Origin: Nitrospina sp. | Lineage (GTDB): Bacteria; Nitrospinota; Nitrospinia; Nitrospinales; JACRGP01 | Reading direction: 5' to 3' | NCBI GenBank assembly: GCA_024648695.1 | Contig: JACAVV010000025.1 | Span: 1-64,000, forward strand | Length of the DNA stretch: 64,000 nucleotides | Part shown: positions 1 through 64,000 of the stretch, one piece after another | How the letters are laid out: each line of letters opens with the position of its first letter | Position numbering within the stretch: the stretch's first letter is position 1 | Position numbers and translations under genes: made by a program | Notes under the pieces: model-generated | Databases searched by the model: none | What the model saw: only the letters and a program-made list of their open reading frames with translations | What the model was told of the DNA's origin: nothing

Positions 1-165
1 AAAAGTACCTCAAAAGTTCCCTAAATTTCTTGGTCGAAATTCGGGCGCGTTTTAAAATCGGGTTTCGCCGCTTCATAACTACATTTTAGCCCTCTTTGGA
101 GGACGTTAACTAGTCATGAACCTAAAATAAAAACAATATCGCCAGATCCATGATGCCTACCTTAC

Positions 166-256
166 TCCGAATTATGGATAAGAATATCCTTAGTTTTGGA
201 TTAAAGTACCCCCTCTCCCGCGGTGGGGAGAAGGGATAGTCTATCCAAAATTCGGA
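166..256. repeat. Composite hairpin element 3' of the di-heme oxidoreductase gene
   Basis: Outer arms at 166-180 (TCCGAATTATGGATA) and 242-256 (TATCCAAAATTCGGA) are near-perfect inverted copies. Between them lies a GC-rich inner hairpin at about 209-236 built from CCCTCTCCC and GGGGAGAAGGG. The inner motif resembles sequences at 41767-41796, 50146-50165 and 52753-52775, all placed beyond gene 3' ends. It may act as a terminator or be a REP/MITE-like element. No coding is seen in bases 1-261. Confidence 0.55.
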
Positions 257-261
257 TTACC

Positions 262-1851
262 CTACTCCGGTCCGGGTGTCGTGAACAGGACGCTCAGATC
301 AATCTTACCGTGACCGTATTGCGGGTATCCGGGTGTTGTCGGGTCTCCGGCATTCAGATTGGAGTCGGTATTATCTGGAGGAAACAAGATCAAACTGTTC
401 AGCGCGTGGATGATCCATTCCTGACCGCGATCCGGAAGGTTCGCAAAAGCATCACGACTATTCTGGGCTTCGCCGCCATGACGCAGGATCACCTCCTTCA
501 AATTCATCGAGCGTCCGTCGTGACCATAGGGAGCCGTGGAACCCACACCCCAAAGCGGCGTCGTCAAAAACTCAGTTTGAAGTGTGCCGTCGTAATTGAT
601 TTCGTGAAAATTGATCCCCAAATCATGACGTTTGAAATCGGTGAAAATGTTTTCCACCGTGAAGGAATTACCTTCCGGTACCAGTTTGGGCAAGGATTGG
701 CCATCGTCCACTGAAACAAACTGCGTTTTGGCCGTGGCGAACAGGTGATTGAATCCGGTCACACTCGAATCGTATTTCGTCTCAACATCAGCCACACGCC
801 GATCCGAATCGATCACCAGGTTTTGTTTATGGCATTTCATGCAACCCACTCGTTCCATCAAGCGAAACCCGTGTTTGACATATCGACTTTCCTCACCGCG
901 TCCCGGTTTGAAATAGTTCAGGAGGTAAAACTCCATAAAATCAACCAAAGCGGGATCGATCTCGTTGGCGACACCATCCAGATCCGCATCGTCCGTAGGA
1001 TCACTGGCAGGCGCTCCACTAACGTTGTCCACCGATCCATCCAGAACCATGCCTGCCGGAGTGGTGCACAGGCCACCGGAAGATGCTGTGTTCAGGCAAG
1101 GGTCGGGAGACTGCAAGCCCATTTCGTCGTTCAGGGCACCGACAACAAATTCGCGTATGGCAATGGTACCGCCGTGGAAAAAGAAAGGACGCACGCGTAA
1201 ATCCGTATCGACTCCCTCTACCTGGCTGGTGTCCACAGTCCCATCTGGATGGGCGGTTATTTTGCCGAAACTGATGTCCTTACTTTTCAAATTTCTGGTT
1301 TGGGAAGCATTGGCGGTTTGCGCATCAACAATTGCTTGATCCCGAATCACGCGCAAGTCCTGCGTCATTTCATCAGCGAGTTGCTCTTTAATTCCGAGGC
1401 CAAACAAATGCGGCGCGTTTCTGCCATCCGGACGCGTCACCACATCACCTCCAAAACCTGCAGACCCTCTGGGCTGGCCGTGGCAAAGTGCACAGGAATC
1501 GGCCAGACCAGCACCCAACGCCAGATTGGTATCAATGTTTCCGATGCCGTCCGTTGCCGTCCTGGGTCCTTGCCCCTGGGCTATGGTGAATTTGCGTTGA
1601 AACAGTTGGCGGCCCCTTCGTATAGCCCGGGCCGGATCCCGATTGATAATGTAAATCGAAGAATCAGGAGTGAATTCGTCGCCTTGCCCCACCCCGATCT
1701 GTTCAGTAAGGGAAAGCGCAATCCCCCGACCTGCCGTGTTCGGCGCCTGGGTTTGGTCGATGAGTTGGGCAAACGATTGCGACACCCCGAACAGGCAGAA
1801 CGCCAACGCCATAAAAAACGTGATCATAAACCTTTTTCTCATTGAAGTCAT
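262..1851 (-). CDS. Periplasmic di-heme oxidoreductase, cytochrome c peroxidase-like (DHOR/DUF1111-type)
   Basis: A 529-residue exported protein with an N-terminal signal peptide (charged start, hydrophobic stretch, cleavage near SFAQ). It has two haem c attachment motifs, CALCH at about residue 120 and CMKCH at about 337. The C-terminal part carries YGHDGRS and a downstream RHGGEA segment, typical of the di-heme oxidoreductase family related to MauG and bacterial cytochrome c peroxidases. It is longer than classical CcpA (about 330 aa), which fits the DHOR branch. The start at 1851 is preceded by AAAGGGATG; an alternative start at 1842 would leave the signal peptide intact. The substrate cannot be told from sequence. 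It stands alone, about 550 bp from phoU. Confidence 0.8.
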   Translation of the reverse strand: MTSMRKRFMITFFMALAFCLFGVSQSFAQLIDQTQAPNTAGRGIALSLTEQIGVGQGDEFTPDSSIYIINRDPARAIRRGRQLFQRKFTIAQGQGPRTATDGIGNIDTNLALGAGLADSCALCHGQPRGSAGFGGDVVTRPDGRNAPHLFGLGIKEQLADEMTQDLRVIRDQAIVDAQTANASQTRNLKSKDISFGKITAHPDGTVDTSQVEGVDTDLRVRPFFFHGGTIAIREFVVGALNDEMGLQSPDPCLNTASSGGLCTTPAGMVLDGSVDNVSGAPASDPTDDADLDGVANEIDPALVDFMEFYLLNYFKPGRGEESRYVKHGFRLMERVGCMKCHKQNLVIDSDRRVADVETKYDSSVTGFNHLFATAKTQFVSVDDGQSLPKLVPEGNSFTVENIFTDFKRHDLGINFHEINYDGTLQTEFLTTPLWGVGSTAPYGHDGRSMNLKEVILRHGGEAQNSRDAFANLPDRGQEWIIHALNSLILFPPDNTDSNLNAGDPTTPGYPQYGHGKIDLSVLFTTPGPE

Positions 1852-2403
1852 AACATCCCTTTCTTAATTTACCCCAATTATTCCGTTGCGCCGACCTGCT
1901 CACTCCTCGCATATACCCCAAACAGATTGGCAGAAATATTTAACCCAAGAACTCAACTTTAATAGTAAGAGACCTCTGGCACCACAGATTTAATTACAAA
2001 TGTTAATCCTGCTCGGATTCTGGCCAATAATAAAAACCTGGAGGATCAAGTCACCCTCAGAAACCTAATAATCTTATTAAACAATTAAATTATTGTGGCA
2101 TATACGTTTTCCTCTTGCATAGGAAAAATGCTCACAAACGGCTATCTGCCTATAAATCAATGTAAGTAATTTTTCGTTTTATTAACTTCGGTAAACTAAT
2201 ATTGAGAAAATGGATCCAAAATGGAATAACAGGGGTTTAGGGGATTATAAATGTTACAAGGAAAGAGGGCACTAAAGTTGGAAAAAAAATAGAAAAACAG
2301 CCTTAACGGGCTATAACATAAGAAATTAAACCAATCATAGGAGGAAATAGGGAAGGGTTAAAAGTAAAACGGATTGTCTGTCTGAATAGTCCCAATATGT
2401 CTT
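1852..2403. other. Intergenic, no gene seen
   Basis: AT-rich spacer between the 5' end of the di-heme oxidoreductase gene and the 3' end of phoU. It should hold the promoter of the former and the end of the pst transcript. I see no convincing hairpin, no ORF with a ribosome-binding site and no recognisable RNA. Confidence 0.5.
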
Positions 2404-3114
2404 TTAAATTTCGGACTGTTCATCCACCTGTTTTTCGCTCGCTTGCGCGCGCTTTCCTCCGTGGCGGACAATTTCGCCTTCTACCATATAAATAACATCT
2501 TCAGCGATGTTGGTGGCGTGGTCTGCCGCACGTTCCAGGTAACGTGACGCTGAAAGTAAATGCAGAAATGCATTGAAATGCTCCGGGTGGGTCTGCATTT
2601 TTTTACCAATATGAGAAAACATGGCGCGGTTCAAGTCATCGACCTCATCATCGGAGGCACACACTTCACGGGCCAATTCGGAATCTCCGTTCACCAAACC
2701 GTCCAGACTCCGTTTCAGCATCCATTGGGTTTTTTTGGCCAAAACGGTAAGGTCATCGGGTATTACGATTTTGTTCTGAGTCGCTAAAAAAATTGCCCGC
2801 TCGGCCACGTTCACGGAAAGGTCACCGATCCGCTCCAAATCGTTGTTAATTTTTAAAATAGAAATGATCATTCTCAAATCATTGGCTACCGGGTGATACA
2901 AAGCCAGGATTTTTAGACATTCCTCTTCAACATCGACTTCCATATTATCGATTTTTTTGTCGAAATCGATCACCATCATCCCCAAAGAAGAATTACGTTC
3001 ATAAAGGGATTTCACAGCCATTTGAAGATTCTCCTCAACCTCGGTTCCCAGGGAGAGGATCATGTTCTTCAGTTTTTCCATTTCTCTTTCAAAATGTTTC
3101 GCATGTCTAGCCAT
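2404..3114 (-). CDS. phoU: Phosphate transport system regulator PhoU
   Basis: PhoU links the Pst transporter to the PhoR/PhoB sensor pathway and represses the Pho response when phosphate is ample. The protein has about 236 residues and consists of two all-helical PhoU repeats. Typical segments are the N-terminal HFEREMEKLKN helix, the first repeat with LYHPVANDLRMI and the second repeat ending in ERAADHATNIAEDVIYMVEG, which holds metal-binding-type acidic residues. I prefer the ATG at 3114 because AAGGAA lies 8 nt upstream. A TTG at 3132 that would overlap the pstB stop is less likely. It is the last gene of pstSCAB-phoU. Confidence 0.93.
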   Translation of the reverse strand: MARHAKHFEREMEKLKNMILSLGTEVEENLQMAVKSLYERNSSLGMMVIDFDKKIDNMEVDVEEECLKILALYHPVANDLRMIISILKINNDLERIGDLSVNVAERAIFLATQNKIVIPDDLTVLAKKTQWMLKRSLDGLVNGDSELAREVCASDDEVDDLNRAMFSHIGKKMQTHPEHFNAFLHLLSASRYLERAADHATNIAEDVIYMVEGEIVRHGGKRAQASEKQVDEQSEI

Positions 3115-3128
3115 AATCAATTTCCTTA

Positions 3129-4004
3129 TCAACCAAAACGTCCGGTGATGTAATCTTCGGTTTTTTCTTTTTCAGGATTTTGGAAAATTTTGGGAGTGGG
3201 CCCAAATTCCACCAACTCACCAAGAAACAGAAACGCCGTATAGTCCCCTACACGCGCGGCTTGTTGCATATTGTGAGTCACAATAACAATGGTGTATTTT
3301 TTCTTAAGGTTAACCATCAACTCTTCAATTTTGGCAGTAGCGATGGGGTCCAGCGCGGAACAGGGTTCATCCATCAAAATGACATCCGGTTGAACCGCCA
3401 ATGCCCGGGAAATACACAAACGCTGATGCTGTCCGCCGGACAGGGCCAACGCACTGTCATTCAACCGGTCTTTTACCTCGTCCCACAAGGCGACGTTTTT
3501 CAAGCTGTCTTCGACAATACCTTCCAGTTCGGCTTTATTGTTGTTGCCATGAATTCTGGGACCGTAAGCCACGTTTTCAAAGATGGTCTTTGGAAAGGGG
3601 TTCACCTTCTGGAACACCATGCCGACTTTCTTCCGCAATTGATTGACATCCAGGTCCAGGCTATTGATATCCTGACCGCCGATTTCAATAAGCCCTTCCA
3701 TGCGGGCTCCGTCGACCAGGTCGTTCATCCGGTTTTTACAGCGAAGCAAAGTGGATTTTCCGCAACCGGAAGGCCCGATGAAGGCAGTGATCCGGTGTTT
3801 GGGGATTTCCATACTGATGCCCTTCAGGGCCTGGGAATTGCCATAGTAGAAATTGAGGTCTTCAATCTTGATTTCAATTGGTTCCTCACCGTCCGTGATC
3901 GGAGATGATTTGCTAATAACTTTTTTCAAGGATTCAGTATCTTTCGCTTGTTGATCGGACACTATAGTTTTTCCAGTTTCAAATTTTATTCCATGTTTTA
4001 ACAT
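3129..4004 (-). CDS. pstB: Phosphate ABC transporter ATP-binding protein PstB
   Basis: The ATPase subunit of the high-affinity phosphate importer, at the inner face of the cytoplasmic membrane. It shows Walker [10 protein letters not shown], the ABC signature LSGGQHQR and Walker B with [12 protein letters not shown], plus the [12 protein letters not shown]-loop. A ~40-residue N-terminal extension precedes the ABC core that starts around [11 protein letters not shown], making it 291 aa against about 255 for the E. coli protein. It lies 13 bp after pstA and ends 14 bp before the phoU start. Confidence 0.96.
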
Positions 4005-4017
4005 TGATTTTCCCCTT

Positions 4018-5643
4018 TTACAAAGCAGAAACCGATAATTTTTTTCGAATTCTGTTTCTTAAGGCAATCGCCGCAAAGTTGAGAAAAAGCACGATCAGAA
4101 TAAGAAACAACGTGGTGGTGTATACCATGGGCCTGGCGGCATCTACATTGGGGGACTGGAATCCGACATCGTAAATATGGAATCCCAGGTGCATGAACTT
4201 TCTTTCAAGATGAAAGAAAGGAAAAAATGAATCTACAGGCAAGGACGGGGCCAGCTTCACAACACCGGTAATCATTAAAGGCGCAACTTCTCCTGCGGCG
4301 CGAGCCATGGCCAATATCAGCCCCGTTAAAATGGAAGGCATCACAGCAGGTAAAACAACCCTCCAGATAGTTTCAAACTTGGTCGCTCCCAAAGCCAGGG
4401 AAGCTTCCCGGATACTCCGGGGAACCGCGGCCAACCCTTCCTCCGTAGCAACAATCACCACCGGCACCGTCAATAAGGCCAGAGTTAAGGAGGCCCACAA
4501 GATTCCACCGGTGCCATAAGTCGGTGTGGGCAAAGCTTCGGGATAAAATATCCGGTCGATGGTTCCACCAATAAAATAAATGAAAAAACCGACGCCAAAC
4601 ACGCCAAAGACGATGGAGGGAACGCCCGCGAGATTGTTTACCGCAATTCGAACAATACTGACGAAGGTCCCTTGCTTGGCATATTCCCGCAAATAAAACG
4701 CGGCCAAAACGCCCAGGGGTGTGGCGAACAAACTCATGATGATCACCATCATGACCGTTCCGAATATCGCCGGGAAAATACCGCCTTCGGTATTGGATTC
4801 ACGCGGATCTTCCCACAGAAATTCCGCGAATTTCATGAAAAAGAATCCCCATTTATCAAAAAACCCAAAAGTGTTGGGCTGGTAAAAATGCACGATCTGT
4901 AATAAGGGAATGTTCTTTTCTTTGCCGTCTCCTGTGACTGCCAGAACAGATCCGTAAAGCTGGTTTCGCAATTGAACCAGCGCCGTTTCCTGTACCTTAT
5001 ACTCTGCAGTCAGGGCATCCAGTTCCTTCTTCACTTCAGCGATGGACGCAGGATCGGGCGAGGGATCCAGGTTTATCTTTTTCAATCGCAACCGGCTTTT
5101 TTCCATGTGGTGATTGATGACCCCGATTTCGCCTTTTTCTATGGATCGAATTTTTCCAGCGATTTTCTTGATTTCAGGTAAATGTTTTTCCAAAGCTTGC
5201 AATGCCGCGCTATGACCCTTTACCGGAGCCGTGCCTTCCTTGCCGCGAAACTCTTTAAACGTTCCAAAAAAGTCGCCCCACTCCAGACGTTCCATCACAA
5301 CAATATCTTCCGGATAGCTTTTTGAAACGATTTGATCGTTATCCACCCAAAGGAAATCAATGCCATAAATGTCGCGGTTGCCCTGCTTCACCTTAATGCG
5401 AGAGCGCAAAGGAGTTCCTTCTTTGACTTCAGTCGAAACCGGGATTTCCTCCTGCTCAATTACCTCACCAAAAAAACTACGGCCATCTTTTAACTGGATA
5501 GAAGCCACCTCACCTGGCCAGAAAAAACCCAGACCATTTTTGACCACCACAAAAAGCAGGGCGGCGACCATCAGCAGGGAAATGGACAGAGTCGCGCCTG
5601 TCAGCCAAATAAAAAAGTCACCCTTGGACCAGAATTTTTTCAC
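4018..5643 (-). CDS. pstA: Phosphate ABC transporter permease PstA, long form
   Basis: Membrane subunit of the Pst importer. Residues ~15-35 form one transmembrane helix. A ~230-residue hydrophilic, partly coiled-coil region follows (Lys/Glu-rich around residues 140-225), then the five-to-six-helix permease core with the EAA-type loop ([21 protein letters not shown]). At 541 aa it is far longer than E. coli PstA (296 aa). Long PstA forms with an extracytoplasmic insert are known, for example in Pseudomonas. The start overlaps the pstC stop by 4 nt, so translation is probably coupled. Confidence 0.92.
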
Positions 5644-7853
5644 AGCACACGGTACCTTTCTCTAAGCCGTAACCGAACCCATTCGGCCAGGGTGTTCACA
5701 GCAAAAGTCATAATAAATAATATAAATGCGGCCAGGAAAAGAATGCGGAACAGGGTTCCCCCTTCTGGAGCTTCCGGCAATTCCACTGCGATATTGGCCG
5801 ACAAAGCACGGAATCCGCTGAAAACATTCCAGTCCATAACCGGCGTATTGCCTGTGGCCATCAACACGATCATGGTTTCGCCAATGGCCCTGCCGAAACC
5901 GATCATGACGGCCGAAAAGATTCCAGGACTGGCCGTCGGCAACACCACCCGCATGGCGGTTTGCCAGGGAGTCGCACCCAAAGCCAGAGAAGTCGCAGTT
6001 AAGTGACCCGGAACATTGGACAAAGAATCCTCGGAAATCGTAAAAATCATGGGCGTGACGGCAAACCCCATCGCCAGACCCACCACCAGCGAATTTCTCT
6101 GGTCAAAACTGATGTTGAGGGTTTCCAGCATCCATCCGCGATAATCGCTATTGAGAAAAATTGTTTCAATTTCTCTCCCCAAAGGAAATGCCAAATAACT
6201 TCCCACAATCACTACAACCATCAGGATAAAAATTTCGGTTCCCGGTTTCCATTTGACACGGATAGAAACAGGCAGTCTTTCAAAAGCCAAAAGAGCCAAC
6301 GTCACCAAGGCGAATATCATGAAGGGGGCCACCACCAATCCGGGAAGCAACTCCTCCACTATCGGAGCCAACCACAAGGCGGCGAAAAATCCAAGCACCA
6401 CACTGGGAAGCGCGGCCATGATTTCAATCACCGGTTTGACAAACGCCTTGAATCGCTCGTGCATGAATTGGGATGTGTAAAATGCGCCAAACAAAGCCAG
6501 AGGAATCGCAAACATGAGCGCATAAAAAGTTCCCTTTAAAGTTCCTATGATCAGGGGCACCAGACTGAATTTGGGTTCGAACTCATCCGTTCCACCCGTC
6601 GACTGCCATACGTAATCCGACTCTTTATAACCCTCGTAGGTCATTTCCTGGAAAAGTGTACTCCAACTGATGTTGGGATGAGGATTGTCCACTTCCCAAT
6701 GATAATAGGCACCGGACTCCGATACTGCGATCAAGCCATCGGTCTTGGGCGTCAATTGCGCCTTAGCCAATTTATGTTCGCTGATCTGGACTTCAAACTG
6801 AGTATTCCCGATAGTCCCAAAATGGTATTTCACCACGCCATCGGGGCTACCGGTAATAAACCCTTTATCCCTGGGCGAAGCATGAAAAAAGAGGATCGGG
6901 CCTGCATGCGATTCGAATGAATGCACTTTGTTCATATGAAACTTGTCATCATCACCTCGAAATATTTGGTAGGAACTGATGTGACCCGATTCATCCCCCA
7001 CAACAAATGTCTGGTTCCCGATCAGGAATCCCAAAGTCGTGACTTTTCCGGACTCAATGGGGACCGCCCCTAACGTATGCGCCTCTACGGAATCGGAACC
7101 AAAGTCCCCAATCGCCACTTTAATGATTTGACCCGAGGAAGACCCGATCAACACCGCACTGGCTTCGGAATTCATGACCATGGCAGTGATGTTTCCCTTG
7201 ACAGGAATGCTTATTTTCTTTTCATAATTTTTTTCGATGGTGGTTCCCATCAAGGTTTTGCGGCGCATTATGGTAAACAGGGCAAGCTGGCCATCTCCAA
7301 GATCCGCCGCAATTCGATACCCTTTTTCTCCTTTGGCCACAGCTATGTTGCTTACCGGGCTTTTGTCCGATGTCAGATAAAACGGTTTTTGCAATTCAAT
7401 GGCAGGGGATACGGTTCGCGCATCTTTCCCGTAAGTGGTAATAAACTTGACCTGAAGAGGAAGCACTCTGCCATCGGATAAACCGAGCGCCAAAAATTCA
7501 TGGTTGGATCGGCTGGACGTAACCACCCTGGCACCACCCAAATCCAGAGTCGGAGCTCCTTTTATTTCTTTATCCTCTTTTAAGGAAAAAAACCGGATTC
7601 CGTCCCGGGTGATCTGGTAACCAATCTCCCTGTACTCATCGGATCCAATTTCAAAAACAGAGGATGACTTTACGGGAACAGATCCCTTTTGTACCAATTC
7701 ATATTTTGGGGATTTAAAGAGAGGATAGACTTCCAGCAAAATGACAAACAATATTGCCAAAATGGAGAAAATAATTATCACTCCACCCGTCTTAACCACA
7801 TAGGCGGCTATTTTGTCGTAAAGGTTCCTTTTTACCAGGGAGTTTGTTGCCAT
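5640..7853 (-). CDS. pstC: Phosphate ABC transporter permease PstC, long form with periplasmic domain
   Basis: Permease partner of PstA. I place the start at 7853 (MATNSLVKRN), giving 737 aa. An in-frame TTG at 7943 would run through an intergenic hairpin and looks wrong. One N-terminal membrane helix is followed by a ~380-residue extracytoplasmic domain with beta-propeller-like strands (for example the VLIGSSSGQII and FITGSPDGVVKYHF repeats). The permease core follows, with the loop TATSLALGATPWQTAMRVVLPTA. This matches long PstC proteins of other Gram-negatives; E. coli PstC (319 aa) lacks the domain. No strong Shine-Dalgarno precedes the start. Confidence 0.92.
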   Translation of the reverse strand: MATNSLVKRNLYDKIAAYVVKTGGVIIIFSILAILFVILLEVYPLFKSPKYELVQKGSVPVKSSSVFEIGSDEYREIGYQITRDGIRFFSLKEDKEIKGAPTLDLGGARVVTSSRSNHEFLALGLSDGRVLPLQVKFITTYGKDARTVSPAIELQKPFYLTSDKSPVSNIAVAKGEKGYRIAADLGDGQLALFTIMRRKTLMGTTIEKNYEKKISIPVKGNITAMVMNSEASAVLIGSSSGQIIKVAIGDFGSDSVEAHTLGAVPIESGKVTTLGFLIGNQTFVVGDESGHISSYQIFRGDDDKFHMNKVHSFESHAGPILFFHASPRDKGFITGSPDGVVKYHFGTIGNTQFEVQISEHKLAKAQLTPKTDGLIAVSESGAYYHWEVDNPHPNISWSTLFQEMTYEGYKESDYVWQSTGGTDEFEPKFSLVPLIIGTLKGTFYALMFAIPLALFGAFYTSQFMHERFKAFVKPVIEIMAALPSVVLGFFAALWLAPIVEELLPGLVVAPFMIFALVTLALLAFERLPVSIRVKWKPGTEIFILMVVVIVGSYLAFPLGREIETIFLNSDYRGWMLETLNISFDQRNSLVVGLAMGFAVTPMIFTISEDSLSNVPGHLTATSLALGATPWQTAMRVVLPTASPGIFSAVMIGFGRAIGETMIVLMATGNTPVMDWNVFSGFRALSANIAVELPEAPEGGTLFRILFLAAFILFIMTFAVNTLAEWVRLRLRERYRVL

Positions 7854-7887
7854 GAAATTTTTTTGCACCCTTAGAGAGATTCCCTTT

Positions 7888-7963
7888 CCCTCAAGGGTGA
7901 GGGTTCCGGGTAAATCTGCGAAACCGGAATGGGCAGGCCCCATTGGGACCTGCGCTTATTCCA
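7888..7963. promoter_or_regulatory. Hairpins between pstS and pstC
   Basis: Two stem-loops lie in the 140-bp gap. One at 7888-7903 pairs CCCTCA with TGAGGG. The larger, at about 7926-7963, has an outer GGAAT/ATTCC pair and an inner GCAGG/CCTGC plus CCC/GGG stem. In pst operons pstS is usually made in excess over pstCAB, and hairpins in this spacer could attenuate readthrough or protect the pstS message. That role is an inference. Confidence 0.45.
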
Positions 7964-7992
7964 AACCCGGTTTATTAAAAAAGCATTCTTAA

Positions 7993-8994
7993 TTAATTGG
8001 TCATTCCAGAAACACCGGTCAGTTTTTTAAGATCTTCATTGACCACTGCGGCCGCAATCGGGAAGTAACCATCTTTAACAACCACTTTTTGCCCTTCCTT
8101 GGAAAGAACCATTTTAAGGAATTCCAGGGTCAATGGATCCAGAGCCTTATTTGGCGCTTTGTTCACATAAACATAAAGGAATCGGGCCAAGGGATATTCC
8201 CCGCTCAACGCATTGGTTGCGGTAGGCTCCACAAAATCACTTCCGGAAATGGATACAGGAAGCGCACGCACGCTGGCGGTTTTATAACCAATTCCACTGT
8301 AACCGATTCCAAACCGGTCAACACTCACACCCTGAACCACAGAGGCGGAACCAGGCTGTTCTTTTACAGTGTCTTTATAATCGCCCTTACCCAAAGCCAC
8401 TTTCTTGAAAAACCCATAGGTTCCGGAGGCGGAATTACGTCCATAAATACTGACCGGACTTTTTGCCCAGGTACCGGGTAAACCCAACTTGCCCCAGCTA
8501 TCAATGTTTTCCTTATAGCCTTTACGTCGGTTTTTGGAAAACACAGCATCAATCTGAGGAAGAGACATTCCCTTAATTGGGTTATCCTTGTTAACGAAAA
8601 CCGCCAAAGCGTCTACAGCCACACGAACCGGGGTTGGCTTGTAACCGAACTTTTTCTCGAACGCATCAAGCTCCTTGTTTTTCATGGCACGTGACATCGG
8701 TCCCAATTGGGCCGTTGCGGAAATCAGGGCAGGAGGCGCTGTCGAAGATCCTTTTCCTTCGATCTGCACCGCAACGTTGGGATAAAATTCTTTGAACTTT
8801 TCGCTCCAAAGGGTCATTAAATTGTTCAAAGTATCAGACCCTACACTGGAAACGCTTCCACTGACACCTTCAACTTTGGAATATTGCTTTAAGGCAGGGT
8901 CAATTTTTAAAGTACTTGCCGCAACAGAAGGTACCAGAAAGGCGAGCACCAAAAGCACACAACCTGCATTTTTCAGGCAATGCTGTTTATTCAT
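7993..8994 (-). CDS. pstS: Phosphate ABC transporter substrate-binding protein PstS
   Basis: Periplasmic phosphate-binding protein that feeds PstCAB. The start at 8994 (MNKQHCLKN) has AGGAG 8 nt upstream and is followed by a signal peptide ending near VAAST. The mature part begins with the typical [14 protein letters not shown] segment and carries the [12 protein letters not shown] phosphate-binding motif. It has 333 residues, normal for the family. The open frame runs upstream to 9111, but those codons lack a signal peptide context. It is first gene of the pst operon. Confidence 0.95.
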
Positions 8995-9355
8995 GTTTTC
9001 AACTCCTGAATTAATTGTTTCTTTTAAATACTGAACTTGTGAATTATCGATTCCGTATTCTAAAGATCGATTATTTGAAACCCGTTTGATTGAAATAAGG
9101 ATTTCTTGCAATTTATTGATTGATTTTTTGGAGAGAATTTTTGAAACAAGCCCCGAAGGTAGTAATTTATACCGTCAATCTATCCTGTTTTTGTTAGGAT
9201 TGTGTTTGGACCGCATTAGTATTAGGGGAGCCCCTTTAACACACTCTGCGAAAAAAATATTAATCGCAATAAAAACAATAAGTTAAAAACTGGAGGCCCA
9301 TGCGAGTAGATGGGTCAGGGGCAAAGACCACGAAACACATCATTTGTTGGGATTT
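8995..9355. other. Intergenic region upstream of pstS
   Basis: This region should contain the pst promoter, reading leftward. I looked for two CTGTCAT-like Pho-box half-sites and did not find a convincing pair. A TATAAA-like box on the minus strand near 9170 is the only promoter-like element seen. A small GC hairpin (AGGGG/CCCCT, about 9223-9234) may end the upstream dehydrogenase transcript. Confidence 0.35.
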
Positions 9356-10324
9356 TCAAGTAAGTGGAACCACTGGGGTCCTTGGCTCCTTACCTGAAAG
9401 GACGTTGGAAACGTTTTCTGCGACCAGCATCGCCATGCGGTCGCGCGTCTCAACACTGGCGCTACCAATGTGGGGAAGCACGATGAGGTTGTCTATTTCC
9501 AGCATGCCCTCTGTGATCTCCGGCTCATTTTCGTAGACATCGAGTCCGGCACCGGCGATTTGGCCTGATTTCAAGGCGTCCAGCAGAGCCTGATCGTCCA
9601 CCACTTTACCGCGAGCGGTGTGAATGAAGTAAGTGGTGGGTTTCATCATCTCAAATTGCTTTTTTCCGATCATGTAACGGGTTTCCTCGGTGAGCGGCAC
9701 GTGCAGGCTGATGAAATCGGATTCTCGCAGAAGTTCTTCCAGGGAAACGTAGCTTGCGTTGAGCGATTGCTCAAGTTCGACACTCAGCCGGTTGCGATTG
9801 TGATACAAGACCTTCATGCCAAATCCCAAAGCGCGTCGCGCCACGGCCCGACCGATCTCACCGCAACCGATCACACCCAGAGTTTTGCCATAAACGTCTC
9901 CCCCTAAAAACAGTTTTGCCCCCCAGCCGGTGAACTTGCCCTCGCGCGTGTAGCGGTCGGAAGGAACAATTTGGCGGGCGATCCCCAAAATCAAGGCCCA
10001 GGTGAGATCAGCGGTGGTCTCGTGTAAAACCCCGGGAGTGTTGGTCACCCAGATTCCACAAGACTTCGCATGGTTGAAATCGATATTATTGAATCCGGCC
10101 CCATAATTCGCGATGATTTTTAAATTCTTACCACTATCGATAACCTCTTTATTGATGGGGTCCGATAAGTAAGTGATGAGGGCCTGGCTTTCGCCGGCCA
10201 TGCGTTTTAAGTCGTCAACGCTCAGTTTGGCTCCCTCTGGATTGGTGCGCAGGTCTGCGATTTTGGACAAGTGTTCGATGGCGATTTCAGGAAAAATATT
10301 GGTTATCGTGACGATGGGTTTCAA
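9356..10324 (-). CDS. D-isomer-specific 2-hydroxyacid dehydrogenase (glyoxylate/hydroxypyruvate reductase type)
   Basis: NAD(P)H-dependent reductase of short 2-keto acids, cytosolic. The 322-residue protein has the family pattern: an N-terminal substrate domain, then the Rossmann motif GVIGCGEIGRAVARRAL, the catalytic Arg/Glu region, the HTARGKVVDDQALLDAL block and the active-site His in LPHIGSAS. Most similar in pattern to GhrB/GyaR-type glyoxylate and hydroxypyruvate reductases, but exact substrate cannot be fixed from the sequence. It faces away from the radical-SAM gene across a 150-bp divergent gap. Confidence 0.85.
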   Translation of the reverse strand: MKPIVTITNIFPEIAIEHLSKIADLRTNPEGAKLSVDDLKRMAGESQALITYLSDPINKEVIDSGKNLKIIANYGAGFNNIDFNHAKSCGIWVTNTPGVLHETTADLTWALILGIARQIVPSDRYTREGKFTGWGAKLFLGGDVYGKTLGVIGCGEIGRAVARRALGFGMKVLYHNRNRLSVELEQSLNASYVSLEELLRESDFISLHVPLTEETRYMIGKKQFEMMKPTTYFIHTARGKVVDDQALLDALKSGQIAGAGLDVYENEPEITEGMLEIDNLIVLPHIGSASVETRDRMAMLVAENVSNVLSGKEPRTPVVPLT

Positions 10325-10476
10325 TTTATCTAGGTGACTCCCTGCAAGTGATGGTAGAATTGGTTTGATTTATAAGGCCAAATTTTAACTCAACGCATTC
10401 AGCCGTTCCCGCCCCATGCATGTAAAACGAGGCGATTTCGAATTGTGAATTCTAAAAGAAAACCGTTTTAAATCCT

Positions 10477-11907
10477 ATGAAAATTTTATTTCTGGTTCCT
10501 CCCGAAGTGCTCCCTCTGGAATCTTCAGTTCCCAAAGCCCTCGAAGGCGGCAAAGGTTATTATCCGAAACTGGGCTTGATGTACGTTGCCGGATACTACG
10601 AGCGAGAAACGGGCAACACGCCTGTGTTCATCGACTGCCCTCCGGAAAATATGTCCGAGGATGAACTGCTCAAGCGGTTCAAGGAAATTCAACCGGACCT
10701 GGTGGGCATGAGCATTATGACCTTCAACTTGCTCGACGCTTTGCACACAGCGGAGCGGTTCAAAAAGGTGAACCCGGATGTCAAAATCTGCCTGGGTGGA
10801 CCGCATGTGAACTTGTATCCAAAGGAGACCCTCGACCAGCCCAATGTGGATTATGTGGTCTTCGGCGAAGGTGAAACCATTTTTACCGAGTTGGCCATTA
10901 CACTGGAGACACAAGGCCCCGAATCGGAATTCCTGAAAGATATAAAAGGATTAGGGTGGAAACGGGACGGTGTAGCCACCGTGAATTCGCCACAAACCGA
11001 TCTGATCGACCTGGACAGGCTTCCCTTTCCGGCACGGCATTTGATCGATGTCAGCAAGTACGACCACATCATCGGGGAAGGAAGCCAGTTCTTTACGATT
11101 CAGGCGACGAGAGGGTGCCCGGCGGCTTGCTCGTTCTGCGATATCCGCAAAACCACCTTTCGCCACCGCGATCCGGAAAATGTGGTCGACGAGGTTCAGG
11201 TGGCGCTCGATATGGGAATTGACGATTTGTTTTTCGTCGATGACACCATCACCATCAACAAGCAGAATGTGATGGATATCTGCAATCTCATTGTCAAACG
11301 CGGCATCAAGGTGAATTTCAAAATATCGTCGCGGGTGGATACTATTTCTCCGGAAATTCTGGAGGCCTTAAAGCGTGCGGGATGTTATCGCATACATTAT
11401 GGAATCGAGTCGGCGACCCCGCGGCATCTCAAGTATCTGGATAAGGGGCAGACTCCGGAAAAAGTTCTGCGTGCCTGCAAGTGGACACGCGAGGCGGGTA
11501 TAGGGTTCTTCGCCTATATGATGATCGGCATTCCGCACGAGACCAAAGAGGAAATGTTCGCCACCGTCGACTTTGCTAAAAAATTGCGACCCGATTACGC
11601 GCAGTTTTCCATTTGCACGCCTTACCCAAAAGTGGAATTGTATTTTCGTATGTTGAAGGAAGGGATCGTTCCCTTCGATTACTGGCAGGAATTTGCCGAA
11701 TCGCCGTCGCCTGATTTTCGCATCAAATTCTGGAACAAGGATTTCACCGATGAAGAATTACGCGAATTACAGGATGAATGCCACAGCCGCTTTTACCGCA
11801 GTCCGCTTTACCTGATCAAACAAATCGCGAAGGTCCGCTCCTGGAGTGATTTCACCGCAAAAGCGCGCATGGGAACAAAAATCCTTACCAGCCGGTTGAG
11901 CCATTAG
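10477..11907 (+). CDS. B12-binding-domain radical SAM protein
   Basis: A 476-residue enzyme with an N-terminal cobalamin-binding fold (residues ~1-150; LGLMYVAGYY, LVGMSIMTFN, ICLGGPHVNLYP and VVFGEGE segments). A radical SAM barrel follows, with the CxxxCxxC cluster motif in RGCPAACSFCDI at about residues 212-223. The C-terminal ~100 residues are family-specific. Such proteins methylate unactivated carbons or modify lipids, cofactors or natural products; this substrate is unknown. Downstream queE, also a radical-SAM enzyme, follows after 75 bp on the same strand. Confidence 0.82.
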   Translation: MKILFLVPPEVLPLESSVPKALEGGKGYYPKLGLMYVAGYYERETGNTPVFIDCPPENMSEDELLKRFKEIQPDLVGMSIMTFNLLDALHTAERFKKVNPDVKICLGGPHVNLYPKETLDQPNVDYVVFGEGETIFTELAITLETQGPESEFLKDIKGLGWKRDGVATVNSPQTDLIDLDRLPFPARHLIDVSKYDHIIGEGSQFFTIQATRGCPAACSFCDIRKTTFRHRDPENVVDEVQVALDMGIDDLFFVDDTITINKQNVMDICNLIVKRGIKVNFKISSRVDTISPEILEALKRAGCYRIHYGIESATPRHLKYLDKGQTPEKVLRACKWTREAGIGFFAYMMIGIPHETKEEMFATVDFAKKLRPDYAQFSICTPYPKVELYFRMLKEGIVPFDYWQEFAESPSPDFRIKFWNKDFTDEELRELQDECHSRFYRSPLYLIKQIAKVRSWSDFTAKARMGTKILTSRLSH

Positions 11908-11982
11908 CAATCAACGGCTTGTAAACGGAAGGGATTCGGTTAAAATTGGATTTCACATAGAAAATTTCTTTTCAATCAACCC

Positions 11983-12621
11983 ATGCTAAAAGTAAACGAA
12001 ATCTTCGAAAGCATTCAGGGAGAGTCCTCGTACACCGGTCTCCCCTGCATATTCGTCCGCCTGACGGGATGCAATTTGCGTTGTTCCTATTGCGACACGG
12101 AATATGCGTTTTATGCAGGCAAGGAAATGTCATTAGAAGACATTTATCAAGCGGTCGAAGGATATGGTTCGCGCTTGATCGAAATCACCGGCGGCGAACC
12201 ACTTTTGCAGACGGAGGTTTATCCCCTCATGCAAGGCCTCCTGGAAAAAGGATACCGGGTGATGCTGGAAACAGGCGGTTCGCTTTCTTTGGAGCATGTC
12301 CCCAAAGAGGTGATCAAGGTTATGGACTTGAAATCCCCTTCCAGCGAAGAAACGGGAAAGAACCATTGGGACAATTTGAAATGGCTGAAACCACAGGATG
12401 AGATTAAGTTCGTTCTCAGTGATCGTAAAGATTACGAATGGGCGCGTGATAAAATTGTTGAACAGAATTTGGACAAGTTTTGTGCGCTGTTGATGTCACC
12501 TGTATTCGATAAACTTTCCTTAAAAGATTTGGCCAAGTGGATTCTGCAAGACCAACTTCCGGTGAGGCTACAAACCCAACTCCATAAAATCATTTGGGAC
12601 AAGGATACGATTGGTGTCTAA
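11983..12621 (+). CDS. queE: 7-carboxy-7-deazaguanine synthase QueE
   Basis: Radical SAM enzyme of queuosine and 7-deazaguanine synthesis, converting 6-carboxytetrahydropterin to 7-carboxy-7-deazaguanine. The 212-residue protein starts MLKVNEIFESIQGES as usual and has the cluster motif CNLRCSYCDTEYAF (CxxxCxxC). ITGGEPLLQ and a DLKSPSS motif follow. No other queuosine gene is adjacent and no preQ1-riboswitch-like leader is visible in the 75 bp before it. Its 3' end overlaps the mutY start in another frame. Confidence 0.9.
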   Translation: MLKVNEIFESIQGESSYTGLPCIFVRLTGCNLRCSYCDTEYAFYAGKEMSLEDIYQAVEGYGSRLIEITGGEPLLQTEVYPLMQGLLEKGYRVMLETGGSLSLEHVPKEVIKVMDLKSPSSEETGKNHWDNLKWLKPQDEIKFVLSDRKDYEWARDKIVEQNLDKFCALLMSPVFDKLSLKDLAKWILQDQLPVRLQTQLHKIIWDKDTIGV

Positions 12622-13771
12622 GAGGCAGACTCTTTCAAAACCGTTAACCGCGCCCCTCCCCGATTCAAAAAAAATAACACAACTGCAAACCAGTTTATTG
12701 AACTGGTACCAGGCTCAAAAACGCGAACTGCCGTGGCGCAAAAGCAAGAACCCTTACCGGATATGGGTTTCAGAAATAATGCTTCAGCAAACCCAGGTCA
12801 AAACTGTAATTCCTTATTTTCAACGCTGGATCAAAAGTTTTCCCAGTATACGCAAACTGGCTGAGGCTCCGATTGAAGATGTATTGAAACATTGGGAAGG
12901 ACTCGGTTATTATTCCCGCGCCCGCAACCTGCACAAGGGTGCACAGTTGGTGGTGGAACAATACAATGGAAAAGTCCCGGATACGAGGGAAGACATTTTA
13001 GAGATACCCGGAATCGGCCTTTACACCGCTGGCGCCATCCTCAGCATCGCCTTCGAAAAGCGGGCGCCGGTTCTGGACGGCAACGTGAAACGCGTGTTGT
13101 CGCGCCTGTTCTGCCTGAATGAAAACGGAAGCACGTCCCGCTCGGAAAAAAAGTTGTGGGACCTTGCAGAGACGATATTGCCGGAGGAGCAGATTGGTGA
13201 TTTCAATCAGGCACTGATGGAGTTGGGGGCCACCGTTTGCCTGCCACAAAATCCGATGTGTCTGCTGTGTCCCTTACAATCGCATTGCCGGGCCAATCTG
13301 GAAAAACGGCAACAGGAGTTTCCTCCTCCCAAAAAAAGGACCGCGGCTAAAAAGATTGAAGTGAGCGCGGCGGTCATTCTTAAAAACGGCAAAGCGTATA
13401 TTCAACAACGTTTGCAAAAAGGCCTGATGGGGGGGTTATGGGAGTTTCCCGGTGGTAAAATAGAAAAAGGCGAAACCCCGGAAGCCTGCCTGGTTCGGGA
13501 AGTTCAGGAAGAGCTGGGAGTCGCCATCGAGATTAAAGATAAATTGTTAACCATCAAGCACAGCTACACGCAATTCAGGGTGACCCTGCACGTGTTTTTA
13601 TGCCAATGGACCGAGGGACGGATTCGCGCCACTCAATGTGAACAGTGGCGGTGGGTGGCTTTAAAAAAATTGCCCGAGTTTACCTATCCCGCCGCAAATG
13701 TGAAAATAGTGAACTTATTGACCAAAACCGATTTTCTGAAAACCCGCAACCTGCACCTGAAACCAAAATGA
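12611..13771 (+). CDS. mutY: A/G-specific adenine glycosylase MutY with C-terminal Nudix domain
   Basis: Removes adenine mispaired with 8-oxoguanine. The N-terminal half has the HhH-GPD glycosylase (SEIMLQQTQVKTVIPYF, EIPGIGLYTAGAILSIAF) and a Cx6Cx2Cx5C [4Fe-4S] loop (CLPQNPMCLLCPLQSHC). The C-terminal ~130 residues form a Nudix-fold domain whose Nudix box (GGLWEFPGGKIEKGE then REVQEELGV) looks catalytically complete. In most MutY proteins that box is degenerate. The start is TTG at 12611 or GTG at 12614, after AAGG, overlapping queE. The stop overlaps the next ATG (ATGA). Confidence 0.92.
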   Translation: MVSKRQTLSKPLTAPLPDSKKITQLQTSLLNWYQAQKRELPWRKSKNPYRIWVSEIMLQQTQVKTVIPYFQRWIKSFPSIRKLAEAPIEDVLKHWEGLGYYSRARNLHKGAQLVVEQYNGKVPDTREDILEIPGIGLYTAGAILSIAFEKRAPVLDGNVKRVLSRLFCLNENGSTSRSEKKLWDLAETILPEEQIGDFNQALMELGATVCLPQNPMCLLCPLQSHCRANLEKRQQEFPPPKKRTAAKKIEVSAAVILKNGKAYIQQRLQKGLMGGLWEFPGGKIEKGETPEACLVREVQEELGVAIEIKDKLLTIKHSYTQFRVTLHVFLCQWTEGRIRATQCEQWRWVALKKLPEFTYPAANVKIVNLLTKTDFLKTRNLHLKPK

Positions 13772-14907
13772 AACTTAATATCGCCAATAATCCCGGAATG
13801 AAAATCACCCTGATCGGTGCCGGGGCCAATCTGTTCCTCGTCATTATCAAATTCATAGGTGGCACTCTCGGCCGAAGTACGGCCTTGCTGGCGGATGCGT
13901 TTCATTCCCTATCGGATTTACTAAACGATGGCATCGTCTTATTCACGCACCACATTGGCCGAATGCCCAAGGATGAAAACCACCCCTACGGACACGGTAA
14001 AGCGGAAACCATTGGCGCTACCCTCATAGGCGTCGCCATCCTCATTGTCAGCTTTCACATTGCGGAGGATGTGCTGGAAGTTATATTATCGGACCAGAGA
14101 ATAACACCTAATTGGGCGACCACGCTTGTTGCTCTCGCATCCATTGCGTGTAAGGAAACCCTGTTTCGTTACACCCGGAAAATCGGAAAACAGGTGGGCA
14201 GTCCTGCGCTGATCGCCAACGCTTTCGACCACCGGTCGGATGCGCTTTCCTCCTTTGCCACGCTGATAGGAATTCTGGGAGCCCTGGCAGGCTTTCCCAT
14301 TTTCGATCCTTTAGCCGGCGGAGTGGTGGCGCTCATGATCGCGCGCACGGGATTGGAGGTTCTCAAACACGCTCTAAGCGAACTGATGGAAACTTCGCTG
14401 GACAGGGACACTCTGGATACAATCGAATCCATTATTCTCGAAACTCCCGGGGTGATTCATGCTCATGAAATACGGACCCGGAAAATTGGCGGTAAGGTAA
14501 TGATCGATCTTCATATCATGGTGAGCCCAAAAATTTCTGTGACCGAAGGACACAACATCGGGGAACACGTTCGCCACCGTTTGAAAGAAGCGGTCGATAA
14601 AGTTGAGGATATTTTAGTGCATGTCGATCCCGAAGATGATCGCTATAAAGAACGGCTGTATCCCACAAGACGAAAGGAACTGGAGCAATTAATCCGTCCG
14701 ATCATCGAACAAACGCCGGGCATCCGCAACCACCCTCATCAAATCCGTATCCATTATTTTAAAGAAGAAGTCCAGGTAGAGATCATCGTTCACCTTGAGC
14801 CCGGTCAATCCCTGGAGCATACCCCCAGTATCATCGCAGAATTGAAAAACAAGATCTCTGAGCTTGATCCTATACACGAAGTGAAGGTGCTTCTAAACCT
14901 GGAATAA
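13768..14907 (+). CDS. Cation diffusion facilitator (CDF) metal exporter with tandem cytoplasmic domains
   Basis: Proton-coupled exporter of Zn2+, Fe2+, Mn2+ or similar metals in the inner membrane. The ATG at 13768 overlaps the mutY stop (ATGA), implying coupling. A longer frame starting at 13645 lies inside mutY and is rejected. The 379-residue protein has about six membrane helices with metal-site motifs HSLSDLLND and FDHRSDAL, plus HPYGHGKAE. Two ZT-dimer-like cytoplasmic domains follow in tandem (about residues 205-290 and 300-379), where most CDF proteins have one. Confidence 0.88.
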   Translation: MKLNIANNPGMKITLIGAGANLFLVIIKFIGGTLGRSTALLADAFHSLSDLLNDGIVLFTHHIGRMPKDENHPYGHGKAETIGATLIGVAILIVSFHIAEDVLEVILSDQRITPNWATTLVALASIACKETLFRYTRKIGKQVGSPALIANAFDHRSDALSSFATLIGILGALAGFPIFDPLAGGVVALMIARTGLEVLKHALSELMETSLDRDTLDTIESIILETPGVIHAHEIRTRKIGGKVMIDLHIMVSPKISVTEGHNIGEHVRHRLKEAVDKVEDILVHVDPEDDRYKERLYPTRRKELEQLIRPIIEQTPGIRNHPHQIRIHYFKEEVQVEIIVHLEPGQSLEHTPSIIAELKNKISELDPIHEVKVLLNLE

Positions 14908-14963
14908 AACCCGGCCAAAAATTTGCCGCAGTAGCTTGACTTCAAATTTCTCCGTTTTATAAA

Positions 14964-15001
14964 ATTATTAAGTCCTTAATAATTCCGGGGCTCCGATCCC
15001 C
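14964..15001. promoter_or_regulatory. AT-rich palindrome and GC hairpin upstream of a small gene
   Basis: ATTATTAA (14964-14971) and TTAATAAT (14976-14983) form a perfect 8-bp inverted repeat around GTCC. Directly after comes a GGGG/CCCC hairpin at about 14987-15001. The palindrome sits about 70 bp before the 36-codon gene and could be an operator. The second hairpin could end the CDF transcript, though no T-run follows it. Confidence 0.35.
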
Positions 15002-15051
15002 ACAATACGAATACTCCATCATAAGAACTTTAATTGAAAGGAGGCCGCTTT

Positions 15052-15162
15052 ATGAAGATGGTTTTTTGCGCCCACCAATCAGACAAAAACGATGGTGAAA
15101 GTACCTTGGAATATCAAGGAACCCTATTCGAATCTAGCCAAAAAAGAAGAGACCGTTTTTAA
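15052..15162 (+). CDS. Small protein, 36 residues, unknown
   Basis: A short reading frame with a near-ideal ribosome-binding site: AAAGGAGG at 15037-15044, 7 nt before ATG. The product starts MKMVFCAHQSD, is hydrophilic, has a single Cys (residue 6) and ends in a basic QKRRDRF tail. No signal peptide or membrane segment. I recognise no family. The strong Shine-Dalgarno is the main evidence, so it may be a real small protein or a leader peptide. It lies between the CDF gene and a Cys-rich secreted protein. Confidence 0.45.
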   Translation: MKMVFCAHQSDKNDGESTLEYQGTLFESSQKRRDRF

Positions 15163-15463
15163 AGTCTCCATAAAATGTACTCGGGCAGATTTCTCAAATT
15201 CTCATCGAATTAGCCGTTAACTTCCCGGCCTTCCTATAAGGTGGGAACATCAATGGGAAAGAAAGAAGGGAAACTACCTTTGAAAAAAAACCCATTAAAT
15301 GCTTCTTGACCCAGTTTCTGATGGGACCGTTTTCATGGGTTCTTGTTTTCCAATACGCGTGTTTGGCCGGAGGTTTAAGCTTCATCCGGCCACATAAATT
15401 AAAAACGGGAATCTTGCTAAATTAAATGTTTTCATTGAATTTATTTTAGAAAGGAACCATGCC

Positions 15464-15829
15464 ATGAAAAAGTCAAAATTGATTCTTGGGGTTTTTCTGA
15501 CCTTTATTTTAGCTTCCGGTTTAGCCTTTGCAGGAGAAGCTATTTCCGATCCTAAAATAATTCAAAATTATTCAATCAAGGTATCCGGACACGATACGCC
15601 TTGTGAAAAGGCCATGATAAAAAGAATCGCTTATCAATCGTTGAATCCGGACCTTCCATTTCTGTTACAGGTCAACCAGCAGGCTTGTCTCGATCAATGC
15701 AGTCAGGCCTACGATTCCTGCATGAATGGTGCAGGTGACAATGCGAGTGCAAAATTCCGATGCGGCGAAAAGCGCCGCATGTGCACCTTGGGGTGTGATA
15801 ATAAGTGGTATTCCAAAATGCAGTTCTAA
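15464..15829 (+). CDS. Secreted Cys-rich small protein, unknown
   Basis: A 121-residue protein with a clear signal peptide (MKKSKLILGVFLTFILASG, cleavage near LAFA-GEA), preceded by AAAGGAACC. The mature part has seven Cys. The C-terminal six are arranged as CLDQC, then a Cys in YDSC, and CGEKRRMC then a Cys in TLGC, a spacing that suggests disulfides or metal binding. No haem motif (CxxCH) is present. I do not recognise the family. Function unknown; likely periplasmic. Confidence 0.65.
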   Translation: MKKSKLILGVFLTFILASGLAFAGEAISDPKIIQNYSIKVSGHDTPCEKAMIKRIAYQSLNPDLPFLLQVNQQACLDQCSQAYDSCMNGAGDNASAKFRCGEKRRMCTLGCDNKWYSKMQF

Positions 15830-16017
15830 TCTTTTTTAAACATTGCCGTTGATTAAAGTTCGATTAGTTTATTAGCAAGATTCTCCGTTTTAATTTAAAG
15901 AAAAACTTCAGAACTCAAACCCATCTCATTGCCACCGTACAGGGAGTTTTTCCCCAAACTTTAATACCAGTTCCATCGAAGAAACAGGAAAACCGGGACA
16001 AGCCCCCTGGTAAATAA

Positions 16018-17115
16018 TCACTCCACCTTCAAACTTTTCAACACATCGCCTTCCCATTCATAGGAGAGTGGCGGCCGATTGGCGTGCAGTTGCTTTTGAT
16101 ACGCGTAACCGAAAATCAGGGGAAGCGACACGCTGGGCTCCACGAACGCCATCGCGAAATTAGCTTCCTTGTTCACCTTGCCCCAGGACTGCGCTTCTGC
16201 CAGGGTACTTCCACTCAATCCGCCCCAGTGGGGAACGTCGGTGGTCATTTGGAGTGCGTATTTGTGACCGCCCGTGTTTTTTCCAAAGATGTAAGACATG
16301 ACGATCGAATCGTTGATGTAATTCTTGGGCACACCCCCCGCCACATAAAACGCTGAAGTGCGATTGGATTTCACCACCGCCTGCGTGAGTTCGTAGTTGT
16401 CGCGGATGGAATCTATTGTAATGGGTTGCCTTCCCGTTTTGCGGGCGACATAGTAGTGCTCGGTCAACCCGATGCCAATACTGGAGTCGTTAAGCGCAGG
16501 ACAAAATATGGGGATACCTTTTTTACGCGCGGTCACGAGTATGGATTCATCGTCGTCAATATTTTCTGAAAGCTTTGCGATAAATTCTCTGCTGGAATAG
16601 GTTCTCGGTTCCAGTGTATCGGCGATTTTTCCCACCAGGGAATCGTATTCAGCGAAGGTTTCTTCACAGACGTAGGTATCGTAAATACGGTTGATATACA
16701 ATTCTCGCAAGTGGGTATCATCGGCTTGGGGACTGCCGTAAAAATGACCCCCACCCTTGGCGGCATAAAAATCCTGATACAGGATCGCCCCTGTGGACAC
16801 CACCAGGTCCACCATATTGTGATGGATCATGTCCCGAATGACCTTGCGCAAACCGGCGGCGATGAGGGGTCCTGCCAGGCCCAGCATGATGGTGGGCCGC
16901 TCTTCATCTAACAGCATGCGTTCGAACACCTTGGCGCACAATCCAATATTTCGCGCCTGAATGGAAGTCGACTGGAACGCTTCAACCAAGTCTGCAATAC
17001 TGTTTATTTTCTCATAGTCGACATGCGCGATGCGGGTCGTCAGGATTTTCTTTTTTTCATCCTTTGCCCCTGAATCCAAAGGTTGTATGGATTTGAAAAA
17101 ATCCTCGTAAGCCAT
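16018..17115 (-). CDS. Deoxyhypusine synthase-like protein (spermidine-dependent aminobutyl transferase family)
   Basis: 365 residues matching the deoxyhypusine synthase family. It has a Rossmann-like NAD site (GLAGPLIAAGLRKVIRD), STGAILYQDF, the IFCPALNDSSIGIG block and the C-terminal SGSTLAEAQSWGKV motif. The Lys of SWGK corresponds to the catalytic Lys of eukaryotic enzymes. Bacteria have no eIF5A; bacterial homologues are thought to make homospermidine or modify other targets. An EF-P gene lies 13 kb away on the same strand but is not linked. The start at 17115 gives MAYEDFFKS. Confidence 0.82.
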   Translation of the reverse strand: MAYEDFFKSIQPLDSGAKDEKKKILTTRIAHVDYEKINSIADLVEAFQSTSIQARNIGLCAKVFERMLLDEERPTIMLGLAGPLIAAGLRKVIRDMIHHNMVDLVVSTGAILYQDFYAAKGGGHFYGSPQADDTHLRELYINRIYDTYVCEETFAEYDSLVGKIADTLEPRTYSSREFIAKLSENIDDDESILVTARKKGIPIFCPALNDSSIGIGLTEHYYVARKTGRQPITIDSIRDNYELTQAVVKSNRTSAFYVAGGVPKNYINDSIVMSYIFGKNTGGHKYALQMTTDVPHWGGLSGSTLAEAQSWGKVNKEANFAMAFVEPSVSLPLIFGYAYQKQLHANRPPLSYEWEGDVLKSLKVE

Positions 17116-17245
17116 AATACATACTCCGTTTACAAATTAAAAAGGGGTCATGGTCTCATTTTTTGGGGCTCGAATTCAAGGCCTCATAGAAAGATCATGG
17201 GAAAAGGATCCGGGGCACAACCCTTCGCAACTTAATGAGCGCGGT

Positions 17246-17683
17246 TTACAAACGCGAACACAGTTCGCTCGCGTGATTGCGTGTATCCACTTGTTCGATC
17301 GCTTCTGCTATTTTTCCGTTTTCGTCGATCACGTAGGTGACGCGTGAAGCGTAATTGTCTTCCTTGCCTTTTACGGCATGATAAGCCGTGGCGATTTCCC
17401 TGCTGGTGTCACATAACAAGGGATAGGGAAATGAGTACTTTTGAGCAAATGCTTTATTCTCTTCGGAAGTATCCAGGCTCACACCCAGAATCACAACGCC
17501 TTTTTCCTGGAACTTTTTGAAATGGTCGCGAAAGCCCTGTCCCTCCATAGTGCAACCGGGGGTGTCTGCTTTCGGGTAAAACCACAAAACCACTTTGCTC
17601 CCGGCAAAATCTTTCAACCCGAGCTGATTGCCGTTATGATCCAGTGAATTAAAATCGGGGGCCTGACTGCCAACTTCCAACAT
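17246..17683 (-). CDS. bcp: Thioredoxin-dependent peroxiredoxin Bcp/PrxQ
   Basis: Reduces peroxides using a peroxidatic Cys. The ATG at 17683 with AGGAG 7 nt upstream gives 145 residues. The longer frame to 17767 adds residues foreign to the family. The active site reads ADTPGCT with the peroxidatic Cys at about residue 44. The resolving Cys usually found five residues later is absent (MEGQG); Cys91 in LLCDTS or the Cys near the C terminus could serve instead. It lies downstream of the DUF1232 gene. Confidence 0.9.
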   Translation of the reverse strand: MLEVGSQAPDFNSLDHNGNQLGLKDFAGSKVVLWFYPKADTPGCTMEGQGFRDHFKKFQEKGVVILGVSLDTSEENKAFAQKYSFPYPLLCDTSREIATAYHAVKGKEDNYASRVTYVIDENGKIAEAIEQVDTRNHASELCSRL

Positions 17684-17807
17684 GGGAACTCTCCTATTCA
17701 ATGATTTTTTAACGGACCACAGGGTCCGGTCGATAATACCAACTAAATTTTTTAAAAGATGCGCCATTCAATTTCCGGACAACATTGTTGACTGACCTAA
17801 GGATAAC

Positions 17808-18200
17808 TCAATCATCGGAACTACGGGAATCGTCGTCATCGGATCCGCTATCGTGAGAATCACTTGCACTGTCTTCTGATGAAGATCCGGCATCGCGCAT
17901 ATTTTCTCGTTCATCCTCGTAGCGTTCCGACTCGTAGGTTCCATATTCATTTTCTTCCATGATGATTGTAGAGGGTCCGCCAGCTCCGCCTCCCCCACGA
18001 CCTCCGCGATTGAACCAGGAAGTCATATCGACTCCGAAATAACGCAGAGCCGCCAGTAGCAAAGTTACTGCCGCGGCTTCGTCCAGATTTCCAACAATGG
18101 GGAAAGCATCAGGGATTAATTCGATCAAACCGGCAGTGGGATTGATAATGTATACCAGAGAAACAAAACCTGCTAAAGCCACAAGTAGTTTCTTGAACAT
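17808..18200 (-). CDS. DUF1232 (YkvA-like) small membrane protein with acidic Ser-rich tail
   Basis: 130 residues. The first ~60 contain two short hydrophobic segments and the DUF1232 signature NPTAGLIELIPDAFPIVGNLDEA. A Gly-rich linker (RGGRGGGGAGG) and a ~50-residue tail dominated by Asp, Ser and Glu follow, likely disordered. The start has AGGGG upstream. The role of DUF1232 is not established; its neighbour ispD begins 13 bp upstream and may be co-transcribed. Confidence 0.75.
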   Translation of the reverse strand: MFKKLLVALAGFVSLVYIINPTAGLIELIPDAFPIVGNLDEAAAVTLLLAALRYFGVDMTSWFNRGGRGGGGAGGPSTIIMEENEYGTYESERYEDERENMRDAGSSSEDSASDSHDSGSDDDDSRSSDD

Positions 18201-18212
18201 AATTTGCCCCTT

Positions 18213-18929
18213 TTATTTGTTGACGCTTGTCTGCGCTTGAGATTTCTTTTTCGTCCATTGCAGGATCTGGTTTCCCAACACAAGGTCTTCGGGTCGGGTG
18301 ATCTTTATATTCAACTCAGAACCATTAACAATTTTAACGGGTTTTCCAAAATATTCAACGACCGCGCCTTCATCGGTACCGTAGAATCCTTCGGCAAAAG
18401 CTTTCCTGAAGGCAGACAATAATAACTCGACTTTAAATCCCTGCGGAGTTTGCACGCGCCACAGGTTTTCCCGACTGACCGTGGTTTCGACAAAGTTTTC
18501 TGTATTAGCCCGTTTGAGCGTATCGTTCACAGGAATTGCCGTGATGGCCGCGCCATGCTCTTCAGCGGCTTCCAACACATTGCAGATTATTTTTATTTCA
18601 ACAAAAGGACGCACCGCGTCGTGAACCAATACCAGGTCGACTCCCTTAGGAAGGGCCTGCATGCCGCAATACACGGAATCCTGCCGTTTTTCCCCACCTG
18701 CCACCACCTGATGAACAATGGGCACCTTTCCCAGGTAATCCTTACTCGTCGACTCCACCTCCCGTTCAGGAACAACCAATATCACCGAATCCACTTCGCC
18801 ACACTCCTGAAATGCGGAAAGCGTATGTTCCAGGATGGGTTTGCCATCCAGTTCCAGAAACTGTTTGGGAATCGGGCTCCCCATGCGGTTGCCCTGGCCG
18901 GCGGCAGGAATAATGGCACATACTGTCAT
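18213..18929 (-). CDS. ispD: 2-C-methyl-D-erythritol 4-phosphate cytidylyltransferase IspD
   Basis: MEP-pathway isoprenoid enzyme that joins CTP and MEP. The 238-residue protein has the nucleotide-binding PAAGQGNRMGSPIPKQFL motif, VHDAVRPFV, the PVNDTLKR segment and the C-terminal NIKITRPEDL motif, all diagnostic of IspD. Length is normal. Its ispF partner is not adjacent; DUF1232 follows instead. The Shine-Dalgarno is weak. Confidence 0.95.
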   Translation of the reverse strand: MTVCAIIPAAGQGNRMGSPIPKQFLELDGKPILEHTLSAFQECGEVDSVILVVPEREVESTSKDYLGKVPIVHQVVAGGEKRQDSVYCGMQALPKGVDLVLVHDAVRPFVEIKIICNVLEAAEEHGAAITAIPVNDTLKRANTENFVETTVSRENLWRVQTPQGFKVELLLSAFRKAFAEGFYGTDEGAVVEYFGKPVKIVNGSELNIKITRPEDLVLGNQILQWTKKKSQAQTSVNK

Positions 18930-18980
18930 GATAACTTTTTATCTGTCTTTTTATGGAATAATTGCTTAAAAAAAATAAAC

Positions 18981-20354
18981 CTAACTTAAAACCATCTCAA
19001 ATGCTTCTGAAAGATGCTTAACGGGGCACAAATCGATCCCTGCTTTTAACAAGACCTTGGATTTGTTTGGAACGTCCGGAATCACACAGCGTTTGAATCC
19101 CAACTTTTGCGCTTCGATCACGCGGGCTTCCAGTTGGCTCACCGACCGGACTTCGCCCGTCAGGCCCACCTCGCCGATCAACACCGCTTCGGGGTCCACT
19201 TCACGGTTTTGAAAACTGCTGGCAATAGCCGTGGCCACTCCCAAATCGATTGCGGGTTCCATTACTTTGATGCCTCCCGCAATATTGACAAAAATATCCT
19301 CTCCTTGCAATCCAAGTTCCAATCTTTTTTCCATAATCGCCACGAGCAGGGACATGCGATTGTAATCAAGACCTGTCGCCATGCGTCTCGGCATGCCCAC
19401 AGAGCTTGAAGCCGTGACCAGAGCCTGCACTTCCACCAGCAGAGGCCGCGTACCTTGAGCGCTTGCCACAATGGCGGATCCGGAGGAATTGGCAGGCCGC
19501 TCGCTTAAAAACAGTTCCGAAGGATTGGCCACCGGTCGCAATCCGTCAGCCATCATTTCGAAAACTCCAATCTCGGGTGTGGGGCCAAAACGGTTTTTGA
19601 TCGTGCGCAGAATCCGGTAAGCCTGTCCACGGTCGCCTTCAAAATAGACTACAGCATCGACGATATGCTCCAACGTTTTGGGTCCGGCAATGGCTCCTTC
19701 TTTGGTGATGTGACCGATGAGAATACCGGTCAAATCCCTTTGCTTGATTTCCTGAAAAATTTTAAAAGCCACTTCCCGCACCTGCCCCAGGGTTCCCGGC
19801 GCCGAAGTCAGCTCGTTTGAATAAAAGGTCTGCACGGAATCCAGCACCACCACAGCGGGCTTGATTTTATCAATAAGCCGGATCACTTCCTCAATACAAA
19901 TTTCCGGGGACACCAGCAAGTTTTCTGACAAGGTGTTTAATCGGCCGGCTCTGGATTTGATTTGTGCGGGTGATTCTTCACCGGAGACGTAAAGCACCTT
20001 CTGGCCACTATGGGCCAAGCCACCCATGCTTTGCAAAAGTAGAGTCGATTTTCCGATTCCCGGATCACCCCCCACAAGCACCATGGCTCCAGAAACCAGT
20101 CCTCCCCCCAAAACCCGGTCGAATTCACCTATGCCCGTACTGCGCCTGCGTTCCAGGGTCTCAGGAACCTCGGTCACCGGCTGGACATCATTTTTGCCTT
20201 GCGCCGATCTGCTACGTTTTTGAGAGGATGAGGATACTTCTGATTTTTCTTCTGCGAGGGTGTTCCACTGCTGGCACTCGGGACATTTACCCAACCATTT
20301 CGGGGCCTGATGCCCACAGGATTGACAAACGTAAACGGTAAGGTTTTTGGGCAT
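18981..20354 (-). CDS. radA: DNA repair protein RadA/Sms
   Basis: Branch-migration ATPase in recombination. The start at 20354 (MPKNLTVYVCQSCG) puts the zinc finger (CQSCG, then CPECQQW) at the N terminus as usual. A TTG at 20405 would add 17 residues. The RecA-like domain has Walker A GDPGIGKSTLL, the RadA-specific KNRFGPTPEIGVFEM (KNRFG) motif and a C-terminal Lon-like domain (IAGGIKVMEPAIDLG, LIGEVGLTGEVR). 457 residues is typical. No clear Shine-Dalgarno. Confidence 0.95.
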   Translation of the reverse strand: MPKNLTVYVCQSCGHQAPKWLGKCPECQQWNTLAEEKSEVSSSSQKRSRSAQGKNDVQPVTEVPETLERRRSTGIGEFDRVLGGGLVSGAMVLVGGDPGIGKSTLLLQSMGGLAHSGQKVLYVSGEESPAQIKSRAGRLNTLSENLLVSPEICIEEVIRLIDKIKPAVVVLDSVQTFYSNELTSAPGTLGQVREVAFKIFQEIKQRDLTGILIGHITKEGAIAGPKTLEHIVDAVVYFEGDRGQAYRILRTIKNRFGPTPEIGVFEMMADGLRPVANPSELFLSERPANSSGSAIVASAQGTRPLLVEVQALVTASSSVGMPRRMATGLDYNRMSLLVAIMEKRLELGLQGEDIFVNIAGGIKVMEPAIDLGVATAIASSFQNREVDPEAVLIGEVGLTGEVRSVSQLEARVIEAQKLGFKRCVIPDVPNKSKVLLKAGIDLCPVKHLSEAFEMVLS

Positions 20355-20457
20355 AGCTCGGGAGGAATCAGATAATTGAAAAAATACGCCGAGGTCCTTA
20401 GCCAAACACCAGCCTGGTAAAGACCTCGGCGAAATCGGAACTATTGCCTAACAGGAA

Positions 20458-22962
20458 TCATTTTATTTTTTTGAGAATATTGTTGTTGCGGTCGATATTC
20501 ACATTGGCCTTTCTTCTTAGATCTTCGAGGCGGTCCTTAATTTCATTATGCGCACTCAACAGTTTTTCCATCTTGCTTTGTTCCACAGCAATGGCTTTCA
20601 GAATATTGATCAATTCGCTCAGCTTGCGATTGGCCAGATCGACCGTTGCCATTCCCGGCTCCATCGTTTGCAGGGAGCGGTTCAACTTCTGATCCAGATC
20701 CCGGGAATGCGCCAGAACCGTTTGCAATATTTCGATCATACCATTGATTTTCTCTTCACTTACTCCACCTTGCTGTTGATCGAAACTTATTTTTTGCAAG
20801 GATTGCTCCAGGCGTGACTCGAATTGGGAAGAGTTCTGCGCCACCGATTGAAGCAGTTCAATGATCTTCGAGATCTTCTCATCTGTTAGCAACTGGCCTG
20901 ATCGGGCTAACTCCAGGGTCATCCGGTATTTATCCAGTTGTACCAGCGATTGTTCAATTTTGCGATCCATTTGTGAATCGTTACCGGCAATGGTTTGCAG
21001 AATATCGATCATTTTATTGACCTTTTCTTCATTCATTGCGGTTCCGGTACTTCCCGAAGAACCTGCGGATTGCAAGGACTGCATAATCTTGGCTTCCATC
21101 TGAGAAGAGTTTTGCAACAAATTGCGAAGCAAATCGATCATCTCATTAATTTTTTCGTCCGAAACCTTTGCTCCTGCCACACTGTCTTGAGACCTTTGCA
21201 AACCTTCATCCAGACGGGTTTCCAGTTTATTGGAACTGGCCGCCACTTGTTGCAGGATCTCTATGACTTTCGTCATTTTCTGATCCATCAACTCCGAACC
21301 CGAAACCGTAGTTTCCAGTTTCGATAAGGACTCTTTCAAACGGGTATCCAGCTGAGTGGAATTTGATGCCACGGTTTGCAGAATCTCAACCATTTTTGTG
21401 GTTTTTTTGTCAGCCAATTCTGCGTTCTGCGCCGAAGCGTCCATCTTCTGAATGGATTGATCCAGTTTGCTTCCTAACTGAGCCGAGTTCGAAGCTACCG
21501 TTTGGAGGATATCAATCATTTTCGTTACTTTTTCGTCAGTTAAAGAAGTGCTGGCCTGGCTGGATTCCATTTTTTGCAAGGAACCGGTTAACTGGTTTTC
21601 CACCTGCTTCGATGAATTAGCGACCGTTTGTAAAACCTCGATCATCTTGGTCAACTTGTCATCCGTTACCTTGAAGTTTTCCTGAGCCTGCTGGTTGCCG
21701 CTCAAACCCAGATCGATTTTTTTAATAGACTGATCCATTTTAGCTTCCAGGTTGCCAGTATGTTTTGCCAACTCCTTGGAAGTTTCCACAAGTTTATCGA
21801 AGTTATCCTCATTATTTTGGCTTAATTTGGCCATTTGCGTGACAGCCAGGTTCATGGAAGAGAAACTGGTTGTTATCGATTGATTCTGGCTTTGCAAAGC
21901 CGCAAGACTTTCAGCCAGTTTATTGAGCTTGGTTTCTGCGACCAGTAAATTCTCTTTCACCAGATCAATGTTTTTGGTCTGGTCGGTCAAACTTTCATGA
22001 AGGGTTTGATTGCCTTGAGAAACCGATTCAACTTTTGCGTTTAACACTTCGCGGAGTTTCTCCATCATTTTCCGGGTATTGTCCATGTGGTCTTTCAAAG
22101 CCACCAGATTATCGTCCAGAGCGTTTACCTGGCCCGCCATCTTCTGGTTTTCCTCCAGGGATTTGGTCATGATCTCAATCATTTTTTTATTACCGCCATC
22201 CAAAAGGTCAATTCCCGCTTGTAAGGATTGCTCGGTTCCCTGGATGGCTGTGCTGTTGCTCTCCAAACCTTTGTTCAAGGCCGCAATCAGAACTTCGCGG
22301 TCTTTGTCGTTCTGTTCCTGAATGGAGGGAATCAACTCGTTCTGGAAAATTCCCTGGGTTTCGGATAAGGTCTGGTTTTGATTGTTGATCTGGGTTTCGA
22401 TTTTACCCAAAGCCTCGTTGTTACTGCTTATCAAACCATCAAATGTTGTACTGTTGCTTTGCGCCAGGGATTCCATATCGCCTGCTAAAGCCTGTTGCAA
22501 TTGGGTGAGTTGAGAGTTCAGGTTATCCTGCAATTCCGTGCGGAGACTTTCACTATTTGCCTGCAAAGTGCTCCGGTGACTTTCCATAGTCGATTCCATA
22601 GTCTGGCGATTGGTTTCAATTTCCGTATTGATTCGGCTCGCCAGATCCGCAAGACTCTGTTTCATCACTGCCATTTCCTGCTTGAAATTTGCCTCGTTTT
22701 GTTCCAAGGACCCCCGCAGGCTGGGAAACATGCTTCTCAGCGAATTCACCCGGCTCAATATTTCAGCCTGGTCATTTTTCAGAGCTTTGAGTTTTTCATT
22801 TTCTAGGCCCGCGATGCGAAAACTGATTTTTTTCAGTTCCGTCAATATTCGGTTGTATCTTTTATCTTCGTCGTCATCAAAGAACTGGGCTTCACCGGGG
22901 GTTCCCGAAAATAGAATGCAAAGAACGAAAAGGAATATGAAACGAATCTTGGGGTTTTTCAT
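20458..22962 (-). CDS. Large periplasmic coiled-coil repeat protein in the cpoB/ybgF position
   Basis: 834 residues from the ATG at 22962. A signal peptide (MKNPKIRFIFLFVLC..., cleavage near GEAQ) precedes an acidic FFDDDEDKR stretch, then nearly continuous coiled coil rich in Gln, Ser, Asn and Leu. From about residue 436 onward there are nine repeats of the type DEKxxKMIxILQTVAxNSxQ. Their period is 42 residues in six of eight intervals and 43 or 49 in the others. There is no TPR domain as in CpoB, but the gene directly follows pal, where cpoB sits in other bacteria. I recognise no named family; a structural role in the envelope is an inference. Confidence 0.8.
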   Translation of the reverse strand: MKNPKIRFIFLFVLCILFSGTPGEAQFFDDDEDKRYNRILTELKKISFRIAGLENEKLKALKNDQAEILSRVNSLRSMFPSLRGSLEQNEANFKQEMAVMKQSLADLASRINTEIETNRQTMESTMESHRSTLQANSESLRTELQDNLNSQLTQLQQALAGDMESLAQSNSTTFDGLISSNNEALGKIETQINNQNQTLSETQGIFQNELIPSIQEQNDKDREVLIAALNKGLESNSTAIQGTEQSLQAGIDLLDGGNKKMIEIMTKSLEENQKMAGQVNALDDNLVALKDHMDNTRKMMEKLREVLNAKVESVSQGNQTLHESLTDQTKNIDLVKENLLVAETKLNKLAESLAALQSQNQSITTSFSSMNLAVTQMAKLSQNNEDNFDKLVETSKELAKHTGNLEAKMDQSIKKIDLGLSGNQQAQENFKVTDDKLTKMIEVLQTVANSSKQVENQLTGSLQKMESSQASTSLTDEKVTKMIDILQTVASNSAQLGSKLDQSIQKMDASAQNAELADKKTTKMVEILQTVASNSTQLDTRLKESLSKLETTVSGSELMDQKMTKVIEILQQVAASSNKLETRLDEGLQRSQDSVAGAKVSDEKINEMIDLLRNLLQNSSQMEAKIMQSLQSAGSSGSTGTAMNEEKVNKMIDILQTIAGNDSQMDRKIEQSLVQLDKYRMTLELARSGQLLTDEKISKIIELLQSVAQNSSQFESRLEQSLQKISFDQQQGGVSEEKINGMIEILQTVLAHSRDLDQKLNRSLQTMEPGMATVDLANRKLSELINILKAIAVEQSKMEKLLSAHNEIKDRLEDLRRKANVNIDRNNNILKKIK

Positions 22963-23132
22963 GGCAATGGAGTCCAATTTGTTTTTTCTGGAAAAGAAAG
23001 TTGGAATGAATGCTTATAAAAGGTTGAATCAGGTTGGAAACTTGAAATGAGGATCAGATCAAAATAGAAAGACGCAAAAGGAGCTCCGGACATAAAGCCC
23101 GGAACCCCGTTCACTAAACTTTAATCAATCGG

Positions 23133-24530
23133 CTATCTGGAAACCAGAAAATGCGACCGTCTATTATTATACCAGCAATGGTCGGTACTATCGAAACAAA
23201 AAGGTTTCTCTTCGCCATAGCTGATCGTGTACAAACGGTCGCTTTCAATCCCCAGAGCCATCAAATACTGCTTGGTGGAATTGGCACGACGTTCACCTAA
23301 TCCCAAATTATAATTATTGGTTCCTCTTTCGTCACAATGCCCTTGAATTTCAACTTTTACTTTAGGGTGTTTTTTGAGCCATTGGGCATTTTGCTGAAGA
23401 ACACGTTTTGAGTTTTCATCCAGATCATAGCGATCAAAATTGAAATGAATATCCGATAAGTCTTCAATGGATTTGAAAGGCAATAAACGCGCTTCCTGAA
23501 GGCCGCTTAAAGAAGGTGATCCACCACCAGCATAAGCCGAACGTCCGCCGTCGCTACCATCGGAACCACCGAACATTCCGGAACCGCCACGCGATCCATT
23601 TCCAGATCCGGCCATTCCGCCATGACCATCAGACCCATTCATGCCGCCCAGGCCGCCTTGGCCACCGGAACCTGCCATTCCGCCATGACCATCAGACCCA
23701 TTCATGCCACCCAGGCCGCCTAAACCGCCTTGGCCACTGGAACCTGCCATACCACCCTGACTTCCAGATCCATTCATGCCGCTCAGGCCGCCGCTTCCAG
23801 ATCCGCTACCGCCAAGCCCGCCTAAACCGCCTTGGCCACCGGAACCTGCCATTCCGGGTCCGCTTTGAGCAAAATGCCGGTCGCCAGGAAACCCGGGTCC
23901 TCCATCGAGAGAACCGAACTCACTGGAACCTCCCCGGCCAAAAGCACCCCCGGATGAACCATCAGAAGACCCTGAACCGGAACCGTCGCCAAATCGACCG
24001 CCAGCACCGCTTCCGGCACCGAAACTACCACCAGCACCTGCCATACCCGGACCGCTTTGCTGGAAATTACGATTGCCCGGAAGACCGCCACTCATGCTTC
24101 CCGAACCACCTGGACCGCCAGGCGTGAATGATGATGGACTTTGAGGATGACCTGCAGACGCGGATTCGCTGGACCCAAAGGACCCTGAATCATCTCCAGG
24201 AAACGATTCATTTTCTCCAACCGTTCCCTGCTCAATAAAACCAAAAGGCTTGGAACCTTTTGAACCGCTCGAGCCGAATCCATTGGATGATCCGCTTCCA
24301 CCCCTGCTTCCAAGACCACCGGAAGCCATACCGCTTCCGGACCTGCCCGAGCCTGAACCTCCACGAAGAGCCGAACCACTAGATGACCCCGAAGAAGACC
24401 CTTGCCCTGAAACCATTGGAGCCGTACCATCTTCCTCCACCTCCGGAGGCATCAATTGCTTAGAACATGCACTAATGACTAAACCTGAAACCAGAACTAC
24501 CAGGAATTTTAAAAAAATTGTCCGTTTCAT
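23133..24530 (-). CDS. pal: Peptidoglycan-associated lipoprotein Pal with very long Gly/Ser linker
   Basis: Outer-membrane lipoprotein of the Tol-Pal system. Lipobox ISAC puts the lipidated Cys at residue 22. The C-terminal ~110 residues are an OmpA-type peptidoglycan-binding domain (IHFNFDRYDLDENSKR, GHCDERGTNNYNLGLGERRA). Between them is a ~300-residue, low-complexity Gly/Ser/Met linker, making 465 residues against about 170 in E. coli. The frame is unbroken and the Pal domain intact, so the linker is probably real. Its own promoter seems to lie at 24685-24713. Confidence 0.92.
   Translation of the reverse strand: MKRTIFLKFLVVLVSGLVISACSKQLMPPEVEEDGTAPMVSGQGSSSGSSSGSALRGGSGSGRSGSGMASGGLGSRGGSGSSNGFGSSGSKGSKPFGFIEQGTVGENESFPGDDSGSFGSSESASAGHPQSPSSFTPGGPGGSGSMSGGLPGNRNFQQSGPGMAGAGGSFGAGSGAGGRFGDGSGSGSSDGSSGGAFGRGGSSEFGSLDGGPGFPGDRHFAQSGPGMAGSGGQGGLGGLGGSGSGSGGLSGMNGSGSQGGMAGSSGQGGLGGLGGMNGSDGHGGMAGSGGQGGLGGMNGSDGHGGMAGSGNGSRGGSGMFGGSDGSDGGRSAYAGGGSPSLSGLQEARLLPFKSIEDLSDIHFNFDRYDLDENSKRVLQQNAQWLKKHPKVKVEIQGHCDERGTNNYNLGLGERRANSTKQYLMALGIESDRLYTISYGEEKPFCFDSTDHCWYNNRRSHFLVSR
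23611..23870. repeat. In-frame ~63-bp tandem repeats in the pal linker
   Basis: On the plus strand, units beginning GCCATTCCGCCATGACCATC at 23611 and 23674 are 63 bp apart, with diverged copies continuing to about 23870. They encode 21-residue units such as GGMAGSGGQGGLGG and GMNGSDGHGG. The period is a multiple of three, so copy-number change would lengthen or shorten the linker without a frameshift. Confidence 0.7.
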
Positions 24531-24910
24531 AAACCTGAACCTCTTTTAATTGAAAGTAATCGTTTTGCCATTTCCCCGATATTTCTATTTGGCCAAATCA
24601 CTCCTAATTTAAAAATATAATACTAAGCTAAACTACAGAATTAATTTGCTTTATTTTATTTTTGGGAAAATTTATTACCCCATAATTATAACAAAATTAT
24701 ATAGGTAAATCAACAAAACCGACAAGTGGATTTCTTAAAAAAATTTTAATTAAATGCTTAGTTTTCAAAATCTTATCAAGACCGACAAGCGAACCCGGAC
24801 CGCCCCCGGCTCACTTCGGTTTTGAAAACACTAAATCTCGGCTACAAACACCTCCCCGATTGATTTATTTGACATTATCTCATAGATTTTCATAGAAAGG
24901 AAATAAAATT
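24531..24910. other. Spacer between tolB and pal
   Basis: 380 AT-rich bases break the tol-pal run. They contain the pal promoter candidate and a long 5' leader. ACCGACAAG occurs twice (about 24719 and 24780). No ORF with a ribosome site was seen. Confidence 0.5.
24685..24713 (-). promoter_or_regulatory. Sigma-70-type promoter for pal
   Basis: Read on the minus strand: TTGATT (24713-24708), 17-nt spacer, TATAAT (24690-24685). This predicts a start near 24678 and a ~150-nt leader before the pal ATG. It would let pal and the coiled-coil gene be expressed apart from tolQRAB. Confidence 0.6.
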
Positions 24911-26308
24911 CTATCTTCCGTTCACGATTTTTCCTTTTGGGTGAGTCGACCATGCCGGACTCAGCCCACCCCCTGTCAGAAAAGTGAGCTGGCGCGATTT
25001 CCTGCTTCCAAGCCTTTGAATATAAATCTCTTCCCGTCCTCCTTGTCTCTGACTATAAGCGATGTAGCGTCCATCCGGCGACCAGCTTGGTTTTTCCTGG
25101 CTTCCGGAACCGGAAGTGAACTGGATGTGCTTTTTGGATTTGAAGTCGTAAATTTTTATGCGAAACTTTTTACCTACACGGGCGGTGTAAGCAAGCTTTT
25201 CGCCATCAGGAGACCAACTGGGATCGTCGTTATAATTCGAGTTAAATGTAATGCGGTCGATGCTCCGGTCTCCGCGCCGTGAATCCATTACATATATCTG
25301 CGGTGACCCGGTTCCCGACCGGTCAGAGGTGAACGCGATTTTTCTTCCATTGGGCGACCAGGTGGGAGATGTGTCAATATTGAAGTGCCGAGTCAGTCGT
25401 TTCAACTCCAGTGATTTTTCCAAAACATAAACTTCTGCATTTTCATCCTTGCTGAGCACCAAAGCGATCCGGTTTCCGTCAGGTGACCAGGCAGGCGCGG
25501 CATTCAGTCCAGGCATTTGCAGAAGGGTTTTGCGCGTTCTTTTTTGAACATCGATCACCATCAAATCGGGATTGCGGTCAATATAGGAAGTAAACAGTAT
25601 ATTTTTTCCGTCAGGCGACCAGGCAGGTGATAAAGTTACCGAGCGATCATTGGTGAGCTTTTTCAAATTATAGCCATCAAAATCGACCATATACAATTCT
25701 TTCTTTCGGCTCTCTTTGGAGATGAAGGCAATCTTGGTTTGCGACACTCCCTGAATACCGGTCAATTGCGCCACCACCTCGTCAGAAAAACGATGGATCA
25801 TAGAGCGCAGGAAGTTCCGGTTACCGCGATATTTTTTCCCCACGATGAAACGTTTTCGATCCACGTCATACAAGCGAAAAACAAAGGTATAGAATCCGCT
25901 TCGGCCCACTCCGTATTGAGTCTTGATCATCCATTGCGCCCCCACTCCGGCCCAGGCGCCGAAATTGACCCCTTGCGCCTGCCTCTCCTGATTTTCCAGG
26001 CTCTGGAATTTGGAGTGACTTATGGGCGTGAAAAATTCAGATAACTTCAAATCGTTTTCCAGGATTTTTCGAGAGTCCTCTCCGGAACGGGTCGGATCGC
26101 TTCCCTTTTGCAATTGAAACCCCTGGATGGCGATGCTGACCTTGGGCTGGGTTTTTTTCAGTAGCTCAATTTCAATATTGGACTGGGCTCTAACCGGGCC
26201 CGCACTCGCAAGGAGGGTCAGACCAAGAAAAAGGAAGAACGTTAATATCGCACGCTTCTTGACAAAATGGTTTGTTTTGGAAAGATGTTTCTCAATTTTT
26301 GTTTTCAT
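24911..26308 (-). CDS. tolB: Tol-Pal translocation protein TolB
   Basis: Periplasmic beta-propeller that binds Pal. 465 residues: signal peptide (hydrophobic TFFLFLGLTLLASAG, cleavage near VRAQ), an N-terminal domain up to about residue 185, then a propeller with repeated SPDGxxIAFTS-type blades (SPAWSPDGKNILFTSY, TWSPNGRKIAFTSD, SWSPDGRYIAYSQ). Starts 8 bp after the tolA stop. Length slightly above E. coli TolB (430). Confidence 0.94.
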   Translation of the reverse strand: MKTKIEKHLSKTNHFVKKRAILTFFLFLGLTLLASAGPVRAQSNIEIELLKKTQPKVSIAIQGFQLQKGSDPTRSGEDSRKILENDLKLSEFFTPISHSKFQSLENQERQAQGVNFGAWAGVGAQWMIKTQYGVGRSGFYTFVFRLYDVDRKRFIVGKKYRGNRNFLRSMIHRFSDEVVAQLTGIQGVSQTKIAFISKESRKKELYMVDFDGYNLKKLTNDRSVTLSPAWSPDGKNILFTSYIDRNPDLMVIDVQKRTRKTLLQMPGLNAAPAWSPDGNRIALVLSKDENAEVYVLEKSLELKRLTRHFNIDTSPTWSPNGRKIAFTSDRSGTGSPQIYVMDSRRGDRSIDRITFNSNYNDDPSWSPDGEKLAYTARVGKKFRIKIYDFKSKKHIQFTSGSGSQEKPSWSPDGRYIAYSQRQGGREEIYIQRLGSRKSRQLTFLTGGGLSPAWSTHPKGKIVNGR

Positions 26309-26316
26309 GGGATTTT

Positions 26317-28509
26317 TTACTCATCTTGAGGGACATATTTAAATTTGATAGTGATATGAAGGTTGGGTTCCGTCAATGCTTCCGGAAAAGGCTTAAACGG
26401 TTCGGACACCATGACGGCTTGCATGGCCAGGTTATTCAAGCTGTCCTGGCCTGCTTTTTTCTTAAACTCGGTTTCTGCAATATTTCCAGAGGGATAAACG
26501 AAAAACGATATGACCACCTCACTTTCTCCCTGACCCAGGGGTTTTTTCCAATTGGACATGACTGTACTTTCGATCATGCCTGCATACAGGCTCAACACAT
26601 CCGGATCGACCGTCTGCCTTGAAGCCTTTCGCGTTTGTTTGGCCTTGCTGGACCCTTGTTCTACGCGCGGCGCAATGGCGTCAAAGCTCTGCGCTCCCTG
26701 GTGCAAAGCCACCTTAATCTCCATTTCCCGCAAATTGCTGTTAAACCCTGAAGGTTTGGGAGCTACGGATTTCCTTTTGATGCGAACCGGTTCTACAGGG
26801 CTTTGCAGTTTGTTCAACTTTTCCATTAAAGGTTTCAGTGTTTCCTTTGATGACTTTTTGGGCACTTCAATATTTTGAATGGGTTTGGTCTTTGGGCGTG
26901 GTTTCACTTTCACCTTGCTTTCCATTTTGGAAAGCTTTTCCAACTCCTGAATCAATTGTGTCGATCCCGTTTGGGCCGACTTGTCAGATTTCAACTCGAT
27001 CCTGGATTTCGACAAGGCCAAAAATTCCAGTTCCTCTTTGGCCGGTTCTTTTTTCTGCGGTCCCTTTGATTTACGGACTTTCGCCTTGGGCCGCTCCACC
27101 GACTGCTTCATTTTTAGCTCCTGAAACTCCTTGAGCTTTTTGTTAACCGGCAGGGAAGCGACTTGCGCAACCTCCTGATTTATTGAGGTCTCAGCCTTAT
27201 TTCTCTTTATGGAATTGAGATTTTCAAAAGCTTTTAACAAATCGGAGTTTACCTCGGAATCCTCTGTTTCCTCATCTTTCAGCTTCAGGACTTTGGCTTT
27301 TTTATTTTTAAGGTTTTCAAGTTCTTTAAAAGAATCATCCAGATCTGGATCGGACCTGTTTTCGATTTTGGAAGTTTTTGGCCGTTTCTTTTTAAGGTCC
27401 TTCAACTCTTTAAACGTATCATCCAGGCTCAGGTCGGGCTGTTGTTTATTTATCCTGGCGGTTTTAGTGGAAACATCCGCCTTGATATTTTCGAACTCCC
27501 TGAAGGTCTCCTCCAAAGGCGCCAGGGCTTTTGGAGATTTTTTTGCGGCGGCTTTTATTTTTTTCTTGTTTAATTGCTGAAGGTCTTTGAACGACTTTTC
27601 GATTTTTGAATTGTCTTTTACAGGTTTTTTGGCAACCTGTTTCGGCTTCTTCCTGGCTTCCAGTTTTTTCAGCGATTCCTCCCAATCCAGCGATTGATTC
27701 GCCAGCTTTTTCGCCACTTGTTTTTGTGTCTTGCGAAGTTTTAACCGTTCCAGTTCAGTAATCGCTTTATCGTCCACGGGTCGACCGACCGAAGACCCAA
27801 AGTCGGGTTGCGACAAAGGCGCGAGCTTCTTCGATTTCAAGCTTTCCAATTCCCTTAAAGATCCGTCCAGACGCTCATTCCTGGGACGGGTTTGTCTGTT
27901 TGCCTGACGCTTTTTTGCCGCATGTTTCTTTTTTAAGGCTTTCAACTTATTGATTGACCGGTCCAGATGGGGCCCCCTGTTTTCGAGGCGGGAATCTGGG
28001 CGAGCGACTTCCAGCTTCGCCAGCTTATCCAGATTATTCACCAGATTGTCTGTGGGATAATCTTCGGCCTTCATAGACAGCGGTTTGTTATCCAGTTTAT
28101 TCAATCGGTTCAATAGTTTTTTAGAGATATCCGGTCGCGGCGGTTCAACTCTCTTTTTAGGAGGTGGCGATGCCTTGGGTTTTCTGGAAACTTTTTTTAT
28201 TGGAGAATTCTCAGGCGGTTTAGCCCCTTGTTTAATTTCAGGCGCTTTTGGAGGTTTGGCTACCGGTGTCGCTTCAGGAACTTTTTCCAGTTTTGCCATT
28301 TCCTTCATATCTACAGGCACAGCCTGACTGTCATCAATTCCATCCAGGGGAATTTCTACAAAATTGACGTGAAATGCCGGCGTGACGGGTTTCGACGGGA
28401 TTTTTGCTTTGGGAAGAAACATGATTACAGAGAAAGCCATCAGATGCAGGAAAACGGAATACACCAGCACCTGATTGTCATTCAAAGGGCCGCTAAATTC
28501 AAACTTCAT
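26317..28509 (-). CDS. tolA: TolA-like protein with expanded repeat region
   Basis: Inner-membrane anchored bridge to the outer membrane. 730 residues: one N-terminal membrane helix (about 15-33), a Pro/Lys-rich segment (about 85-130), a ~450-residue Lys/Glu/Leu-rich region and a TonB/TolA-type C-terminal domain (about 635-730). The middle has roughly a dozen copies of a motif like LDDTFKELKDLKKK. E. coli TolA has 421 residues. The ATG overlaps the tolR stop (ATGA). Position in tolQ-R-A-B-pal supports the assignment, as middle-region similarity to known TolA is low. Confidence 0.85.
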   Translation of the reverse strand: MKFEFSGPLNDNQVLVYSVFLHLMAFSVIMFLPKAKIPSKPVTPAFHVNFVEIPLDGIDDSQAVPVDMKEMAKLEKVPEATPVAKPPKAPEIKQGAKPPENSPIKKVSRKPKASPPPKKRVEPPRPDISKKLLNRLNKLDNKPLSMKAEDYPTDNLVNNLDKLAKLEVARPDSRLENRGPHLDRSINKLKALKKKHAAKKRQANRQTRPRNERLDGSLRELESLKSKKLAPLSQPDFGSSVGRPVDDKAITELERLKLRKTQKQVAKKLANQSLDWEESLKKLEARKKPKQVAKKPVKDNSKIEKSFKDLQQLNKKKIKAAAKKSPKALAPLEETFREFENIKADVSTKTARINKQQPDLSLDDTFKELKDLKKKRPKTSKIENRSDPDLDDSFKELENLKNKKAKVLKLKDEETEDSEVNSDLLKAFENLNSIKRNKAETSINQEVAQVASLPVNKKLKEFQELKMKQSVERPKAKVRKSKGPQKKEPAKEELEFLALSKSRIELKSDKSAQTGSTQLIQELEKLSKMESKVKVKPRPKTKPIQNIEVPKKSSKETLKPLMEKLNKLQSPVEPVRIKRKSVAPKPSGFNSNLREMEIKVALHQGAQSFDAIAPRVEQGSSKAKQTRKASRQTVDPDVLSLYAGMIESTVMSNWKKPLGQGESEVVISFFVYPSGNIAETEFKKKAGQDSLNNLAMQAVMVSEPFKPFPEALTEPNLHITIKFKYVPQDE

Positions 28510-28946
28510 CGATCCGGGGGTTCGGTCACCATTCCAATACGCTGGAATCCCGAACGTTTAATACTTGCGAGGATTTTTACCACAAAGCCATAATCGAGGC
28601 TTTTGTCGGCACGGAAATAGATCTCGCCATCCTCATTGGACTTCATATAGCTGTCCAGCTTTTCTGAAAGCAGGACCACGTTGGGAATTTCTTCCTGGTT
28701 CCAGAAGATTTTCCGGTTTCCCTTAAGACTGATAGTTGGGACTTCCTTAACCTCAACGGCAGAGGTACCTTCCTGGGGCAGTTGCACATCAATGCCATGT
28801 TGCATGAGGGGCGCGGTGATCATAAATATAACCAGGAGGACCAACATCACATCCACGAACGGGGTGACGTTGATTTCGGCCATCATCGGACGGCGCGCGG
28901 CCCTTTGGGATTTTTCCAGGGAATGATTCAAAATCGGTGATGCCAT
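28506..28946 (-). CDS. tolR: Biopolymer transport protein TolR (ExbD family)
   Basis: Forms the proton channel with TolQ and energises TolA. The 146-residue protein has the MAEINVTPFVDVMLVLLVIFMITAP segment holding the proton-carrying Asp in its single membrane helix, followed by a periplasmic domain (YFRADKSLDYGFVVKILASIKRSG). Stop overlaps tolA. Follows tolQ by 55 bp. Confidence 0.93.
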   Translation of the reverse strand: MASPILNHSLEKSQRAARRPMMAEINVTPFVDVMLVLLVIFMITAPLMQHGIDVQLPQEGTSAVEVKEVPTISLKGNRKIFWNQEEIPNVVLLSEKLDSYMKSNEDGEIYFRADKSLDYGFVVKILASIKRSGFQRIGMVTEPPDR

Positions 28947-29001
28947 GGATACCCCTTGGGTAAAGAAAGCTACTGATTATCGGGTCAAAAAAGCCTCAAC
29001 C

Positions 29002-29715
29002 CTATCTTAAAAAAGTTTTTTCCGCGAGATAAATGAACTCATCGGAAAAATCGTCCATTCTGCTGGTGAACAGGCGGATTTTGTTGCTGAGATAATTATA
29101 AAAAATGACTGCCGGAATCGCGGCAACCAACCCTGCCGCGGTTGCAATCAAGGCTTCGGCAATTCCCGGAGCCACGCCGCCAATACTGGCGGATCCTTTG
29201 ACACTGATAGCTCGAAAAGAGGTCATGATTCCCCAAACGGTTCCAAACAGCCCGATGAACGGCGTGGTGCTACCGGTGGTGGCAAGAAAGTCCAGCCGGT
29301 GCGCCAGGTGGTCGATCTCTTTATTGATTGTCTTGTTCATGGCCAATGTAATGCCTTTGATATCACTGATAGAAAGCTCGGTTTCGGGATGATTTTTGGC
29401 ATCTTCCCTGTCGACCTTGCTCATCCGCAACAACTCGTTGTACCCGCTGGCGAACACCCGGGCTATGGGACTGTATTTCAAACTGCGGGAAAAGTTGTAT
29501 ATATTGGTAAGGCTTTCGGACTTGGAAAAAATAGACAAAAACCTTCCATCCTGCTCTTTCGCCATTCGGTACACAAAAAATTTCTGTAATATGATTGCCC
29601 AGGACATGATGGAAAAAATCACCAGGACGAGAATGACACTTTTCCCCATCCAGCCCGAATGAGATATCATTTCCATGACCGACATGGAATAACTTTCTAC
29701 GTTAGCTTCCGGCAT
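29002..29715 (-). CDS. tolQ: Biopolymer transport protein TolQ (ExbB family)
   Basis: Proton-channel subunit with three membrane helices. 237 residues: helix one near residues 20-45, the long cytoplasmic loop and the conserved LATTGSTTPFIGLFGTVWGIM motif, then GGVAPGIAEALIATAAGLVAAIPAVIFYN. It is first gene of the tol-pal cluster; the promoter should lie in 29716-29900. Confidence 0.94.
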   Translation of the reverse strand: MPEANVESYSMSVMEMISHSGWMGKSVILVLVIFSIMSWAIILQKFFVYRMAKEQDGRFLSIFSKSESLTNIYNFSRSLKYSPIARVFASGYNELLRMSKVDREDAKNHPETELSISDIKGITLAMNKTINKEIDHLAHRLDFLATTGSTTPFIGLFGTVWGIMTSFRAISVKGSASIGGVAPGIAEALIATAAGLVAAIPAVIFYNYLSNKIRLFTSRMDDFSDEFIYLAEKTFLR

Positions 29716-29901
29716 TCACCTTGTCTCCCCATTATTTCAACGGCAACGAGCTCTATGCGAGTTTATTGAGAGGGTCCTGTCGTTCTTCATTCTACCGGTT
29801 CACTCCGGGCCATTTCATATTCTGGAGCGCCTCCTGTTCGGGTATCGGGTTTTAAACTTCAGGGTTACGGGATCGGGTTCCCTGATACTCCCAATTATTA
29901 A

Positions 29902-29916
29902 GGAACGTCACGTTCC
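29902..29916. promoter_or_regulatory. 15-bp palindrome, possible operator
   Basis: GGAACGTCACGTTCC is a perfect inverted repeat with one central base, about 190 bp upstream of the tolQ start. It may be a protein-binding site or a small RNA stem. No regulator gene is adjacent. Confidence 0.35.
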
Positions 29917-29973
29917 ATAAAGTAACGGGTCATATTCAGGAAATCGATTTTGAAACTTTTCATCGTCAAAGGC

Positions 29974-29996
29974 AGGGGACTATCCCCTTGTTTTTG
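29974..29996 (+). terminator. Rho-independent terminator candidate on the plus strand
   Basis: AGGGGA-CTA-TCCCCT forms a 6-bp stem followed by TGTTTTTGG. Read on the other strand no T-run follows, so it is oriented for a plus-strand transcript. No plus-strand gene lies upstream within the spacer, which hints at an unannotated RNA. Confidence 0.4.
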
Positions 29997-30182
29997 GATG
30001 TGATTGTGGATTAACTCTTAAGCTTATCCTGGGCGGAAAACCTCTGTGAACGAATACCTTTTGATTTGATCGGAAGATTGGAAATGGAACTGAATAATGC
30101 GAACGCGTATTGGGACCAATTTGATTGTTTCACTTCTTACATTATAAAGCCTAACAAACTTTGGTGGCTCTCGGCAAGTTTT

Positions 30183-30758
30183 TTATCCCCCTTTCACCCG
30201 TTCAAGGTATTCGCGCGAGGTGGTGGAAACGCGAACGGTCTCTCCCACTTCGAGAAACTGTGGCACGGTGACTACCAATCCGGTTTCCAGGGTCGCGGGT
30301 TTGCCGGAGCCGGAAGCTGTCGCGCCCTTTAACGGGGGCTCGGTATCGGTGACTTGCAGGTCAACAGTCTCGGGCAAGGACACGCCAATGGGCTTGTCTT
30401 CATAAAATTCAATGAGGGCTTTGGTGTTGGGCAAAAGGAAGAGGGTCAAATCGCCTATAATTTTTGCTTCGAGAAAAATCTGTTCGTAGGTTTCGCAGTT
30501 CATGAAGCAGTAACCTGAGGGGTCTTCGTACAGGTATTCCATTTCGATTTGCTCCAAAGCGGCGCGCTCGATTTGCTCATCGGCGCGAAACCGCACCTCG
30601 GTCTGGGTCCCGTTCTCCATGTTTCTTAGTTTTGCCTGCATGAAGGCCCGCTTGTTGCCGGGAGTCCGATGTTCCGCCGTCATGACGCGGTACAGTTGAT
30701 CGTTGTATTTGACTACATATCCCGGTCGAATGTTGTTGCCGCTCACATACGCTACCAT
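30183..30758 (-). CDS. efp: Translation elongation factor P
   Basis: Relieves ribosome stalling at polyproline. 191 residues with the three beta-barrel domains. The tip loop of domain I reads HRTPGNKRAF: the residue aligned with the modified Lys34 of E. coli (PGKG) is Asn35, with Lys36 next. The C-terminal block TGLVVTVPQFLEVGETVRVSTTSREYLERV is standard. No epmA/epmB or earP gene is adjacent. It faces away from a methyltransferase gene. Confidence 0.94.
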   Translation of the reverse strand: MVAYVSGNNIRPGYVVKYNDQLYRVMTAEHRTPGNKRAFMQAKLRNMENGTQTEVRFRADEQIERAALEQIEMEYLYEDPSGYCFMNCETYEQIFLEAKIIGDLTLFLLPNTKALIEFYEDKPIGVSLPETVDLQVTDTEPPLKGATASGSGKPATLETGLVVTVPQFLEVGETVRVSTTSREYLERVKGG

Positions 30759-30853
30759 TTATTTTTCCTTGCCCTTCTTTAAATGTTTGAAATTTAATAT
30801 TTTTATCTCATTGAATATAACGGTCGAACCCCCTAGAATCAAGCAAAAAGCCA

Positions 30854-30886
30854 CTGCCCGTGGCAGGGAGATTCCGCTTTGCGGAA
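30854..30886. repeat. Two adjacent hairpins in the efp divergent spacer
   Basis: CTGCC-CGT-GGCAG (30854-30866) and TTCCGC-TTT-GCGGAA (30872-30886) lie 5 nt apart between efp and the divergent methyltransferase gene. Function is unknown; they could be operators or part of a leader RNA. Confidence 0.35.
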
Positions 30887-30973
30887 GAATGCGTCATTTG
30901 GTTTTTTCTCGTTTCGTATACTGCTTTTTTTCAATGGTCGTTCATTTCAAATCTCAACGCCTGATTTTTTAAT

Positions 30974-31639
30974 ATGCTTTGCCCGCTTTGTGATTCTCGA
31001 TCAAACTCCTTTCTGGAGGAAAAGGATCGGGACTATTTTCTTTGCCCGCGTTGCCATCTGATTTTTGTTCCTCCCGAGCAGTTCATACCCCCGGAGGAGG
31101 AGGTGCATCGGTATCGCCAGCATAACAACACTCTGGATAATCCAGGCTATGTGGGGATGTTTGAAAAGAAAATCGCTGTGGTTGAAGAGGTCGCTCAGGA
31201 AATCCATTCGGTTTTGGATTACGGATGCGGACCGGGACCGGTACTGGTTTCATTATTAAAAGACAGGGGATACCAGGCTTGGGGATACGATCCGAACTTT
31301 TTTCCCGACACGCCACTCGATTCGAAATTCGATTTGATCATTTCTACGGAAACGTTTGAACATTTAAAATCACCGGGCATTGAATTGGAAAAAATTCTTT
31401 CATTGATTCGACCCGGCGGCTATCTTGCGGTGATGACCCAGTTTTATCCGGATCCATACGAGATTGCTTTAAAGGAAGCGTTTGCGGGCTGGTATTACAA
31501 GCGGGACCCCACGCACATCTGCTTTTTTTGTCCTGTCACCTTTGAATGGATGGCTGAAAGATACGATTTGGAGATAGTCTTCAATAATAAAAAAGACTTT
31601 GTCGTATTAAAGCTTCCCTCTCATTTCAGCATCTATTAG
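30974..31639 (+). CDS. Zinc-ribbon SAM-dependent methyltransferase
   Basis: 221 residues. The N terminus has a rubredoxin-like zinc ribbon (CPLC, then CPRC), followed by a class I methyltransferase fold. Motif I is VLDYGCGPGPVLVSLLKDRG, then an acidic DPN and LIISTETFEHL. Proteins of this layout act on sugars, lipids or small metabolites; the substrate is unknown. The Shine-Dalgarno is poor. No operon partner is evident; ettA follows after 168 bp. Confidence 0.8.
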   Translation: MLCPLCDSRSNSFLEEKDRDYFLCPRCHLIFVPPEQFIPPEEEVHRYRQHNNTLDNPGYVGMFEKKIAVVEEVAQEIHSVLDYGCGPGPVLVSLLKDRGYQAWGYDPNFFPDTPLDSKFDLIISTETFEHLKSPGIELEKILSLIRPGGYLAVMTQFYPDPYEIALKEAFAGWYYKRDPTHICFFCPVTFEWMAERYDLEIVFNNKKDFVVLKLPSHFSIY

Positions 31640-31713
31640 AATTGAAAAAACGAATAGAAGTATTTCCAGCATCACAAGTTTTGCTGATATTTCAAACATT
31701 ATTAACTGAATAC

Positions 31714-31785
31714 GGCGCACGAGCGAAGCGAGGCAAGCCGTCATTTGCTCCGGCCCGGCCGGGCGAGACAAGCCGACGCTTCCTC
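31714..31785. repeat. Dispersed repeat with GCGAAGCGAGGCAAGCCG and CCGGCC
   Basis: Contains GCACGAGCGAAGCGAGGCAAG (about 31717-31737), CCGGCCCGGCCGG (31750-31762) and a further GCGAGACAAGCCG. Nearly the same combination occurs at 37995-38040. It lies just upstream of the ettA ribosome-binding site. Confidence 0.4.
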
Positions 31786-31807
31786 TGACTGTAAGCCAGG
31801 AGATTTC

Positions 31808-33481
31808 ATGGCAGGTGAATATATTTTTACGATGGAAGGGGTGGGCAAACGTTACGACCACAAAACCGTGTTCGAGAACATCTACCTCTCATTTTATCAT
31901 GGCGCCAAAATAGGCATCGTTGGAGAAAACGGATCAGGAAAATCCACCATTCTCAATATCATGGCCGGAGTGGACACCCAGTTCGAAGGCCGTGCGCAAC
32001 CTTTGAAGGGAATTAAAGTGGGACTGCTTGCCCAGGAACCAAAACTGGATCCGGACAAAACCGTTCGAGAAAATGTGGAAGAGGCTTTTAAGGAAATCAA
32101 GGATCTTCTGCGCCAGTTCGATGAAGTGAGCGCCCAAATGGGCGAACCACTTTCCGATGAGGAAATGGAAAAGGCGATGGAGAAAATGGGTCGCCTGCAG
32201 GACCAAATCGATGCCGTCGACGGATGGGAACTGGACCGGCAGGTGAATGTGGCTATGGACGCTCTGGTCCTGCCGCCCGACGACCAACCAGCAGGCCAAC
32301 TGTCCGGCGGCGAAGCGCGACGGGTAGCCATGTGCAAACTGCTTCTGCAAAAACCGGATATCCTCTTGCTCGATGAACCCACCAACCACCTCGATGCAGA
32401 AACGGTGCAATGGCTGGAAGGCACACTCAAGGATTATCCGGGCAACGTGATTGTTTCGACTCACGACCGCTACTTTCTGGACAACATCACGAAATGGATT
32501 CTGGAATTGACCAATCAAAAAGGCGTTCCGTTCGAGGGCAATTACACTGCCTGGCTGGAACAAAAAACCGAACGCTTGAGGCAACAGGAAAAAGGCGAGT
32601 CCCAATACCGCAAACGGCTTGAAAAGGAACTGGAATGGCTGGGCACCTCTCCCGGCGGACGCCGTTCTAAAAACAAAGCGCGTCTAAAAGAATATGAAAA
32701 ACTGGCCTCGCAATCACGCGGGGAGGATAGCGGGGGACTGGAAATGCAAATCGCGCCGGGCAAGCCGCTGGGCGAGAAGGTTCTGGAGGTAGAAAACTTA
32801 AAGAAACAGTTTGGCGACCAGGTGCTGATTGATAACCTCAGTTTCACTGTTCCTCGCGGAGCCATTGTTGGCCTTATCGGGCCTAATGGAACGGGTAAAA
32901 CCACCCTGTTCCGCATGATTGTTGGAGAGGAGCAACCCGATTCCGGCAATCTGGAATTGGGATCTACCGTCGACCTCTCCTATGTCGACCAACAGCGATC
33001 GGATCTGGATGATGACAAGTCGGTGTTCGAAGAAATATCAGGCGGCTCGGACCCCATCGTGATCGGCGACCGCAGTGTGAATGCGCGAGCCTATGTAGCG
33101 GCCTTTAATTTCCGCGGATCCAATCAGCAAAGGAAAGTCGGCGAACTGTCCGGAGGTGAACGCAACAGGGTGCATTTGGCCAAACTTTTGCGCACCGGCG
33201 GCAATGTCCTTTTACTGGACGAACCGACCAACGACCTGGACGTAACCACTTTACGCGCGCTCGAAAATGCGATCCTTGACTTCAGCGGTTGCGTTATGGT
33301 GATCAGCCATGACCGCTTTTTCCTGGACCGCATTTGTACGCATTTGCTCGTGTTCGAAGGCGACAGCAAAGTGCGCTGGTTCGAAGGGAATTTTGAAGAA
33401 TACCAGGAAACGCGTAAAAAGGAATTGGGAGGCAAGGAGGAGAACCGGCGGTCCAAATACAAAAAATTAACGATCCGTTAA
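31808..33481 (+). CDS. ettA: Energy-dependent translational throttle protein EttA (ABC-F)
   Basis: Ribosome-associated ABC-F ATPase that gates elongation according to ATP level. The ATG at 31808 has AGGAG 7 nt upstream and gives 557 residues, close to E. coli EttA (555). Two ABC domains: Walker A GENGSGKST and GPNGTGKTT, signatures LSGGEARR and LSGGERNR, Walker B LLLDEPTNHLD and LLLDEPTNDLD. No transmembrane region. The EttA-type arm and linker regions are present, and the match is full length. Confidence 0.94.
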   Translation: MAGEYIFTMEGVGKRYDHKTVFENIYLSFYHGAKIGIVGENGSGKSTILNIMAGVDTQFEGRAQPLKGIKVGLLAQEPKLDPDKTVRENVEEAFKEIKDLLRQFDEVSAQMGEPLSDEEMEKAMEKMGRLQDQIDAVDGWELDRQVNVAMDALVLPPDDQPAGQLSGGEARRVAMCKLLLQKPDILLLDEPTNHLDAETVQWLEGTLKDYPGNVIVSTHDRYFLDNITKWILELTNQKGVPFEGNYTAWLEQKTERLRQQEKGESQYRKRLEKELEWLGTSPGGRRSKNKARLKEYEKLASQSRGEDSGGLEMQIAPGKPLGEKVLEVENLKKQFGDQVLIDNLSFTVPRGAIVGLIGPNGTGKTTLFRMIVGEEQPDSGNLELGSTVDLSYVDQQRSDLDDDKSVFEEISGGSDPIVIGDRSVNARAYVAAFNFRGSNQQRKVGELSGGERNRVHLAKLLRTGGNVLLLDEPTNDLDVTTLRALENAILDFSGCVMVISHDRFFLDRICTHLLVFEGDSKVRWFEGNFEEYQETRKKELGGKEENRRSKYKKLTIR

Positions 33482-33494
33482 CCAGGAGCTTGCC

Positions 33495-34226
33495 ATGCGT
33501 TTCTGCAAAATAGTTTTATGTGTTTTGATTGTTGGAATCGCGTTACCCACTATCAGTCTGGCGGAAGATTTGTTTGATAAAACCAGGTCGGACACCGCCA
33601 TCAAGATGTATCATTTTCCGCAATCAATGACAGTTTTGCAAAACCGTCCGGGACGTGGACTGTATTATTTTTACAATAACGGAGAAGCCCGTTTTAACGA
33701 AGGCCTGGGGAACGCCCCGGAACCTGAGGAGGATGGCTTCGATACAATAGTCAGTGATGCAGGGGCTATCAAAAAAACGCTGGTCAAAACCGATCCCGCC
33801 CGAGTGGCGCCATCCAAAGCGGGGGAGGATGTGCGAGGGCCCATCACTCGGAAAAGATTACTCGAGTTGGCAAAAGCCAACTCTTCCGACATTCTCCTGA
33901 TTTTCCGCCGCGATGTTCAAGTGCATTCGGAATCAGTAATACCCGCTTCAAGCTTTTCCAGGCCCGCCTCTTTGGTATCCTCGGAAACAGGCGGGTACAC
34001 TATGGCCATAAGAACTCGCGGAATTTTGTATCTGAAAAAGCAAAAGAAGGTTTTGGTATTGAAAGACAACAAGCAATCGGAAACCGTGTCCGCCACCGAC
34101 CTTCAGGAAGGGAGCGCTGAGGAAAAGATTCGCGCAATCAACCTGAAAGGGTTGAAACGGTTAGCGAATGAAGCCCGGCGCGTCATCCTTTCCCATAAAT
34201 TCGAAGTGCGCCGCTCGGGGTATTGA
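33495..34226 (+). CDS. Secreted protein of unknown function
   Basis: 243 residues with a signal peptide (MRFCKIVLCVLIVGIALP, cleavage near SLAE). AGGAG lies 7 nt before the ATG and 13 bp separate it from ettA, so they may share a transcript. The mature part has a Gly/Asp-rich loop (GNAPEPEEDGFD), a predicted alpha/beta segment (LLELAKANSSDILLIFRRDV) and a basic C-terminal helix. No Cys in the mature part, no haem motif, no family recognised. Confidence 0.65.
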   Translation: MRFCKIVLCVLIVGIALPTISLAEDLFDKTRSDTAIKMYHFPQSMTVLQNRPGRGLYYFYNNGEARFNEGLGNAPEPEEDGFDTIVSDAGAIKKTLVKTDPARVAPSKAGEDVRGPITRKRLLELAKANSSDILLIFRRDVQVHSESVIPASSFSRPASLVSSETGGYTMAIRTRGILYLKKQKKVLVLKDNKQSETVSATDLQEGSAEEKIRAINLKGLKRLANEARRVILSHKFEVRRSGY

Positions 34227-34316
34227 GCCTGTTTTTAAATTTCAATGCTAAGAACAAGCATAATACCCAGCCCAACTCTTCTATAACACTCCCCTGGAAT
34301 ATTCGTTTGCCTGCAT

Positions 34317-35387
34317 TTACCGGCGAGCTTCCAGAACAAGGTTGAAAGGCGTTTCGCTTGAGCGACGGAACCGGGTGAAGCCGCCGGAAGTCACCACCTC
34401 TCGAAGCTTCTTTTCACCGGCTTGCGCACCCAGGGCCGAACCTACTTCCTGGCTCAACGAAGAAGGCGTGCAAACGGTGGTAGAAAAAGCAAAATAAACC
34501 CGGCCCACAGGGTTCAAGTTTTCCTTCAGGCTATCATGGGAAAATGGCTCAACGATCATCCAGGTGCCATCTTCGCTCAATTTACTATAAACGTGCTTTG
34601 CCGCACCTGCGGGGTCTCCCATATCATGCAAACAATCAAAGAAGGTAACCAGATCATACGATTCACCCGGAAATTCCTTGGCTTTGGCAGTTTTGAACTG
34701 TACATTTATCAGCCCCTTTTCTTTAGCCAGCTTATTTGCCTCGTCAATAGAGGGTGCATGAAAATCGAAACCATAAAATGTGCTCTCTGGAAAACGTTCC
34801 GCCATGAGGAGAGTGGAATGCCCATGCCCGCAACCGACATCAGCAACTCTTGCTCCCTTTTCTAACTTCCCCTGCACCCCCTCCAGCGCAGGAATCCATG
34901 ATTGAAGCAAGTGGGCCTTATAGGTCGGCTTGAAAAATTTGGCGACACCGCAGAACAAACACGAATCGTGCTCGCCCCAGGAAATTCCCTTGCCCGTGCG
35001 AAAAACATCGGTGAACCTAGGCTGGTCAGCGAACATCGAAACCAGGGAATCGTATCCCCCACCCAAGAAGAATGGGCTTTCCTCGTTAGCGAATACCGCC
35101 GCTTGTTCCGGGGTTTGGGAAAAAGTATGATCCTCCTCGTGATACTCGATGTAACCGGAAGCCGCCTGGTTGGAGGCCCATTCCAATACATAACGCGCAT
35201 GGGTCCCGGTTTTTTTCGCCAAAGCATCCGCTGTCATCGGACCCTGTTCTGCAAGAACCTGATAAAGACCCAGCTTTTGACCGATCAACACCAACACACT
35301 GCTGGTAGCGGCCCCCAGGTCTCCAACCATTTTTCCCATGAACTCATGCATTTTAATTTCATCCAGGCTTGCGTTTAAAACCGACAT
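34317..35387 (-). CDS. SAM-dependent methyltransferase with N-terminal winged-helix domain
   Basis: 356 residues. Residues ~1-100 resemble the winged-helix dimerisation domain of O-methyltransferase-like proteins (LGLYQVLAEQGPMTADALAKKTG). The catalytic part has motif I VADVGCGHGHSTLLMAERFP, then YGFDFH and VTFFDCLHDMGDP. A palindromic operator sits 28 bp before its start and the tetR-type gene lies just upstream on the same strand. It is probably the regulator's target; the substrate is unknown. Confidence 0.82.
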   Translation of the reverse strand: MSVLNASLDEIKMHEFMGKMVGDLGAATSSVLVLIGQKLGLYQVLAEQGPMTADALAKKTGTHARYVLEWASNQAASGYIEYHEEDHTFSQTPEQAAVFANEESPFFLGGGYDSLVSMFADQPRFTDVFRTGKGISWGEHDSCLFCGVAKFFKPTYKAHLLQSWIPALEGVQGKLEKGARVADVGCGHGHSTLLMAERFPESTFYGFDFHAPSIDEANKLAKEKGLINVQFKTAKAKEFPGESYDLVTFFDCLHDMGDPAGAAKHVYSKLSEDGTWMIVEPFSHDSLKENLNPVGRVYFAFSTTVCTPSSLSQEVGSALGAQAGEKKLREVVTSGGFTRFRRSSETPFNLVLEARR

Positions 35388-35414
35388 AATAATTCTCCAT
35401 TAAAAACAAGTTTA

Positions 35415-35430
35415 GACTGACTAGTCAGTC
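35415..35430. promoter_or_regulatory. TetR-type operator before the methyltransferase gene
   Basis: GACTGACTAGTCAGTC is a perfect 16-bp palindrome between the regulator's 3' end and the methyltransferase start. A second copy lies before the regulator gene. Confidence 0.7.
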
Positions 35431-35447
35431 ATTTTATAAAACAAAAA

Positions 35448-36035
35448 TTATTTCATGTTATTTTTCAACATGACTTCAAAGTTTTTAAAACTCCGGGTCA
35501 CAATGCCCCAGTTACCATAGATTCTGGCCATCAGGATGGATCCCTCCAACATGACGAGAAACTGTTCCGCCAGTTCTTTAGCTGAAAGTCGAGCCTTGCC
35601 CTTTTTTCCAGAGGCCGCAGGCGCAAACACAACTTCCAAACGACTGGAAATTTTTTTGAATAACGAAGCCACCTCGGCCTTGATTTTGGGGCTTGTTTCG
35701 GCCAGTTCCATACCCAGGTTACCCAGAAGACAACCCTCCCCCCAAATGGTTTTTGAATTTTTTTCAACTTCTTTCAGGAATTGAAACATTCCGCCCCTGG
35801 GGTCTTCCACAAGGTTGTATTTTCCACCAAACACTTTTTTTTGGCCTCCTTCGTGATACCAACCCAAAAGTGAAAGCCCCATGGCTTCTTTACTTGGAAA
35901 AGCATTATAAAAACTTCCCTTGCTCACCCCGGCGCTTTCACAGATTTCATCCACGGTGGTTGCGGGATATCCTTTGGAAAGCAGTAAAGTTTTTGCCGCG
36001 ACTAAAAGTTTTTCCTGCGTTTGAGTCAATTCCAT
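35448..36035 (-). CDS. TetR/AcrR-family transcriptional regulator
   Basis: 195 residues. The N-terminal helix-turn-helix shows the TetR pattern (TQEKLLVAAKTLLLSKGYPATTVDEICESAGVSKGSFYNAFPSKEAM shortened here to its order of motifs: VDEICESAGVSKGSFYN). The C-terminal ligand domain resembles the TetR_C_16/YxaF-like type but its inducer is unknown. Two copies of the palindrome TGACTAGTCA flank it, indicating autorepression and control of the downstream methyltransferase. Confidence 0.88.
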   Translation of the reverse strand: MELTQTQEKLLVAAKTLLLSKGYPATTVDEICESAGVSKGSFYNAFPSKEAMGLSLLGWYHEGGQKKVFGGKYNLVEDPRGGMFQFLKEVEKNSKTIWGEGCLLGNLGMELAETSPKIKAEVASLFKKISSRLEVVFAPAASGKKGKARLSAKELAEQFLVMLEGSILMARIYGNWGIVTRSFKNFEVMLKNNMK

Positions 36036-36047
36036 AATTACATATTA

Positions 36048-36063
36048 GACTGACTAGTCAGTT
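36048..36063. promoter_or_regulatory. TetR-type operator before the regulator gene
   Basis: GACTGACTAGTCAGTT, with a perfect 14-bp core, begins 13 bp upstream of the regulator start. It matches 15 of 16 bases of the site at 35415-35430. Confidence 0.7.
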
Positions 36064-36184
36064 TAGTCAACCCTGTTTTCAGATTTTTTTTCTAATGGGG
36101 CACATCCCACTCCATCGCTAATCATCTATTTGGTTTTCGCAAATGGAATATTTAGTGAGAATTTATCAATGTTCCTTTCTATGC

Positions 36185-36655
36185 CTATTTGGAAAAATTG
36201 CGGATGTAGTGGACGAGGCCCCAGACTTGCTCTTCGGTCAGGTCACCATGGGCGGGCATGGATGTGTCTTTCGACCCGTTTTTGATCACCCAGAATAATT
36301 GGCCGTCGAGTACGGAACTCATGGTTTCTTTACAGGTGAAGTTTCTTGCGGGGGGTGTGCTTTGGAAATCAGGGTCAGAGACACCGTCCCCTTTGGGACC
36401 GTGGCACCATTTGCAGGCGAGAGGTTGTGCTTTTTTTTCATATAATAGTTTCGCCCCTGCCATCACCTCCGGACTAATCTCCAATGGATTTTTTTTCGCA
36501 AGGAACTTTGGAGGAGCAGAAACGGTTTTTCGGCTCTGTGGACATTTCGGACGCGGAGAATCTTCTGCGAAAGAAAAAGCGCCTGGCAATGTAAAAAAAA
36601 CAATCAATGCCAACGAAAAGATTTGTCGGCCTGGTGTTGGATGAGTTCGAGTCAT
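36185..36655 (-). CDS. Periplasmic monoheme cytochrome c (paralogue 1 of 3)
   Basis: 156 residues with signal peptide (cleavage near SFAE). One haem motif CKWCH near residue 96, followed by GPKGDG. The Met ligand is probably in TSMPAHGDLTEEQVWGLVHYIR. AAAGGA precedes the start. It shares with the next two genes the blocks NFTCKETM, DGQLFW and GS..MPA, so the three arose by duplication. The extra Cys in FTCKE is conserved in all three. Confidence 0.87.
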   Translation of the reverse strand: MTRTHPTPGRQIFSLALIVFFTLPGAFSFAEDSPRPKCPQSRKTVSAPPKFLAKKNPLEISPEVMAGAKLLYEKKAQPLACKWCHGPKGDGVSDPDFQSTPPARNFTCKETMSSVLDGQLFWVIKNGSKDTSMPAHGDLTEEQVWGLVHYIRNFSK

Positions 36656-36724
36656 TTTGGTGTCCTTTTATTGAAACGTATTTCCGATTCCCTCAAATTT
36701 GTATGGCATGCTGAAACATCGACC

Positions 36725-37282
36725 TCACTTGGCAAAGGTTCGAAGGTACCGAACCAGTTTCCAAATGTCCCTGTCATTCAGGTGGTCCTTGTGCGCAGGC
36801 ATGGCGGTGGAGGGGGAGCCGTGTTTGATGATCCAGAACAACTGTCCGTCCGACAACGGTTTCATGACCTGGGAACAGGTAAAATTTCGCGGTGGAGGAT
36901 CCAGCCTCAGCGCGAGTTTGCCATTTCCGTTTCCGCGGCTTCCATGACACATTCGGCAGGCGGTGGGTTTTGCCGCCCGGTGATACAGCGTTTTCCCTGC
37001 CTGAATCACCTCCCCATTTTCCGGCAGAGGATTATTCATTTTCCGATAACGGGAGGGAGCTTTACGGGTGTTTCTTTTTTGCGGACAAATTCCCGAAGCT
37101 ATCTGAAAGGATTTGAACGTTTGCCTTTTGCCGGAAGAAACCTCATTGACCGCAACCAGGGATTCGGCGGGATTGACAAAACCCAATACCCCAAGGCCAA
37201 GCAATCCCAGGCCGAAGGCAAAAGTGGAAATCCTCAGCGAGCCCTTCGGGTGAAGGTCCGAATGTAAATGATCAACTGCCAA
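36725..37282 (-). CDS. Periplasmic monoheme cytochrome c (paralogue 2 of 3)
   Basis: About 185 residues with haem motif CRMCH followed by GSRGNGNG, the block NFTCSQVMKPLSDGQLFW and the Met-containing STAMPAHKDHLNDRDIWKL. The N-terminal hydrophobic stretch (FGLGLLGLGVLGFV) is the signal or anchor. The start is uncertain: TTG at 37282 overlaps the upstream gene by 49 nt, and no clear internal start or Shine-Dalgarno was seen. Confidence 0.8.
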   Translation of the reverse strand: MAVDHLHSDLHPKGSLRISTFAFGLGLLGLGVLGFVNPAESLVAVNEVSSGKRQTFKSFQIASGICPQKRNTRKAPSRYRKMNNPLPENGEVIQAGKTLYHRAAKPTACRMCHGSRGNGNGKLALRLDPPPRNFTCSQVMKPLSDGQLFWIIKHGSPSTAMPAHKDHLNDRDIWKLVRYLRTFAK

Positions 37283-37827
37283 ATTTCTTTATCGCCTAAA
37301 AGTTTAAATGCAGGCATTCCGGAACCTCCGGAACCGTTTCGAATGATGTAAAACATCTGGCCGTCGGTGATATCTTTCATCGTTTCTTTACAGGTAAAAT
37401 TCCTTGGTAATGCAGGCAGACCCTGCGCCATCATTCCCATACCGTTTCCGGAATCTCCGTGACAAACTTTACACACAGTCGGTTCGGCTTGGTACAGGTA
37501 AAGAGATTCGCCCGCGAGGTAATTATCACGATTATCTTTCAGCGGATTCTTGAGGGCCTGAAATTTTTCGGGCGCTTGCACAATGGCTCTTACCTGCGGA
37601 CAAATACCGCTACCGCCTCGGCCCATACCGTGGTGCATTTCGTGATGTTTTCCATGATGGGGCCGTCCGAAATGCATGGCCACTTGCGGTGCTGAATCTG
37701 CATTAATGGTTTCCGCAAAAGAACCGCCGGGAGGCGCCATCAAAAGGCCAAGTAATGCGACAGAAAGAGAGAGGAATAATTTTTTAACTTGCTTTGAGCA
37801 CTCAACGTCATTTAAAGAAAAAGCCAT
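37234..37827 (-). CDS. Periplasmic monoheme cytochrome c (paralogue 3 of 3)
   Basis: 197 residues; signal peptide ending near SFAET. A His/Met-rich stretch (FGRPHHGKHHEMHHGMGRGG, about residues 53-72) precedes the haem domain and could bind metal. Haem motif CKVCH with GDSGNGMG, then NFTCKETMKDITDGQMFYIIRNG and GSGMPAFK. AAGGAT precedes the ATG. It is the first of the three tandem copies in transcription order. Confidence 0.87.
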   Translation of the reverse strand: MAFSLNDVECSKQVKKLFLSLSVALLGLLMAPPGGSFAETINADSAPQVAMHFGRPHHGKHHEMHHGMGRGGSGICPQVRAIVQAPEKFQALKNPLKDNRDNYLAGESLYLYQAEPTVCKVCHGDSGNGMGMMAQGLPALPRNFTCKETMKDITDGQMFYIIRNGSGGSGMPAFKLLGDKEIWQLIIYIRTFTRRAR

Positions 37828-37994
37828 AATTTATCCTTCACCAAAAAATAAAAATTCAAACGGATACCTTTCAAGATTATGTATTACCACTATTTCTCAA
37901 AGGGCAAATGTCATTAAAATATACGGTACGGTCATTTTACCCTCTCTTCCCAATTTGTCAGCCTCGTATAACAAAAACTCTGACAGCAATCTAT

Positions 37995-38040
37995 GGTGCA
38001 CTAGCCAAGCGAGACAAGCCGCTTTTTCTACCGGCCGGCC
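37995..38040. repeat. Dispersed repeat, second copy
   Basis: GGTGCACTAGCCAAGCGAGA (from about 37995) with CAAGCCG and then CCGGCCGGCC. It matches the element at 31714-31785 and overlaps the last codons of the di-heme peroxidase gene. Confidence 0.4.
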
Positions 38041-39038
38041 GGGAGTTGGGGAATAGAAACGATGATGGGCTCCCCTTCCAGAGCTTCCAGAAAATGAACC
38101 AGATCATCCACCTCTTTCCGGCTCAATTTTAACGGCGTGATGAATGCACTTTTATTTTCGTTTCGGTCGCCGCCCCGGTTGTAAAACTCCACCACCTCTT
38201 TCAAGGTCGCCTCACTGCCATCGTGCATGTAAGGACCCGAACGCGAAATGTGACGCAAGCCAGGCGTTTTGAAAGCGCCCTTGTCCGCCTCGTCTTTGGT
38301 CTGGTTATAGCGTCCTAAATCTTTCTTAAGCGGCCCTTCCTGCTTCACTCCAATGTTATGAAAGTTGCTGTCCGTGAAGGCTGGCCCATTATGGCATATG
38401 GCGCATCTGGCTTTGCCGAAAAACAGGTTCATGCCATTCACCTGGCTGTCCGTCATCGCTGTTTTGTCACCCTTCATATACTTATCGTAAGGTGCGTTTT
38501 TAGAAACCACCGAGCGTTCGAAAGTGGCAATTGCTTTTCCAATGTTTTTAGAGCTTATGGAATCCTTGCCAAACACTTTTTCGAAAGCCGTCACGTATCC
38601 CGGAATAGCCTTCAGTTCCTTGACCAAATCATCCAAATTCTGATTCATTTCTCCTTTAGCCTGGATCGGCCCCAGGGCCTGTTCTTCCAGATTCGGCTTG
38701 CGGCCATCCCACATCTGGACTTCGAAGAAACCGCTATTGATGACCGTAGGCGAATGCCGCCCCAGTTCCTTCTGACCGTGGCCGATGGCACGCGGCAAAC
38801 CGTCACCCCAACCCAGACCGGGATTGTGGCACGTGGCGCAACTGATCCAGTTGCTTCCGGACAGGCGCGGATCGAAATACAACATCTTACCCAGGTCCTC
38901 TTTTGCCTGGCTCCAGGGATTATCTTTTGGGTAAACCATTTTCGGTACCGGTTCGTAAAAACCGGAATCCTCCGCCTGAGCGGAAAGAGGGATCAACAAT
39001 ATAATTAAAGCGGTAAAAGCCAGAGACAACCGTTCCAT
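38028..39038 (-). CDS. Di-heme cytochrome c peroxidase (CcpA/MauG family)
   Basis: Periplasmic H2O2-reducing enzyme or MauG-like oxidase. 336 residues, the usual length, with signal peptide (cleavage near AQAE). Two haem motifs: CATCH near residue 60 and CAICH near residue 210. The AIGHGQKELGRHSPTVINSGF and FKTPGLRHISRSGPYMHDGS blocks are family hallmarks. The last codons lie in a GC-rich repeat. It sits between cytochrome genes that could deliver electrons. Confidence 0.93.
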   Translation of the reverse strand: MERLSLAFTALIILLIPLSAQAEDSGFYEPVPKMVYPKDNPWSQAKEDLGKMLYFDPRLSGSNWISCATCHNPGLGWGDGLPRAIGHGQKELGRHSPTVINSGFFEVQMWDGRKPNLEEQALGPIQAKGEMNQNLDDLVKELKAIPGYVTAFEKVFGKDSISSKNIGKAIATFERSVVSKNAPYDKYMKGDKTAMTDSQVNGMNLFFGKARCAICHNGPAFTDSNFHNIGVKQEGPLKKDLGRYNQTKDEADKGAFKTPGLRHISRSGPYMHDGSEATLKEVVEFYNRGGDRNENKSAFITPLKLSRKEVDDLVHFLEALEGEPIIVSIPQLPAGR

Positions 39039-39079
39039 ATTTTCTCCTTTAGCTGAGAATAACTACAAATATACAGGAA

Positions 39080-39520
39080 TCAATCCAGAGGATCAGGCGC
39101 AAAGGTGCGGATGAACTGAATCACGTCCCACCCTTCCTTTTCCGAGATCACTTTTCCTACTCGAATGGGCATACCCGTTCCCGGACTGCCATTTTTCAGG
39201 ATCCACATCAATTCCCCATCGGTCCGGGCTTCCTGCCATTTGGCATCGGTGAAATTCCTGGGAGAGTGACCGGGAATTCGAACACCTTTGCCGTTTTTAC
39301 TATGGCACGTCACGCACAAACCCTTACCGAAATAGATTTTCTTACCCGCCTCAATCCGTTCCGCCGTTACGGGATCAGGGTCTTCAATTTCCTGCACCTC
39401 TTCCAGGATGGACTCCGGAACGCGCGGGTGGTACACACTGGGATGAAACGCTGAACTGATTGAAACATTCAAACCAATCAGTCCAGCCATCCCTAGCCAA
39501 ACAATCTTGTGTTTCTTCAT
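39080..39520 (-). CDS. Periplasmic monoheme cytochrome c
   Basis: 146 residues; N-terminal hydrophobic segment is a signal peptide or anchor (IVWLGMAGLIGLNVSISSAF). Haem motif CVTCH followed by SKNGKG, then NFTDAKWQ and GSPGTGMPIRVGKVISEKEGW with the likely Met ligand. It is related in layout to the three paralogues but lacks the extra Cys (NFTD instead of NFTC). It is 42 bp upstream of the peroxidase gene. Confidence 0.87.
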   Translation of the reverse strand: MKKHKIVWLGMAGLIGLNVSISSAFHPSVYHPRVPESILEEVQEIEDPDPVTAERIEAGKKIYFGKGLCVTCHSKNGKGVRIPGHSPRNFTDAKWQEARTDGELMWILKNGSPGTGMPIRVGKVISEKEGWDVIQFIRTFAPDPLD

Positions 39521-39602
39521 TAGATTTCAAACCTGGTGATTCAGTTCAATCCTGACCTTCGTTTCGGGTTTGTCGAATCAACGATTCAAACCTTACCTCC
39601 AT

Positions 39603-40235
39603 TTAATGACTGCCCGCCGTTTCGCTGATACCAAGGCGCTTGAAATCTTCCTCAGTCAATTGGGTTTTCCCCGAACCCGCAGAACCCCCTAAAGGAGCTG
39701 ACGCCGATTCGGAAACCATACCGTGCAAGGCTTCCCAATGCCCTACCGACTGCGCGATACCCACACTACCATCGGGAATCGGAGCCCCATGCGGCCATAG
39801 ATGAAAAATGATCCCGTCGGTTTTTCCCACATACTCCGCCAATTGCTTTTGGGACTTGGCGTCGGACGGATTCAAAATAGCGACGCGGCCGGTTTCAATT
39901 TCCTGCTGGTGGTCGTGCCAGTTTTTACGATGTGACCATTTGGGCAAAACGGATCGCGCCAGTTTTTTAGAAACCATGTATTCCACTTCAGTCATGCGCG
40001 CGTTCGGGTCTGTGGACTCGAAAAGAATACATTGAATGATATCCGCATTAATCGGTTTGCAAAAATGGTGAAACGGTCCGATTACCTCCCCATCCATAAT
40101 ATGCGGAGCGGTGACATGGATGGTGTAGCCTGCCAATGGATTGGGAGGTGCGGCTTGTGCAGATAACGACAGACCTAAAAAGGCGAAAATCGTGACAACC
40201 AGAACCACTTTAATGTTAGCTTTTTCATTTCTCAT
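39603..40235 (-). CDS. Exported DUF1264 (OBAP-type) protein
   Basis: 210 residues from the ATG at 40235, which has AAGGAGG 6 nt upstream; longer in-frame starts lack that site and a signal peptide. Signal peptide ends near AQAAPP. The mature part has the DUF1264 pattern known from plant oil-body-associated proteins: HHFCKPINADIIQCILFESTDPNARM shows here as HHFCK, QCILF and STDPNAR, then VEYMVSK and WHDHQQEIETG. Biochemical role unknown. It is within a redox cluster. Confidence 0.78.
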   Translation of the reverse strand: MRNEKANIKVVLVVTIFAFLGLSLSAQAAPPNPLAGYTIHVTAPHIMDGEVIGPFHHFCKPINADIIQCILFESTDPNARMTEVEYMVSKKLARSVLPKWSHRKNWHDHQQEIETGRVAILNPSDAKSQKQLAEYVGKTDGIIFHLWPHGAPIPDGSVGIAQSVGHWEALHGMVSESASAPLGGSAGSGKTQLTEEDFKRLGISETAGSH

Positions 40236-40257
40236 TGGAACCCTCCTTTTGGATCGA

Positions 40258-40800
40258 TTATTTATCAAGAGGTCCCCGAACCAGGCGCAGGAATGCATCC
40301 GTTCCGGAGATTTTATCCTGATATTCCGTACCCCCTTCGTCCTTATAAGAAACAACCACCGCTTTGGCGCCTTTTTCCTCGCTGGTCCAGGTCGCCCACC
40401 CAGCGCCCTTCGGGAAAATCCGGTCGATGTAAATTTTGTCCCCATCCTTGTCCTGATTGCGCTTTCTGCGTTGATACAGTTTGCTCGCTTCTTCCACAGT
40501 TGCTAGGCGCCAGTCGGAATGGCCTGCGAATTTCTTGTTATTCATTCTCATAACGAATTCTTTGGCCGTGTACCAGTTGAGCCATTTGGCTTTCATTTGC
40601 CAGTAGTCCTTCTGCATCCACATCAAATGGGTTTTCGAGTCATACACCGTTCCATCACCCATATCCCAAAACCTTTGATCCGCCGACTTCGAAACCGCAT
40701 CCTTTTCCGAGGGGGCTTCCGCTCCGGCAGAAAAGGGTAAGAAAACAAAGACGCTTAAAACCAGGACAGCAAGGCTCAAATTTCCGATCCTCAATTTCAT
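40258..40800 (-). CDS. Exported DUF1566 (Lcl C-terminal domain) protein
   Basis: 180 residues, signal peptide ending near AGAE. Shows the DUF1566 layout: RFWDMGDGTVYDSKTHLMWMQKD shortened to GDGTVYDSKTHLMW, then WYTAKEF, GHSDWRLATVEEASKLY, the acidic loop DKDGDKIYIDRIFP and FLRLVRG at the end. Such domains occur in surface and periplasmic proteins, sometimes linked to collagen-like adhesins. It is the first gene of the cytochrome cluster; 22 bp lie before the DUF1264 start. Confidence 0.8.
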   Translation of the reverse strand: MKLRIGNLSLAVLVLSVFVFLPFSAGAEAPSEKDAVSKSADQRFWDMGDGTVYDSKTHLMWMQKDYWQMKAKWLNWYTAKEFVMRMNNKKFAGHSDWRLATVEEASKLYQRRKRNQDKDGDKIYIDRIFPKGAGWATWTSEEKGAKAVVVSYKDEGGTEYQDKISGTDAFLRLVRGPLDK

Positions 40801-40909
40801 TATATTCTCCTGACTTGAAAGTATACAGACAAACGAGGCCCATCATTAAAATTCCGCTATACCAAAATTTTACATTACACGGGACCCGCAAGTAAATGGG
40901 GAAATCGGG

Positions 40910-40937
40910 TTGACAGTGGATGGCCTTGAAGTACAAT
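40910..40937 (+). promoter_or_regulatory. Sigma-70 promoter for the exported methyltransferase-like gene
   Basis: TTGACA (40910-40915), 16-nt spacer, TACAAT (40932-40937). Predicted start near 40944, about 23 nt before the ATG, with AAGGAG in the leader. Confidence 0.75.
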
Positions 40938-40966
40938 ATTTTTATACCTTTCAAGGAGACACATTC

Positions 40967-41617
40967 ATGAAATCATTTCGCCGACCCAGCCCCCTGGTGA
41001 TCCTTTGCAGTTGCCTGTTCCTCGCCTGCGCCCTTTTGGACAACTTTTCGCAGGCTCAAGCCAAACCCCGGGATAAAGGACGCTGGGATTCAAAGTACGA
41101 TCAGGAAAAATATATTTTCGGGAAAAACCCGGTATCGTTTCTAAAGGACAATGTCCATTTGTTGCCGAAAGGAAAAGCGCTCGATCTGGCCATGGGCGAG
41201 GGCCGTAACGGTGTGTACCTGGCAACCGAAGGCTTTGACGTGAAGGGTGTCGACATTTCCGCCAAAGGACTCGAAAAAGCGCACCGCCTTGCGGAAGAAT
41301 TCAGTGTTTCCATCATCACCGAAGTAGTAGATCTGGAATCCGTTCAACTGGAAGAGAATGCTTACGATGTGATCCTGTGCATGTATTACATGCAACGCGA
41401 CCTGGTTCCGCAAATTAAAAAAGCTCTGAAACCCGGCGGCATGGCGGTGGTGGAAACCTATAATGTCGATTACCTCAAATACAGCGGCTTCAATCCCAAG
41501 TACCTGCTCAAAACCAACGAACTCTTGCAATGGTTCAATGATTATAAAATCATCCGTTACCAAGCCTTCGACGATGGGCGGGAAGCGTACTCCAGCATCA
41601 TTGCGCAAAAGCCGTAG
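40967..41617 (+). CDS. Exported TehB/UbiE-like methyltransferase-fold protein
   Basis: 216 residues from the ATG at 40967 (AAGGAG about 9 nt upstream). The N terminus is a signal peptide or anchor (LVILCSCLFLACALL; possible, imperfect lipobox at FLAC). A class I methyltransferase fold follows, with motif I ALDLAMGEGRNGVYLA, then VKGVDISAKGL, LCMYYMQRDLV and KPGGMAVVETYN. TehB-like proteins are normally cytosolic and SAM is not known in the periplasm, so the leader is odd. A membrane-anchored, cytosol-facing form is equally possible. Confidence 0.78.
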   Translation: MKSFRRPSPLVILCSCLFLACALLDNFSQAQAKPRDKGRWDSKYDQEKYIFGKNPVSFLKDNVHLLPKGKALDLAMGEGRNGVYLATEGFDVKGVDISAKGLEKAHRLAEEFSVSIITEVVDLESVQLEENAYDVILCMYYMQRDLVPQIKKALKPGGMAVVETYNVDYLKYSGFNPKYLLKTNELLQWFNDYKIIRYQAFDDGREAYSSIIAQKP

Positions 41618-41766
41618 GACCTGAAAATACCAGAGGGTCCGGATTGGATAATGCAAACCCGAGTTTTTGATTAGAGGAATGGAACCCATAAACCCATTTA
41701 AACTGGCCCAATACTTTTTAATAAGGACCTTATAATGAGGGTCTTTGGCCTTATTATTTTCCCTAA

Positions 41767-41796
41767 CCTCTCCCTCTCCCGCCAGGAGAGAGAGGG
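41767..41796. repeat. CTCTCCC/GGAGAG hairpin repeat
   Basis: CTCTCCCTCTCCC-GCCA-GGAGAGAGAGGG lies 150 bp past the methyltransferase stop. Same family as elements at 209-236, 50146-50165 and 52753-52775. Confidence 0.5.
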
Positions 41797-41865
41797 TCTG
41801 CTTATCATTAACAGAGAATTCCTCCCTAAAATCCCAAAAAACCTCTGCCTGAATCCGGGGCCTTT

Positions 41866-42852
41866 TTGAATAAAGCCGAGCGGGTCTTCACCGCATTCGC
41901 CAATGCCTTTCCCCTGTGGGTCGTGGTTGGCGCCGGGCTGGCTGTGTGGCAACCCGCTACCGCGACCTGGTTTCAGCCCACCTGGATTCCCCTGTTTCTA
42001 GGCATCATCATGCTGAGCATGGGCCTGACTCTGGACCTCAAGGATTTTTTGCAGGTGTTGAAAATGCCGCGGTCGGTTTTTATCGGGGTGGTGTTGCAGT
42101 TCAGCATCATGCCCGCGCTGGGATTGCTCATTGCAAAAGGCTTCGCTCTTCCCATTGATTATATGATCGGCCTGGTGTTAGTGGCCTCGTGTCCGGGAGG
42201 GACGGCGTCCAACGTCGTGTGCTTTATCGCGCGGACCAATGTCGCCTTGTCCGTATCCATGACCACCTGCTCCACCATTTTGGCCGTCCTCGCCACACCC
42301 TTGTTGACCACGGGACTGGTCCTGTTCCTGTCCAGAGACCTGCTGGGGGATTCCATAGAAGTGGACACCCTGGGACTCTTAATCAACACCTTTAAGGTGG
42401 TCATATTTCCCGTAAGTTTGGGGGTATTGCTGAATCATTATTTCAAGCGCTGGGTGCAAGCCATCAATGCCTACACCCCGTTTCTTGCGGTCCTGTCCAT
42501 CGTGTTTATCGTGGACTTTATCCTTGCAGTAAAAAAGCAAGCCATCCTGGAAACAGGAGCAACATTAATTCTAGCGATTATCACTCTGCACGTTTTGGGA
42601 TTCACGCTGGGTTGGGGCCTGGCTCGCCTGGCCGGACTGGAAACCCAATCCGCCAGAACCATCTCCGTAGAAGTGGGAATGCAAAACTCCGGTCTGGCCA
42701 CCGAACTGGCGCGCAGTAACTTTCCGGGATTCGGACTGGCCACAGTCCCCGGCGCGCTTTCAGCATTGACTCATTGCATCCTGGGAAGCCTCTTCGCCGG
42801 CTGGTGCCGATTGCGACCGGCGGGAACCAAAATTAAGCAAGGGGACAAATAA
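41866..42852 (+). CDS. Bile acid:Na+ symporter family (BASS) transporter
   Basis: 328 residues with about nine or ten membrane helices. Family hallmarks: MLSMGLTLDLKDF near residue 48, PALGLLIAKGF, CPGGTASNVVCFIA with the Na+-site Asn, and ISVEVGMQNSGLA near residue 267. Bacterial members carry organic acids such as pantoate or pyruvate with Na+. The apparent start is TTG at 41866 without a good Shine-Dalgarno, so the true start could be slightly downstream. A Na+ pump (oadABG) is elsewhere in the window. Confidence 0.88.
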   Translation: MNKAERVFTAFANAFPLWVVVGAGLAVWQPATATWFQPTWIPLFLGIIMLSMGLTLDLKDFLQVLKMPRSVFIGVVLQFSIMPALGLLIAKGFALPIDYMIGLVLVASCPGGTASNVVCFIARTNVALSVSMTTCSTILAVLATPLLTTGLVLFLSRDLLGDSIEVDTLGLLINTFKVVIFPVSLGVLLNHYFKRWVQAINAYTPFLAVLSIVFIVDFILAVKKQAILETGATLILAIITLHVLGFTLGWGLARLAGLETQSARTISVEVGMQNSGLATELARSNFPGFGLATVPGALSALTHCILGSLFAGWCRLRPAGTKIKQGDK

Positions 42853-42896
42853 ATATTATAAAGGTTAAAAGAATATAGTGGTAAGCCCTCCTCTCC

Positions 42897-43118
42897 CTAT
42901 TTAAAACCTACCGTTTTATCGCGTCGTTGTTGATCGGCATTTAATTTTGCGCCAACAAATAACACGTGGTCGATAGGAACGAAATATTCGAAGCGGTCTC
43001 CGAGGAGATGCACCAAATCATCCTCCAGGGCCTGAATTTTACCTTCCACTATTTTATCGCGTACATGCAATTGCACATCTGACTCCGATTCTTTATATCG
43101 TTCTAAAACCTGTTTCAT
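42897..43118 (-). CDS. Small protein, possibly Sm/Hfq-like fold
   Basis: 73 residues. A short helix (MKQVLERYKES) is followed by strand-like segments VQLHVRDKIVEG, KIQALEDDLVHLLG and FEYFVPIDHVLFVG, the order and spacing of an Sm fold. No clear Hfq motif (YKHAI) is present, so this is only a fold-level guess. It is last in a leftward run behind rtcR, 15 bp after the transglutaminase-like gene. Confidence 0.5.
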   Translation of the reverse strand: MKQVLERYKESESDVQLHVRDKIVEGKIQALEDDLVHLLGDRFEYFVPIDHVLFVGAKLNADQQRRDKTVGFK

Positions 43119-43133
43119 GATGGTATCCGAATT

Positions 43134-44270
43134 TTAAGGTGAAAATCGCGACTCTTCCTCAATAATTTGAAAAAGAGCCGCACGGCAGACGGAGGCCTGA
43201 ACTGTAATCGCAATAGTTTCAACCGGCCTTTCCGTCCTCAAATCAAAACTATATACCGGCAAACAAGCAGAATCCGGTTTTTTTTCAAGAACAACTCCCA
43301 ATAAACCTTCCTGACACCCCGATTCAAAATCAAATGATTTTCCACGAATATGGAGCGTTCCTTTGATCTTTCCAGTGCCCGAACCTGTACCCAGCTTGAT
43401 TTCCAAAATTGGAAAAGGAAACTGGTTGAGAGTAAATTGCTGGTCCTTCATCCAGAATTCAAAAACCAAATTCGGGAAACCCATAGAGCTATCGGAAGCT
43501 TTTCGTTCGCCATCTACAATTCCCCAGCCTGAAGAAACCTCCAGAACTCGAATTGGCTCCGGAACCCAGCATAAAGGTTGTTGGCTTCCATACCATTGGG
43601 ATAAGCCATAATGGGCCATAAACTCCTCTTTCCAGACGTAACGGTCATCCACCATATCGAAGGTTTCAATTTCATCGTAGAGCGAAAAGTAAATTTCGTG
43701 AAACGACTCCTCGTTCAATTGAGGATGAAATACTTGCCAGGTTTTGCAGGACAATTCACCAGATATTCCGGTAAAATTTCCGTTCGCCACATCGCTGGCA
43801 GAAACCACCTTGCCCTCTGCATCGAAAAAATAAACCTTTAAATCCGGATCAAACAAATGCCAGGTTTCATCGTAAAAACTTTCCAGTACAAAATGGTTCC
43901 ATTTTTTTTCACGGTCGTTTAAAGACAACACGCGGCACGACACGCCGGCATGAACCAGCAAAAACTGCAAAAACATTGTGATCTGTTTACAGTTCCCATA
44001 CCCATAGGCATTGACCAATTTAAAGACATCATGCGTTTCCAGCGGCCTTTCGAAACGTTTTCGAAAGTCGAAAGGAAATTGAAAATGCAGAATCTCGCAT
44101 GCCATGCGAAACGCTAAAAAAGTCCTGGCTTGATCATCGGGAAGACTGTTTAATTTTTCAATCAGGAGATTGAGGTCCAGCACCGCTGGACAGCCACCTA
44201 TCGATATTGAATATAGAGATTGCATTTTCATAAAGGCTTGAGTTCGCTCTGGGTATTTACCCAACCTCAT
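43134..44270 (-). CDS. Transglutaminase-like domain protein
   Basis: 378 residues. The core around residues 80-160 has the papain-like triad pattern: Cys in GYGNCKQITMFLQFLL, His in KKWNHFVLESF and Asp in WHLFDPDLKVYF. The C-terminal ~170 residues look beta-rich and are unassigned. No signal peptide. Bacterial members act as proteases, peptide ligases or cyclases; the target is unknown. 12 bp after the PseG-like gene, suggesting an operon. Confidence 0.75.
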   Translation of the reverse strand: MRLGKYPERTQAFMKMQSLYSISIGGCPAVLDLNLLIEKLNSLPDDQARTFLAFRMACEILHFQFPFDFRKRFERPLETHDVFKLVNAYGYGNCKQITMFLQFLLVHAGVSCRVLSLNDREKKWNHFVLESFYDETWHLFDPDLKVYFFDAEGKVVSASDVANGNFTGISGELSCKTWQVFHPQLNEESFHEIYFSLYDEIETFDMVDDRYVWKEEFMAHYGLSQWYGSQQPLCWVPEPIRVLEVSSGWGIVDGERKASDSSMGFPNLVFEFWMKDQQFTLNQFPFPILEIKLGTGSGTGKIKGTLHIRGKSFDFESGCQEGLLGVVLEKKPDSACLPVYSFDLRTERPVETIAITVQASVCRAALFQIIEEESRFSP

Positions 44271-44282
44271 CGTTGATAAACT

Positions 44283-45281
44283 TTAGATACCTGCGAAGGC
44301 CTTATAAATTTTTTCACGGCCTGAAAATTTCATGGTGAATCGATCTGCTTCGAACACTTCCAATTGCGCCAAGGCGGGTTGGAGCGGCATTTGTTTGAAT
44401 TGCTCCCAATGCCCCATGAACACCGCCCAATCCTTTTCATGAAAATACCGGCACCGCCGTTCCTGATGCTCCATGGCCGCCACCAAAATCGACGGAGTTT
44501 TTGTCGCCACCAGTTCTGAAGATGTCAACCCCCCCGTAGCAATAGCCGCATCGCATTCCAGGTACAATGAAAACATATCGGAAACTGAATTCAAACAACG
44601 GTACGCAAGTTTAGACTCTTTTAAAACAGCGTCAAGCTTTTCACGATGCTGGAAACCGGGTCCCAGGACGATAGTCAACTCATAACACATTTGTTCCTGA
44701 ATGAATTTAGTCACCGTCAAAGTCGTTAAATCGAACTCATCCGCACCGCCCATGGCAATGAGAATGTTTTGAATCGGTTTTCTCAGGACGCGATCCTCAA
44801 TCTTTTGCAAATCAAAATTTTCCGGAAGAATCACGTATTCCGGCCCGAGTAATTTTTTTGTCGTGGCAGGCGCACTGGGGTACCAATCATCGTCAGGGAA
44901 ATTCCAGTTAACGATCAGGGCCCACTCAGCCGGCACAATACCATCGAAATTGATGCAGGCCTTTTTGATGTTTTCAGGAAACGCACCGTATTCTGTCAAG
45001 GGTCGCTCTGTAATACAGGCAAACAAATGCGAAACCGCATGTTCAGCAACCAGATGCCGAAGGGCTTGCAAATCCTCCTCCGGAGAACAATCCTCCGGAA
45101 GCGTGAAAACGTTTCGGATTCCATGGACCTCCATCAACTTCAAAGCAGGCGCGGTTTCCTGGACGAGGAACAGGCAATTCCAATCGTTCGCAGAAAAGGT
45201 TTTTGACAATTGGATGAGCGACACCAGATCGCCGGTTCCAATTCCCGGCTTGGCATCGGCTCTAAAGAGGATAGTTTTCAT
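44283..45281 (-). CDS. PseG/SpsG-like GT-B-fold glycosyltransferase or nucleotide-sugar hydrolase
   Basis: 332 residues. N terminus ILFRADAKPGIGTGDLVSLIQL resembles the RxDxxxxIGxGHxxR start of PseG but lacks the His and Arg of GHxxR (GTGDLV). C-terminal features of the GT-B fold are present: IAMGGADEFDLT, LGPGFQH, and AIATGGLTSSELVATKTPSILVA. The altered N-terminal loop makes the PseG reaction (UDP-sugar hydrolysis for pseudaminic acid) doubtful. No other pse genes are nearby. It follows rtcR by 35 bp. Confidence 0.65.
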   Translation of the reverse strand: MKTILFRADAKPGIGTGDLVSLIQLSKTFSANDWNCLFLVQETAPALKLMEVHGIRNVFTLPEDCSPEEDLQALRHLVAEHAVSHLFACITERPLTEYGAFPENIKKACINFDGIVPAEWALIVNWNFPDDDWYPSAPATTKKLLGPEYVILPENFDLQKIEDRVLRKPIQNILIAMGGADEFDLTTLTVTKFIQEQMCYELTIVLGPGFQHREKLDAVLKESKLAYRCLNSVSDMFSLYLECDAAIATGGLTSSELVATKTPSILVAAMEHQERRCRYFHEKDWAVFMGHWEQFKQMPLQPALAQLEVFEADRFTMKFSGREKIYKAFAGI

Positions 45282-45316
45282 TAAAATTTCGATTTCGGAA
45301 TTTAATTTTCAAACTT

Positions 45317-46909
45317 TCATACCACCACATCCTTCCACTGAATACCGAATTTATCAAGGTATTTGCGGAGACGGTCGGAGTCATTGAAGCTTTTCTTTTT
45401 CTTGCGCGATTCGGCAAACAACCTTCGGCCTGCTTCGGGAAGGTTCTTGGCAGTCCGGCACACTTTTAAAACTTCTATCAATTGAATTTTATCAAACAGG
45501 TCGAGCGATTCGGCTTGTTTGCTTCCGATCAGCTCTGCCAGCAGGTCGTCATCGTTACGACTGTCCCCGCTCTTCCAGAATAGTTTCAACCGCTCGATTT
45601 CCTCTTCCACGATTTTAACATTGATACGCCCCCCGGACGCCAGGGTCGCCATGCGGTTGATGGCGGCGTTGAGGTCGCGGAAGTTGCCGCGCCATTGGGT
45701 GTCGGGTGCGATGGCAAATTGCAGAAACCGTTTGCGCGCTTCCTTGTTGAAACGAATGTAGATTTGATTGTCCCGCGAAAACTTTTCCAGTTCGTATTCG
45801 ATATTGGGTTCGATGTCTTCGCGCCGATCCTTCAGTCCGGGCAGAGTGAAAGTCCACACGTTGATGCGCGCCAAGAGATCTTCGCGGAATTTGCCTTCCT
45901 GAACCTGGCGGGACAAATCGTGGTTGGTTCCGGCGATCAACTGAAAATCGCTGGACGCTTCTTTGTCCGCTCCCACTGGCAGAAAACGTTTTTCTTCCAG
46001 GGCGCGCAGAAGCATGGCTTGCTCATCCACGCCCAGTTCACCGATTTCATCGAGAAACAACATACCCTTGTCTGCCGACTTCAACAAACCGGGCCGGTCG
46101 TCCAGAGCTCCTGTGAATGCGCCCTTTCTGTGTCCGAACAAAGTCCCCATGGCCAATTCTCCGCGCAAAGTGGCGCAGTTGACTTCCACGAAACTCCCTT
46201 CGATTTTCCGGCGCGACTGCTTAAGCTGGAATATATTGCGGGCCAGTTGCGACTTGCCGGAACCCGTCGGACCCATCAACAGGATAGGCGATTTGGAGAC
46301 CGCACCGACTTTCTCAATGCGTTCGATGAGCCGGTTAAAATAGGCGTTTCTGGTTTCGATTCCGGACTTTAAAAATGAAACCGCTTCCTTGTGCTCTTTC
46401 TGAAAGCGTGACGCTATACGGTCGTATTTCGACAGATCGAGGTCGATGATAGTGAAGTTGCCCGGTTCGGTGGCGTTTCTTTTCCCCGACGGCGACGTTT
46501 GGATAAGCCTGCCGGGAAGGTAATGCGCTTCAGTCAAAAGGTAGAGGCAGATCTGCGCCACATGGGTTCCCGTTGTGATGTGGATCAGGTATTCCTCCTT
46601 ATCCGTATCGAATGAATATCCGCGCGCGAAATCGAGCAGACTGGAATACACCTCCTCCAGATTCCACGGGTCACGAAACTCGATGCCGTGACTGCGCACC
46701 TCAGTTTCCGGCGAGATGTCTTTAATGTCTTCGATAACCTGATTAGCCAGGCGCCAGAATTTCTTTTGATGAAGTAATTCGAAGCGGTGAACCAGCAAGT
46801 CCTCGTGCTGGCACAAGGCAACCGTGGGACGCCAACGTTCCCAGCGTTTCACGGAAAAACCTTCATCGAGGACGGGTCCGAGCAGGCCAATCGCAATTGT
46901 CTTTTTCAT
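45317..46909 (-). CDS. rtcR: Sigma-54-dependent transcriptional activator RtcR
   Basis: Activator of the RNA-repair operon. 530 residues. The N-terminal ~180 residues form the RtcR/CARF-type sensor (IHITTGTHVAQICLYLLTEA). The AAA+ domain has Walker A GPTGSGKS, the sigma-54-contacting GAFTGA loop and MLFLDEIGELG. A C-terminal helical DNA-binding region completes it. In enterobacteria RtcR is thought to sense RNA fragments with 2',3'-cyclic phosphate ends. It is divergent from rsr across 202 bp. Confidence 0.95.
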   Translation of the reverse strand: MKKTIAIGLLGPVLDEGFSVKRWERWRPTVALCQHEDLLVHRFELLHQKKFWRLANQVIEDIKDISPETEVRSHGIEFRDPWNLEEVYSSLLDFARGYSFDTDKEEYLIHITTGTHVAQICLYLLTEAHYLPGRLIQTSPSGKRNATEPGNFTIIDLDLSKYDRIASRFQKEHKEAVSFLKSGIETRNAYFNRLIERIEKVGAVSKSPILLMGPTGSGKSQLARNIFQLKQSRRKIEGSFVEVNCATLRGELAMGTLFGHRKGAFTGALDDRPGLLKSADKGMLFLDEIGELGVDEQAMLLRALEEKRFLPVGADKEASSDFQLIAGTNHDLSRQVQEGKFREDLLARINVWTFTLPGLKDRREDIEPNIEYELEKFSRDNQIYIRFNKEARKRFLQFAIAPDTQWRGNFRDLNAAINRMATLASGGRINVKIVEEEIERLKLFWKSGDSRNDDDLLAELIGSKQAESLDLFDKIQLIEVLKVCRTAKNLPEAGRRLFAESRKKKKSFNDSDRLRKYLDKFGIQWKDVVV

Positions 46910-47051
46910 AGAAATTTTTATATAAAAAAATAAATTTTTCTATATACTCTAAGCTTCTTAAAATTTCCTGTCAAATTCCTTTATTTTGCAAAAACGCCTA
47001 ACCGCCCAATTATCAAGGAAACTCAAGCAAATTTATCGCGACCTAAAGTTT

Positions 47052-47067
47052 TGGTACCAATCGTGAA
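47052..47067 (+). promoter_or_regulatory. Possible sigma-54 promoter for rsr-yrl-rtcB
   Basis: TGGTAC-N5-GTGAA in the rtcR/rsr divergent spacer resembles the -24/-12 consensus TGGCAC-N5-TTGCA. The -24 part fits well (GG present), the -12 part poorly (GA instead of GC). The start would be about 35 nt before the rsr ATG. RtcR predicts that a sigma-54 promoter exists here; this is the best candidate, not a firm one. Confidence 0.3.
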
Positions 47068-47111
47068 TTACTCCTGGGCAAACGAAACGATATAACTCAG
47101 GAAATCAAATC

Positions 47112-48725
47112 ATGGCTAACAAGACTTTATTCCCAACGCATTTAAATTCGTCGGAACCGAAACCGAATTGTAGAAACGAACACGGTGCGCCTGCTTATAA
47201 GTTTCCGGCCAAACATGCTTTGGCGCAGTATGCGGCTACCGGATGTTTGAATGCCACCTACTACGCAAGCGCGAAAGAGCAGTTGACCACTATTTTGAAT
47301 TTGTGTCAGGACATCGATTCAGAATTCATCGGCAAGACGGCTATTTACTGCCGGGAAAAAGGATACATGAAAGATGTTCCCGCTCTATTGTGCGCCGTGT
47401 TGTCGGTAAGCGACCCGGAAGTGCTGAAGCTGGTTTTTCCTCGGGTCATCGATAACGGAAAGCAGTTGCGAAACTTTGTACAGATCATGCGGTCGGGTGC
47501 CGTCGGACGAAAGTCTTTGGGTTCCTTGCCGAAACGCCTGGTGCGGAACTGGTTGGCCGCCCGAAAAGCTCAAACCCTGTTTCGCGACAGCATCGGCAAT
47601 CAGCCGTCTCTGGCGGATGTGATCAAAATGGTTCATCCACATCCGGAGTCCGAGGTGCGTTCTGTGCTCTACGCCTACTTGTTGGGCAAGGAACACGATG
47701 CTGAAAAACTGCCTGCTGTGGTCCGGGCTTTTGAGGATTATAAAGTAGGTAAAACCAACGAGGTCCCGGATGTTCCGTTTCAAATGTTGGCTTCTTTAAA
47801 TCTGGGGACGAGGGAATGGACCGAGATCGCTCGCAACGCGCCCTGGAAAATGACCTTAATGAATTTGAACACTTTCGCGCGGCATGACGTGTTTGGCACA
47901 AACCCAACTTCCGCTGGAATCTTTACGGATTGGGTGAAACGGACTCTGCGAAAACCATCGACGGAGATGGTGGACTTGATCGCCGATAGAATTCGCGACA
48001 CTCAGGCAATGAAGCTTGCCAGGATTTTTCCTTACCAGATCATGGTGGCCCATTGCATGTTGAACCCGGAGGTCCCGGAAACAATTCGAAAGGCTTTGTT
48101 ATCCGCAATGGAATCCGCGATTGAAAATGTGCCACGAATCAAAGGACAGGTTTATGTGTGCCCGGATGTTTCAGGATCGATGGCGTTTTCATCGATCACC
48201 GGACATCGAAAAGGGTCCAGCTCCGTGGTACGATGTATCGATGTCGCGGCCTTGATATCCGCGGCAATGGTGCGAACCAATCCAAACACCAAAGTAATCC
48301 CATTTGAACATGAAGTGGTGTCGATCAAACTGCCGGCCAAGGCGACGATTTTTCAGAATGCCAAACGGCTGGCCAGCATCGGCGGCGGTGGAACCAATTG
48401 TTCTGCGCCTTTGGCCTTGTTGAACAAGCGAAACTCGAAAGGTGATCTGGTGATTCTTGTTTCGGACAATCAGTCCTGGGTCGATTCATCGTCCCGACGA
48501 ACGGGTTTGTATCGGGAATGGATAATTTTCAAATCCCGAAACCCGAATGCGAAACTGGTGTGTTTGGATATTCAGCCTTACATGCATACTCAAATCCCGG
48601 AAGGTGAAGACGTGTTAAACGTGGGCGGATTTTCCGACCAGGTGTTTGAGGTCATAGCCGGGTTTGCGGAAAACGGTTTCAATCCGGGCCACTTTGTGAA
48701 ACGGATTGAAGAGGTTGAATTTTGA
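47112..48725 (+). CDS. rsr: Ro60 orthologue Rsr (TROVE-domain RNA-binding protein)
   Basis: Ring-shaped RNA-binding protein that holds Y RNAs and takes part in RNA decay and repair. 537 residues. The TROVE domain of HEAT-like repeats spans about 20-340. A von Willebrand A-like domain follows, with MIDAS motif DVSGSMAFS at about residue 352, GGGTNCSAPLALL and LVSDNQSWVD. Length equals that of bacterial and animal Ro60. It is followed by a Y-RNA-like segment and rtcB, and lies divergent from rtcR. Confidence 0.95.
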   Translation: MANKTLFPTHLNSSEPKPNCRNEHGAPAYKFPAKHALAQYAATGCLNATYYASAKEQLTTILNLCQDIDSEFIGKTAIYCREKGYMKDVPALLCAVLSVSDPEVLKLVFPRVIDNGKQLRNFVQIMRSGAVGRKSLGSLPKRLVRNWLAARKAQTLFRDSIGNQPSLADVIKMVHPHPESEVRSVLYAYLLGKEHDAEKLPAVVRAFEDYKVGKTNEVPDVPFQMLASLNLGTREWTEIARNAPWKMTLMNLNTFARHDVFGTNPTSAGIFTDWVKRTLRKPSTEMVDLIADRIRDTQAMKLARIFPYQIMVAHCMLNPEVPETIRKALLSAMESAIENVPRIKGQVYVCPDVSGSMAFSSITGHRKGSSSVVRCIDVAALISAAMVRTNPNTKVIPFEHEVVSIKLPAKATIFQNAKRLASIGGGGTNCSAPLALLNKRNSKGDLVILVSDNQSWVDSSSRRTGLYREWIIFKSRNPNAKLVCLDIQPYMHTQIPEGEDVLNVGGFSDQVFEVIAGFAENGFNPGHFVKRIEEVEF

Positions 48726-48730
48726 TTTAA

Positions 48731-48848
48731 GGAAAAGAATGCCAGTGAGACTACATGGTGCAGACAACGCGTCTACGAGGTTCGAATCCTCATACAACCC
48801 GGGTAGCTACCCGGAACCGTCTCATCTCTACTTGTCATTCCCTTTTCC
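48731..48848 (+). ncRNA. yrlA: Y-RNA-like (YrlA-type) noncoding RNA between rsr and rtcB
   Basis: Starts 6 nt after the rsr stop and ends 7 nt before the rtcB ribosome-binding site. Stems seen: GGAAAA-GAATG (48731-48741) with CATTC-cc-TTTTCC (48836-48848), a bulged terminal stem; GTGAGAC (48745-48751) with GTCTCAT (48819-48825, one G-U); AGAC/GTCT around 48762-48774; a tRNA-like T arm GAGG-TTCGAAT-CCTC (48777-48791); and CCGGGT-AGCT-ACCCGG (48799-48814). Bacterial YrlA RNAs have a Ro-binding stem plus a tRNA-like module and sit by rsr, as this does. The symbol is given by analogy. Confidence 0.8.
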
Positions 48849-48866
48849 ATATATAGGAGAAACATC

Positions 48867-50102
48867 ATGGCTTCTGAAAATTTCAACGTGATCAAGCCCG
48901 ATAAGGGCGTGCCTATAAAGGCCTGGACCCGTGGCGTGCCACTGGAACCGGAAGCCGAACAGCAGTTGCGTAACGTGGCGCAGTTACCCTTCATCTACAA
49001 ACACGTTGCGGTGATGCCGGACGTGCATTGGGGAATCGGTGCAACCGTCGGAAGCGTGATCCCGACCCTGGGAGCGATCATTCCCGCGGCCGTCGGTGTG
49101 GATATCGGTTGTGGAATGATGGCAGTGCAAACCGATCTCAACGCTCGGGACCTGCCGGAAAACCTGAAAGAGATGCGAAGGAACATCGAACAAGCCGTTC
49201 CACATGGCCGAACACACAACGGTGGACCAAGAGACAAAGGGGCCTGGAACAACATCCCGACCAGACAAAGAAACGTTTGGGAACGATTACGCGGCGTATA
49301 CGAGGGACTGTTGGAACGGCATCCGAAGTTACAAGGCCGAAGCGTTAACCACGTGAACCATCTTGGAACATTGGGTGGGGGAAACCATTTCATTGAAGTG
49401 TGTCTGGATGAATCGGACACCGTCTGGTTCATGCTCCATAGTGGATCAAGGGGGGTTGGAAACCGGATCGGAACCTACTTCATCGATCTCGCCAAGCAGG
49501 ACATGCGCCGATGGCATATCAACGTCCCGGACAAGGACCTGGCATATTTTCCCGAAGGCGCAGACCACTTCGACGATTACGTCGAAGCGGTGGAATGGGC
49601 TCAGGATTTCGCAATGACCAATCGTGACTTGATGATGCAGGCTGTCATCAAAGCCGTGTCGCTGACCAAGGGACTGCGAAAGTTCAAGGCGGAAGTGAAA
49701 TCGGTGAACTGCCACCACAACTATGTGGCGCGGGAAAACCATTTCGGGAAAAACATTCTCGTAACGCGTAAAGGCGCGGTACGTGCGCGAAAAAACGATT
49801 TGGGAATCATCCCCGGAAGCATGGGTGCGCAGTCATTCATCGTACGCGGACTGGAAAACGAGAACAGTTTTCATAGTTGCAGTCACGGTGCCGGACGCGT
49901 GATGTCGCGAAAAGCGGCGAAACGGAAGTTCTCTCTGGACGATCATGTAAAAGCCACAGAGAACGTTGAGTGCCGAAAGGACCTTGAGGTGATCGACGAA
50001 ACCCCCGGCGCTTACAAATCTATCCTTGACGTGATGAACGCGCAAAAGGACCTGGTGGAAATCGTTCATACCCTACGGCAGGTAGTCTGCGTGAAGGGAT
50101 GA
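48867..50102 (+). CDS. rtcB: RNA-splicing/repair ligase RtcB
   Basis: GTP- and Mn2+-dependent ligase that joins 2',3'-cyclic phosphate (via 3'-phosphate) and 5'-OH RNA ends. 411 residues (E. coli 408). Metal-site motifs AVGVDIGCGM and HLGTLGGGNHF, NCHHNY, and the guanylylated His in CSHGAGR at about residue 340. AGGAGA lies 6-7 nt before the ATG, directly after the Y-RNA-like stem. No rtcA cyclase gene follows. Confidence 0.97.
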   Translation: MASENFNVIKPDKGVPIKAWTRGVPLEPEAEQQLRNVAQLPFIYKHVAVMPDVHWGIGATVGSVIPTLGAIIPAAVGVDIGCGMMAVQTDLNARDLPENLKEMRRNIEQAVPHGRTHNGGPRDKGAWNNIPTRQRNVWERLRGVYEGLLERHPKLQGRSVNHVNHLGTLGGGNHFIEVCLDESDTVWFMLHSGSRGVGNRIGTYFIDLAKQDMRRWHINVPDKDLAYFPEGADHFDDYVEAVEWAQDFAMTNRDLMMQAVIKAVSLTKGLRKFKAEVKSVNCHHNYVARENHFGKNILVTRKGAVRARKNDLGIIPGSMGAQSFIVRGLENENSFHSCSHGAGRVMSRKAAKRKFSLDDHVKATENVECRKDLEVIDETPGAYKSILDVMNAQKDLVEIVHTLRQVVCVKG

Positions 50103-50109
50103 GAGAAGG

Positions 50110-50126
50110 AGGGCCTTCGGCCTTAT
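50110..50126 (+). terminator. Possible terminator after rtcB
   Basis: AGGGCC-TTC-GGCCTT gives a 6-bp stem just after the rtcB stop, followed by ATCTTTCC, a weak T-tract. Confidence 0.45.
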
Positions 50127-50145
50127 CTTTCCACCTCATTTCGGT

Positions 50146-50177
50146 CTTCTCCCACCGGGAGAGGGCCGGGGGGGGGG
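50146..50177. repeat. CTCCC/GGGAG hairpin repeat with G10 run
   Basis: TTCTCCC-ACC-GGGAGAGG belongs to the hairpin family also seen at 209, 41767 and 52753, and is followed by ten G residues (50168-50177). The remaining spacer to 50532 has T-rich stretches but no gene or other signal I can support. Confidence 0.5.
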
Positions 50178-50532
50178 AATTATAACTTTTCCTTATTCAA
50201 GATCTATTTTTAATCATTTAAATTCCTCGTAGCTTTGCTAAGGTTTTTTTTGGATTCATCAACAATAATGCGATCCTACATGGTTACCCAAAAGTTTCTT
50301 ATTGGATCGGCTTTTTCGGGTTTTTTTCATCATCTTCAGAAATATGAATTAACTTAAAAAAACACTACCGAAATTTTTTCATTTCATCAACTCCTGGAAA
50401 ATCAGTTTTCCCCCTCATACTGGAAACGCTTGACCCGTTCATTAATGGCACGCGATAATGACTGACTATTTGATAGTTGGAATTTATCCGTATCAACCAT
50501 ACGACTCCGGTCCGTTCGCCATAGGAGTAGCC

Positions 50533-51000
50533 ATGATTATTGAAAATGAGTTCGTCGTGTCATTCAATTTTGTAGTGAAAGATGAGGAAGGGAATGAACT
50601 GGAATCTTCACCAACTGGTGAGCCCCTGGTTTACCTGCATGGTGCCGGGAAATTACTGCCGGGACTGGAGAAGGGTCTCAAGGGAATGAAGCTGGGCGCC
50701 CAGGAAACCATCACGGTTTATCCGGAAGAAGGTTTTGGCGAGGTCGACCCCTCTTTGAAACTGAAAGCAAAAAAGTCACAATTGCCCCCTGAAATCAAAA
50801 TTGAACCGGATCGAATATTGGAGCGCGATGAGGATGGAGTGAAACAGCGGTTTCGGATCGTAGCCGTAGATGGCGACACCGTTTATATGGACGGAAACCA
50901 CCCTATGGCCGGCAAAACACTGCAATACCACGTGGACATTGTCAGCATTCGCCCTGCGACAAATGAGGAATTAGAAAAAGGTCAACCCAATGGCAATTGA
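50533..51000 (+). CDS. FKBP-type peptidyl-prolyl isomerase, SlyD-like
   Basis: 155 residues from the ATG at 50533, which has AGGAG 5 nt upstream; the open frame extends to 50458 but without such a site. The FKBP part (VVSFNFVVKDEEGNELESS, YLHGAGKLLPGLEKGLKGMKLG) is interrupted by the IF/flap chaperone insert (VYPEEGFGEVDPSLK... to GNHPMAGKTLQYHVDI), as in SlyD. The His-rich C-terminal tail of E. coli SlyD is missing. Cytosolic folding helper. Confidence 0.9.
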   Translation: MIIENEFVVSFNFVVKDEEGNELESSPTGEPLVYLHGAGKLLPGLEKGLKGMKLGAQETITVYPEEGFGEVDPSLKLKAKKSQLPPEIKIEPDRILERDEDGVKQRFRIVAVDGDTVYMDGNHPMAGKTLQYHVDIVSIRPATNEELEKGQPNGN

Positions 51001-51118
51001 GAAAAACAACCAGCAAGTCGGCCTCACCGCAAGATGGTCCACATTTTTGCCCTCCGTGGAGGAGTCCGAGGGGCGGGAGTCGTGCAGGGCAAAGCAGAGG
51101 ACCGTTTCCAGCCTATAC

Positions 51119-51136
51119 ATTGACTAAATAGTCAAT
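51119..51136. promoter_or_regulatory. Operator-like palindrome upstream of the PhoD-like gene
   Basis: ATTGACTA-AA-TAGTCAAT is an 8-bp perfect inverted repeat 50 bp before the start at 51186. Its TGACTA/TAGTCA half-sites resemble the TetR operators at 35415 and 36048, which have no spacer. Preceding it, CCTCC-GT-GGAGG (51051-51062) forms a small hairpin. Confidence 0.45.
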
Positions 51137-51185
51137 TCGAGACCTGCCCCCTTAACATATATCAGGATTTTTTCACAAAGAAATT

Positions 51186-52700
51186 ATGACTAAACCATTT
51201 TTAATAAGTATTCTTTTTTTCCTTTTTATAAGCTCCTGCAATTCAGACTCGAAAGAAGTATCCAAACCACTTCTTGCCATAACACATGGGGTTTCCGTTG
51301 GAGACGTCACTGAAAGTCAGGCCGTCATTTGGTCAAGAACCAATTCGTCCGCGACAATGAACGTTAAACTGACCCCTTCCGCCGAAGGGAAATCAGATTT
51401 TAAGACTTCGGTTCTCGCAGAAAACGACTTCACGGGCAAAATCAAGATAACGGGGCTTAAGGCAGATCAACGGTACCAATACCAGGTCTGGTTTTCCAGC
51501 AAAGACCCATCCGGATCAGAGGGATCAAAAGCGCAGGGCCAATTTCGTACGGCACCCTCCGTCAATCAGAATAAACCGGTCACATTGGCCTGGGGAAACG
51601 ATGTTGGTGGACAAAACGTTTGCCGGGACAAGAAAGAGGGCTTTCCCATTTTTGACGCGATTAATAAAGAAAATCTGGACTTGTTCATCGGACTTGGCGA
51701 CATGATTTATGCGGACGGTATTTGCACCTCTGAAGGCCGATATGGAAACGCGCAAATTGTCGGCGATTTTAAACCCGCCTCCGACCTGAAAAGTTTTTGG
51801 TCGCATTGGAAATACAACCGCTCAGATCCCGGGTTAAAACGGATCCTCGCAAAAACACCTTACTTTCCGATTTGGGACGACCATGAAGTGGTGAATGATT
51901 TCGGCCCCAAACAAGATACAAGGGAACAAGCTCCCTATAAAAAGGGAATGCACCTGCTTCCCATCGGATTGCAAAGCTTTCTGGATTACAATCCCGTCGC
52001 GGAAAACCCCGATTCTCCTCACAGACTATATCGCAAAATTCGCTGGGGTCGGCACCTAGAACTATTCCTGCTGGATACGCGCCAGTACCGGGACGCCAAT
52101 CAGGACCCGGACAGCAAGGAACACCCCAAAACCCTGCTTGGAGAAAAACAACTCAATTGGCTCAAGGAGAATTTAAAAAAGTCGAACGCCACCTGGAAGG
52201 TTATAGGTTCGAGTGTTCCGCTATCCATCCCCACAGGGTTTCCTCATGCCCGCGACGCCTGGGCCAATTATGATGCCGGTACGGCCACCAATGGAGAGGA
52301 TCAACCGCAAGCCGATACTGGTTTTGAAAACGAACTTTTCGAAATACTAAAAACCTTGAACGAAATCAACGCCTCAGCAATTTTCCTCACCGGAGATGTT
52401 CATTTCGCTAAAGTGTTTCGATACACACCCTTTATGGATCGTCCTAATTTCCAGTTTTATGAATTCGTTACCGGCCCGATGAACTCAGGAATATTTCCAA
52501 CAGAAGCGTTCGATACCACATTCAATCCGGAAAGCCTGTACATGCTGGGTCCGAAGGGAGGCGACCAAAACCTGAGTTTCCAGCAAGCCAGACTCTTCTT
52601 CAATTACGGAAAACTCCACATTGATAGCGAAGGATTCCTGACCGTCTCCATTCACAATGGATTTGGCAAGAAAGTGTACAGCATCACCTTTCAGTGGTAG
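51186..52700 (+). CDS. PhoD-like alkaline phosphatase/phosphodiesterase lipoprotein
   Basis: 504 residues. Lipobox ISSC puts a lipidated Cys near residue 18. An N-terminal PhoD_N domain (ITHGVSVGDVTESQAVIWSRT) precedes the metallophosphatase core: GNDVGG, LDLFIGLGDMIYADG, FPIWDDHEVVNDFG, LLDTRQYRD and FLTGDVHFAKV. PhoD enzymes hydrolyse phosphodiesters and monoesters outside the membrane using Ca2+/Fe3+. It may help phosphate scavenging together with the Pst system, though no Pho box was seen. Confidence 0.88.
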   Translation: MTKPFLISILFFLFISSCNSDSKEVSKPLLAITHGVSVGDVTESQAVIWSRTNSSATMNVKLTPSAEGKSDFKTSVLAENDFTGKIKITGLKADQRYQYQVWFSSKDPSGSEGSKAQGQFRTAPSVNQNKPVTLAWGNDVGGQNVCRDKKEGFPIFDAINKENLDLFIGLGDMIYADGICTSEGRYGNAQIVGDFKPASDLKSFWSHWKYNRSDPGLKRILAKTPYFPIWDDHEVVNDFGPKQDTREQAPYKKGMHLLPIGLQSFLDYNPVAENPDSPHRLYRKIRWGRHLELFLLDTRQYRDANQDPDSKEHPKTLLGEKQLNWLKENLKKSNATWKVIGSSVPLSIPTGFPHARDAWANYDAGTATNGEDQPQADTGFENELFEILKTLNEINASAIFLTGDVHFAKVFRYTPFMDRPNFQFYEFVTGPMNSGIFPTEAFDTTFNPESLYMLGPKGGDQNLSFQQARLFFNYGKLHIDSEGFLTVSIHNGFGKKVYSITFQW

Positions 52701-52740
52701 GGGAAATTTTTCATGAGAAAAATAAAGAGAAGTCCGCCGG

Positions 52741-52776
52741 ACCCCCTAAATTCTCTTCCGCGGTGGGGAGAAGAGT
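52741..52776. repeat. Hairpin repeat between convergent genes
   Basis: ACCCCCTAAATTCTCTTCC and CGCGGTGGGGAGAAGAG share CCGCGGTGGGGAGAAG with the element at 209-236. It lies between the 3' ends of the PhoD-like and NHL-repeat genes and could be a bidirectional terminator. Confidence 0.5.
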
Positions 52777-52813
52777 CTTTTATACATAATGGGTAGCCTA
52801 CCTAACTAAAAAA

Positions 52814-55039
52814 TCAATTCAAGCCGCTGAACCCGGATGCGTTTATTGCCCGCGAATCCTGAGTGTCGCCGACAAACTCCATGGCGAATCCGGTGGACGT
52901 GCTTTGCACCACCACAGCTCCCCACAGATTCAACATTGTCACGTCGCGATATCCCCTGTCGGTGGCCGACTCCGCCAGTTCGGCAGTGGCCGTGGCTATG
53001 GGATTGAAGATCAATTGTCCGTGCCCACCTTCAGCGTTTCCGACGATAAACTCATCGTTCGGCAGGTTGCTCGCGTTAATGACCGGGTTGTTGGTACTGA
53101 CGATGAAAACTTTTTTTGACTGGCCTCGACTAATGGTGAATTCTGCAAAAAGCCCAAATGGGCCGCCTTCATTTACTATCGCCGCGACGCTGACGCCGAT
53201 TTCAGAGTTCATCGCCGATAAGGAAGAATGCGACACAGCAAGGAAAGTGTAGGTCTGCGCGTCCGCCTGCCAATAGGGCGAAATCGCCTTCTCTTCAGAA
53301 CCTGCCAGATTAAACGGATCCTTTACGATGAAAACACGCGTCGTCTGGCTAAGCAGGGTCTGGTTCGAATCCGTGTCGGTGAGGGTGAACATTATCGATT
53401 GCGGTCCGGTGGGCAAGGTGGTTACGTTGTTGTTGGGAGTGAGTGCAATAACCCCGCCATCGCCTGCAAGGATCGAAAAGTTGGCATTGGCCTGCGGTTT
53501 CAAGAGGCTGGTGTCAGAGGAAGCGTTGCTTAAAAATTCGCTGAACGTATTGTATTGAACGTTTATGAAATCGCCACTGCTTTCAACCTCCACACCCAGG
53601 TTCAGGGTCGACTCGCTCACGTTTCCGACCGGCACCTCCAGTTTAAGCGGATTGCAAGCGCCGCCTTGCGTGCAGAAAAAATGGCTTGCAGGAAAAGGGG
53701 CATTGATCAAACCGGGAAGCGAGGCGCTGGTACCGCCGCCAAGAAGCAGGATGGCGTCCCGCGTGGTGGTGCCCTGACCGTTGGTATCGTTCAAAAAGCG
53801 GAGCGTTCCCTGATGGAAACCCTGGGGTAACAAAAGCGCGGAATTCAGTTCCACCTGAACAAAGGTCGCCAGGCTGGCATTTGCTTGCAAAGTGCCGGAA
53901 AGGGATTCCGATATTAATGTATTATTTTGGTCGGAAAAGGCCTTCAACCACGCCTCATCCCCTTCCACCCGATAGTTGATTTCCGAATCACCGGTATTGC
54001 TGATCGTGTACGTGCTGAATCCTCTTCGCTCCTGTGTATCCGCGTTGACCACGATTATATGTGGATCCGTTGTATCGAGAGCGAGCACGCCGCCGCTGGT
54101 CACCCCACCGGGGCTCACCGAAGTAACCACAAAATCCGTTGCCCTGCCGGCATTTCCAGTGGTCTGCCCAAAGGGGCCAATCAACGCACCGGTCGTACCG
54201 TTGAAACTCTTAATCGATCCGTCGGAATCTCCTATAAGGAGACTGTTGTCCTGGGGATGGAACGCCAGCGTGTCGGGACCCGTAAGGTCTCCCGTGTCCC
54301 CGAACACGCCCACGAAGGAGCCGTCGGTACCATCGAATTCGCGCACGTCGTCATTGCCGAAATCGGCAACGAGCAGGTTGCCCGTGACCGGATGAAAGAT
54401 CAGGTCGGCGGGAAAGTTTAAATTGGTGCCGGTGGTTCCAAAGGTTTGCACGAAATTGCCATCCGCGTCGAATTCCTGCACTCCGAACGTATCGACCATG
54501 AAAAGGTTCCCTGAAGTCGGATGAACCGCAAAACCTCCCTGTGTTTGAATGGTTAAATTCGCTCCCGTATCGCCAAAGGTGCCGATCACGTTGCCGGTGG
54601 TGCCATCAATTTCCTGGACATCGACAGGCACCTTGTTGGCCAGGAGGTTGCCGCTGACAGGATGGAACAACAAGGCTCCCGGACTGGTAATCGTGTCCGT
54701 GTTTCCGAAAATACCGAGGTAGCTATCGTTTTGAATATCGAACTCGTGAATCCCTACGTTGCCAGACCCGTTGTCAGCGACAAGGAGGTGTCCCGTTGTG
54801 GGATGAATGGCCATGCCCCGCGGGTTCCGGATGTTGAGTGTCGAGGAGCTTAAATTTCCCAGAAAGTTTCCCGTATCCGTGTCGAAAAAGCGGATATCGT
54901 CGTTACCGGAATCGGCAACAATCAGCGTATCAGCGAAAGACTTCGATTGGCAGGTAACCACCAAAATGGCAAATAGGAGAAGTCGAAGGAAATGAAAAGT
55001 TAGGGATTTTGTTGTTTGAAGTTTTAAGGAAAATAACAT
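52814..55039 (-). CDS. Large secreted NHL-repeat protein
   Basis: About 741 residues from the ATG at 55039 (an ATG at 55093 is also possible; neither has a strong Shine-Dalgarno). Signal peptide ends near SKSFAD. Residues ~40-310 form an NHL-type six-bladed propeller with repeats such as FHPVTGNLLVADFGNDDVREFD. The C-terminal ~400 residues are beta-rich, Ser/Thr/Asn-rich and without a recognised domain. Probably extracellular or outer-membrane associated. Two Cys pairs occur near residue 450. Function unknown. Confidence 0.78.
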   Translation of the reverse strand: MLFSLKLQTTKSLTFHFLRLLLFAILVVTCQSKSFADTLIVADSGNDDIRFFDTDTGNFLGNLSSSTLNIRNPRGMAIHPTTGHLLVADNGSGNVGIHEFDIQNDSYLGIFGNTDTITSPGALLFHPVSGNLLANKVPVDVQEIDGTTGNVIGTFGDTGANLTIQTQGGFAVHPTSGNLFMVDTFGVQEFDADGNFVQTFGTTGTNLNFPADLIFHPVTGNLLVADFGNDDVREFDGTDGSFVGVFGDTGDLTGPDTLAFHPQDNSLLIGDSDGSIKSFNGTTGALIGPFGQTTGNAGRATDFVVTSVSPGGVTSGGVLALDTTDPHIIVVNADTQERRGFSTYTISNTGDSEINYRVEGDEAWLKAFSDQNNTLISESLSGTLQANASLATFVQVELNSALLLPQGFHQGTLRFLNDTNGQGTTTRDAILLLGGGTSASLPGLINAPFPASHFFCTQGGACNPLKLEVPVGNVSESTLNLGVEVESSGDFINVQYNTFSEFLSNASSDTSLLKPQANANFSILAGDGGVIALTPNNNVTTLPTGPQSIMFTLTDTDSNQTLLSQTTRVFIVKDPFNLAGSEEKAISPYWQADAQTYTFLAVSHSSLSAMNSEIGVSVAAIVNEGGPFGLFAEFTISRGQSKKVFIVSTNNPVINASNLPNDEFIVGNAEGGHGQLIFNPIATATAELAESATDRGYRDVTMLNLWGAVVVQSTSTGFAMEFVGDTQDSRAINASGFSGLN

Positions 55040-55880
55040 GGTCGGATACAAATAAAGAATTGTTTTTGAAAAAAATAAAAAGTAAATTAGCATAAAAAAC
55101 TTGGCTTGAAACTTAAAAATTATTCACTGCTCCAACCTTCGATTCTGAACAGAGTCAGGAGACTCCCTGGTGGTTGGGTAAGAAACTTTTTGAGCACCAA
55201 AATAAAAATCTTCTGTTGTAAAGAACCCAGAGTGTCATCATGAAAGAAAGGGGAACCTTAAAAAGGAATGCATGATTCCTTTTATTCTTACCTTCTCCAT
55301 TCGGAGTTTATTTTAATCCTCAAGGGTTTGAATAGATGGTCATTTATCGGTATCAAAATATTTCCCAGGTTGCCCCATTGATGGAATCCCTTACCTTCAA
55401 CCTTCCTTCAACCTTCCTTACTGGATTTGTAGGAAGAAGATAATACTTCTACCAGAATGCTGATATGTTTCTTTTGAGATTGAATGAAAAAGTTCTTCTC
55501 TTGAGTTGGTTAACTACTTGAATAAATAGGCTAATATATAAAGAAGGAATATTTATTGTTTTCCATTGCCCATACCTTTTCCGGAAGAGGGTTGGGACGC
55601 TTTTCCATTGCCTGCAATTATAAAAAACCCCAATCAAAATATTGCGCAAATTTAAATTGATTTTAAACTTTGAATAATTTAACATTCCATGTTCCAAAAT
55701 AACCCCGGTCTGATTTTCTTGGGCTGGATTCGTGTTTATTTTTCAAGACACCGGTTTTTAAATTGATGGTAGGATGAAATGGCCTTTTGCTCATAGGGGC
55801 AAGAAGCCTGTGGAGTCGGGTGCACTGGGTACCGGCTTTAACAACATAATTTAAAAATCCCTTAAAACCGAAGATTTAAA
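55040..55880. other. Intergenic region upstream of oadA
   Basis: About 840 AT-rich bases between divergent genes. TTCAACCTTCC is repeated in tandem at 55396-55417. Short open frames (for example 55449-55697, minus) lack ribosome sites and recognisable products. The oadA and NHL promoters should be here, but no box pair is convincing. Confidence 0.4.
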
Positions 55881-57692
55881 ATGAATACCCAAGCGAAGCC
55901 ATTAAAAGTTACAGATACTATTTTACGCGACGCGCATCAGTCTCTGCTCGCTACCCGAATGCGGACCGAGCACATGCTCCCCATCGCCGAGAAGCTGGAT
56001 CAGGTCGGCTATTTCTCTCTGGAAACCTGGGGTGGCGCGACCTTCGACAGTTGCATTCGTTTCCTGAATGAAGATCCCTGGGAACGCGCGCGGCAGTTGA
56101 AAAAGAAAATGCCTAAAACGCCGTTCCAGATGCTCCTCCGCGGGCAAAATCTGGTGGGCTACCGGCACTATGCTGATGATATCGTCGAGCGTTTTGTTAA
56201 AAAATCCGTGGACGTGGGAATCGATATTTTCAGAATTTTCGATGCCCTGAACGATTTCCGGAACATTCGCAAGGCCATGGAAACGGTCAAGGAATGCGGC
56301 AAAACGGTGGAAGGCACCATCAGCTACACAGTCAGTCCGGTCCATAATGTCGAGCTCTATGTCAAGATGGCTAAAGAGTTGGCCAATATGGGATCGGACA
56401 TCATTTGTATCAAGGACATGGCAGGACTGCTGACGCCTCAGATTACCGGCGAGTTGGTCCGCGAGATCAAAAACAGTGTGGATTTGCCTGTTCATTTACA
56501 CACGCACGCGACGACCGGTCTTGTGGGTATGAACCTGCAAAGAGCGATCGAGGAAGGCGTCGATATAGTCGATACCGCCATCTCCGCCCTGGCGATGGGC
56601 ACATCCCAATACGCCACCGAGTGTCTGGTTGCGGGACTCAAGGGCTCGCCGCGCGATACGGGTCTCGATCTCAACCTGCTCCACGAAATCAGTGATTATT
56701 TTAAAGATGTCAAAAAGCATTACGCAGAATTCGAAAGCGATTTCAAGAGTGTGGATGTCAAGATCCTCGATTCGCAGATTCCCGGCGGCATGATTTCCAA
56801 TATGGAAAATCAGCTGAAAGAACAAAACGCGCTGGACAAACTGGAAGAGGTGCTGAAAGAAGTGCCCCGAGTGCGCAAGGATATGGGATATCCCCCGCTG
56901 GTGACGCCAACCAGCCAGATCGTCGGATCGCAGGCTACTCTGAATGTGTTGACCGGCGAGCGGTATAAAGTCATCACCAAGGAAACCCGCGAATGTTTGC
57001 TGGGAAAATACGGCAAACTTCCGAGCGTTATCGACCAGGACCTCTTGAATAAGGTGTCCGAAGGTCAAAAAATTATCGACTGCCGCCCTGCCGATTTGCT
57101 TTCACCTGAATGGGAGGAAGTGGTTAAAGAGGCGGGTGAAAGCGTCACCACTGAAGAGGACCGACTGACTTTTGCCCTGTTTCCGAAAGTGGCGGAAAAG
57201 TTTTTTCAAACGCGTGGTAAACCGCAAGCGCCGTCAACCCCCGCCCAAGCTCCAAAAGCGGCTCAGGCTCCGGCGGGTACAGCGGCGCCACAGGCCAGTT
57301 CGGCCCCTGCCTCGGGACCTGCCGTTTATAATGTCACGGTCAATGGCCGGCCTTATGCAGTGGAAGTCAGTTTTGGCGGAGCCGGAAGTGCGCCAGCAGT
57401 GGCGGCGGCACCGGTAGCAACGACAGCACCTGCCGCTCCAGCGGCGACCTCTGCACCTTCAGCACCGGCAGGAGGAGGGGGGGAATCGATTCCATCACCG
57501 CTTCCCGGAACGGTTGTGACGATCAAGGTGAATGTGGGTGATGCGGTCAATGCAGGTGATACCATAATGGTTCTGGAATCCATGAAGATGGAAACTGAAG
57601 TCAAAGCCAATTCGGCGGGTACGGTTCAATCTATTCAAGTACAGGAAGGAGCCAATGTTCAAACTGGAGATGCTTTGGCTGTTATCGGATAA
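55881..57692 (+). CDS. oadA: Oxaloacetate decarboxylase alpha subunit (biotin carboxyltransferase)
   Basis: Soluble alpha subunit of a Na+-pumping decarboxylase: transfers CO2 from oxaloacetate to biotin. 603 residues: a TIM-barrel carboxyltransferase ([21 protein letters not shown] with metal-binding Asp, [21 protein letters not shown]), a PYC_OADA domain to about residue 440, an Ala/Pro linker (about 455-530) and a biotinyl domain with [11 protein letters not shown]. The stop overlaps the oadB start (TAATG). Confidence 0.93.
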
Positions 57693-58885
57693 TGGAATTT
57701 AGTTTAACGGATTCAATAGCGCGAATAGCAGGATCGACAGGGTTTACCGCCTTGGGTGGTGGGCAAGTGGTTATGATCCTTGTGTCATTAACCTTGTTGT
57801 ACCTTGCCATCTGGAAAAAGTTCGAACCCTTGCTCCTTTTACCCATTGGTTTTGGCTGTATGCTGGCTAACCTTCCTCTAAGCCATATGGCTTATGATGC
57901 AGAAGGAGGTCTTTTCAACCTTTTTTATTGGGGAGTGAAGCACGAAGTCCTGCCGCCTCTGATTTTTATGGGCGTTGGAGCCCTCACCGATTTTGGTCCC
58001 TTATTAGCCAACCCCTACACGTTGTTGTTAGGAGCGGCGGCCCAGATCGGGGTGTACACCACCCTCATTGGTGCGGTGGTTTTAGGGTTCAATCTGCAGG
58101 AAGCCAGTGCGATTGGAATTATAGGCGGTGCCGACGGCCCGACATCGATTTTTCTGGCGACCAAGCTCGCTCCGCATTTGTTAGGGCCCATTGCTGTTGC
58201 GGCGTATTCCTATATGTCGCTGGTCCCCTTGATTCAGCCGCCTATCATGCGGTTTTTTACCACTCCGGAAGAACGCAAAATCAGAATGGCTCAGTTGAAG
58301 CCGATTTCGCAGAACGTTAAAATTTTGTTCCCCGTGGCGTCTACAATATTGTGCGTGCTGATGCTCCCGGGAGTCGCACCTTTGCTTGGAATGTTCATGA
58401 TCGGCAACCTGTTCCGCGAAAGCGGCGTGACGGGTCGATTGCATGACACGGCTCAAACTCATCTGATCAATATTGTAACGATCCTTTTGGCGCTGTCTGT
58501 GGGTTCCTCGATGACGGCGGAGTCCTTTTTAACATTCAATACCATCAAGATCATTATTTTAGGTCTGCTGGCTTTCATGATGGCCACGGCGGGTGGTATG
58601 GTGTTTGGTAAAATCATGTGCAAGCTCAGTGGCGGCAAGGTCAATCCTCTTATTGGATCGGCAGGCGTTTCAGCGGTTCCCATGGCCGCCAGGGTTTCGC
58701 AGAAAGTCGGCTCGGAGGAAGACCATTCAAATTTCCTTTTGATGCATGCCATGGGACCCAATGTTGCTGGTGTGATCGGTAGCGCTGTGGCCGCAGGTGT
58801 GTTTTTATCCTTGTTCGGAGACGTGTCGGCAGGCCATGCCGTTCTCGACGCGGTTCCCGAATTCCTCTTAGCCTCGGCTCAGTAA
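57692..58885 (+). CDS. oadB: Na+-pumping decarboxylase beta subunit
   Basis: Membrane subunit that decarboxylates carboxybiotin and moves Na+ out. 397 residues, about nine or more helices. Hallmarks: [17 protein letters not shown]-type motif (here [16 protein letters not shown]), [20 protein letters not shown] with the essential Asp, and a C-terminal [21 protein letters not shown]. Between oadA and oadG as in known operons with alpha-beta-gamma order here. Confidence 0.94.
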
Positions 58886-58886
58886 T

Positions 58887-59147
58887 ATGGTAATGGCATC
58901 AGTCTGGGTTTCAATTCTGGCCATGTCGGTCATTTTTCTTGTACTCAGCGTATTGATCGGCGTGATCAAGGTTCTCGTCCATTTCATGCCTTATGTAGAA
59001 CCTCCGGCGCCTCCAGCGAAACCAAAGGCCGCCGCGCCTTCAGCCGGTGACGAATCGGAACTCATCGCCGCCGTCCACGCCGTGCTGGCGCATCATCTCG
59101 GCAAATCTCCCCAGGATTTCAGCATCACCAAAATCAACCCCCGCTAG
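58887..59147 (+). CDS. oadG: Decarboxylase gamma subunit (OadG family)
   Basis: 86 residues: one N-terminal membrane helix (WVSILAMSVIFLVLSVLIGVI), a Pro/Ala/Lys linker and a short C-terminal domain (ELIAAVHAVLAHHLGKSPQDFSI). It starts 1 bp after the oadB stop. OadG holds the complex together. The position and layout make it clear although small gamma subunits are poorly conserved. Confidence 0.85.
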   Translation: MVMASVWVSILAMSVIFLVLSVLIGVIKVLVHFMPYVEPPAPPAKPKAAAPSAGDESELIAAVHAVLAHHLGKSPQDFSITKINPR

Positions 59148-59389
59148 CTAACCACGCTTGCGGGAAGAGCCAGTTTGTTTACTCACGGTCAAAGGTGGGT
59201 GGAGAATTCAGGCAAAAAAGAGTTCTTACTTTTTACCGAACTTAAATTACTCCTGCACCCTTTCTACCCGGGTAACATCAATGTTGTCTCCATGTTCCCC
59301 AGCTTGTGGCAAATCGTATCTGGCTTCCATGCACACTCAAATTTCAGTACAGTCCCTGACAGCCTTGTTCAATCAAATTAGATAATATT

Positions 59390-59515
59390 TTAAGCGTTTT
59401 TTGCACGGATAAAATTTGCAATCTCAGCGTCAACAAGTTCTGCTTCAGGATGACGCCCAAGGGCTGTAAGGATAATTTGATTATTTAGACGATGCTTAAA
59501 GCACTCTGTTTCAAA
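59390..59515 (-). pseudogene. Possible 3' remnant of a lost gene
   Basis: The minus strand holds 41 open codons between two stops, with protein-like composition (for example LGRHPEAELVDAEIANFIRA) but no start codon or ribosome site. The upstream frame is closed by a TAG. Family not recognised. It may be the tail of a decayed gene or chance. Confidence 0.25.
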
Positions 59516-59612
59516 CTATTTTTATCCCTACCACGAGTTCTTATTTTACTCGATGATACCTAATAATAGAAAGATTCGGTCACTTGGGTTATAATTGGGG
59601 CAGGAAAAGAAA

Positions 59613-59670
59613 GGTCCCCCTGGAAATGGATGGAGGTTTGGAAAAGGGTTTAAAAGTTCCCAGGGGGACC
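59613..59670. terminator. Long hairpin past the 59.7-62.5 kb minus-strand run
   Basis: GGTCCCCCTGG (59613-59623) pairs perfectly with CCAGGGGGACC (59660-59670) around a 36-nt loop, 17 bp beyond the last gene's stop. No T-run follows in the minus direction, so it may protect mRNA rather than terminate. Confidence 0.45.
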
Positions 59671-59686
59671 CGTAACGAATGTTTCC

Positions 59687-60454
59687 TCAGTTCAGCTTGT
59701 AATCGTGGATCCGGAATATGTACGATTGAACAATTTTGTCTTCGCGTTTTAGGCGCTGGTCCATTCGGCTCAACAGCCAGACTCCTTTTACCTTCTTGTA
59801 GTAAAACTCCGAAATTTCTTCCATCTCGACGCCGTTCATTTCAAACTCTGCCCGGCTTTCCGCCATCAACCATTTGGCGTCTTTCTGAACGTATCTCAAT
59901 TCGGTAACGATATTGCGAATCCCTCTTTGTGGATAGATCCGCATTTTCCGGATATGCCAGGCTTTGGTATCCACCATCAGGTCGTAGCGGCGAACGGGCC
60001 TTCTGGCATTTTTCGATTCAAACCGCATTATCAAATGGTTGGTTGTGCCCTGAACCTGGCTTTCGTAGCCTTTAAATCTTTGCATCAATGTTTCCGGGAT
60101 AATGACTTCCCGGTAATTCTCAAAAAACCTCAATATCTGTTTTTGCCGGTCGGAGGATACACTGTTTTCTCGAAGCAGACTAAACAGTTGTTGCGAATCC
60201 AGAGATCCCCGACTGCGGTCCCAGATGAATTTCACCTCCGGATTGGCCAGATACTTTTTCTCATCTGCCAATGGGTCCAACGACTCCCAATGGATTTCTG
60301 CCGAGACCCTTTTCAATCCCTTCGTTTGCGGGTAATAATAATTATCATCCAGCTTTTTTATCAACTGGTCGGTTTCGCCAGCTTCTGCTGAAACACCAGC
60401 GAGGAAGAGAACCAGCAAGCACCACCCGATCCTCGCGCAAAGTCCTTGCATCAA
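59687..60454 (-). CDS. Exported protein, possibly LolA/outer-membrane lipoprotein-sorting-like
   Basis: 255 residues with a signal peptide (cleavage near SAEA). The C-terminal half is a run of beta strands (RRYDLMVDTKAWHIRKMRIYP, IVTELRYV, AEFEMNGVEMEEISEFYYKK) with the rhythm of the LolA/LolB-like fold, where neighbouring proteins sort or bind lipids. No lipobox. The family call is weak. Its ATG overlaps the end of the TlpA-like gene, so they share an operon. Confidence 0.55.
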   Translation of the reverse strand: MMQGLCARIGWCLLVLFLAGVSAEAGETDQLIKKLDDNYYYPQTKGLKRVSAEIHWESLDPLADEKKYLANPEVKFIWDRSRGSLDSQQLFSLLRENSVSSDRQKQILRFFENYREVIIPETLMQRFKGYESQVQGTTNHLIMRFESKNARRPVRRYDLMVDTKAWHIRKMRIYPQRGIRNIVTELRYVQKDAKWLMAESRAEFEMNGVEMEEISEFYYKKVKGVWLLSRMDQRLKREDKIVQSYIFRIHDYKLN

Positions 60455-61035
60455 TCGTTATCAAACCTGGACTTTTTAACAACCGCACTGCTGTTTTTAA
60501 ATGACATCATGATCTCTTTCGACAAGGGGTGGTCCCAGGTTCTGGCACCGGAAACGAATCCGCGCAGTTGGCCTTGCGGATCGATCAGGTAACTGGTGGG
60601 GAGACCCATGATGTAATAATTTTTCCGAATTTTTTGATCGGGATCCAGTAAAATGGGAAATGAAAGATTGTATTCTCTCGCATACTTCTTCACTCGATCC
60701 TGATTGCCCCGATCGATGGAGATCGCAACGATTTCGAATCCCTTCCCCTTCAAACTCTGGTACAAACGCTCCATTGAAGGAAGCTCTTCCTTACAGGCTC
60801 CGCACCAGGTGGCCCAGAAATTGAGCAGAACGGTTTTACCGCGAAAATCTCCCAGCGATACAGGTTTCCCGTGAATATCGGTGAGGGCAAAATCAGGAGC
60901 CGGCTTCACCGTTTTTGGCGCGACCACACCCATTTGCTCAAAAGCCTGCGGATGCGCCCATACAAGCGAAGTTGTTAGAGCCAAAAAAGCAGTGGCCAAC
61001 AAGGTAATTTTTAAAGTTAACGCTGAGGACTTCAT
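60451..61035 (-). CDS. TlpA/ResA-like periplasmic thioredoxin
   Basis: 194 residues with a signal peptide or anchor (cleavage near VWAHP). The AhpC/TSA-thioredoxin fold begins at APDFALTDIHGKPVSLGDFRGK; the redox site is WATWCGACKEELPSM (CGAC) and the cis-Pro lies in MGLPTSYLID. Such proteins reduce apocytochrome or copper-protein Cys pairs, which fits cytochrome-rich surroundings and the adjacent haem lipoprotein. Confidence 0.88.
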   Translation of the reverse strand: MKSSALTLKITLLATAFLALTTSLVWAHPQAFEQMGVVAPKTVKPAPDFALTDIHGKPVSLGDFRGKTVLLNFWATWCGACKEELPSMERLYQSLKGKGFEIVAISIDRGNQDRVKKYAREYNLSFPILLDPDQKIRKNYYIMGLPTSYLIDPQGQLRGFVSGARTWDHPLSKEIMMSFKNSSAVVKKSRFDND

Positions 61036-61047
61036 GAAAGTTCCTTT

Positions 61048-61353
61048 CTATCGTCCGTTGCGGTGTAAATAGCTCTGGATGATTTTTTTATCTTCAGAGG
61101 AAAACGGCAGGCCCTTTTCTTTCATATGGCCTTCCATGATTTCCAGGTAATGGTCCCATTCCCTTGCCGTGTGCCGGCCCGGATGGGGCCAGCTATGGCA
61201 CTGGGTGCATTTGTTGAGAAACAGTTGCGCATCGGCGCTTTCCACTTCCGGGATGTTGGGCGTGCTGGAGCAGGCCCCAAAAACAAATCCCGCCAACAAA
61301 GGCAAAAAAGGAATAAACGACCTTCGATTTTTCAATGTGACTTGCAACTTCAT
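61048..61353 (-). CDS. Small monoheme cytochrome lipoprotein
   Basis: 101 residues. Lipobox FGAC gives a lipid-anchored Cys near residue 28. One haem motif CTQCH in the segment FLNKCTQCHSWPHPGRHTAREW, then LEIMEGHMKEKG, whose Met residues could be ligands. It lies 12 bp before the TlpA-like gene and 1 bp after the outer-membrane-protein gene, so all are in one transcript. Confidence 0.82.
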   Translation of the reverse strand: MKLQVTLKNRRSFIPFLPLLAGFVFGACSSTPNIPEVESADAQLFLNKCTQCHSWPHPGRHTAREWDHYLEIMEGHMKEKGLPFSSEDKKIIQSYLHRNGR

Positions 61354-61354
61354 A

Positions 61355-62512
61355 CTAGAAACCCAATTCTTTCGGTGCTTTGGTTCCTACATAACGACGG
61401 CTTCTTTTCGTCGGTAATTCAAGATAATAACTTGCCATTATTCTAAAGGAGTCGCGTAATTGAGGTCCGTTCAAATTCTGATAAATCGGCAATGTAGCCA
61501 ATACTTCGATGACGTGCATGTTAAATGGCTGAACCTGGAATCCGAAAGAAAGAGACAGTTTTTCACCGCCATAATTCTCGGGATCAAACAAGGGCGAGGT
61601 GAACGGGTTGTTAGGATTGAACATCGTGTGGCCGTGTCCTTTAACGCGCCCTTCATAAGGTTCGTCGCTATATCTTCCTTCGTGCTTGTAATTCAGTTGT
61701 GCTTGCAGAACCAGTCTCTGGTGAACCTGACGCATAATATAACCATCGATCCATAATTCCTGACCCTGATGATATCCCCTCGCGTTGTCGTACCAGTGGC
61801 CTTCATACATGATATTGGCTCCCATCCACCAGGGATCCCGGATCATTTGAAACGTAAATCCCATGATGGGGTCTACCGTTCCGCTACTGGTTTGCATTCT
61901 GAAAGGAAGAATCGTTCCGTTTTGTCCAGCCACCGGATTTTCGGTGAATTCCTTGTCCGTTTCACCGGTAGGCAGGGACATACCGAAAATTGCCGAGAAT
62001 TGCATTTTTGGAGCCAGGTTATCATCCTTATACATTCGAAGCTTTCCAAGAAGCTTGGTGTCGCCGAAACCGTCGGAGAACATTGTAAATCCGTCACGAC
62101 CGGAATTGTTGGTAAGCAAGGTATTGAATTTCATGTCCATTTCGTTACGGACGTAATTTCCCATAATCATCAATGCAAAATCATCGGTGAAGGAATAAGC
62201 CGCTCCGAACATGGTCATATACATCCGCATTTCATCAGGCACCGCGGCAAATTTTCCAGTTGCCGGATTGCCGAGCAGGGACGATGTGCTGATATCGTCT
62301 GTGGTATCTCGCATAGAGCCCATTTCCATATAGGACTGGCTCACCTTGAACCGAAATTCATGCGTTTCCGGGATTCCGCCACCCGGAATGTTCAGCGGCA
62401 TGTTTCCGCCACAGTGGGCACAACACAGGCCCACATAAGCCCAGGTCAGAACCGGGAACAATAATGTTGCCAGAATTAGAGATAAACCGAAACCTGCTGT
62501 TTTTCGAATCAT
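61355..62512 (-). CDS. Outer-membrane beta-barrel protein with N-terminal CCAHCGG motif
   Basis: 385 residues from the ATG at 62512 (GGAG 6 nt upstream). Signal peptide ends near LTWAY. A Cys cluster VGLCCAHCGGNMPLNIPGGG directly follows. The rest is an amphipathic beta-barrel-like protein, with alternating Gly/aromatic strands (for example MTMFGAAYSFTDDFALMIMGNY) like transporter proteins of the phenol-degradation MetA type. The Cys cluster with Met residues suggests Cu or other metal binding. The ligand is unknown. Confidence 0.72.
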   Translation of the reverse strand: MIRKTAGFGLSLILATLLFPVLTWAYVGLCCAHCGGNMPLNIPGGGIPETHEFRFKVSQSYMEMGSMRDTTDDISTSSLLGNPATGKFAAVPDEMRMYMTMFGAAYSFTDDFALMIMGNYVRNEMDMKFNTLLTNNSGRDGFTMFSDGFGDTKLLGKLRMYKDDNLAPKMQFSAIFGMSLPTGETDKEFTENPVAGQNGTILPFRMQTSSGTVDPIMGFTFQMIRDPWWMGANIMYEGHWYDNARGYHQGQELWIDGYIMRQVHQRLVLQAQLNYKHEGRYSDEPYEGRVKGHGHTMFNPNNPFTSPLFDPENYGGEKLSLSFGFQVQPFNMHVIEVLATLPIYQNLNGPQLRDSFRIMASYYLELPTKRSRRYVGTKAPKELGF

Positions 62513-62711
62513 ACGTTTCTCCTCACATGTAACTAAACGAAACAATTATCAATAGGAACAAATATTCAAATGAGAAAAGGCTCGATCAGGAGGCACCCAT
62601 TACACAACAGGACGAAATTCTTCCGGCCTGAAGGCGAACCATTCGAGTCTGGCGGCTCAGTTAAAAATTAAGCGTTTTATTATTTAAATATTATAAAAAG
62701 GGTAGTAACGA

Positions 62712-63110
62712 TCAGACTGCTTTAGGAGGAGGGTCGATCAAGTTTGCAGGAACCGAGGGATGAGGGATGGAGGTTCCCGGCAAACCGGAAATTTCAACGG
62801 GAGGGATGATCCATTGAAAACTGGTATTCTCTATGGGAGGTTCTGATAATTGGGGAGATGCTGGAATGCCCGAGTGTTTACCCCCACAATCCAAAGCAAT
62901 AAACTGCTTATTACCCAAATTGCTTTTGGGATCGAGGTGCGGGCAGGGTTTCATGGCATGAATGTGCTTGTTCAGCAAGCAGTGCAAGTGCTTCTGGCTG
63001 GATTGGTGACTCTTGTGGCTAGACGGTTTTTCAAATACCGCCGCCTGAGCCGACCCAATTAACCCCAGGAGGATCAAGGCCAAACTGAATTTTATGACTT
63101 TTCCAAGCAT
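62712..63110 (-). CDS. Exported His/Cys-rich small protein
   Basis: 132 residues with signal peptide (cleavage near AQAA). The mature N-terminal half is rich in His and Cys (HKSHQSSQKHLHCLLNKHIH written here as its first twenty residues, then CPHLDP and LDCGGKHSG), the C-terminal half in Pro. The pattern suggests metal binding; no haem motif. Family not recognised (it distantly recalls DUF2946 proteins). It lies between the outer-membrane protein and a YcnI-like gene. Confidence 0.6.
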   Translation of the reverse strand: MLGKVIKFSLALILLGLIGSAQAAVFEKPSSHKSHQSSQKHLHCLLNKHIHAMKPCPHLDPKSNLGNKQFIALDCGGKHSGIPASPQLSEPPIENTSFQWIIPPVEISGLPGTSIPHPSVPANLIDPPPKAV

Positions 63111-63243
63111 CGTATCAAAGTAATTGGTTAATATAGCTGTATTTTTTCATAATAAACCTGTAAAAACAAGCTTTTTAACTGTATTTGACTCATTTTGGGA
63201 GCCCGCTACCCAAAAAAGAGAGCGGACTCCATTCGTATTCCTG

Positions 63244-64000
63244 TTAATTCGCCGGCCAATATCCATTGACTGGTAAAAACGTATCGATATCTTCATCGGC
63301 GGGCGTGACCAAAATTTCAAAACCAGCGCCACAAGCACCGTCCAATGGGTTGTTTACCAGGTCCCGGACCACTTTCACATGAGACCAATGGCCGGTAACC
63401 ACAACGGCGGGATCATTGAACAGCGGGGTGAATCGGCCTAACCAGATATCTGCACGGTCGTCGTTGTTCGTGCGGTTACAGTAGTTACCAATTCCAATAC
63501 CTACTTCCAGTTCTACCGCGCAAGATTCAGGTTTGAAGGTAGGGAAAGAAGCGTCCCAGGGAAGCATCCCCACCAAATGCGTTTCCAGTCTTCCAGCCTC
63601 GTAATAAAAAGCACGAATATCGGTCGTTTGAATGGAACCGGATTGAGAGAAAGGAGGAACCGGCCCATCTTTGGTTTCAATTCTTCTGAAAATATCGCGA
63701 TCCTGTACAGGTTTCGGTCCCCGAATGGCATTGCCTTCAATGTGATCGGAAAGGGTTACCGGGTCATTTGTATCGGTTCGGGTAGAGACGGTTTCCCCAT
63801 TGGGGAAGACAACACTCATGGCCCGAATGGCTTTGCCGTTACAACCGTGTGGAATTCTGAAATGGTTCAAAACCCCACTGGTGCCTTCCAGATGGTCTCG
63901 GTTGTCAAATCCTTCGGGGGTATTTTTTTTAGCCACTGTCGTGTGCGGATTCGCCCCTGCCAGGCTGGGGAAAACCAAACCCGCGGCTAAAACGCCTGCC
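63244..64000 (-). CDS. DUF1775/YcnI-like exported protein (5' end outside the window)
   Basis: The frame is open to the window edge, where it encodes the hydrophobic part of a signal peptide (LAAGLVFPSLAGA), so the start lies past 64000. At least 250 residues. The N-terminal part has the YcnI-like NHFRIPHGCNGKAIRAMSVVFPNG motif. Bacillus YcnI binds copper and is linked to copper uptake genes. The central and C-terminal parts (FYYEAGRLETHLVG, CAVELEVGIGIGNYC) are less familiar. Conserved Cys residues are frequent. Confidence 0.7.
   Translation of the reverse strand, partial: AGVLAAGLVFPSLAGANPHTTVAKKNTPEGFDNRDHLEGTSGVLNHFRIPHGCNGKAIRAMSVVFPNGETVSTRTDTNDPVTLSDHIEGNAIRGPKPVQDRDIFRRIETKDGPVPPFSQSGSIQTTDIRAFYYEAGRLETHLVGMLPWDASFPTFKPESCAVELEVGIGIGNYCNRTNNDDRADIWLGRFTPLFNDPAVVVTGHWSHVKVVRDLVNNPLDGACGAGFEILVTPADEDIDTFLPVNGYWPAN

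Follow-up and report, generated by a model that had tools for sequence, protein, structure and literature searches.

A TPR-less, coiled-coil protein at the cpoB position of the Nitrospinales tol-pal cluster with a total length coupled to that of TolA

The gene behind pal in Nitrospinales, a group of marine nitrite-oxidising bacteria, encodes a novel form of the cpoB-position protein that lacks TPRs, is specific to this order and has a total length coupled to that of TolA. We refer to this protein as X and describe it from a stretch of 64,000 nucleotides of a Nitrospina sp. genome (assembly GCA_024648695.1, contig JACAVV010000025.1; hereafter the window) and from its relatives. Throughout the order the TPR half of CpoB appears to have been dropped at the tol-pal locus, while a pure coil was kept with a length tuned to TolA (correlation ~0.9 after correction for ancestry). 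TolA carries force between the two membranes, and the finding bears on how this force is transmitted through the periplasm and on the role of the CpoB coil.

The tol-pal locus and the anatomy of X

The genes of the window follow the order tolQ-tolR-tolA-tolB-pal-X-radA-ispD on one strand (Table 1), with tolQ to pal and radA identified by Pfam and ispD by its sequence and the conserved gene order. X is placed directly behind pal in all homologous loci that have the upstream contig present (31/31), and the order X-radA-ispD is kept in most relatives. The preliminary description of an exported protein of 834 residues at the cpoB position is hence confirmed by the open reading frame, the signal peptide and the Pfam-identified neighbours. 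Its linkage to tol-pal holds across the family as well, and the sole unlinked homologue found consists of 175 aa from the N-terminal part of an X paralogue (L055 6416-6943; G009) outside the tol-pal cluster. Some variation was observed around these genes. For instance, radA is absent between X and ispD in one genus (g8: L031, L041, L042 and L049), and a small acidic-tailed protein (17808-18200) is conserved beside ispD in many relatives. The Pal of the window, the longest in our set, has a Gly/Ser-rich linker of ~300 residues with a 72-bp tandem repeat at 23653-23792.

Table 1. Features of the tol-pal locus in the window, with the evidence for each
Feature	Position	Strand	Basis or remark
TolQ	29002..29715	minus	Pfam
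TolR	28506..28946	minus	Pfam
TolA, 730 aa, linker ~585 aa	26317..28509	minus	Pfam; longest among all TolA compared
14 short amphipathic helical motifs in the TolA linker, residues 129-571	26797..28125	minus	motif scan; AlphaFold2 helices
TolB, near-constant length in relatives (negative control)	24911..26308	minus	Pfam
Pal, 465 aa, C-terminal OmpA domain after a long Gly/Ser-rich linker	23133..24530	minus	Pfam
X, 834-aa exported all-helical repeat protein, cpoB position	20458..22962	minus	ATG at 22962, stop TGA
X signal peptide, residues 1-25, without lipobox	22888..22962	minus	sequence and alignment of homologues
X conserved N-terminal helical region, ~residues 26-429	21676..22887	minus	periodicity, alignment, AlphaFold2, profile comparison
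X nine 42-residue repeats, residues 430-814, core [MVI][IV][DE][IVL]L[QRK]x[VIL]	20521..21675	minus	autocorrelation, repeat listing
X family C-terminal signature DLRRKANVNIxRNxxI, residues 812-833	20464..20529	minus	most conserved part of X (alignment)
RadA, directly downstream of X	18981..20405	minus	Pfam

The signal peptide of X is probably cleaved in the style of type I signal peptidase after A25, a residue that is invariant across the alignment of 30 homologues. The alignment also shows a motif conserved across the family at the mature N-terminus (FF/LFGSDEENWxxxxxELKKIN), nearly invariant P80 and Gly84, and another conserved Pro near residue 213. The hydrophobic period is 3.64 (hendecad-like) over residues 31-220 and 3.51-3.52 (heptads) over residues 221-770.

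The repeat cores (MIEVLQTV, MIDILQTV etc.) begin at residues 440, 482, 524, 566, 608, 651, 700, 742 and 784, and the nine repeats with spacings of 42, 42, 42, 42, 43, 49, 42 and 42 reported in the preliminary description are therefore exact when counted by core positions. Over residues 416-770 the autocorrelation is highest at lag 42 (z = 15.6, against a maximum of 4.2 among 300 shuffles), and it still reaches z = 14.0 against shuffles that preserve the heptad phase (maximum 3.8), indicating a periodicity that exceeds coiled-coil composition. These shuffle tests rule out that the repeat arose by chance or from composition. Copies 1-8 share 8-21 of 42 residues in pairwise comparisons, while the ninth copy, which diverges most (5-9 of 42), is the counterpart of the family's conserved C-terminal unit. 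In the alignment, a unit near the C-terminus has the core RLIEILKxIAxEQ. A tandem-repeat scan shows no repeat left at the DNA level inside the X gene; hence the expansion is not recent.

X has no match among the curated Pfam and NCBIfam families. A cytoplasmic coil of the SMC/Rad50 type was rejected on account of the signal peptide and an SMC score of 26 bits against a cut-off of 567, which represents coil similarity only. Apolipoprotein A-type families are matched by five of 30 homologues (best E 1.5e-4; one score of 17 bits against a cut-off of 90) and apolipoprotein-type PDB entries are matched with E 1e-5 to 1e-2, both being matches of the kind that any amphipathic repeat gives.

An AlphaFold2 monomer model of X is of low confidence (pLDDT 64, pTM 0.24) and all-helical, the helix being interrupted near residue 209, at 395-435 and at the majority of the repeat boundaries. 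Modelled as one continuous helix, X would measure 120 nm in the window genome and 46-84 nm in the relatives computed. Since ~120 nm is far beyond an ordinary periplasm, a straight ruler perpendicular to the membranes would require an extraordinarily deep periplasm and is otherwise unlikely; it is more plausible that X forms hairpins or a segmented chain or takes an oblique course. The long regular rod first proposed from the six-heptad unit, if taken as straight and perpendicular, is thus not supported by its computed length or by the breaks in the model.

Distribution of X and copy number of the repeat

By whole-genome search, X was detected in 36 of the 41 relatives and in all 25 well-assembled genomes. 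In a profile search of 77 Nitrospinota genomes, 57 were positive at E 0.001 with every strong match within Nitrospinales, and only two weak matches came from the 13 genomes of other Nitrospinota orders. As judged by these searches, the X family is confined to Nitrospinales. The X loci carry the titles Nitrospina, Nitrospinaceae, Nitrospinae, Nitrospinia or Nitrospinota, with the exception of L114, which is titled Nitrospirae (SZUA-350), encodes a Nitrospinales X and is probably misnamed.

The proteins of the relatives comprise 335-604 aa and possess 1-3 clear repeat copies, compared with 834 aa and nine copies in the window genome, and the nine-copy array is hence specific to the window lineage. 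The giant size and the 42-residue array of the preliminary description do not characterise the family, and the array was discarded as a family hallmark.

Relation of X to CpoB

The TPR domain that the preliminary description found missing was not detected by Pfam and profile searches in X or in 29 homologues, and the X gene is absent from the tol_pal_ybgF matches in its genome. The X locus is the top match to PF16331 (TolA_bind_tri) in the genome, although its 20.8 bits lie under the cut-off of 30.1, and four of 30 homologues fall below E 0.05 for the same family. Moreover, the mature N-terminus of X is matched by hhalign to proteins of other orders at the cpoB position (probability 86.6, E 4e-6), which is a modest match. 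The N-terminal match and the sub-threshold match to PF16331 support, without proving, a descent of X from the CpoB coil, while the tendency of coiled-coil homology to give false matches and the modest N-terminal match count against it.

Other families of Nitrospinota differ at the cpoB position. In f9 (five loci, L139-L143) a lipoprotein with a coil and a C-terminal TPR_6/YfiO domain is found, which is an ordinary CpoB, while f5 and f7 (L135-L137) encode exported, TPR-less, all-coil proteins of 231-337 aa; nothing is found behind pal in f6 (L138 and L144), which is thus without X there. An unlinked coil-plus-TPR lipoprotein of CpoB type is also encoded in the window genome (G000 contig 6 13302-14237; L146 5303-6238), and is matched in 31 of 31 good Nitrospinota genomes. 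Strong matches come from Nitrospinales and clear ones from f5, f6 and a single f7 genome (best E 1e-28 to 1e-33), whereas those from f9, where tol-pal keeps a true CpoB, are weak (~1e-12 to 1e-14). This distribution suggests that the TPR function of CpoB may have moved to the unlinked lipoprotein. The claim that X replaces CpoB is therefore valid with regard to position, whereas its N-terminus is weakly CpoB-related and a CpoB-type lipoprotein persists elsewhere in the genome. The gene of this lipoprotein adjoins a lipopolysaccharide/capsule-type gene group (G000 contig 6). Our literature search found no paper naming CpoB together with Nitrospina.

Length covariation of X and TolA

In genomes with intact genes (33 genomes for X and TolA) we measured how long X, TolA, Pal and TolB are, and independent contrasts were calculated on a tree from concatenated TolB, TolQ, TolR, RadA and IspD. 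The length of X follows that of TolA closely across the 33 genomes (rho 0.88, or 0.87 without the window genome; r 0.93, or 0.88 without it), and the contrasts retain this relation (r = 0.935; 0.908 without the window genome and 0.87 without four extreme taxa). The slope is 0.69-0.71 with the window genome and 0.52 without it. None of the controls shows such contrasts with X length: TolB gives -0.03, TamB -0.30 (n = 9), IF-2 0.25 (0.02 without the window genome), the unlinked coil-TPR lipoprotein -0.30 and genome size 0.29, and genome size was accordingly dismissed as a confounder. Pal also co-varies with X (contrasts 0.72; 0.50 without the window genome). However, X-Pal vanishes when TolA is held constant (partial correlation -0.01), while X-TolA persists given Pal (0.86) and given TonB-C (0.83).

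No single segment of X correlates with TolA length above 0.57, indicating that the total length is matched and that lineages add length in different parts of X; a match restricted to one particular part was ruled out. Charge complementarity was rejected as well: the window pair is opposite in charge (X -22, TolA linker +56) but the relatives are inconsistent.

The motifs of the TolA linker (for instance LDDSFKELENLKNK) are spaced mostly by 24-34 residues. A motif model trained outside the family of the window recovers 12-13 copies in the window TolA, compared with 0.3-0.8 in shuffles, and seven in the sister genome, while the same model detects none in the window genome's own long TonB proteins. 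AlphaFold2 predicts short helices at the motifs, with low-confidence stretches between them. The 30-residue autocorrelation of the linker is not significant (z 2.7 at lag 29), and hence the evidence for the array is the motif scan together with the AlphaFold2 helices. Motif count and X length are uncorrelated across the order (rho 0.05), which rules out motif number as the quantity matched to X. Outside the order, the motif occurs in TolA of f5, f6 and f7 and is absent from that of f9. Two copies per genome were found by the scan in f6 and in one f7 genome; in the partial f5 and f7 sequences the motif was recognised by eye. This pattern parallels the distribution of the unlinked lipoprotein and, f6 excepted, that of the TPR-less cpoB-position protein. 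As f6 possesses two motifs in TolA without X behind pal, the motif may serve another partner.

Possible explanations of the length coupling

The tracking of TolA by X points to a physical match between the two proteins across the envelope. The explanation we prefer, and to which we give about an even chance, is that X is a TPR-less, cpoB-derived, segmented scaffold of the periplasm alongside TolA, with its total length held by selection to the TolA linker. Soluble periplasmic X would have descended from the N-terminal coil of CpoB, or taken over its position, with the TPR part lost at the tol-pal locus in this Nitrospinota branch. Working beside TolA as a segmented helical scaffold, it could accompany TolA, guide it or stiffen it on the way from the inner membrane to Pal/TolB at the outer membrane, and selection would keep its total length to that of the TolA linker. 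Many lineages would attain length by adding helix at different places, while in the window lineage the 42-residue unit would have been amplified from 1-3 to nine copies and the ~30-residue units of TolA from ~7 (sister genome) to 14. The contact between X and TolA, like the oligomeric state and the mechanical role of X, is something that we infer, and the binding of TolA by E. coli CpoB through TPRs (PMC7391070), which are absent from X, counts against such a contact. The spacer or ruler working with Tol-Pal that was first envisaged thus gains from the length covariation, but a straight perpendicular form is unlikely, and as a ruler X would have to fold back, be built of segments or lie obliquely.

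The strongest alternative, which we regard as rather unlikely, is that all these lengths depend on how deep the periplasm is. X, TolA and Pal would then bridge one gap without contact between X and TolA, and their lengths would follow a periplasm that is unusually deep in the window organism. A weak correlation of TolA and TonB linker lengths (0.28), with periplasm width suggested as its cause, is known from another study (PMC12204202), and the covariation of Pal with X points in the same direction, although it disappears once TolA is accounted for. Were depth the sole cause, other spanning proteins should follow X, and the lengths of TonB and TamB were compared for this reason. TonB-B has 587 aa in the window genome against 311-449 in relatives and TonB-C 645 against 315-496, with contrasts of 0.80 and 0.76 with X, and two TonB proteins that are longest in the window genome favour a common cause over a partnership of X and TolA. 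Without the window genome, however, these contrasts fall to 0.46 or less while X-TolA stays at 0.91. Moreover, TonB-A is near constant (305-341 aa), and TamB, taken as another periplasm-bridging protein, is of ordinary length in the window genome (1478 aa) and uncorrelated with X. A deep periplasm may hence contribute in the window lineage, but it does not account for the close coupling of X and TolA in the rest of the order. No periplasm depth for Nitrospina was found in a search of the ultrastructure literature. The two long TonB genes are located at L191 and L203 (G000 contigs 5 and 22; 645 and 587 aa) and are ~1.3-2 times as long as those of relatives.

A stricter form of matching, in which X and TolA form a register-matched track with each ~30-residue TolA module docking on one 42-residue X module and units added in step, seems improbable. 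The ratio 30/42 = 0.71 equals the slope with the window genome, and the change from the sister to the window genome involves ~7 TolA motifs and ~6 X repeats, both in favour of such a track. However, the lower slope without the window genome and motif counts that do not track X elsewhere argue against it.

We judge it quite unlikely that X is a scaffold in its own right, extending along the septum, the peptidoglycan or the surface of a membrane and clustered with tol-pal through a role in division and not through binding of TolA. A straight X too long for an ordinary periplasm even in the relatives would fit this arrangement, as would the N-terminal periodicity and the weak apolipoprotein-type matches, both of which amphipathic surface helices can show, but such matches are unspecific and the arrangement offers no reason for the match of total length to TolA. 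Very unlikely is a lineage-wide expansion of low-complexity, linker and coiled-coil sequence, in which X and TolA would share a mutational tendency without selection on length: the linkers of TolA, Pal, TonB-B and TonB-C and X itself are all long in the window genome, but IF-2, TolB, the unlinked lipoprotein and genome size fail to explain X-TolA, the correlation persists in the 32 other genomes, and total length still tracks TolA where different parts of X have gained length by lineage.

The coupling thus predicts that X is either a direct partner of TolA or a proxy for periplasm depth, and since the species already differ more than twofold in the lengths of X and TolA, they provide a natural experiment in length variation.

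Comparison with known systems

X shares with CpoB (YbgF) the place of the last tol-pal gene behind pal, the export and an N-terminal coiled coil. CpoB of E. coli is a 28 kDa protein that assembles into a coiled-coil trimer and whose TPRs bind the TolA linker (PMC7391070), whereas X lacks TPRs, comprises 335-834 aa, is nearly all coil, carries tandem 42-residue repeats in the window genome and has a total length matched to TolA. Regulation of the transpeptidase PBP1B is a further trait of CpoB. The CpoB of f9 has the locus and the coiled-coil N-terminal part in common with X, but is a lipoprotein with C-terminal TPR_6/YfiO and occurs with a TolA that has no helical motif. The coils of f5 and f7 resemble X in being exported, TPR-less and all coil at the cpoB position, but they have only 231-337 aa and possess no C-terminal signature of Nitrospinales. 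The unlinked lipoprotein has a CpoB-like architecture, but is located outside the tol-pal cluster and its length is independent of TolA. Envelope-spanning lengths that co-vary among species are also known from the linkers of TolA and TonB (PMC12204202); in that case the correlation is 0.28, and in ours it exceeds 0.9 between TolA and a non-motor partner, with a TolA linker of ~585 aa in the window genome compared with 110-335 aa in Proteobacteria (PMC12204202).

Follow-up and report, generated by a model that had tools for sequence, protein, structure and literature searches.

A Y RNA beside rsr in a Nitrospinota RNA-repair operon, and a class of bacterial Y RNAs resembling a tRNA opened at the D loop

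Among bacterial Y RNAs, YrlA carries a tRNA-like domain in which the Y stem replaces the anticodon loop and the remaining parts run in the order T arm, acceptor hairpin, D arm. This tRNA-like end is the part of the RNA thought to meet an effector, and what reads it is unsettled. Structurally, YrlA is a circularly permuted tRNA (PDB 6CU1; PMC11472068), and it is a substrate of both DusA and TruB (PMC8394870). In Deinococcus, a Y RNA tethers the protein Rsr to PNPase, and a role as a tRNA decoy has been suggested instead for YrlA (PMC7790460). In Salmonella, the genes are arranged as rsr-yrlBA-rtcBA, an RNA repair operon under the control of RtcR (PMC7790460).

Here, we analyze a 64,000-nucleotide stretch of DNA from Nitrospina sp. 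(contig JACAVV010000025.1; hereafter, the window), which contains a genuine bacterial Y RNA in this known type of RtcR-controlled rsr-yrl-rtcB RNA-repair operon (Table 1). The product of rsr aligns with D. radiodurans Rsr (PDB 2NVO) over residues 19-520 (E 8.8e-10), and its TROVE domain score falls below the cut-off. The spacer between the rsr stop codon and the rtcB ATG measures 141 nt. The Y RNA adjoins rsr, beginning 6 nt past the stop codon, and the 3′ end of its terminal stem lies 6 nt upstream of the rtcB AGGAG; no terminator-like T run was found downstream of this stem. As in the Salmonella operon, rtcR is divergent, rsr comes first, the Y RNA occupies the spacer and rtcB follows. Unlike in Salmonella, there is a single Y RNA, and rtcA is located away from the rtcB operon on another contig of the same genome (C1:152268-153218; L113:4227-5243), where neither a Y RNA nor rtcR was recognised beside it. 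The window genome also encodes PNPase. A scan for the sigma-54 consensus upstream of rsr gave TGGTACCAATCGTGAAT as the best site, which matches at 7 of 11 positions, a background level, so that no significant promoter emerged.

The first-pass annotation of this DNA had proposed a Y-RNA-like RNA in the rsr-rtcB spacer that includes a T arm of the tRNA type, and had considered what would follow if the host were Nitrospinota-like; the RNA, its T arm, its place and the Nitrospinota host are all borne out. Its suggestion that the compact rsr-yrl-rtcB layout might be new does not survive, since the layout is known from Salmonella (PMC7790460) and a related Nitrospinota locus, L004, has the complete operon, with rtcR, rsr, four Y RNAs, rtcB and rtcA. 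The closest relative of the window rsr comes from a Nitrospinota genome of the same order and is 62-64% identical. Only two of 77 Nitrospinota genomes, the window genome (G000) and G015, contain rsr, a distribution suggestive of acquisition by transfer or of frequent loss.

Table 1. Features of the window locus and of the Y RNAs used for comparison (window positions unless a locus is named).
Feature	Position	Strand	Basis or remark
rtcR	45317..46909	-	divergent from rsr; sigma-54 activator, RtcR (CARF-like) sensor domain; PF06956 285 bits, PF00158 172 bits
rsr, Ro60 / Ro-sixty-related protein	47112..48725	+	PF25045 vWA_Ro60 67 bits
Y RNA, whole folded element	48731..48848	+	Ro stem; fold z -3.2; compensatory changes vs L004:3934-4040
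Terminal stem, 5′ strand GGAAAA-GAATG	48731-48741	+	pairing probability 0.61-1.0
Inner Y stem, 5′ strand GTGAGAC (7 bp), then UACAU	48745-48751	+	same element in ~330 Y RNAs from 80 rsr loci
GGU right after UACAU, proposed equivalent of D-loop G18-G19	48757..48759	+	GG[T/A] enrichment
4-bp hairpin AGAC-AACGC-GTCT, anticodon-arm position	48762-48774	+	pairing probability 0.91-0.98; same place in L004
T arm GAGG-TTCGAAT-CCTC	48777-48791	+	sequence
Acceptor-like 6-bp hairpin CCGGGT-AGCT-ACCCGG	48799-48814	+	pairing probability 0.87-1.0
Inner Y stem, 3′ strand GTCTCAT	48819-48825	+	complement of 48745-48751
CUUGUC, conserved 3′ side of Ro-binding bulge	48831..48836	+	in aligned Y RNAs and L004
Terminal stem, 3′ strand CATTC-cc-TTTTCC	48836-48848	+	fold prediction
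AGGAG, ribosome site of rtcB	48855..48859	+	sequence
rtcB RNA ligase	48867..50102	+	PF01139 436 bits; PDB RtcB structures E 4e-36
D-loop-opened Y RNAs, often beside YrlA-type in the same array	L053:6696-6822, L078:7146-7276, L034:7002-7133, L009:8077-8201		strong covariation
D-loop-opened Y RNAs, often beside YrlA-type in the same array	L038:7070-7198, L046:6961-7089, L060:7332-7470		strong covariation
tRNA-Leu-like D-loop-opened Y RNAs	L027:6821-6955, L029:6871-7003, L052:6819-6960, L063:6823-6958, L070:7762-7897		long variable arm; GGCGGAA / TTGGTAGACGC
Similar reduced Y RNAs	L006:6919, L015:7062, L024:6600, L046:7121, L026:6480		
T-arm Y RNA type without GG (GCGCTCTCTGGCACGAGCGGG-like hairpin)	L038:6934-7061, L039:7034-7160, L056:6812-6941, L059:6949-7075, L064:6663-6792		

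The elements originally named in the spacer (a bulged terminal stem, a 7-bp inner stem, the T arm and a CCGGGT/ACCCGG hairpin) are all found where they had been placed, and the 4-bp hairpin ahead of the T arm is a further element that had gone unlisted. The conserved bulged Ro-binding stem, GAAUGC..ACUACA / ..UUGUC, is present. From the inner stem onward, the RNA runs through UACAU, GGU, the small hairpin, the T arm, 7 nt, the 6-bp hairpin and AACC before returning to the Y stem. The GG directly behind UACA (UACAUGGU) is kept in L004. A D stem, in which the strand after the GG would pair with the strand after the acceptor hairpin, is absent from the window RNA, where GGU/ACC is at most possible, and likewise from the fourth Y RNA of L004. 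Because of the 7 nt between the T arm and the acceptor-like hairpin, coaxial stacking of the tRNA type is not assured.

The fold of the spacer lies 3.2 SD below that of dinucleotide shuffles. Among 20,000 such shuffles, the paired Ro motif (GAATGC..CTACA with YTTGTC) never appeared, and 37 contained a T arm of four Watson-Crick pairs; a perfect 6-bp hairpin, which arose in 2914, is unremarkable alone. When the window RNA is folded alone, its three hairpins have pairing probabilities of 0.87-1.0 and its inner stem one of about 0.02, because this stem competes with an AUGGU/ACCGU pairing and with a shifted stem. The predicted fold of the free RNA thus sequesters the GGU and disrupts the inner stem, and the GAATG/CATTC pairing would shut part of the usual Ro bulge. 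The conserved form may be selected through Rsr binding.

The L004 locus, from the same order, has its four Y RNAs in one rsr-rtcB spacer (3594-4040). The fourth (3934-4040), nearest rtcB, shares the element order of the window RNA. Between the two RNAs, seven pairs differ in both partners, with none broken: two of seven in the inner stem, one in the first hairpin (GGTC-TTA-GACT in L004) and four of six in the acceptor-like hairpin (CCTTTG/CAGAGG in L004). Two further both-side changes in the T stem hinge on the register chosen. The first-pass annotation had named compensatory base changes in relatives as a check on the RNA, and these are what the comparison, which covers this one close relative, reveals; they show selection on the stems. 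The L004 array also contains a canonical YrlA, which scores 76.7 bits against the Rfam YrlA model (RF02553) and is distinct from the adjacent homologue of the window RNA.

The window RNA itself is not a member of the YrlA family. At the gathering cut-off, Rfam has no match in the window spacer; at relaxed thresholds, RF02553 gives 16.5 bits (E 0.83 on 351 bases) against a cut-off of 69. The alignment spans the full length of the model and puts the YrlA T arm on the first hairpin of the window RNA because the order of the parts differs. Like YrlA (RF02553; S. Typhimurium, 6CU1), the window RNA has a bulged Ro stem, a T arm, an acceptor-like hairpin, a position adjacent to rsr and a size in the range of about 115-130 nt. 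YrlA has a D arm after the acceptor hairpin, whereas in the window RNA only AACC follows before the Y stem; conversely, the window RNA has GGU immediately behind UACAU and an extra hairpin ahead of its T arm. The YrlA affiliation implied by the first-pass annotation is thus contradicted by both score and element order. The annotation had overlooked how the tRNA-like parts are ordered, and this order points to another circular permutation of tRNA.

To place this arrangement among other Y RNAs, 80 rsr loci were fetched, and about 330 Y RNAs were located in them by the Ro stem. They comprise 149 without a T arm, 136 with the YrlA order, 30 that are ordered differently (one of which, in L030, is YrlA-type on inspection), 16 reduced forms that include the window RNA, and two others. 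Where the order differs, GG comes after UACA and leads into a strand that pairs with the strand behind the acceptor hairpin. These strands are the two halves of a tRNA D arm, as in ..TAGCTCAG-[Y stem]-GGTAGAGC..; in a group that resembles tRNA-Leu and has a long variable arm, the halves read ..TGGCGGAA-[Y stem]-TTGGTAGACGC.. Because the D-arm halves flank the Y stem, these RNAs correspond to a tRNA opened at the D loop, with a short-looped anticodon arm kept. About 40 such D-loop-opened Y RNAs occur in the 80 loci, mostly in Alphaproteobacteria but also in Planctomycetota and in one Methylobacter. Mesorhizobium, as at L038/L060, is an example of a bacterium with both this type and the YrlA type in a single operon.

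A second tRNA-mimic topology therefore exists among Y RNAs, as shown here by an alignment of 14 D-loop-opened members, none of them from Nitrospinota. Six helices comprising 36 base pairs are supported: 94.4% of cells are paired, compared with 76.0% in shuffles, both-side changes occur in 28 of the 36 pairs, and covariation reaches 0.596 versus 0.226 in shuffles (0/500 shuffles). This support collapses once the partners slide by one column. Within the alignment, the D stem contributes a single covarying pair (A-U in 10 RNAs, C-G in 4); outside it, D stems of the types GGC/GCC, GCC/GGC and GCG/CGC were seen by inspection. R1, the covariance model built from this alignment, recovers members outside its training set at 64-126 bits, including those of the Planctomycetota loci L011 and L019 (for example, L039 at 126 bits, L073 at 111, L061 at 105 and L019 at 94). 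RF02553, by comparison, gives 72 and 63 bits to the YrlA-type RNAs of L038 and 31 and 30 bits to its D-loop-opened ones, below the cut-off of 69, and likewise leaves those of L009 below the cut-off. With a tRNA profile HMM, rotated (un-permuted) YrlA-type inserts placed the junction at about model position 32, in the anticodon; for most D-loop-opened RNAs the signal was too low, with at least 20 bits in L046 and L053 only. Literature text searches turned up no mention of the D-loop-opened form, but they missed the likeliest papers, so novelty is unproven.

The loci also hold other arrangements. One further type of T-arm Y RNA, without the GG, has a CGGGA..TCCCG stem round the T arm and a conserved GCGCTCTCTGGCACGAGCGGG-like hairpin. 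In L027:6703-6807 and L029:6741-6844, the T arm abuts the Y stem directly and no acceptor hairpin follows. A relative of Rsr is encoded on ten IMG/VR viral contigs (L124-L133), and several Y-RNA-like matches lie on four of these (L124, L125, L127 and L130); these phage-contig rsr loci have Y RNAs, of which the best three alignments include no clear D-loop-opened one.

The window RNA resembles the full-length D-loop-opened Y RNAs (L053, L078, L034, L009, L038, L046) in part order, Ro stem and kind of locus, with the hairpin, T arm and acceptor hairpin in the order of the class. Those RNAs have a D stem of 3-4 bp, an anticodon arm of up to about 7 bp and a T arm that abuts the acceptor; the window RNA lacks the D stem and the abutment. 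Since it keeps the order without the D stem, it is taken as a reduced member. The GG offers a further point of comparison. Within 6 nt of TACA, GG[T/A] occurs in 29 of the 43 T-arm Y RNAs that were not assigned to the YrlA type, compared with 26 of the 128 assigned to it (p 3e-8) and 21 of the 133 that lack a T arm (p 5e-10), p-values that are indicative because related sequences are not independent. The sorting behind these counts made no use of the GG but was rough: some D-loop-opened RNAs were tallied as YrlA-type, and a few YrlA-type RNAs with Leu-like D arms fell among the 43. In L004, R1 gives the homologue of the window RNA 50.3 bits, above the 39.9 of the canonical YrlA in the same array. 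The window RNA itself receives 20.3 bits, contributed by GGU and the Y stem; the alignment skips its tRNA-like part. Among genome-wide R1 matches in Nitrospinota, the eight loci checked, including that of the window genome, are tRNA genes, and the G015 array is the only match recognised at an rsr locus. The small hairpins of the reduced Y RNAs did not fall into register in MAFFT alignments. Sequence comparison leads us to infer that the window RNA belongs to the D-loop-opened Y RNAs as a reduced form, an assignment made by its part order and its L004 homologue rather than by its own score.

We consider it probable that the spacer encodes a co-transcribed Y RNA that combines an Rsr-bound stem with an imitation of a D-loop-opened tRNA devoid of the D stem. 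The main competing account, in which the RNA is an ordinary YrlA that has lost its D arm, with the hairpin ahead of the T arm as an enlarged variable arm and the GGU as a chance occurrence, is unlikely but deserves real weight. RF02553 does align along its full length, if at 16.5 bits, the anticodon-loop-opened form is the commonest T-arm type in the surveyed loci (136 RNAs), and a canonical YrlA is present in the array of the related genome. Yet the GGU after UACAU is kept in the fourth L004 RNA, GG is strongly enriched in T-arm Y RNAs without the YrlA order, and the L004 homologue stands beside a canonical YrlA while remaining distinct from it. Moreover, this homologue was not listed in an RF02553 search at E up to 10, and R1 ranks it above the YrlA.

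That the element is instead the 5′ leader of rtcB, controlling its translation or stability as part of the mRNA and not as a free Y RNA, seems improbable. The short distance from the stem to the ribosome site and the want of a terminator-like T run after it would suit such a leader, but the features that are conserved belong to the Rsr-binding stem of Y RNAs, with no tie to the ribosome site, and related loci carry several such RNAs arrayed in this spacer. As for a decayed tRNA gene, which the T arm with its consensus T loop might recall, we give it almost no credence: the order of the parts and the flanking Ro stem are unlike a tRNA, ARAGORN finds no tRNA here, and the compensatory changes together with the Ro stem refute a tRNA gene or pseudogene.

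For the D-loop-opened reading, a course of events can be proposed by homology and analogy. The Y RNA would be transcribed together with rsr and rtcB, and induction of the operon would presumably follow the known RNA-repair circuit. By homology to known Y RNAs, the Rsr ring would bind the bulged double-stranded end (GAAUGCC..GACUACA / ..CUUGUC), and the GGU and the T loop could form a contact like the tRNA elbow, stacked on the acceptor-like hairpin. The RNA might then tether Rsr to an effector that reads the tRNA-like end, for which PNPase is a candidate by analogy with Deinococcus and Salmonella. The D. radiodurans Rsr-PNPase complex (RYPER) likewise has its Y RNA beside the Rsr gene and a proposed tethering role, but the upper part of that Y RNA differs from that of the window RNA. 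Alternatively, the RNA could serve as a tRNA decoy during the response of RtcR, RtcB and RtcA to broken tRNAs.

This operon layout has been described before, and the interest of the locus lies in its rearranged tRNA mimic. Full-length relatives in other phyla suggest that the order of parts in the window RNA is that of a tRNA opened at a loop other than the one used in YrlA. With modest confidence, we lean toward the view that tRNA has been permuted in two ways among Y RNAs, at the anticodon loop and at the D loop, with both kinds often neighbours in a single operon, and that the window RNA is a stripped-down example of the second kind, retaining the GG, the T loop and the small and acceptor-like hairpins. 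Because an entire group of Y RNAs escapes the Rfam YrlA model, tallies of tRNA mimics among Y RNAs that rely on this model are too low. The second permutation keeps the T loop, the GG and the acceptor but has the Ro-binding stem at the D loop instead of the anticodon end, and so provides a natural experiment: the elbow and acceptor common to both topologies are what an effector should need, and the reduced Nitrospinota form narrows this requirement further.
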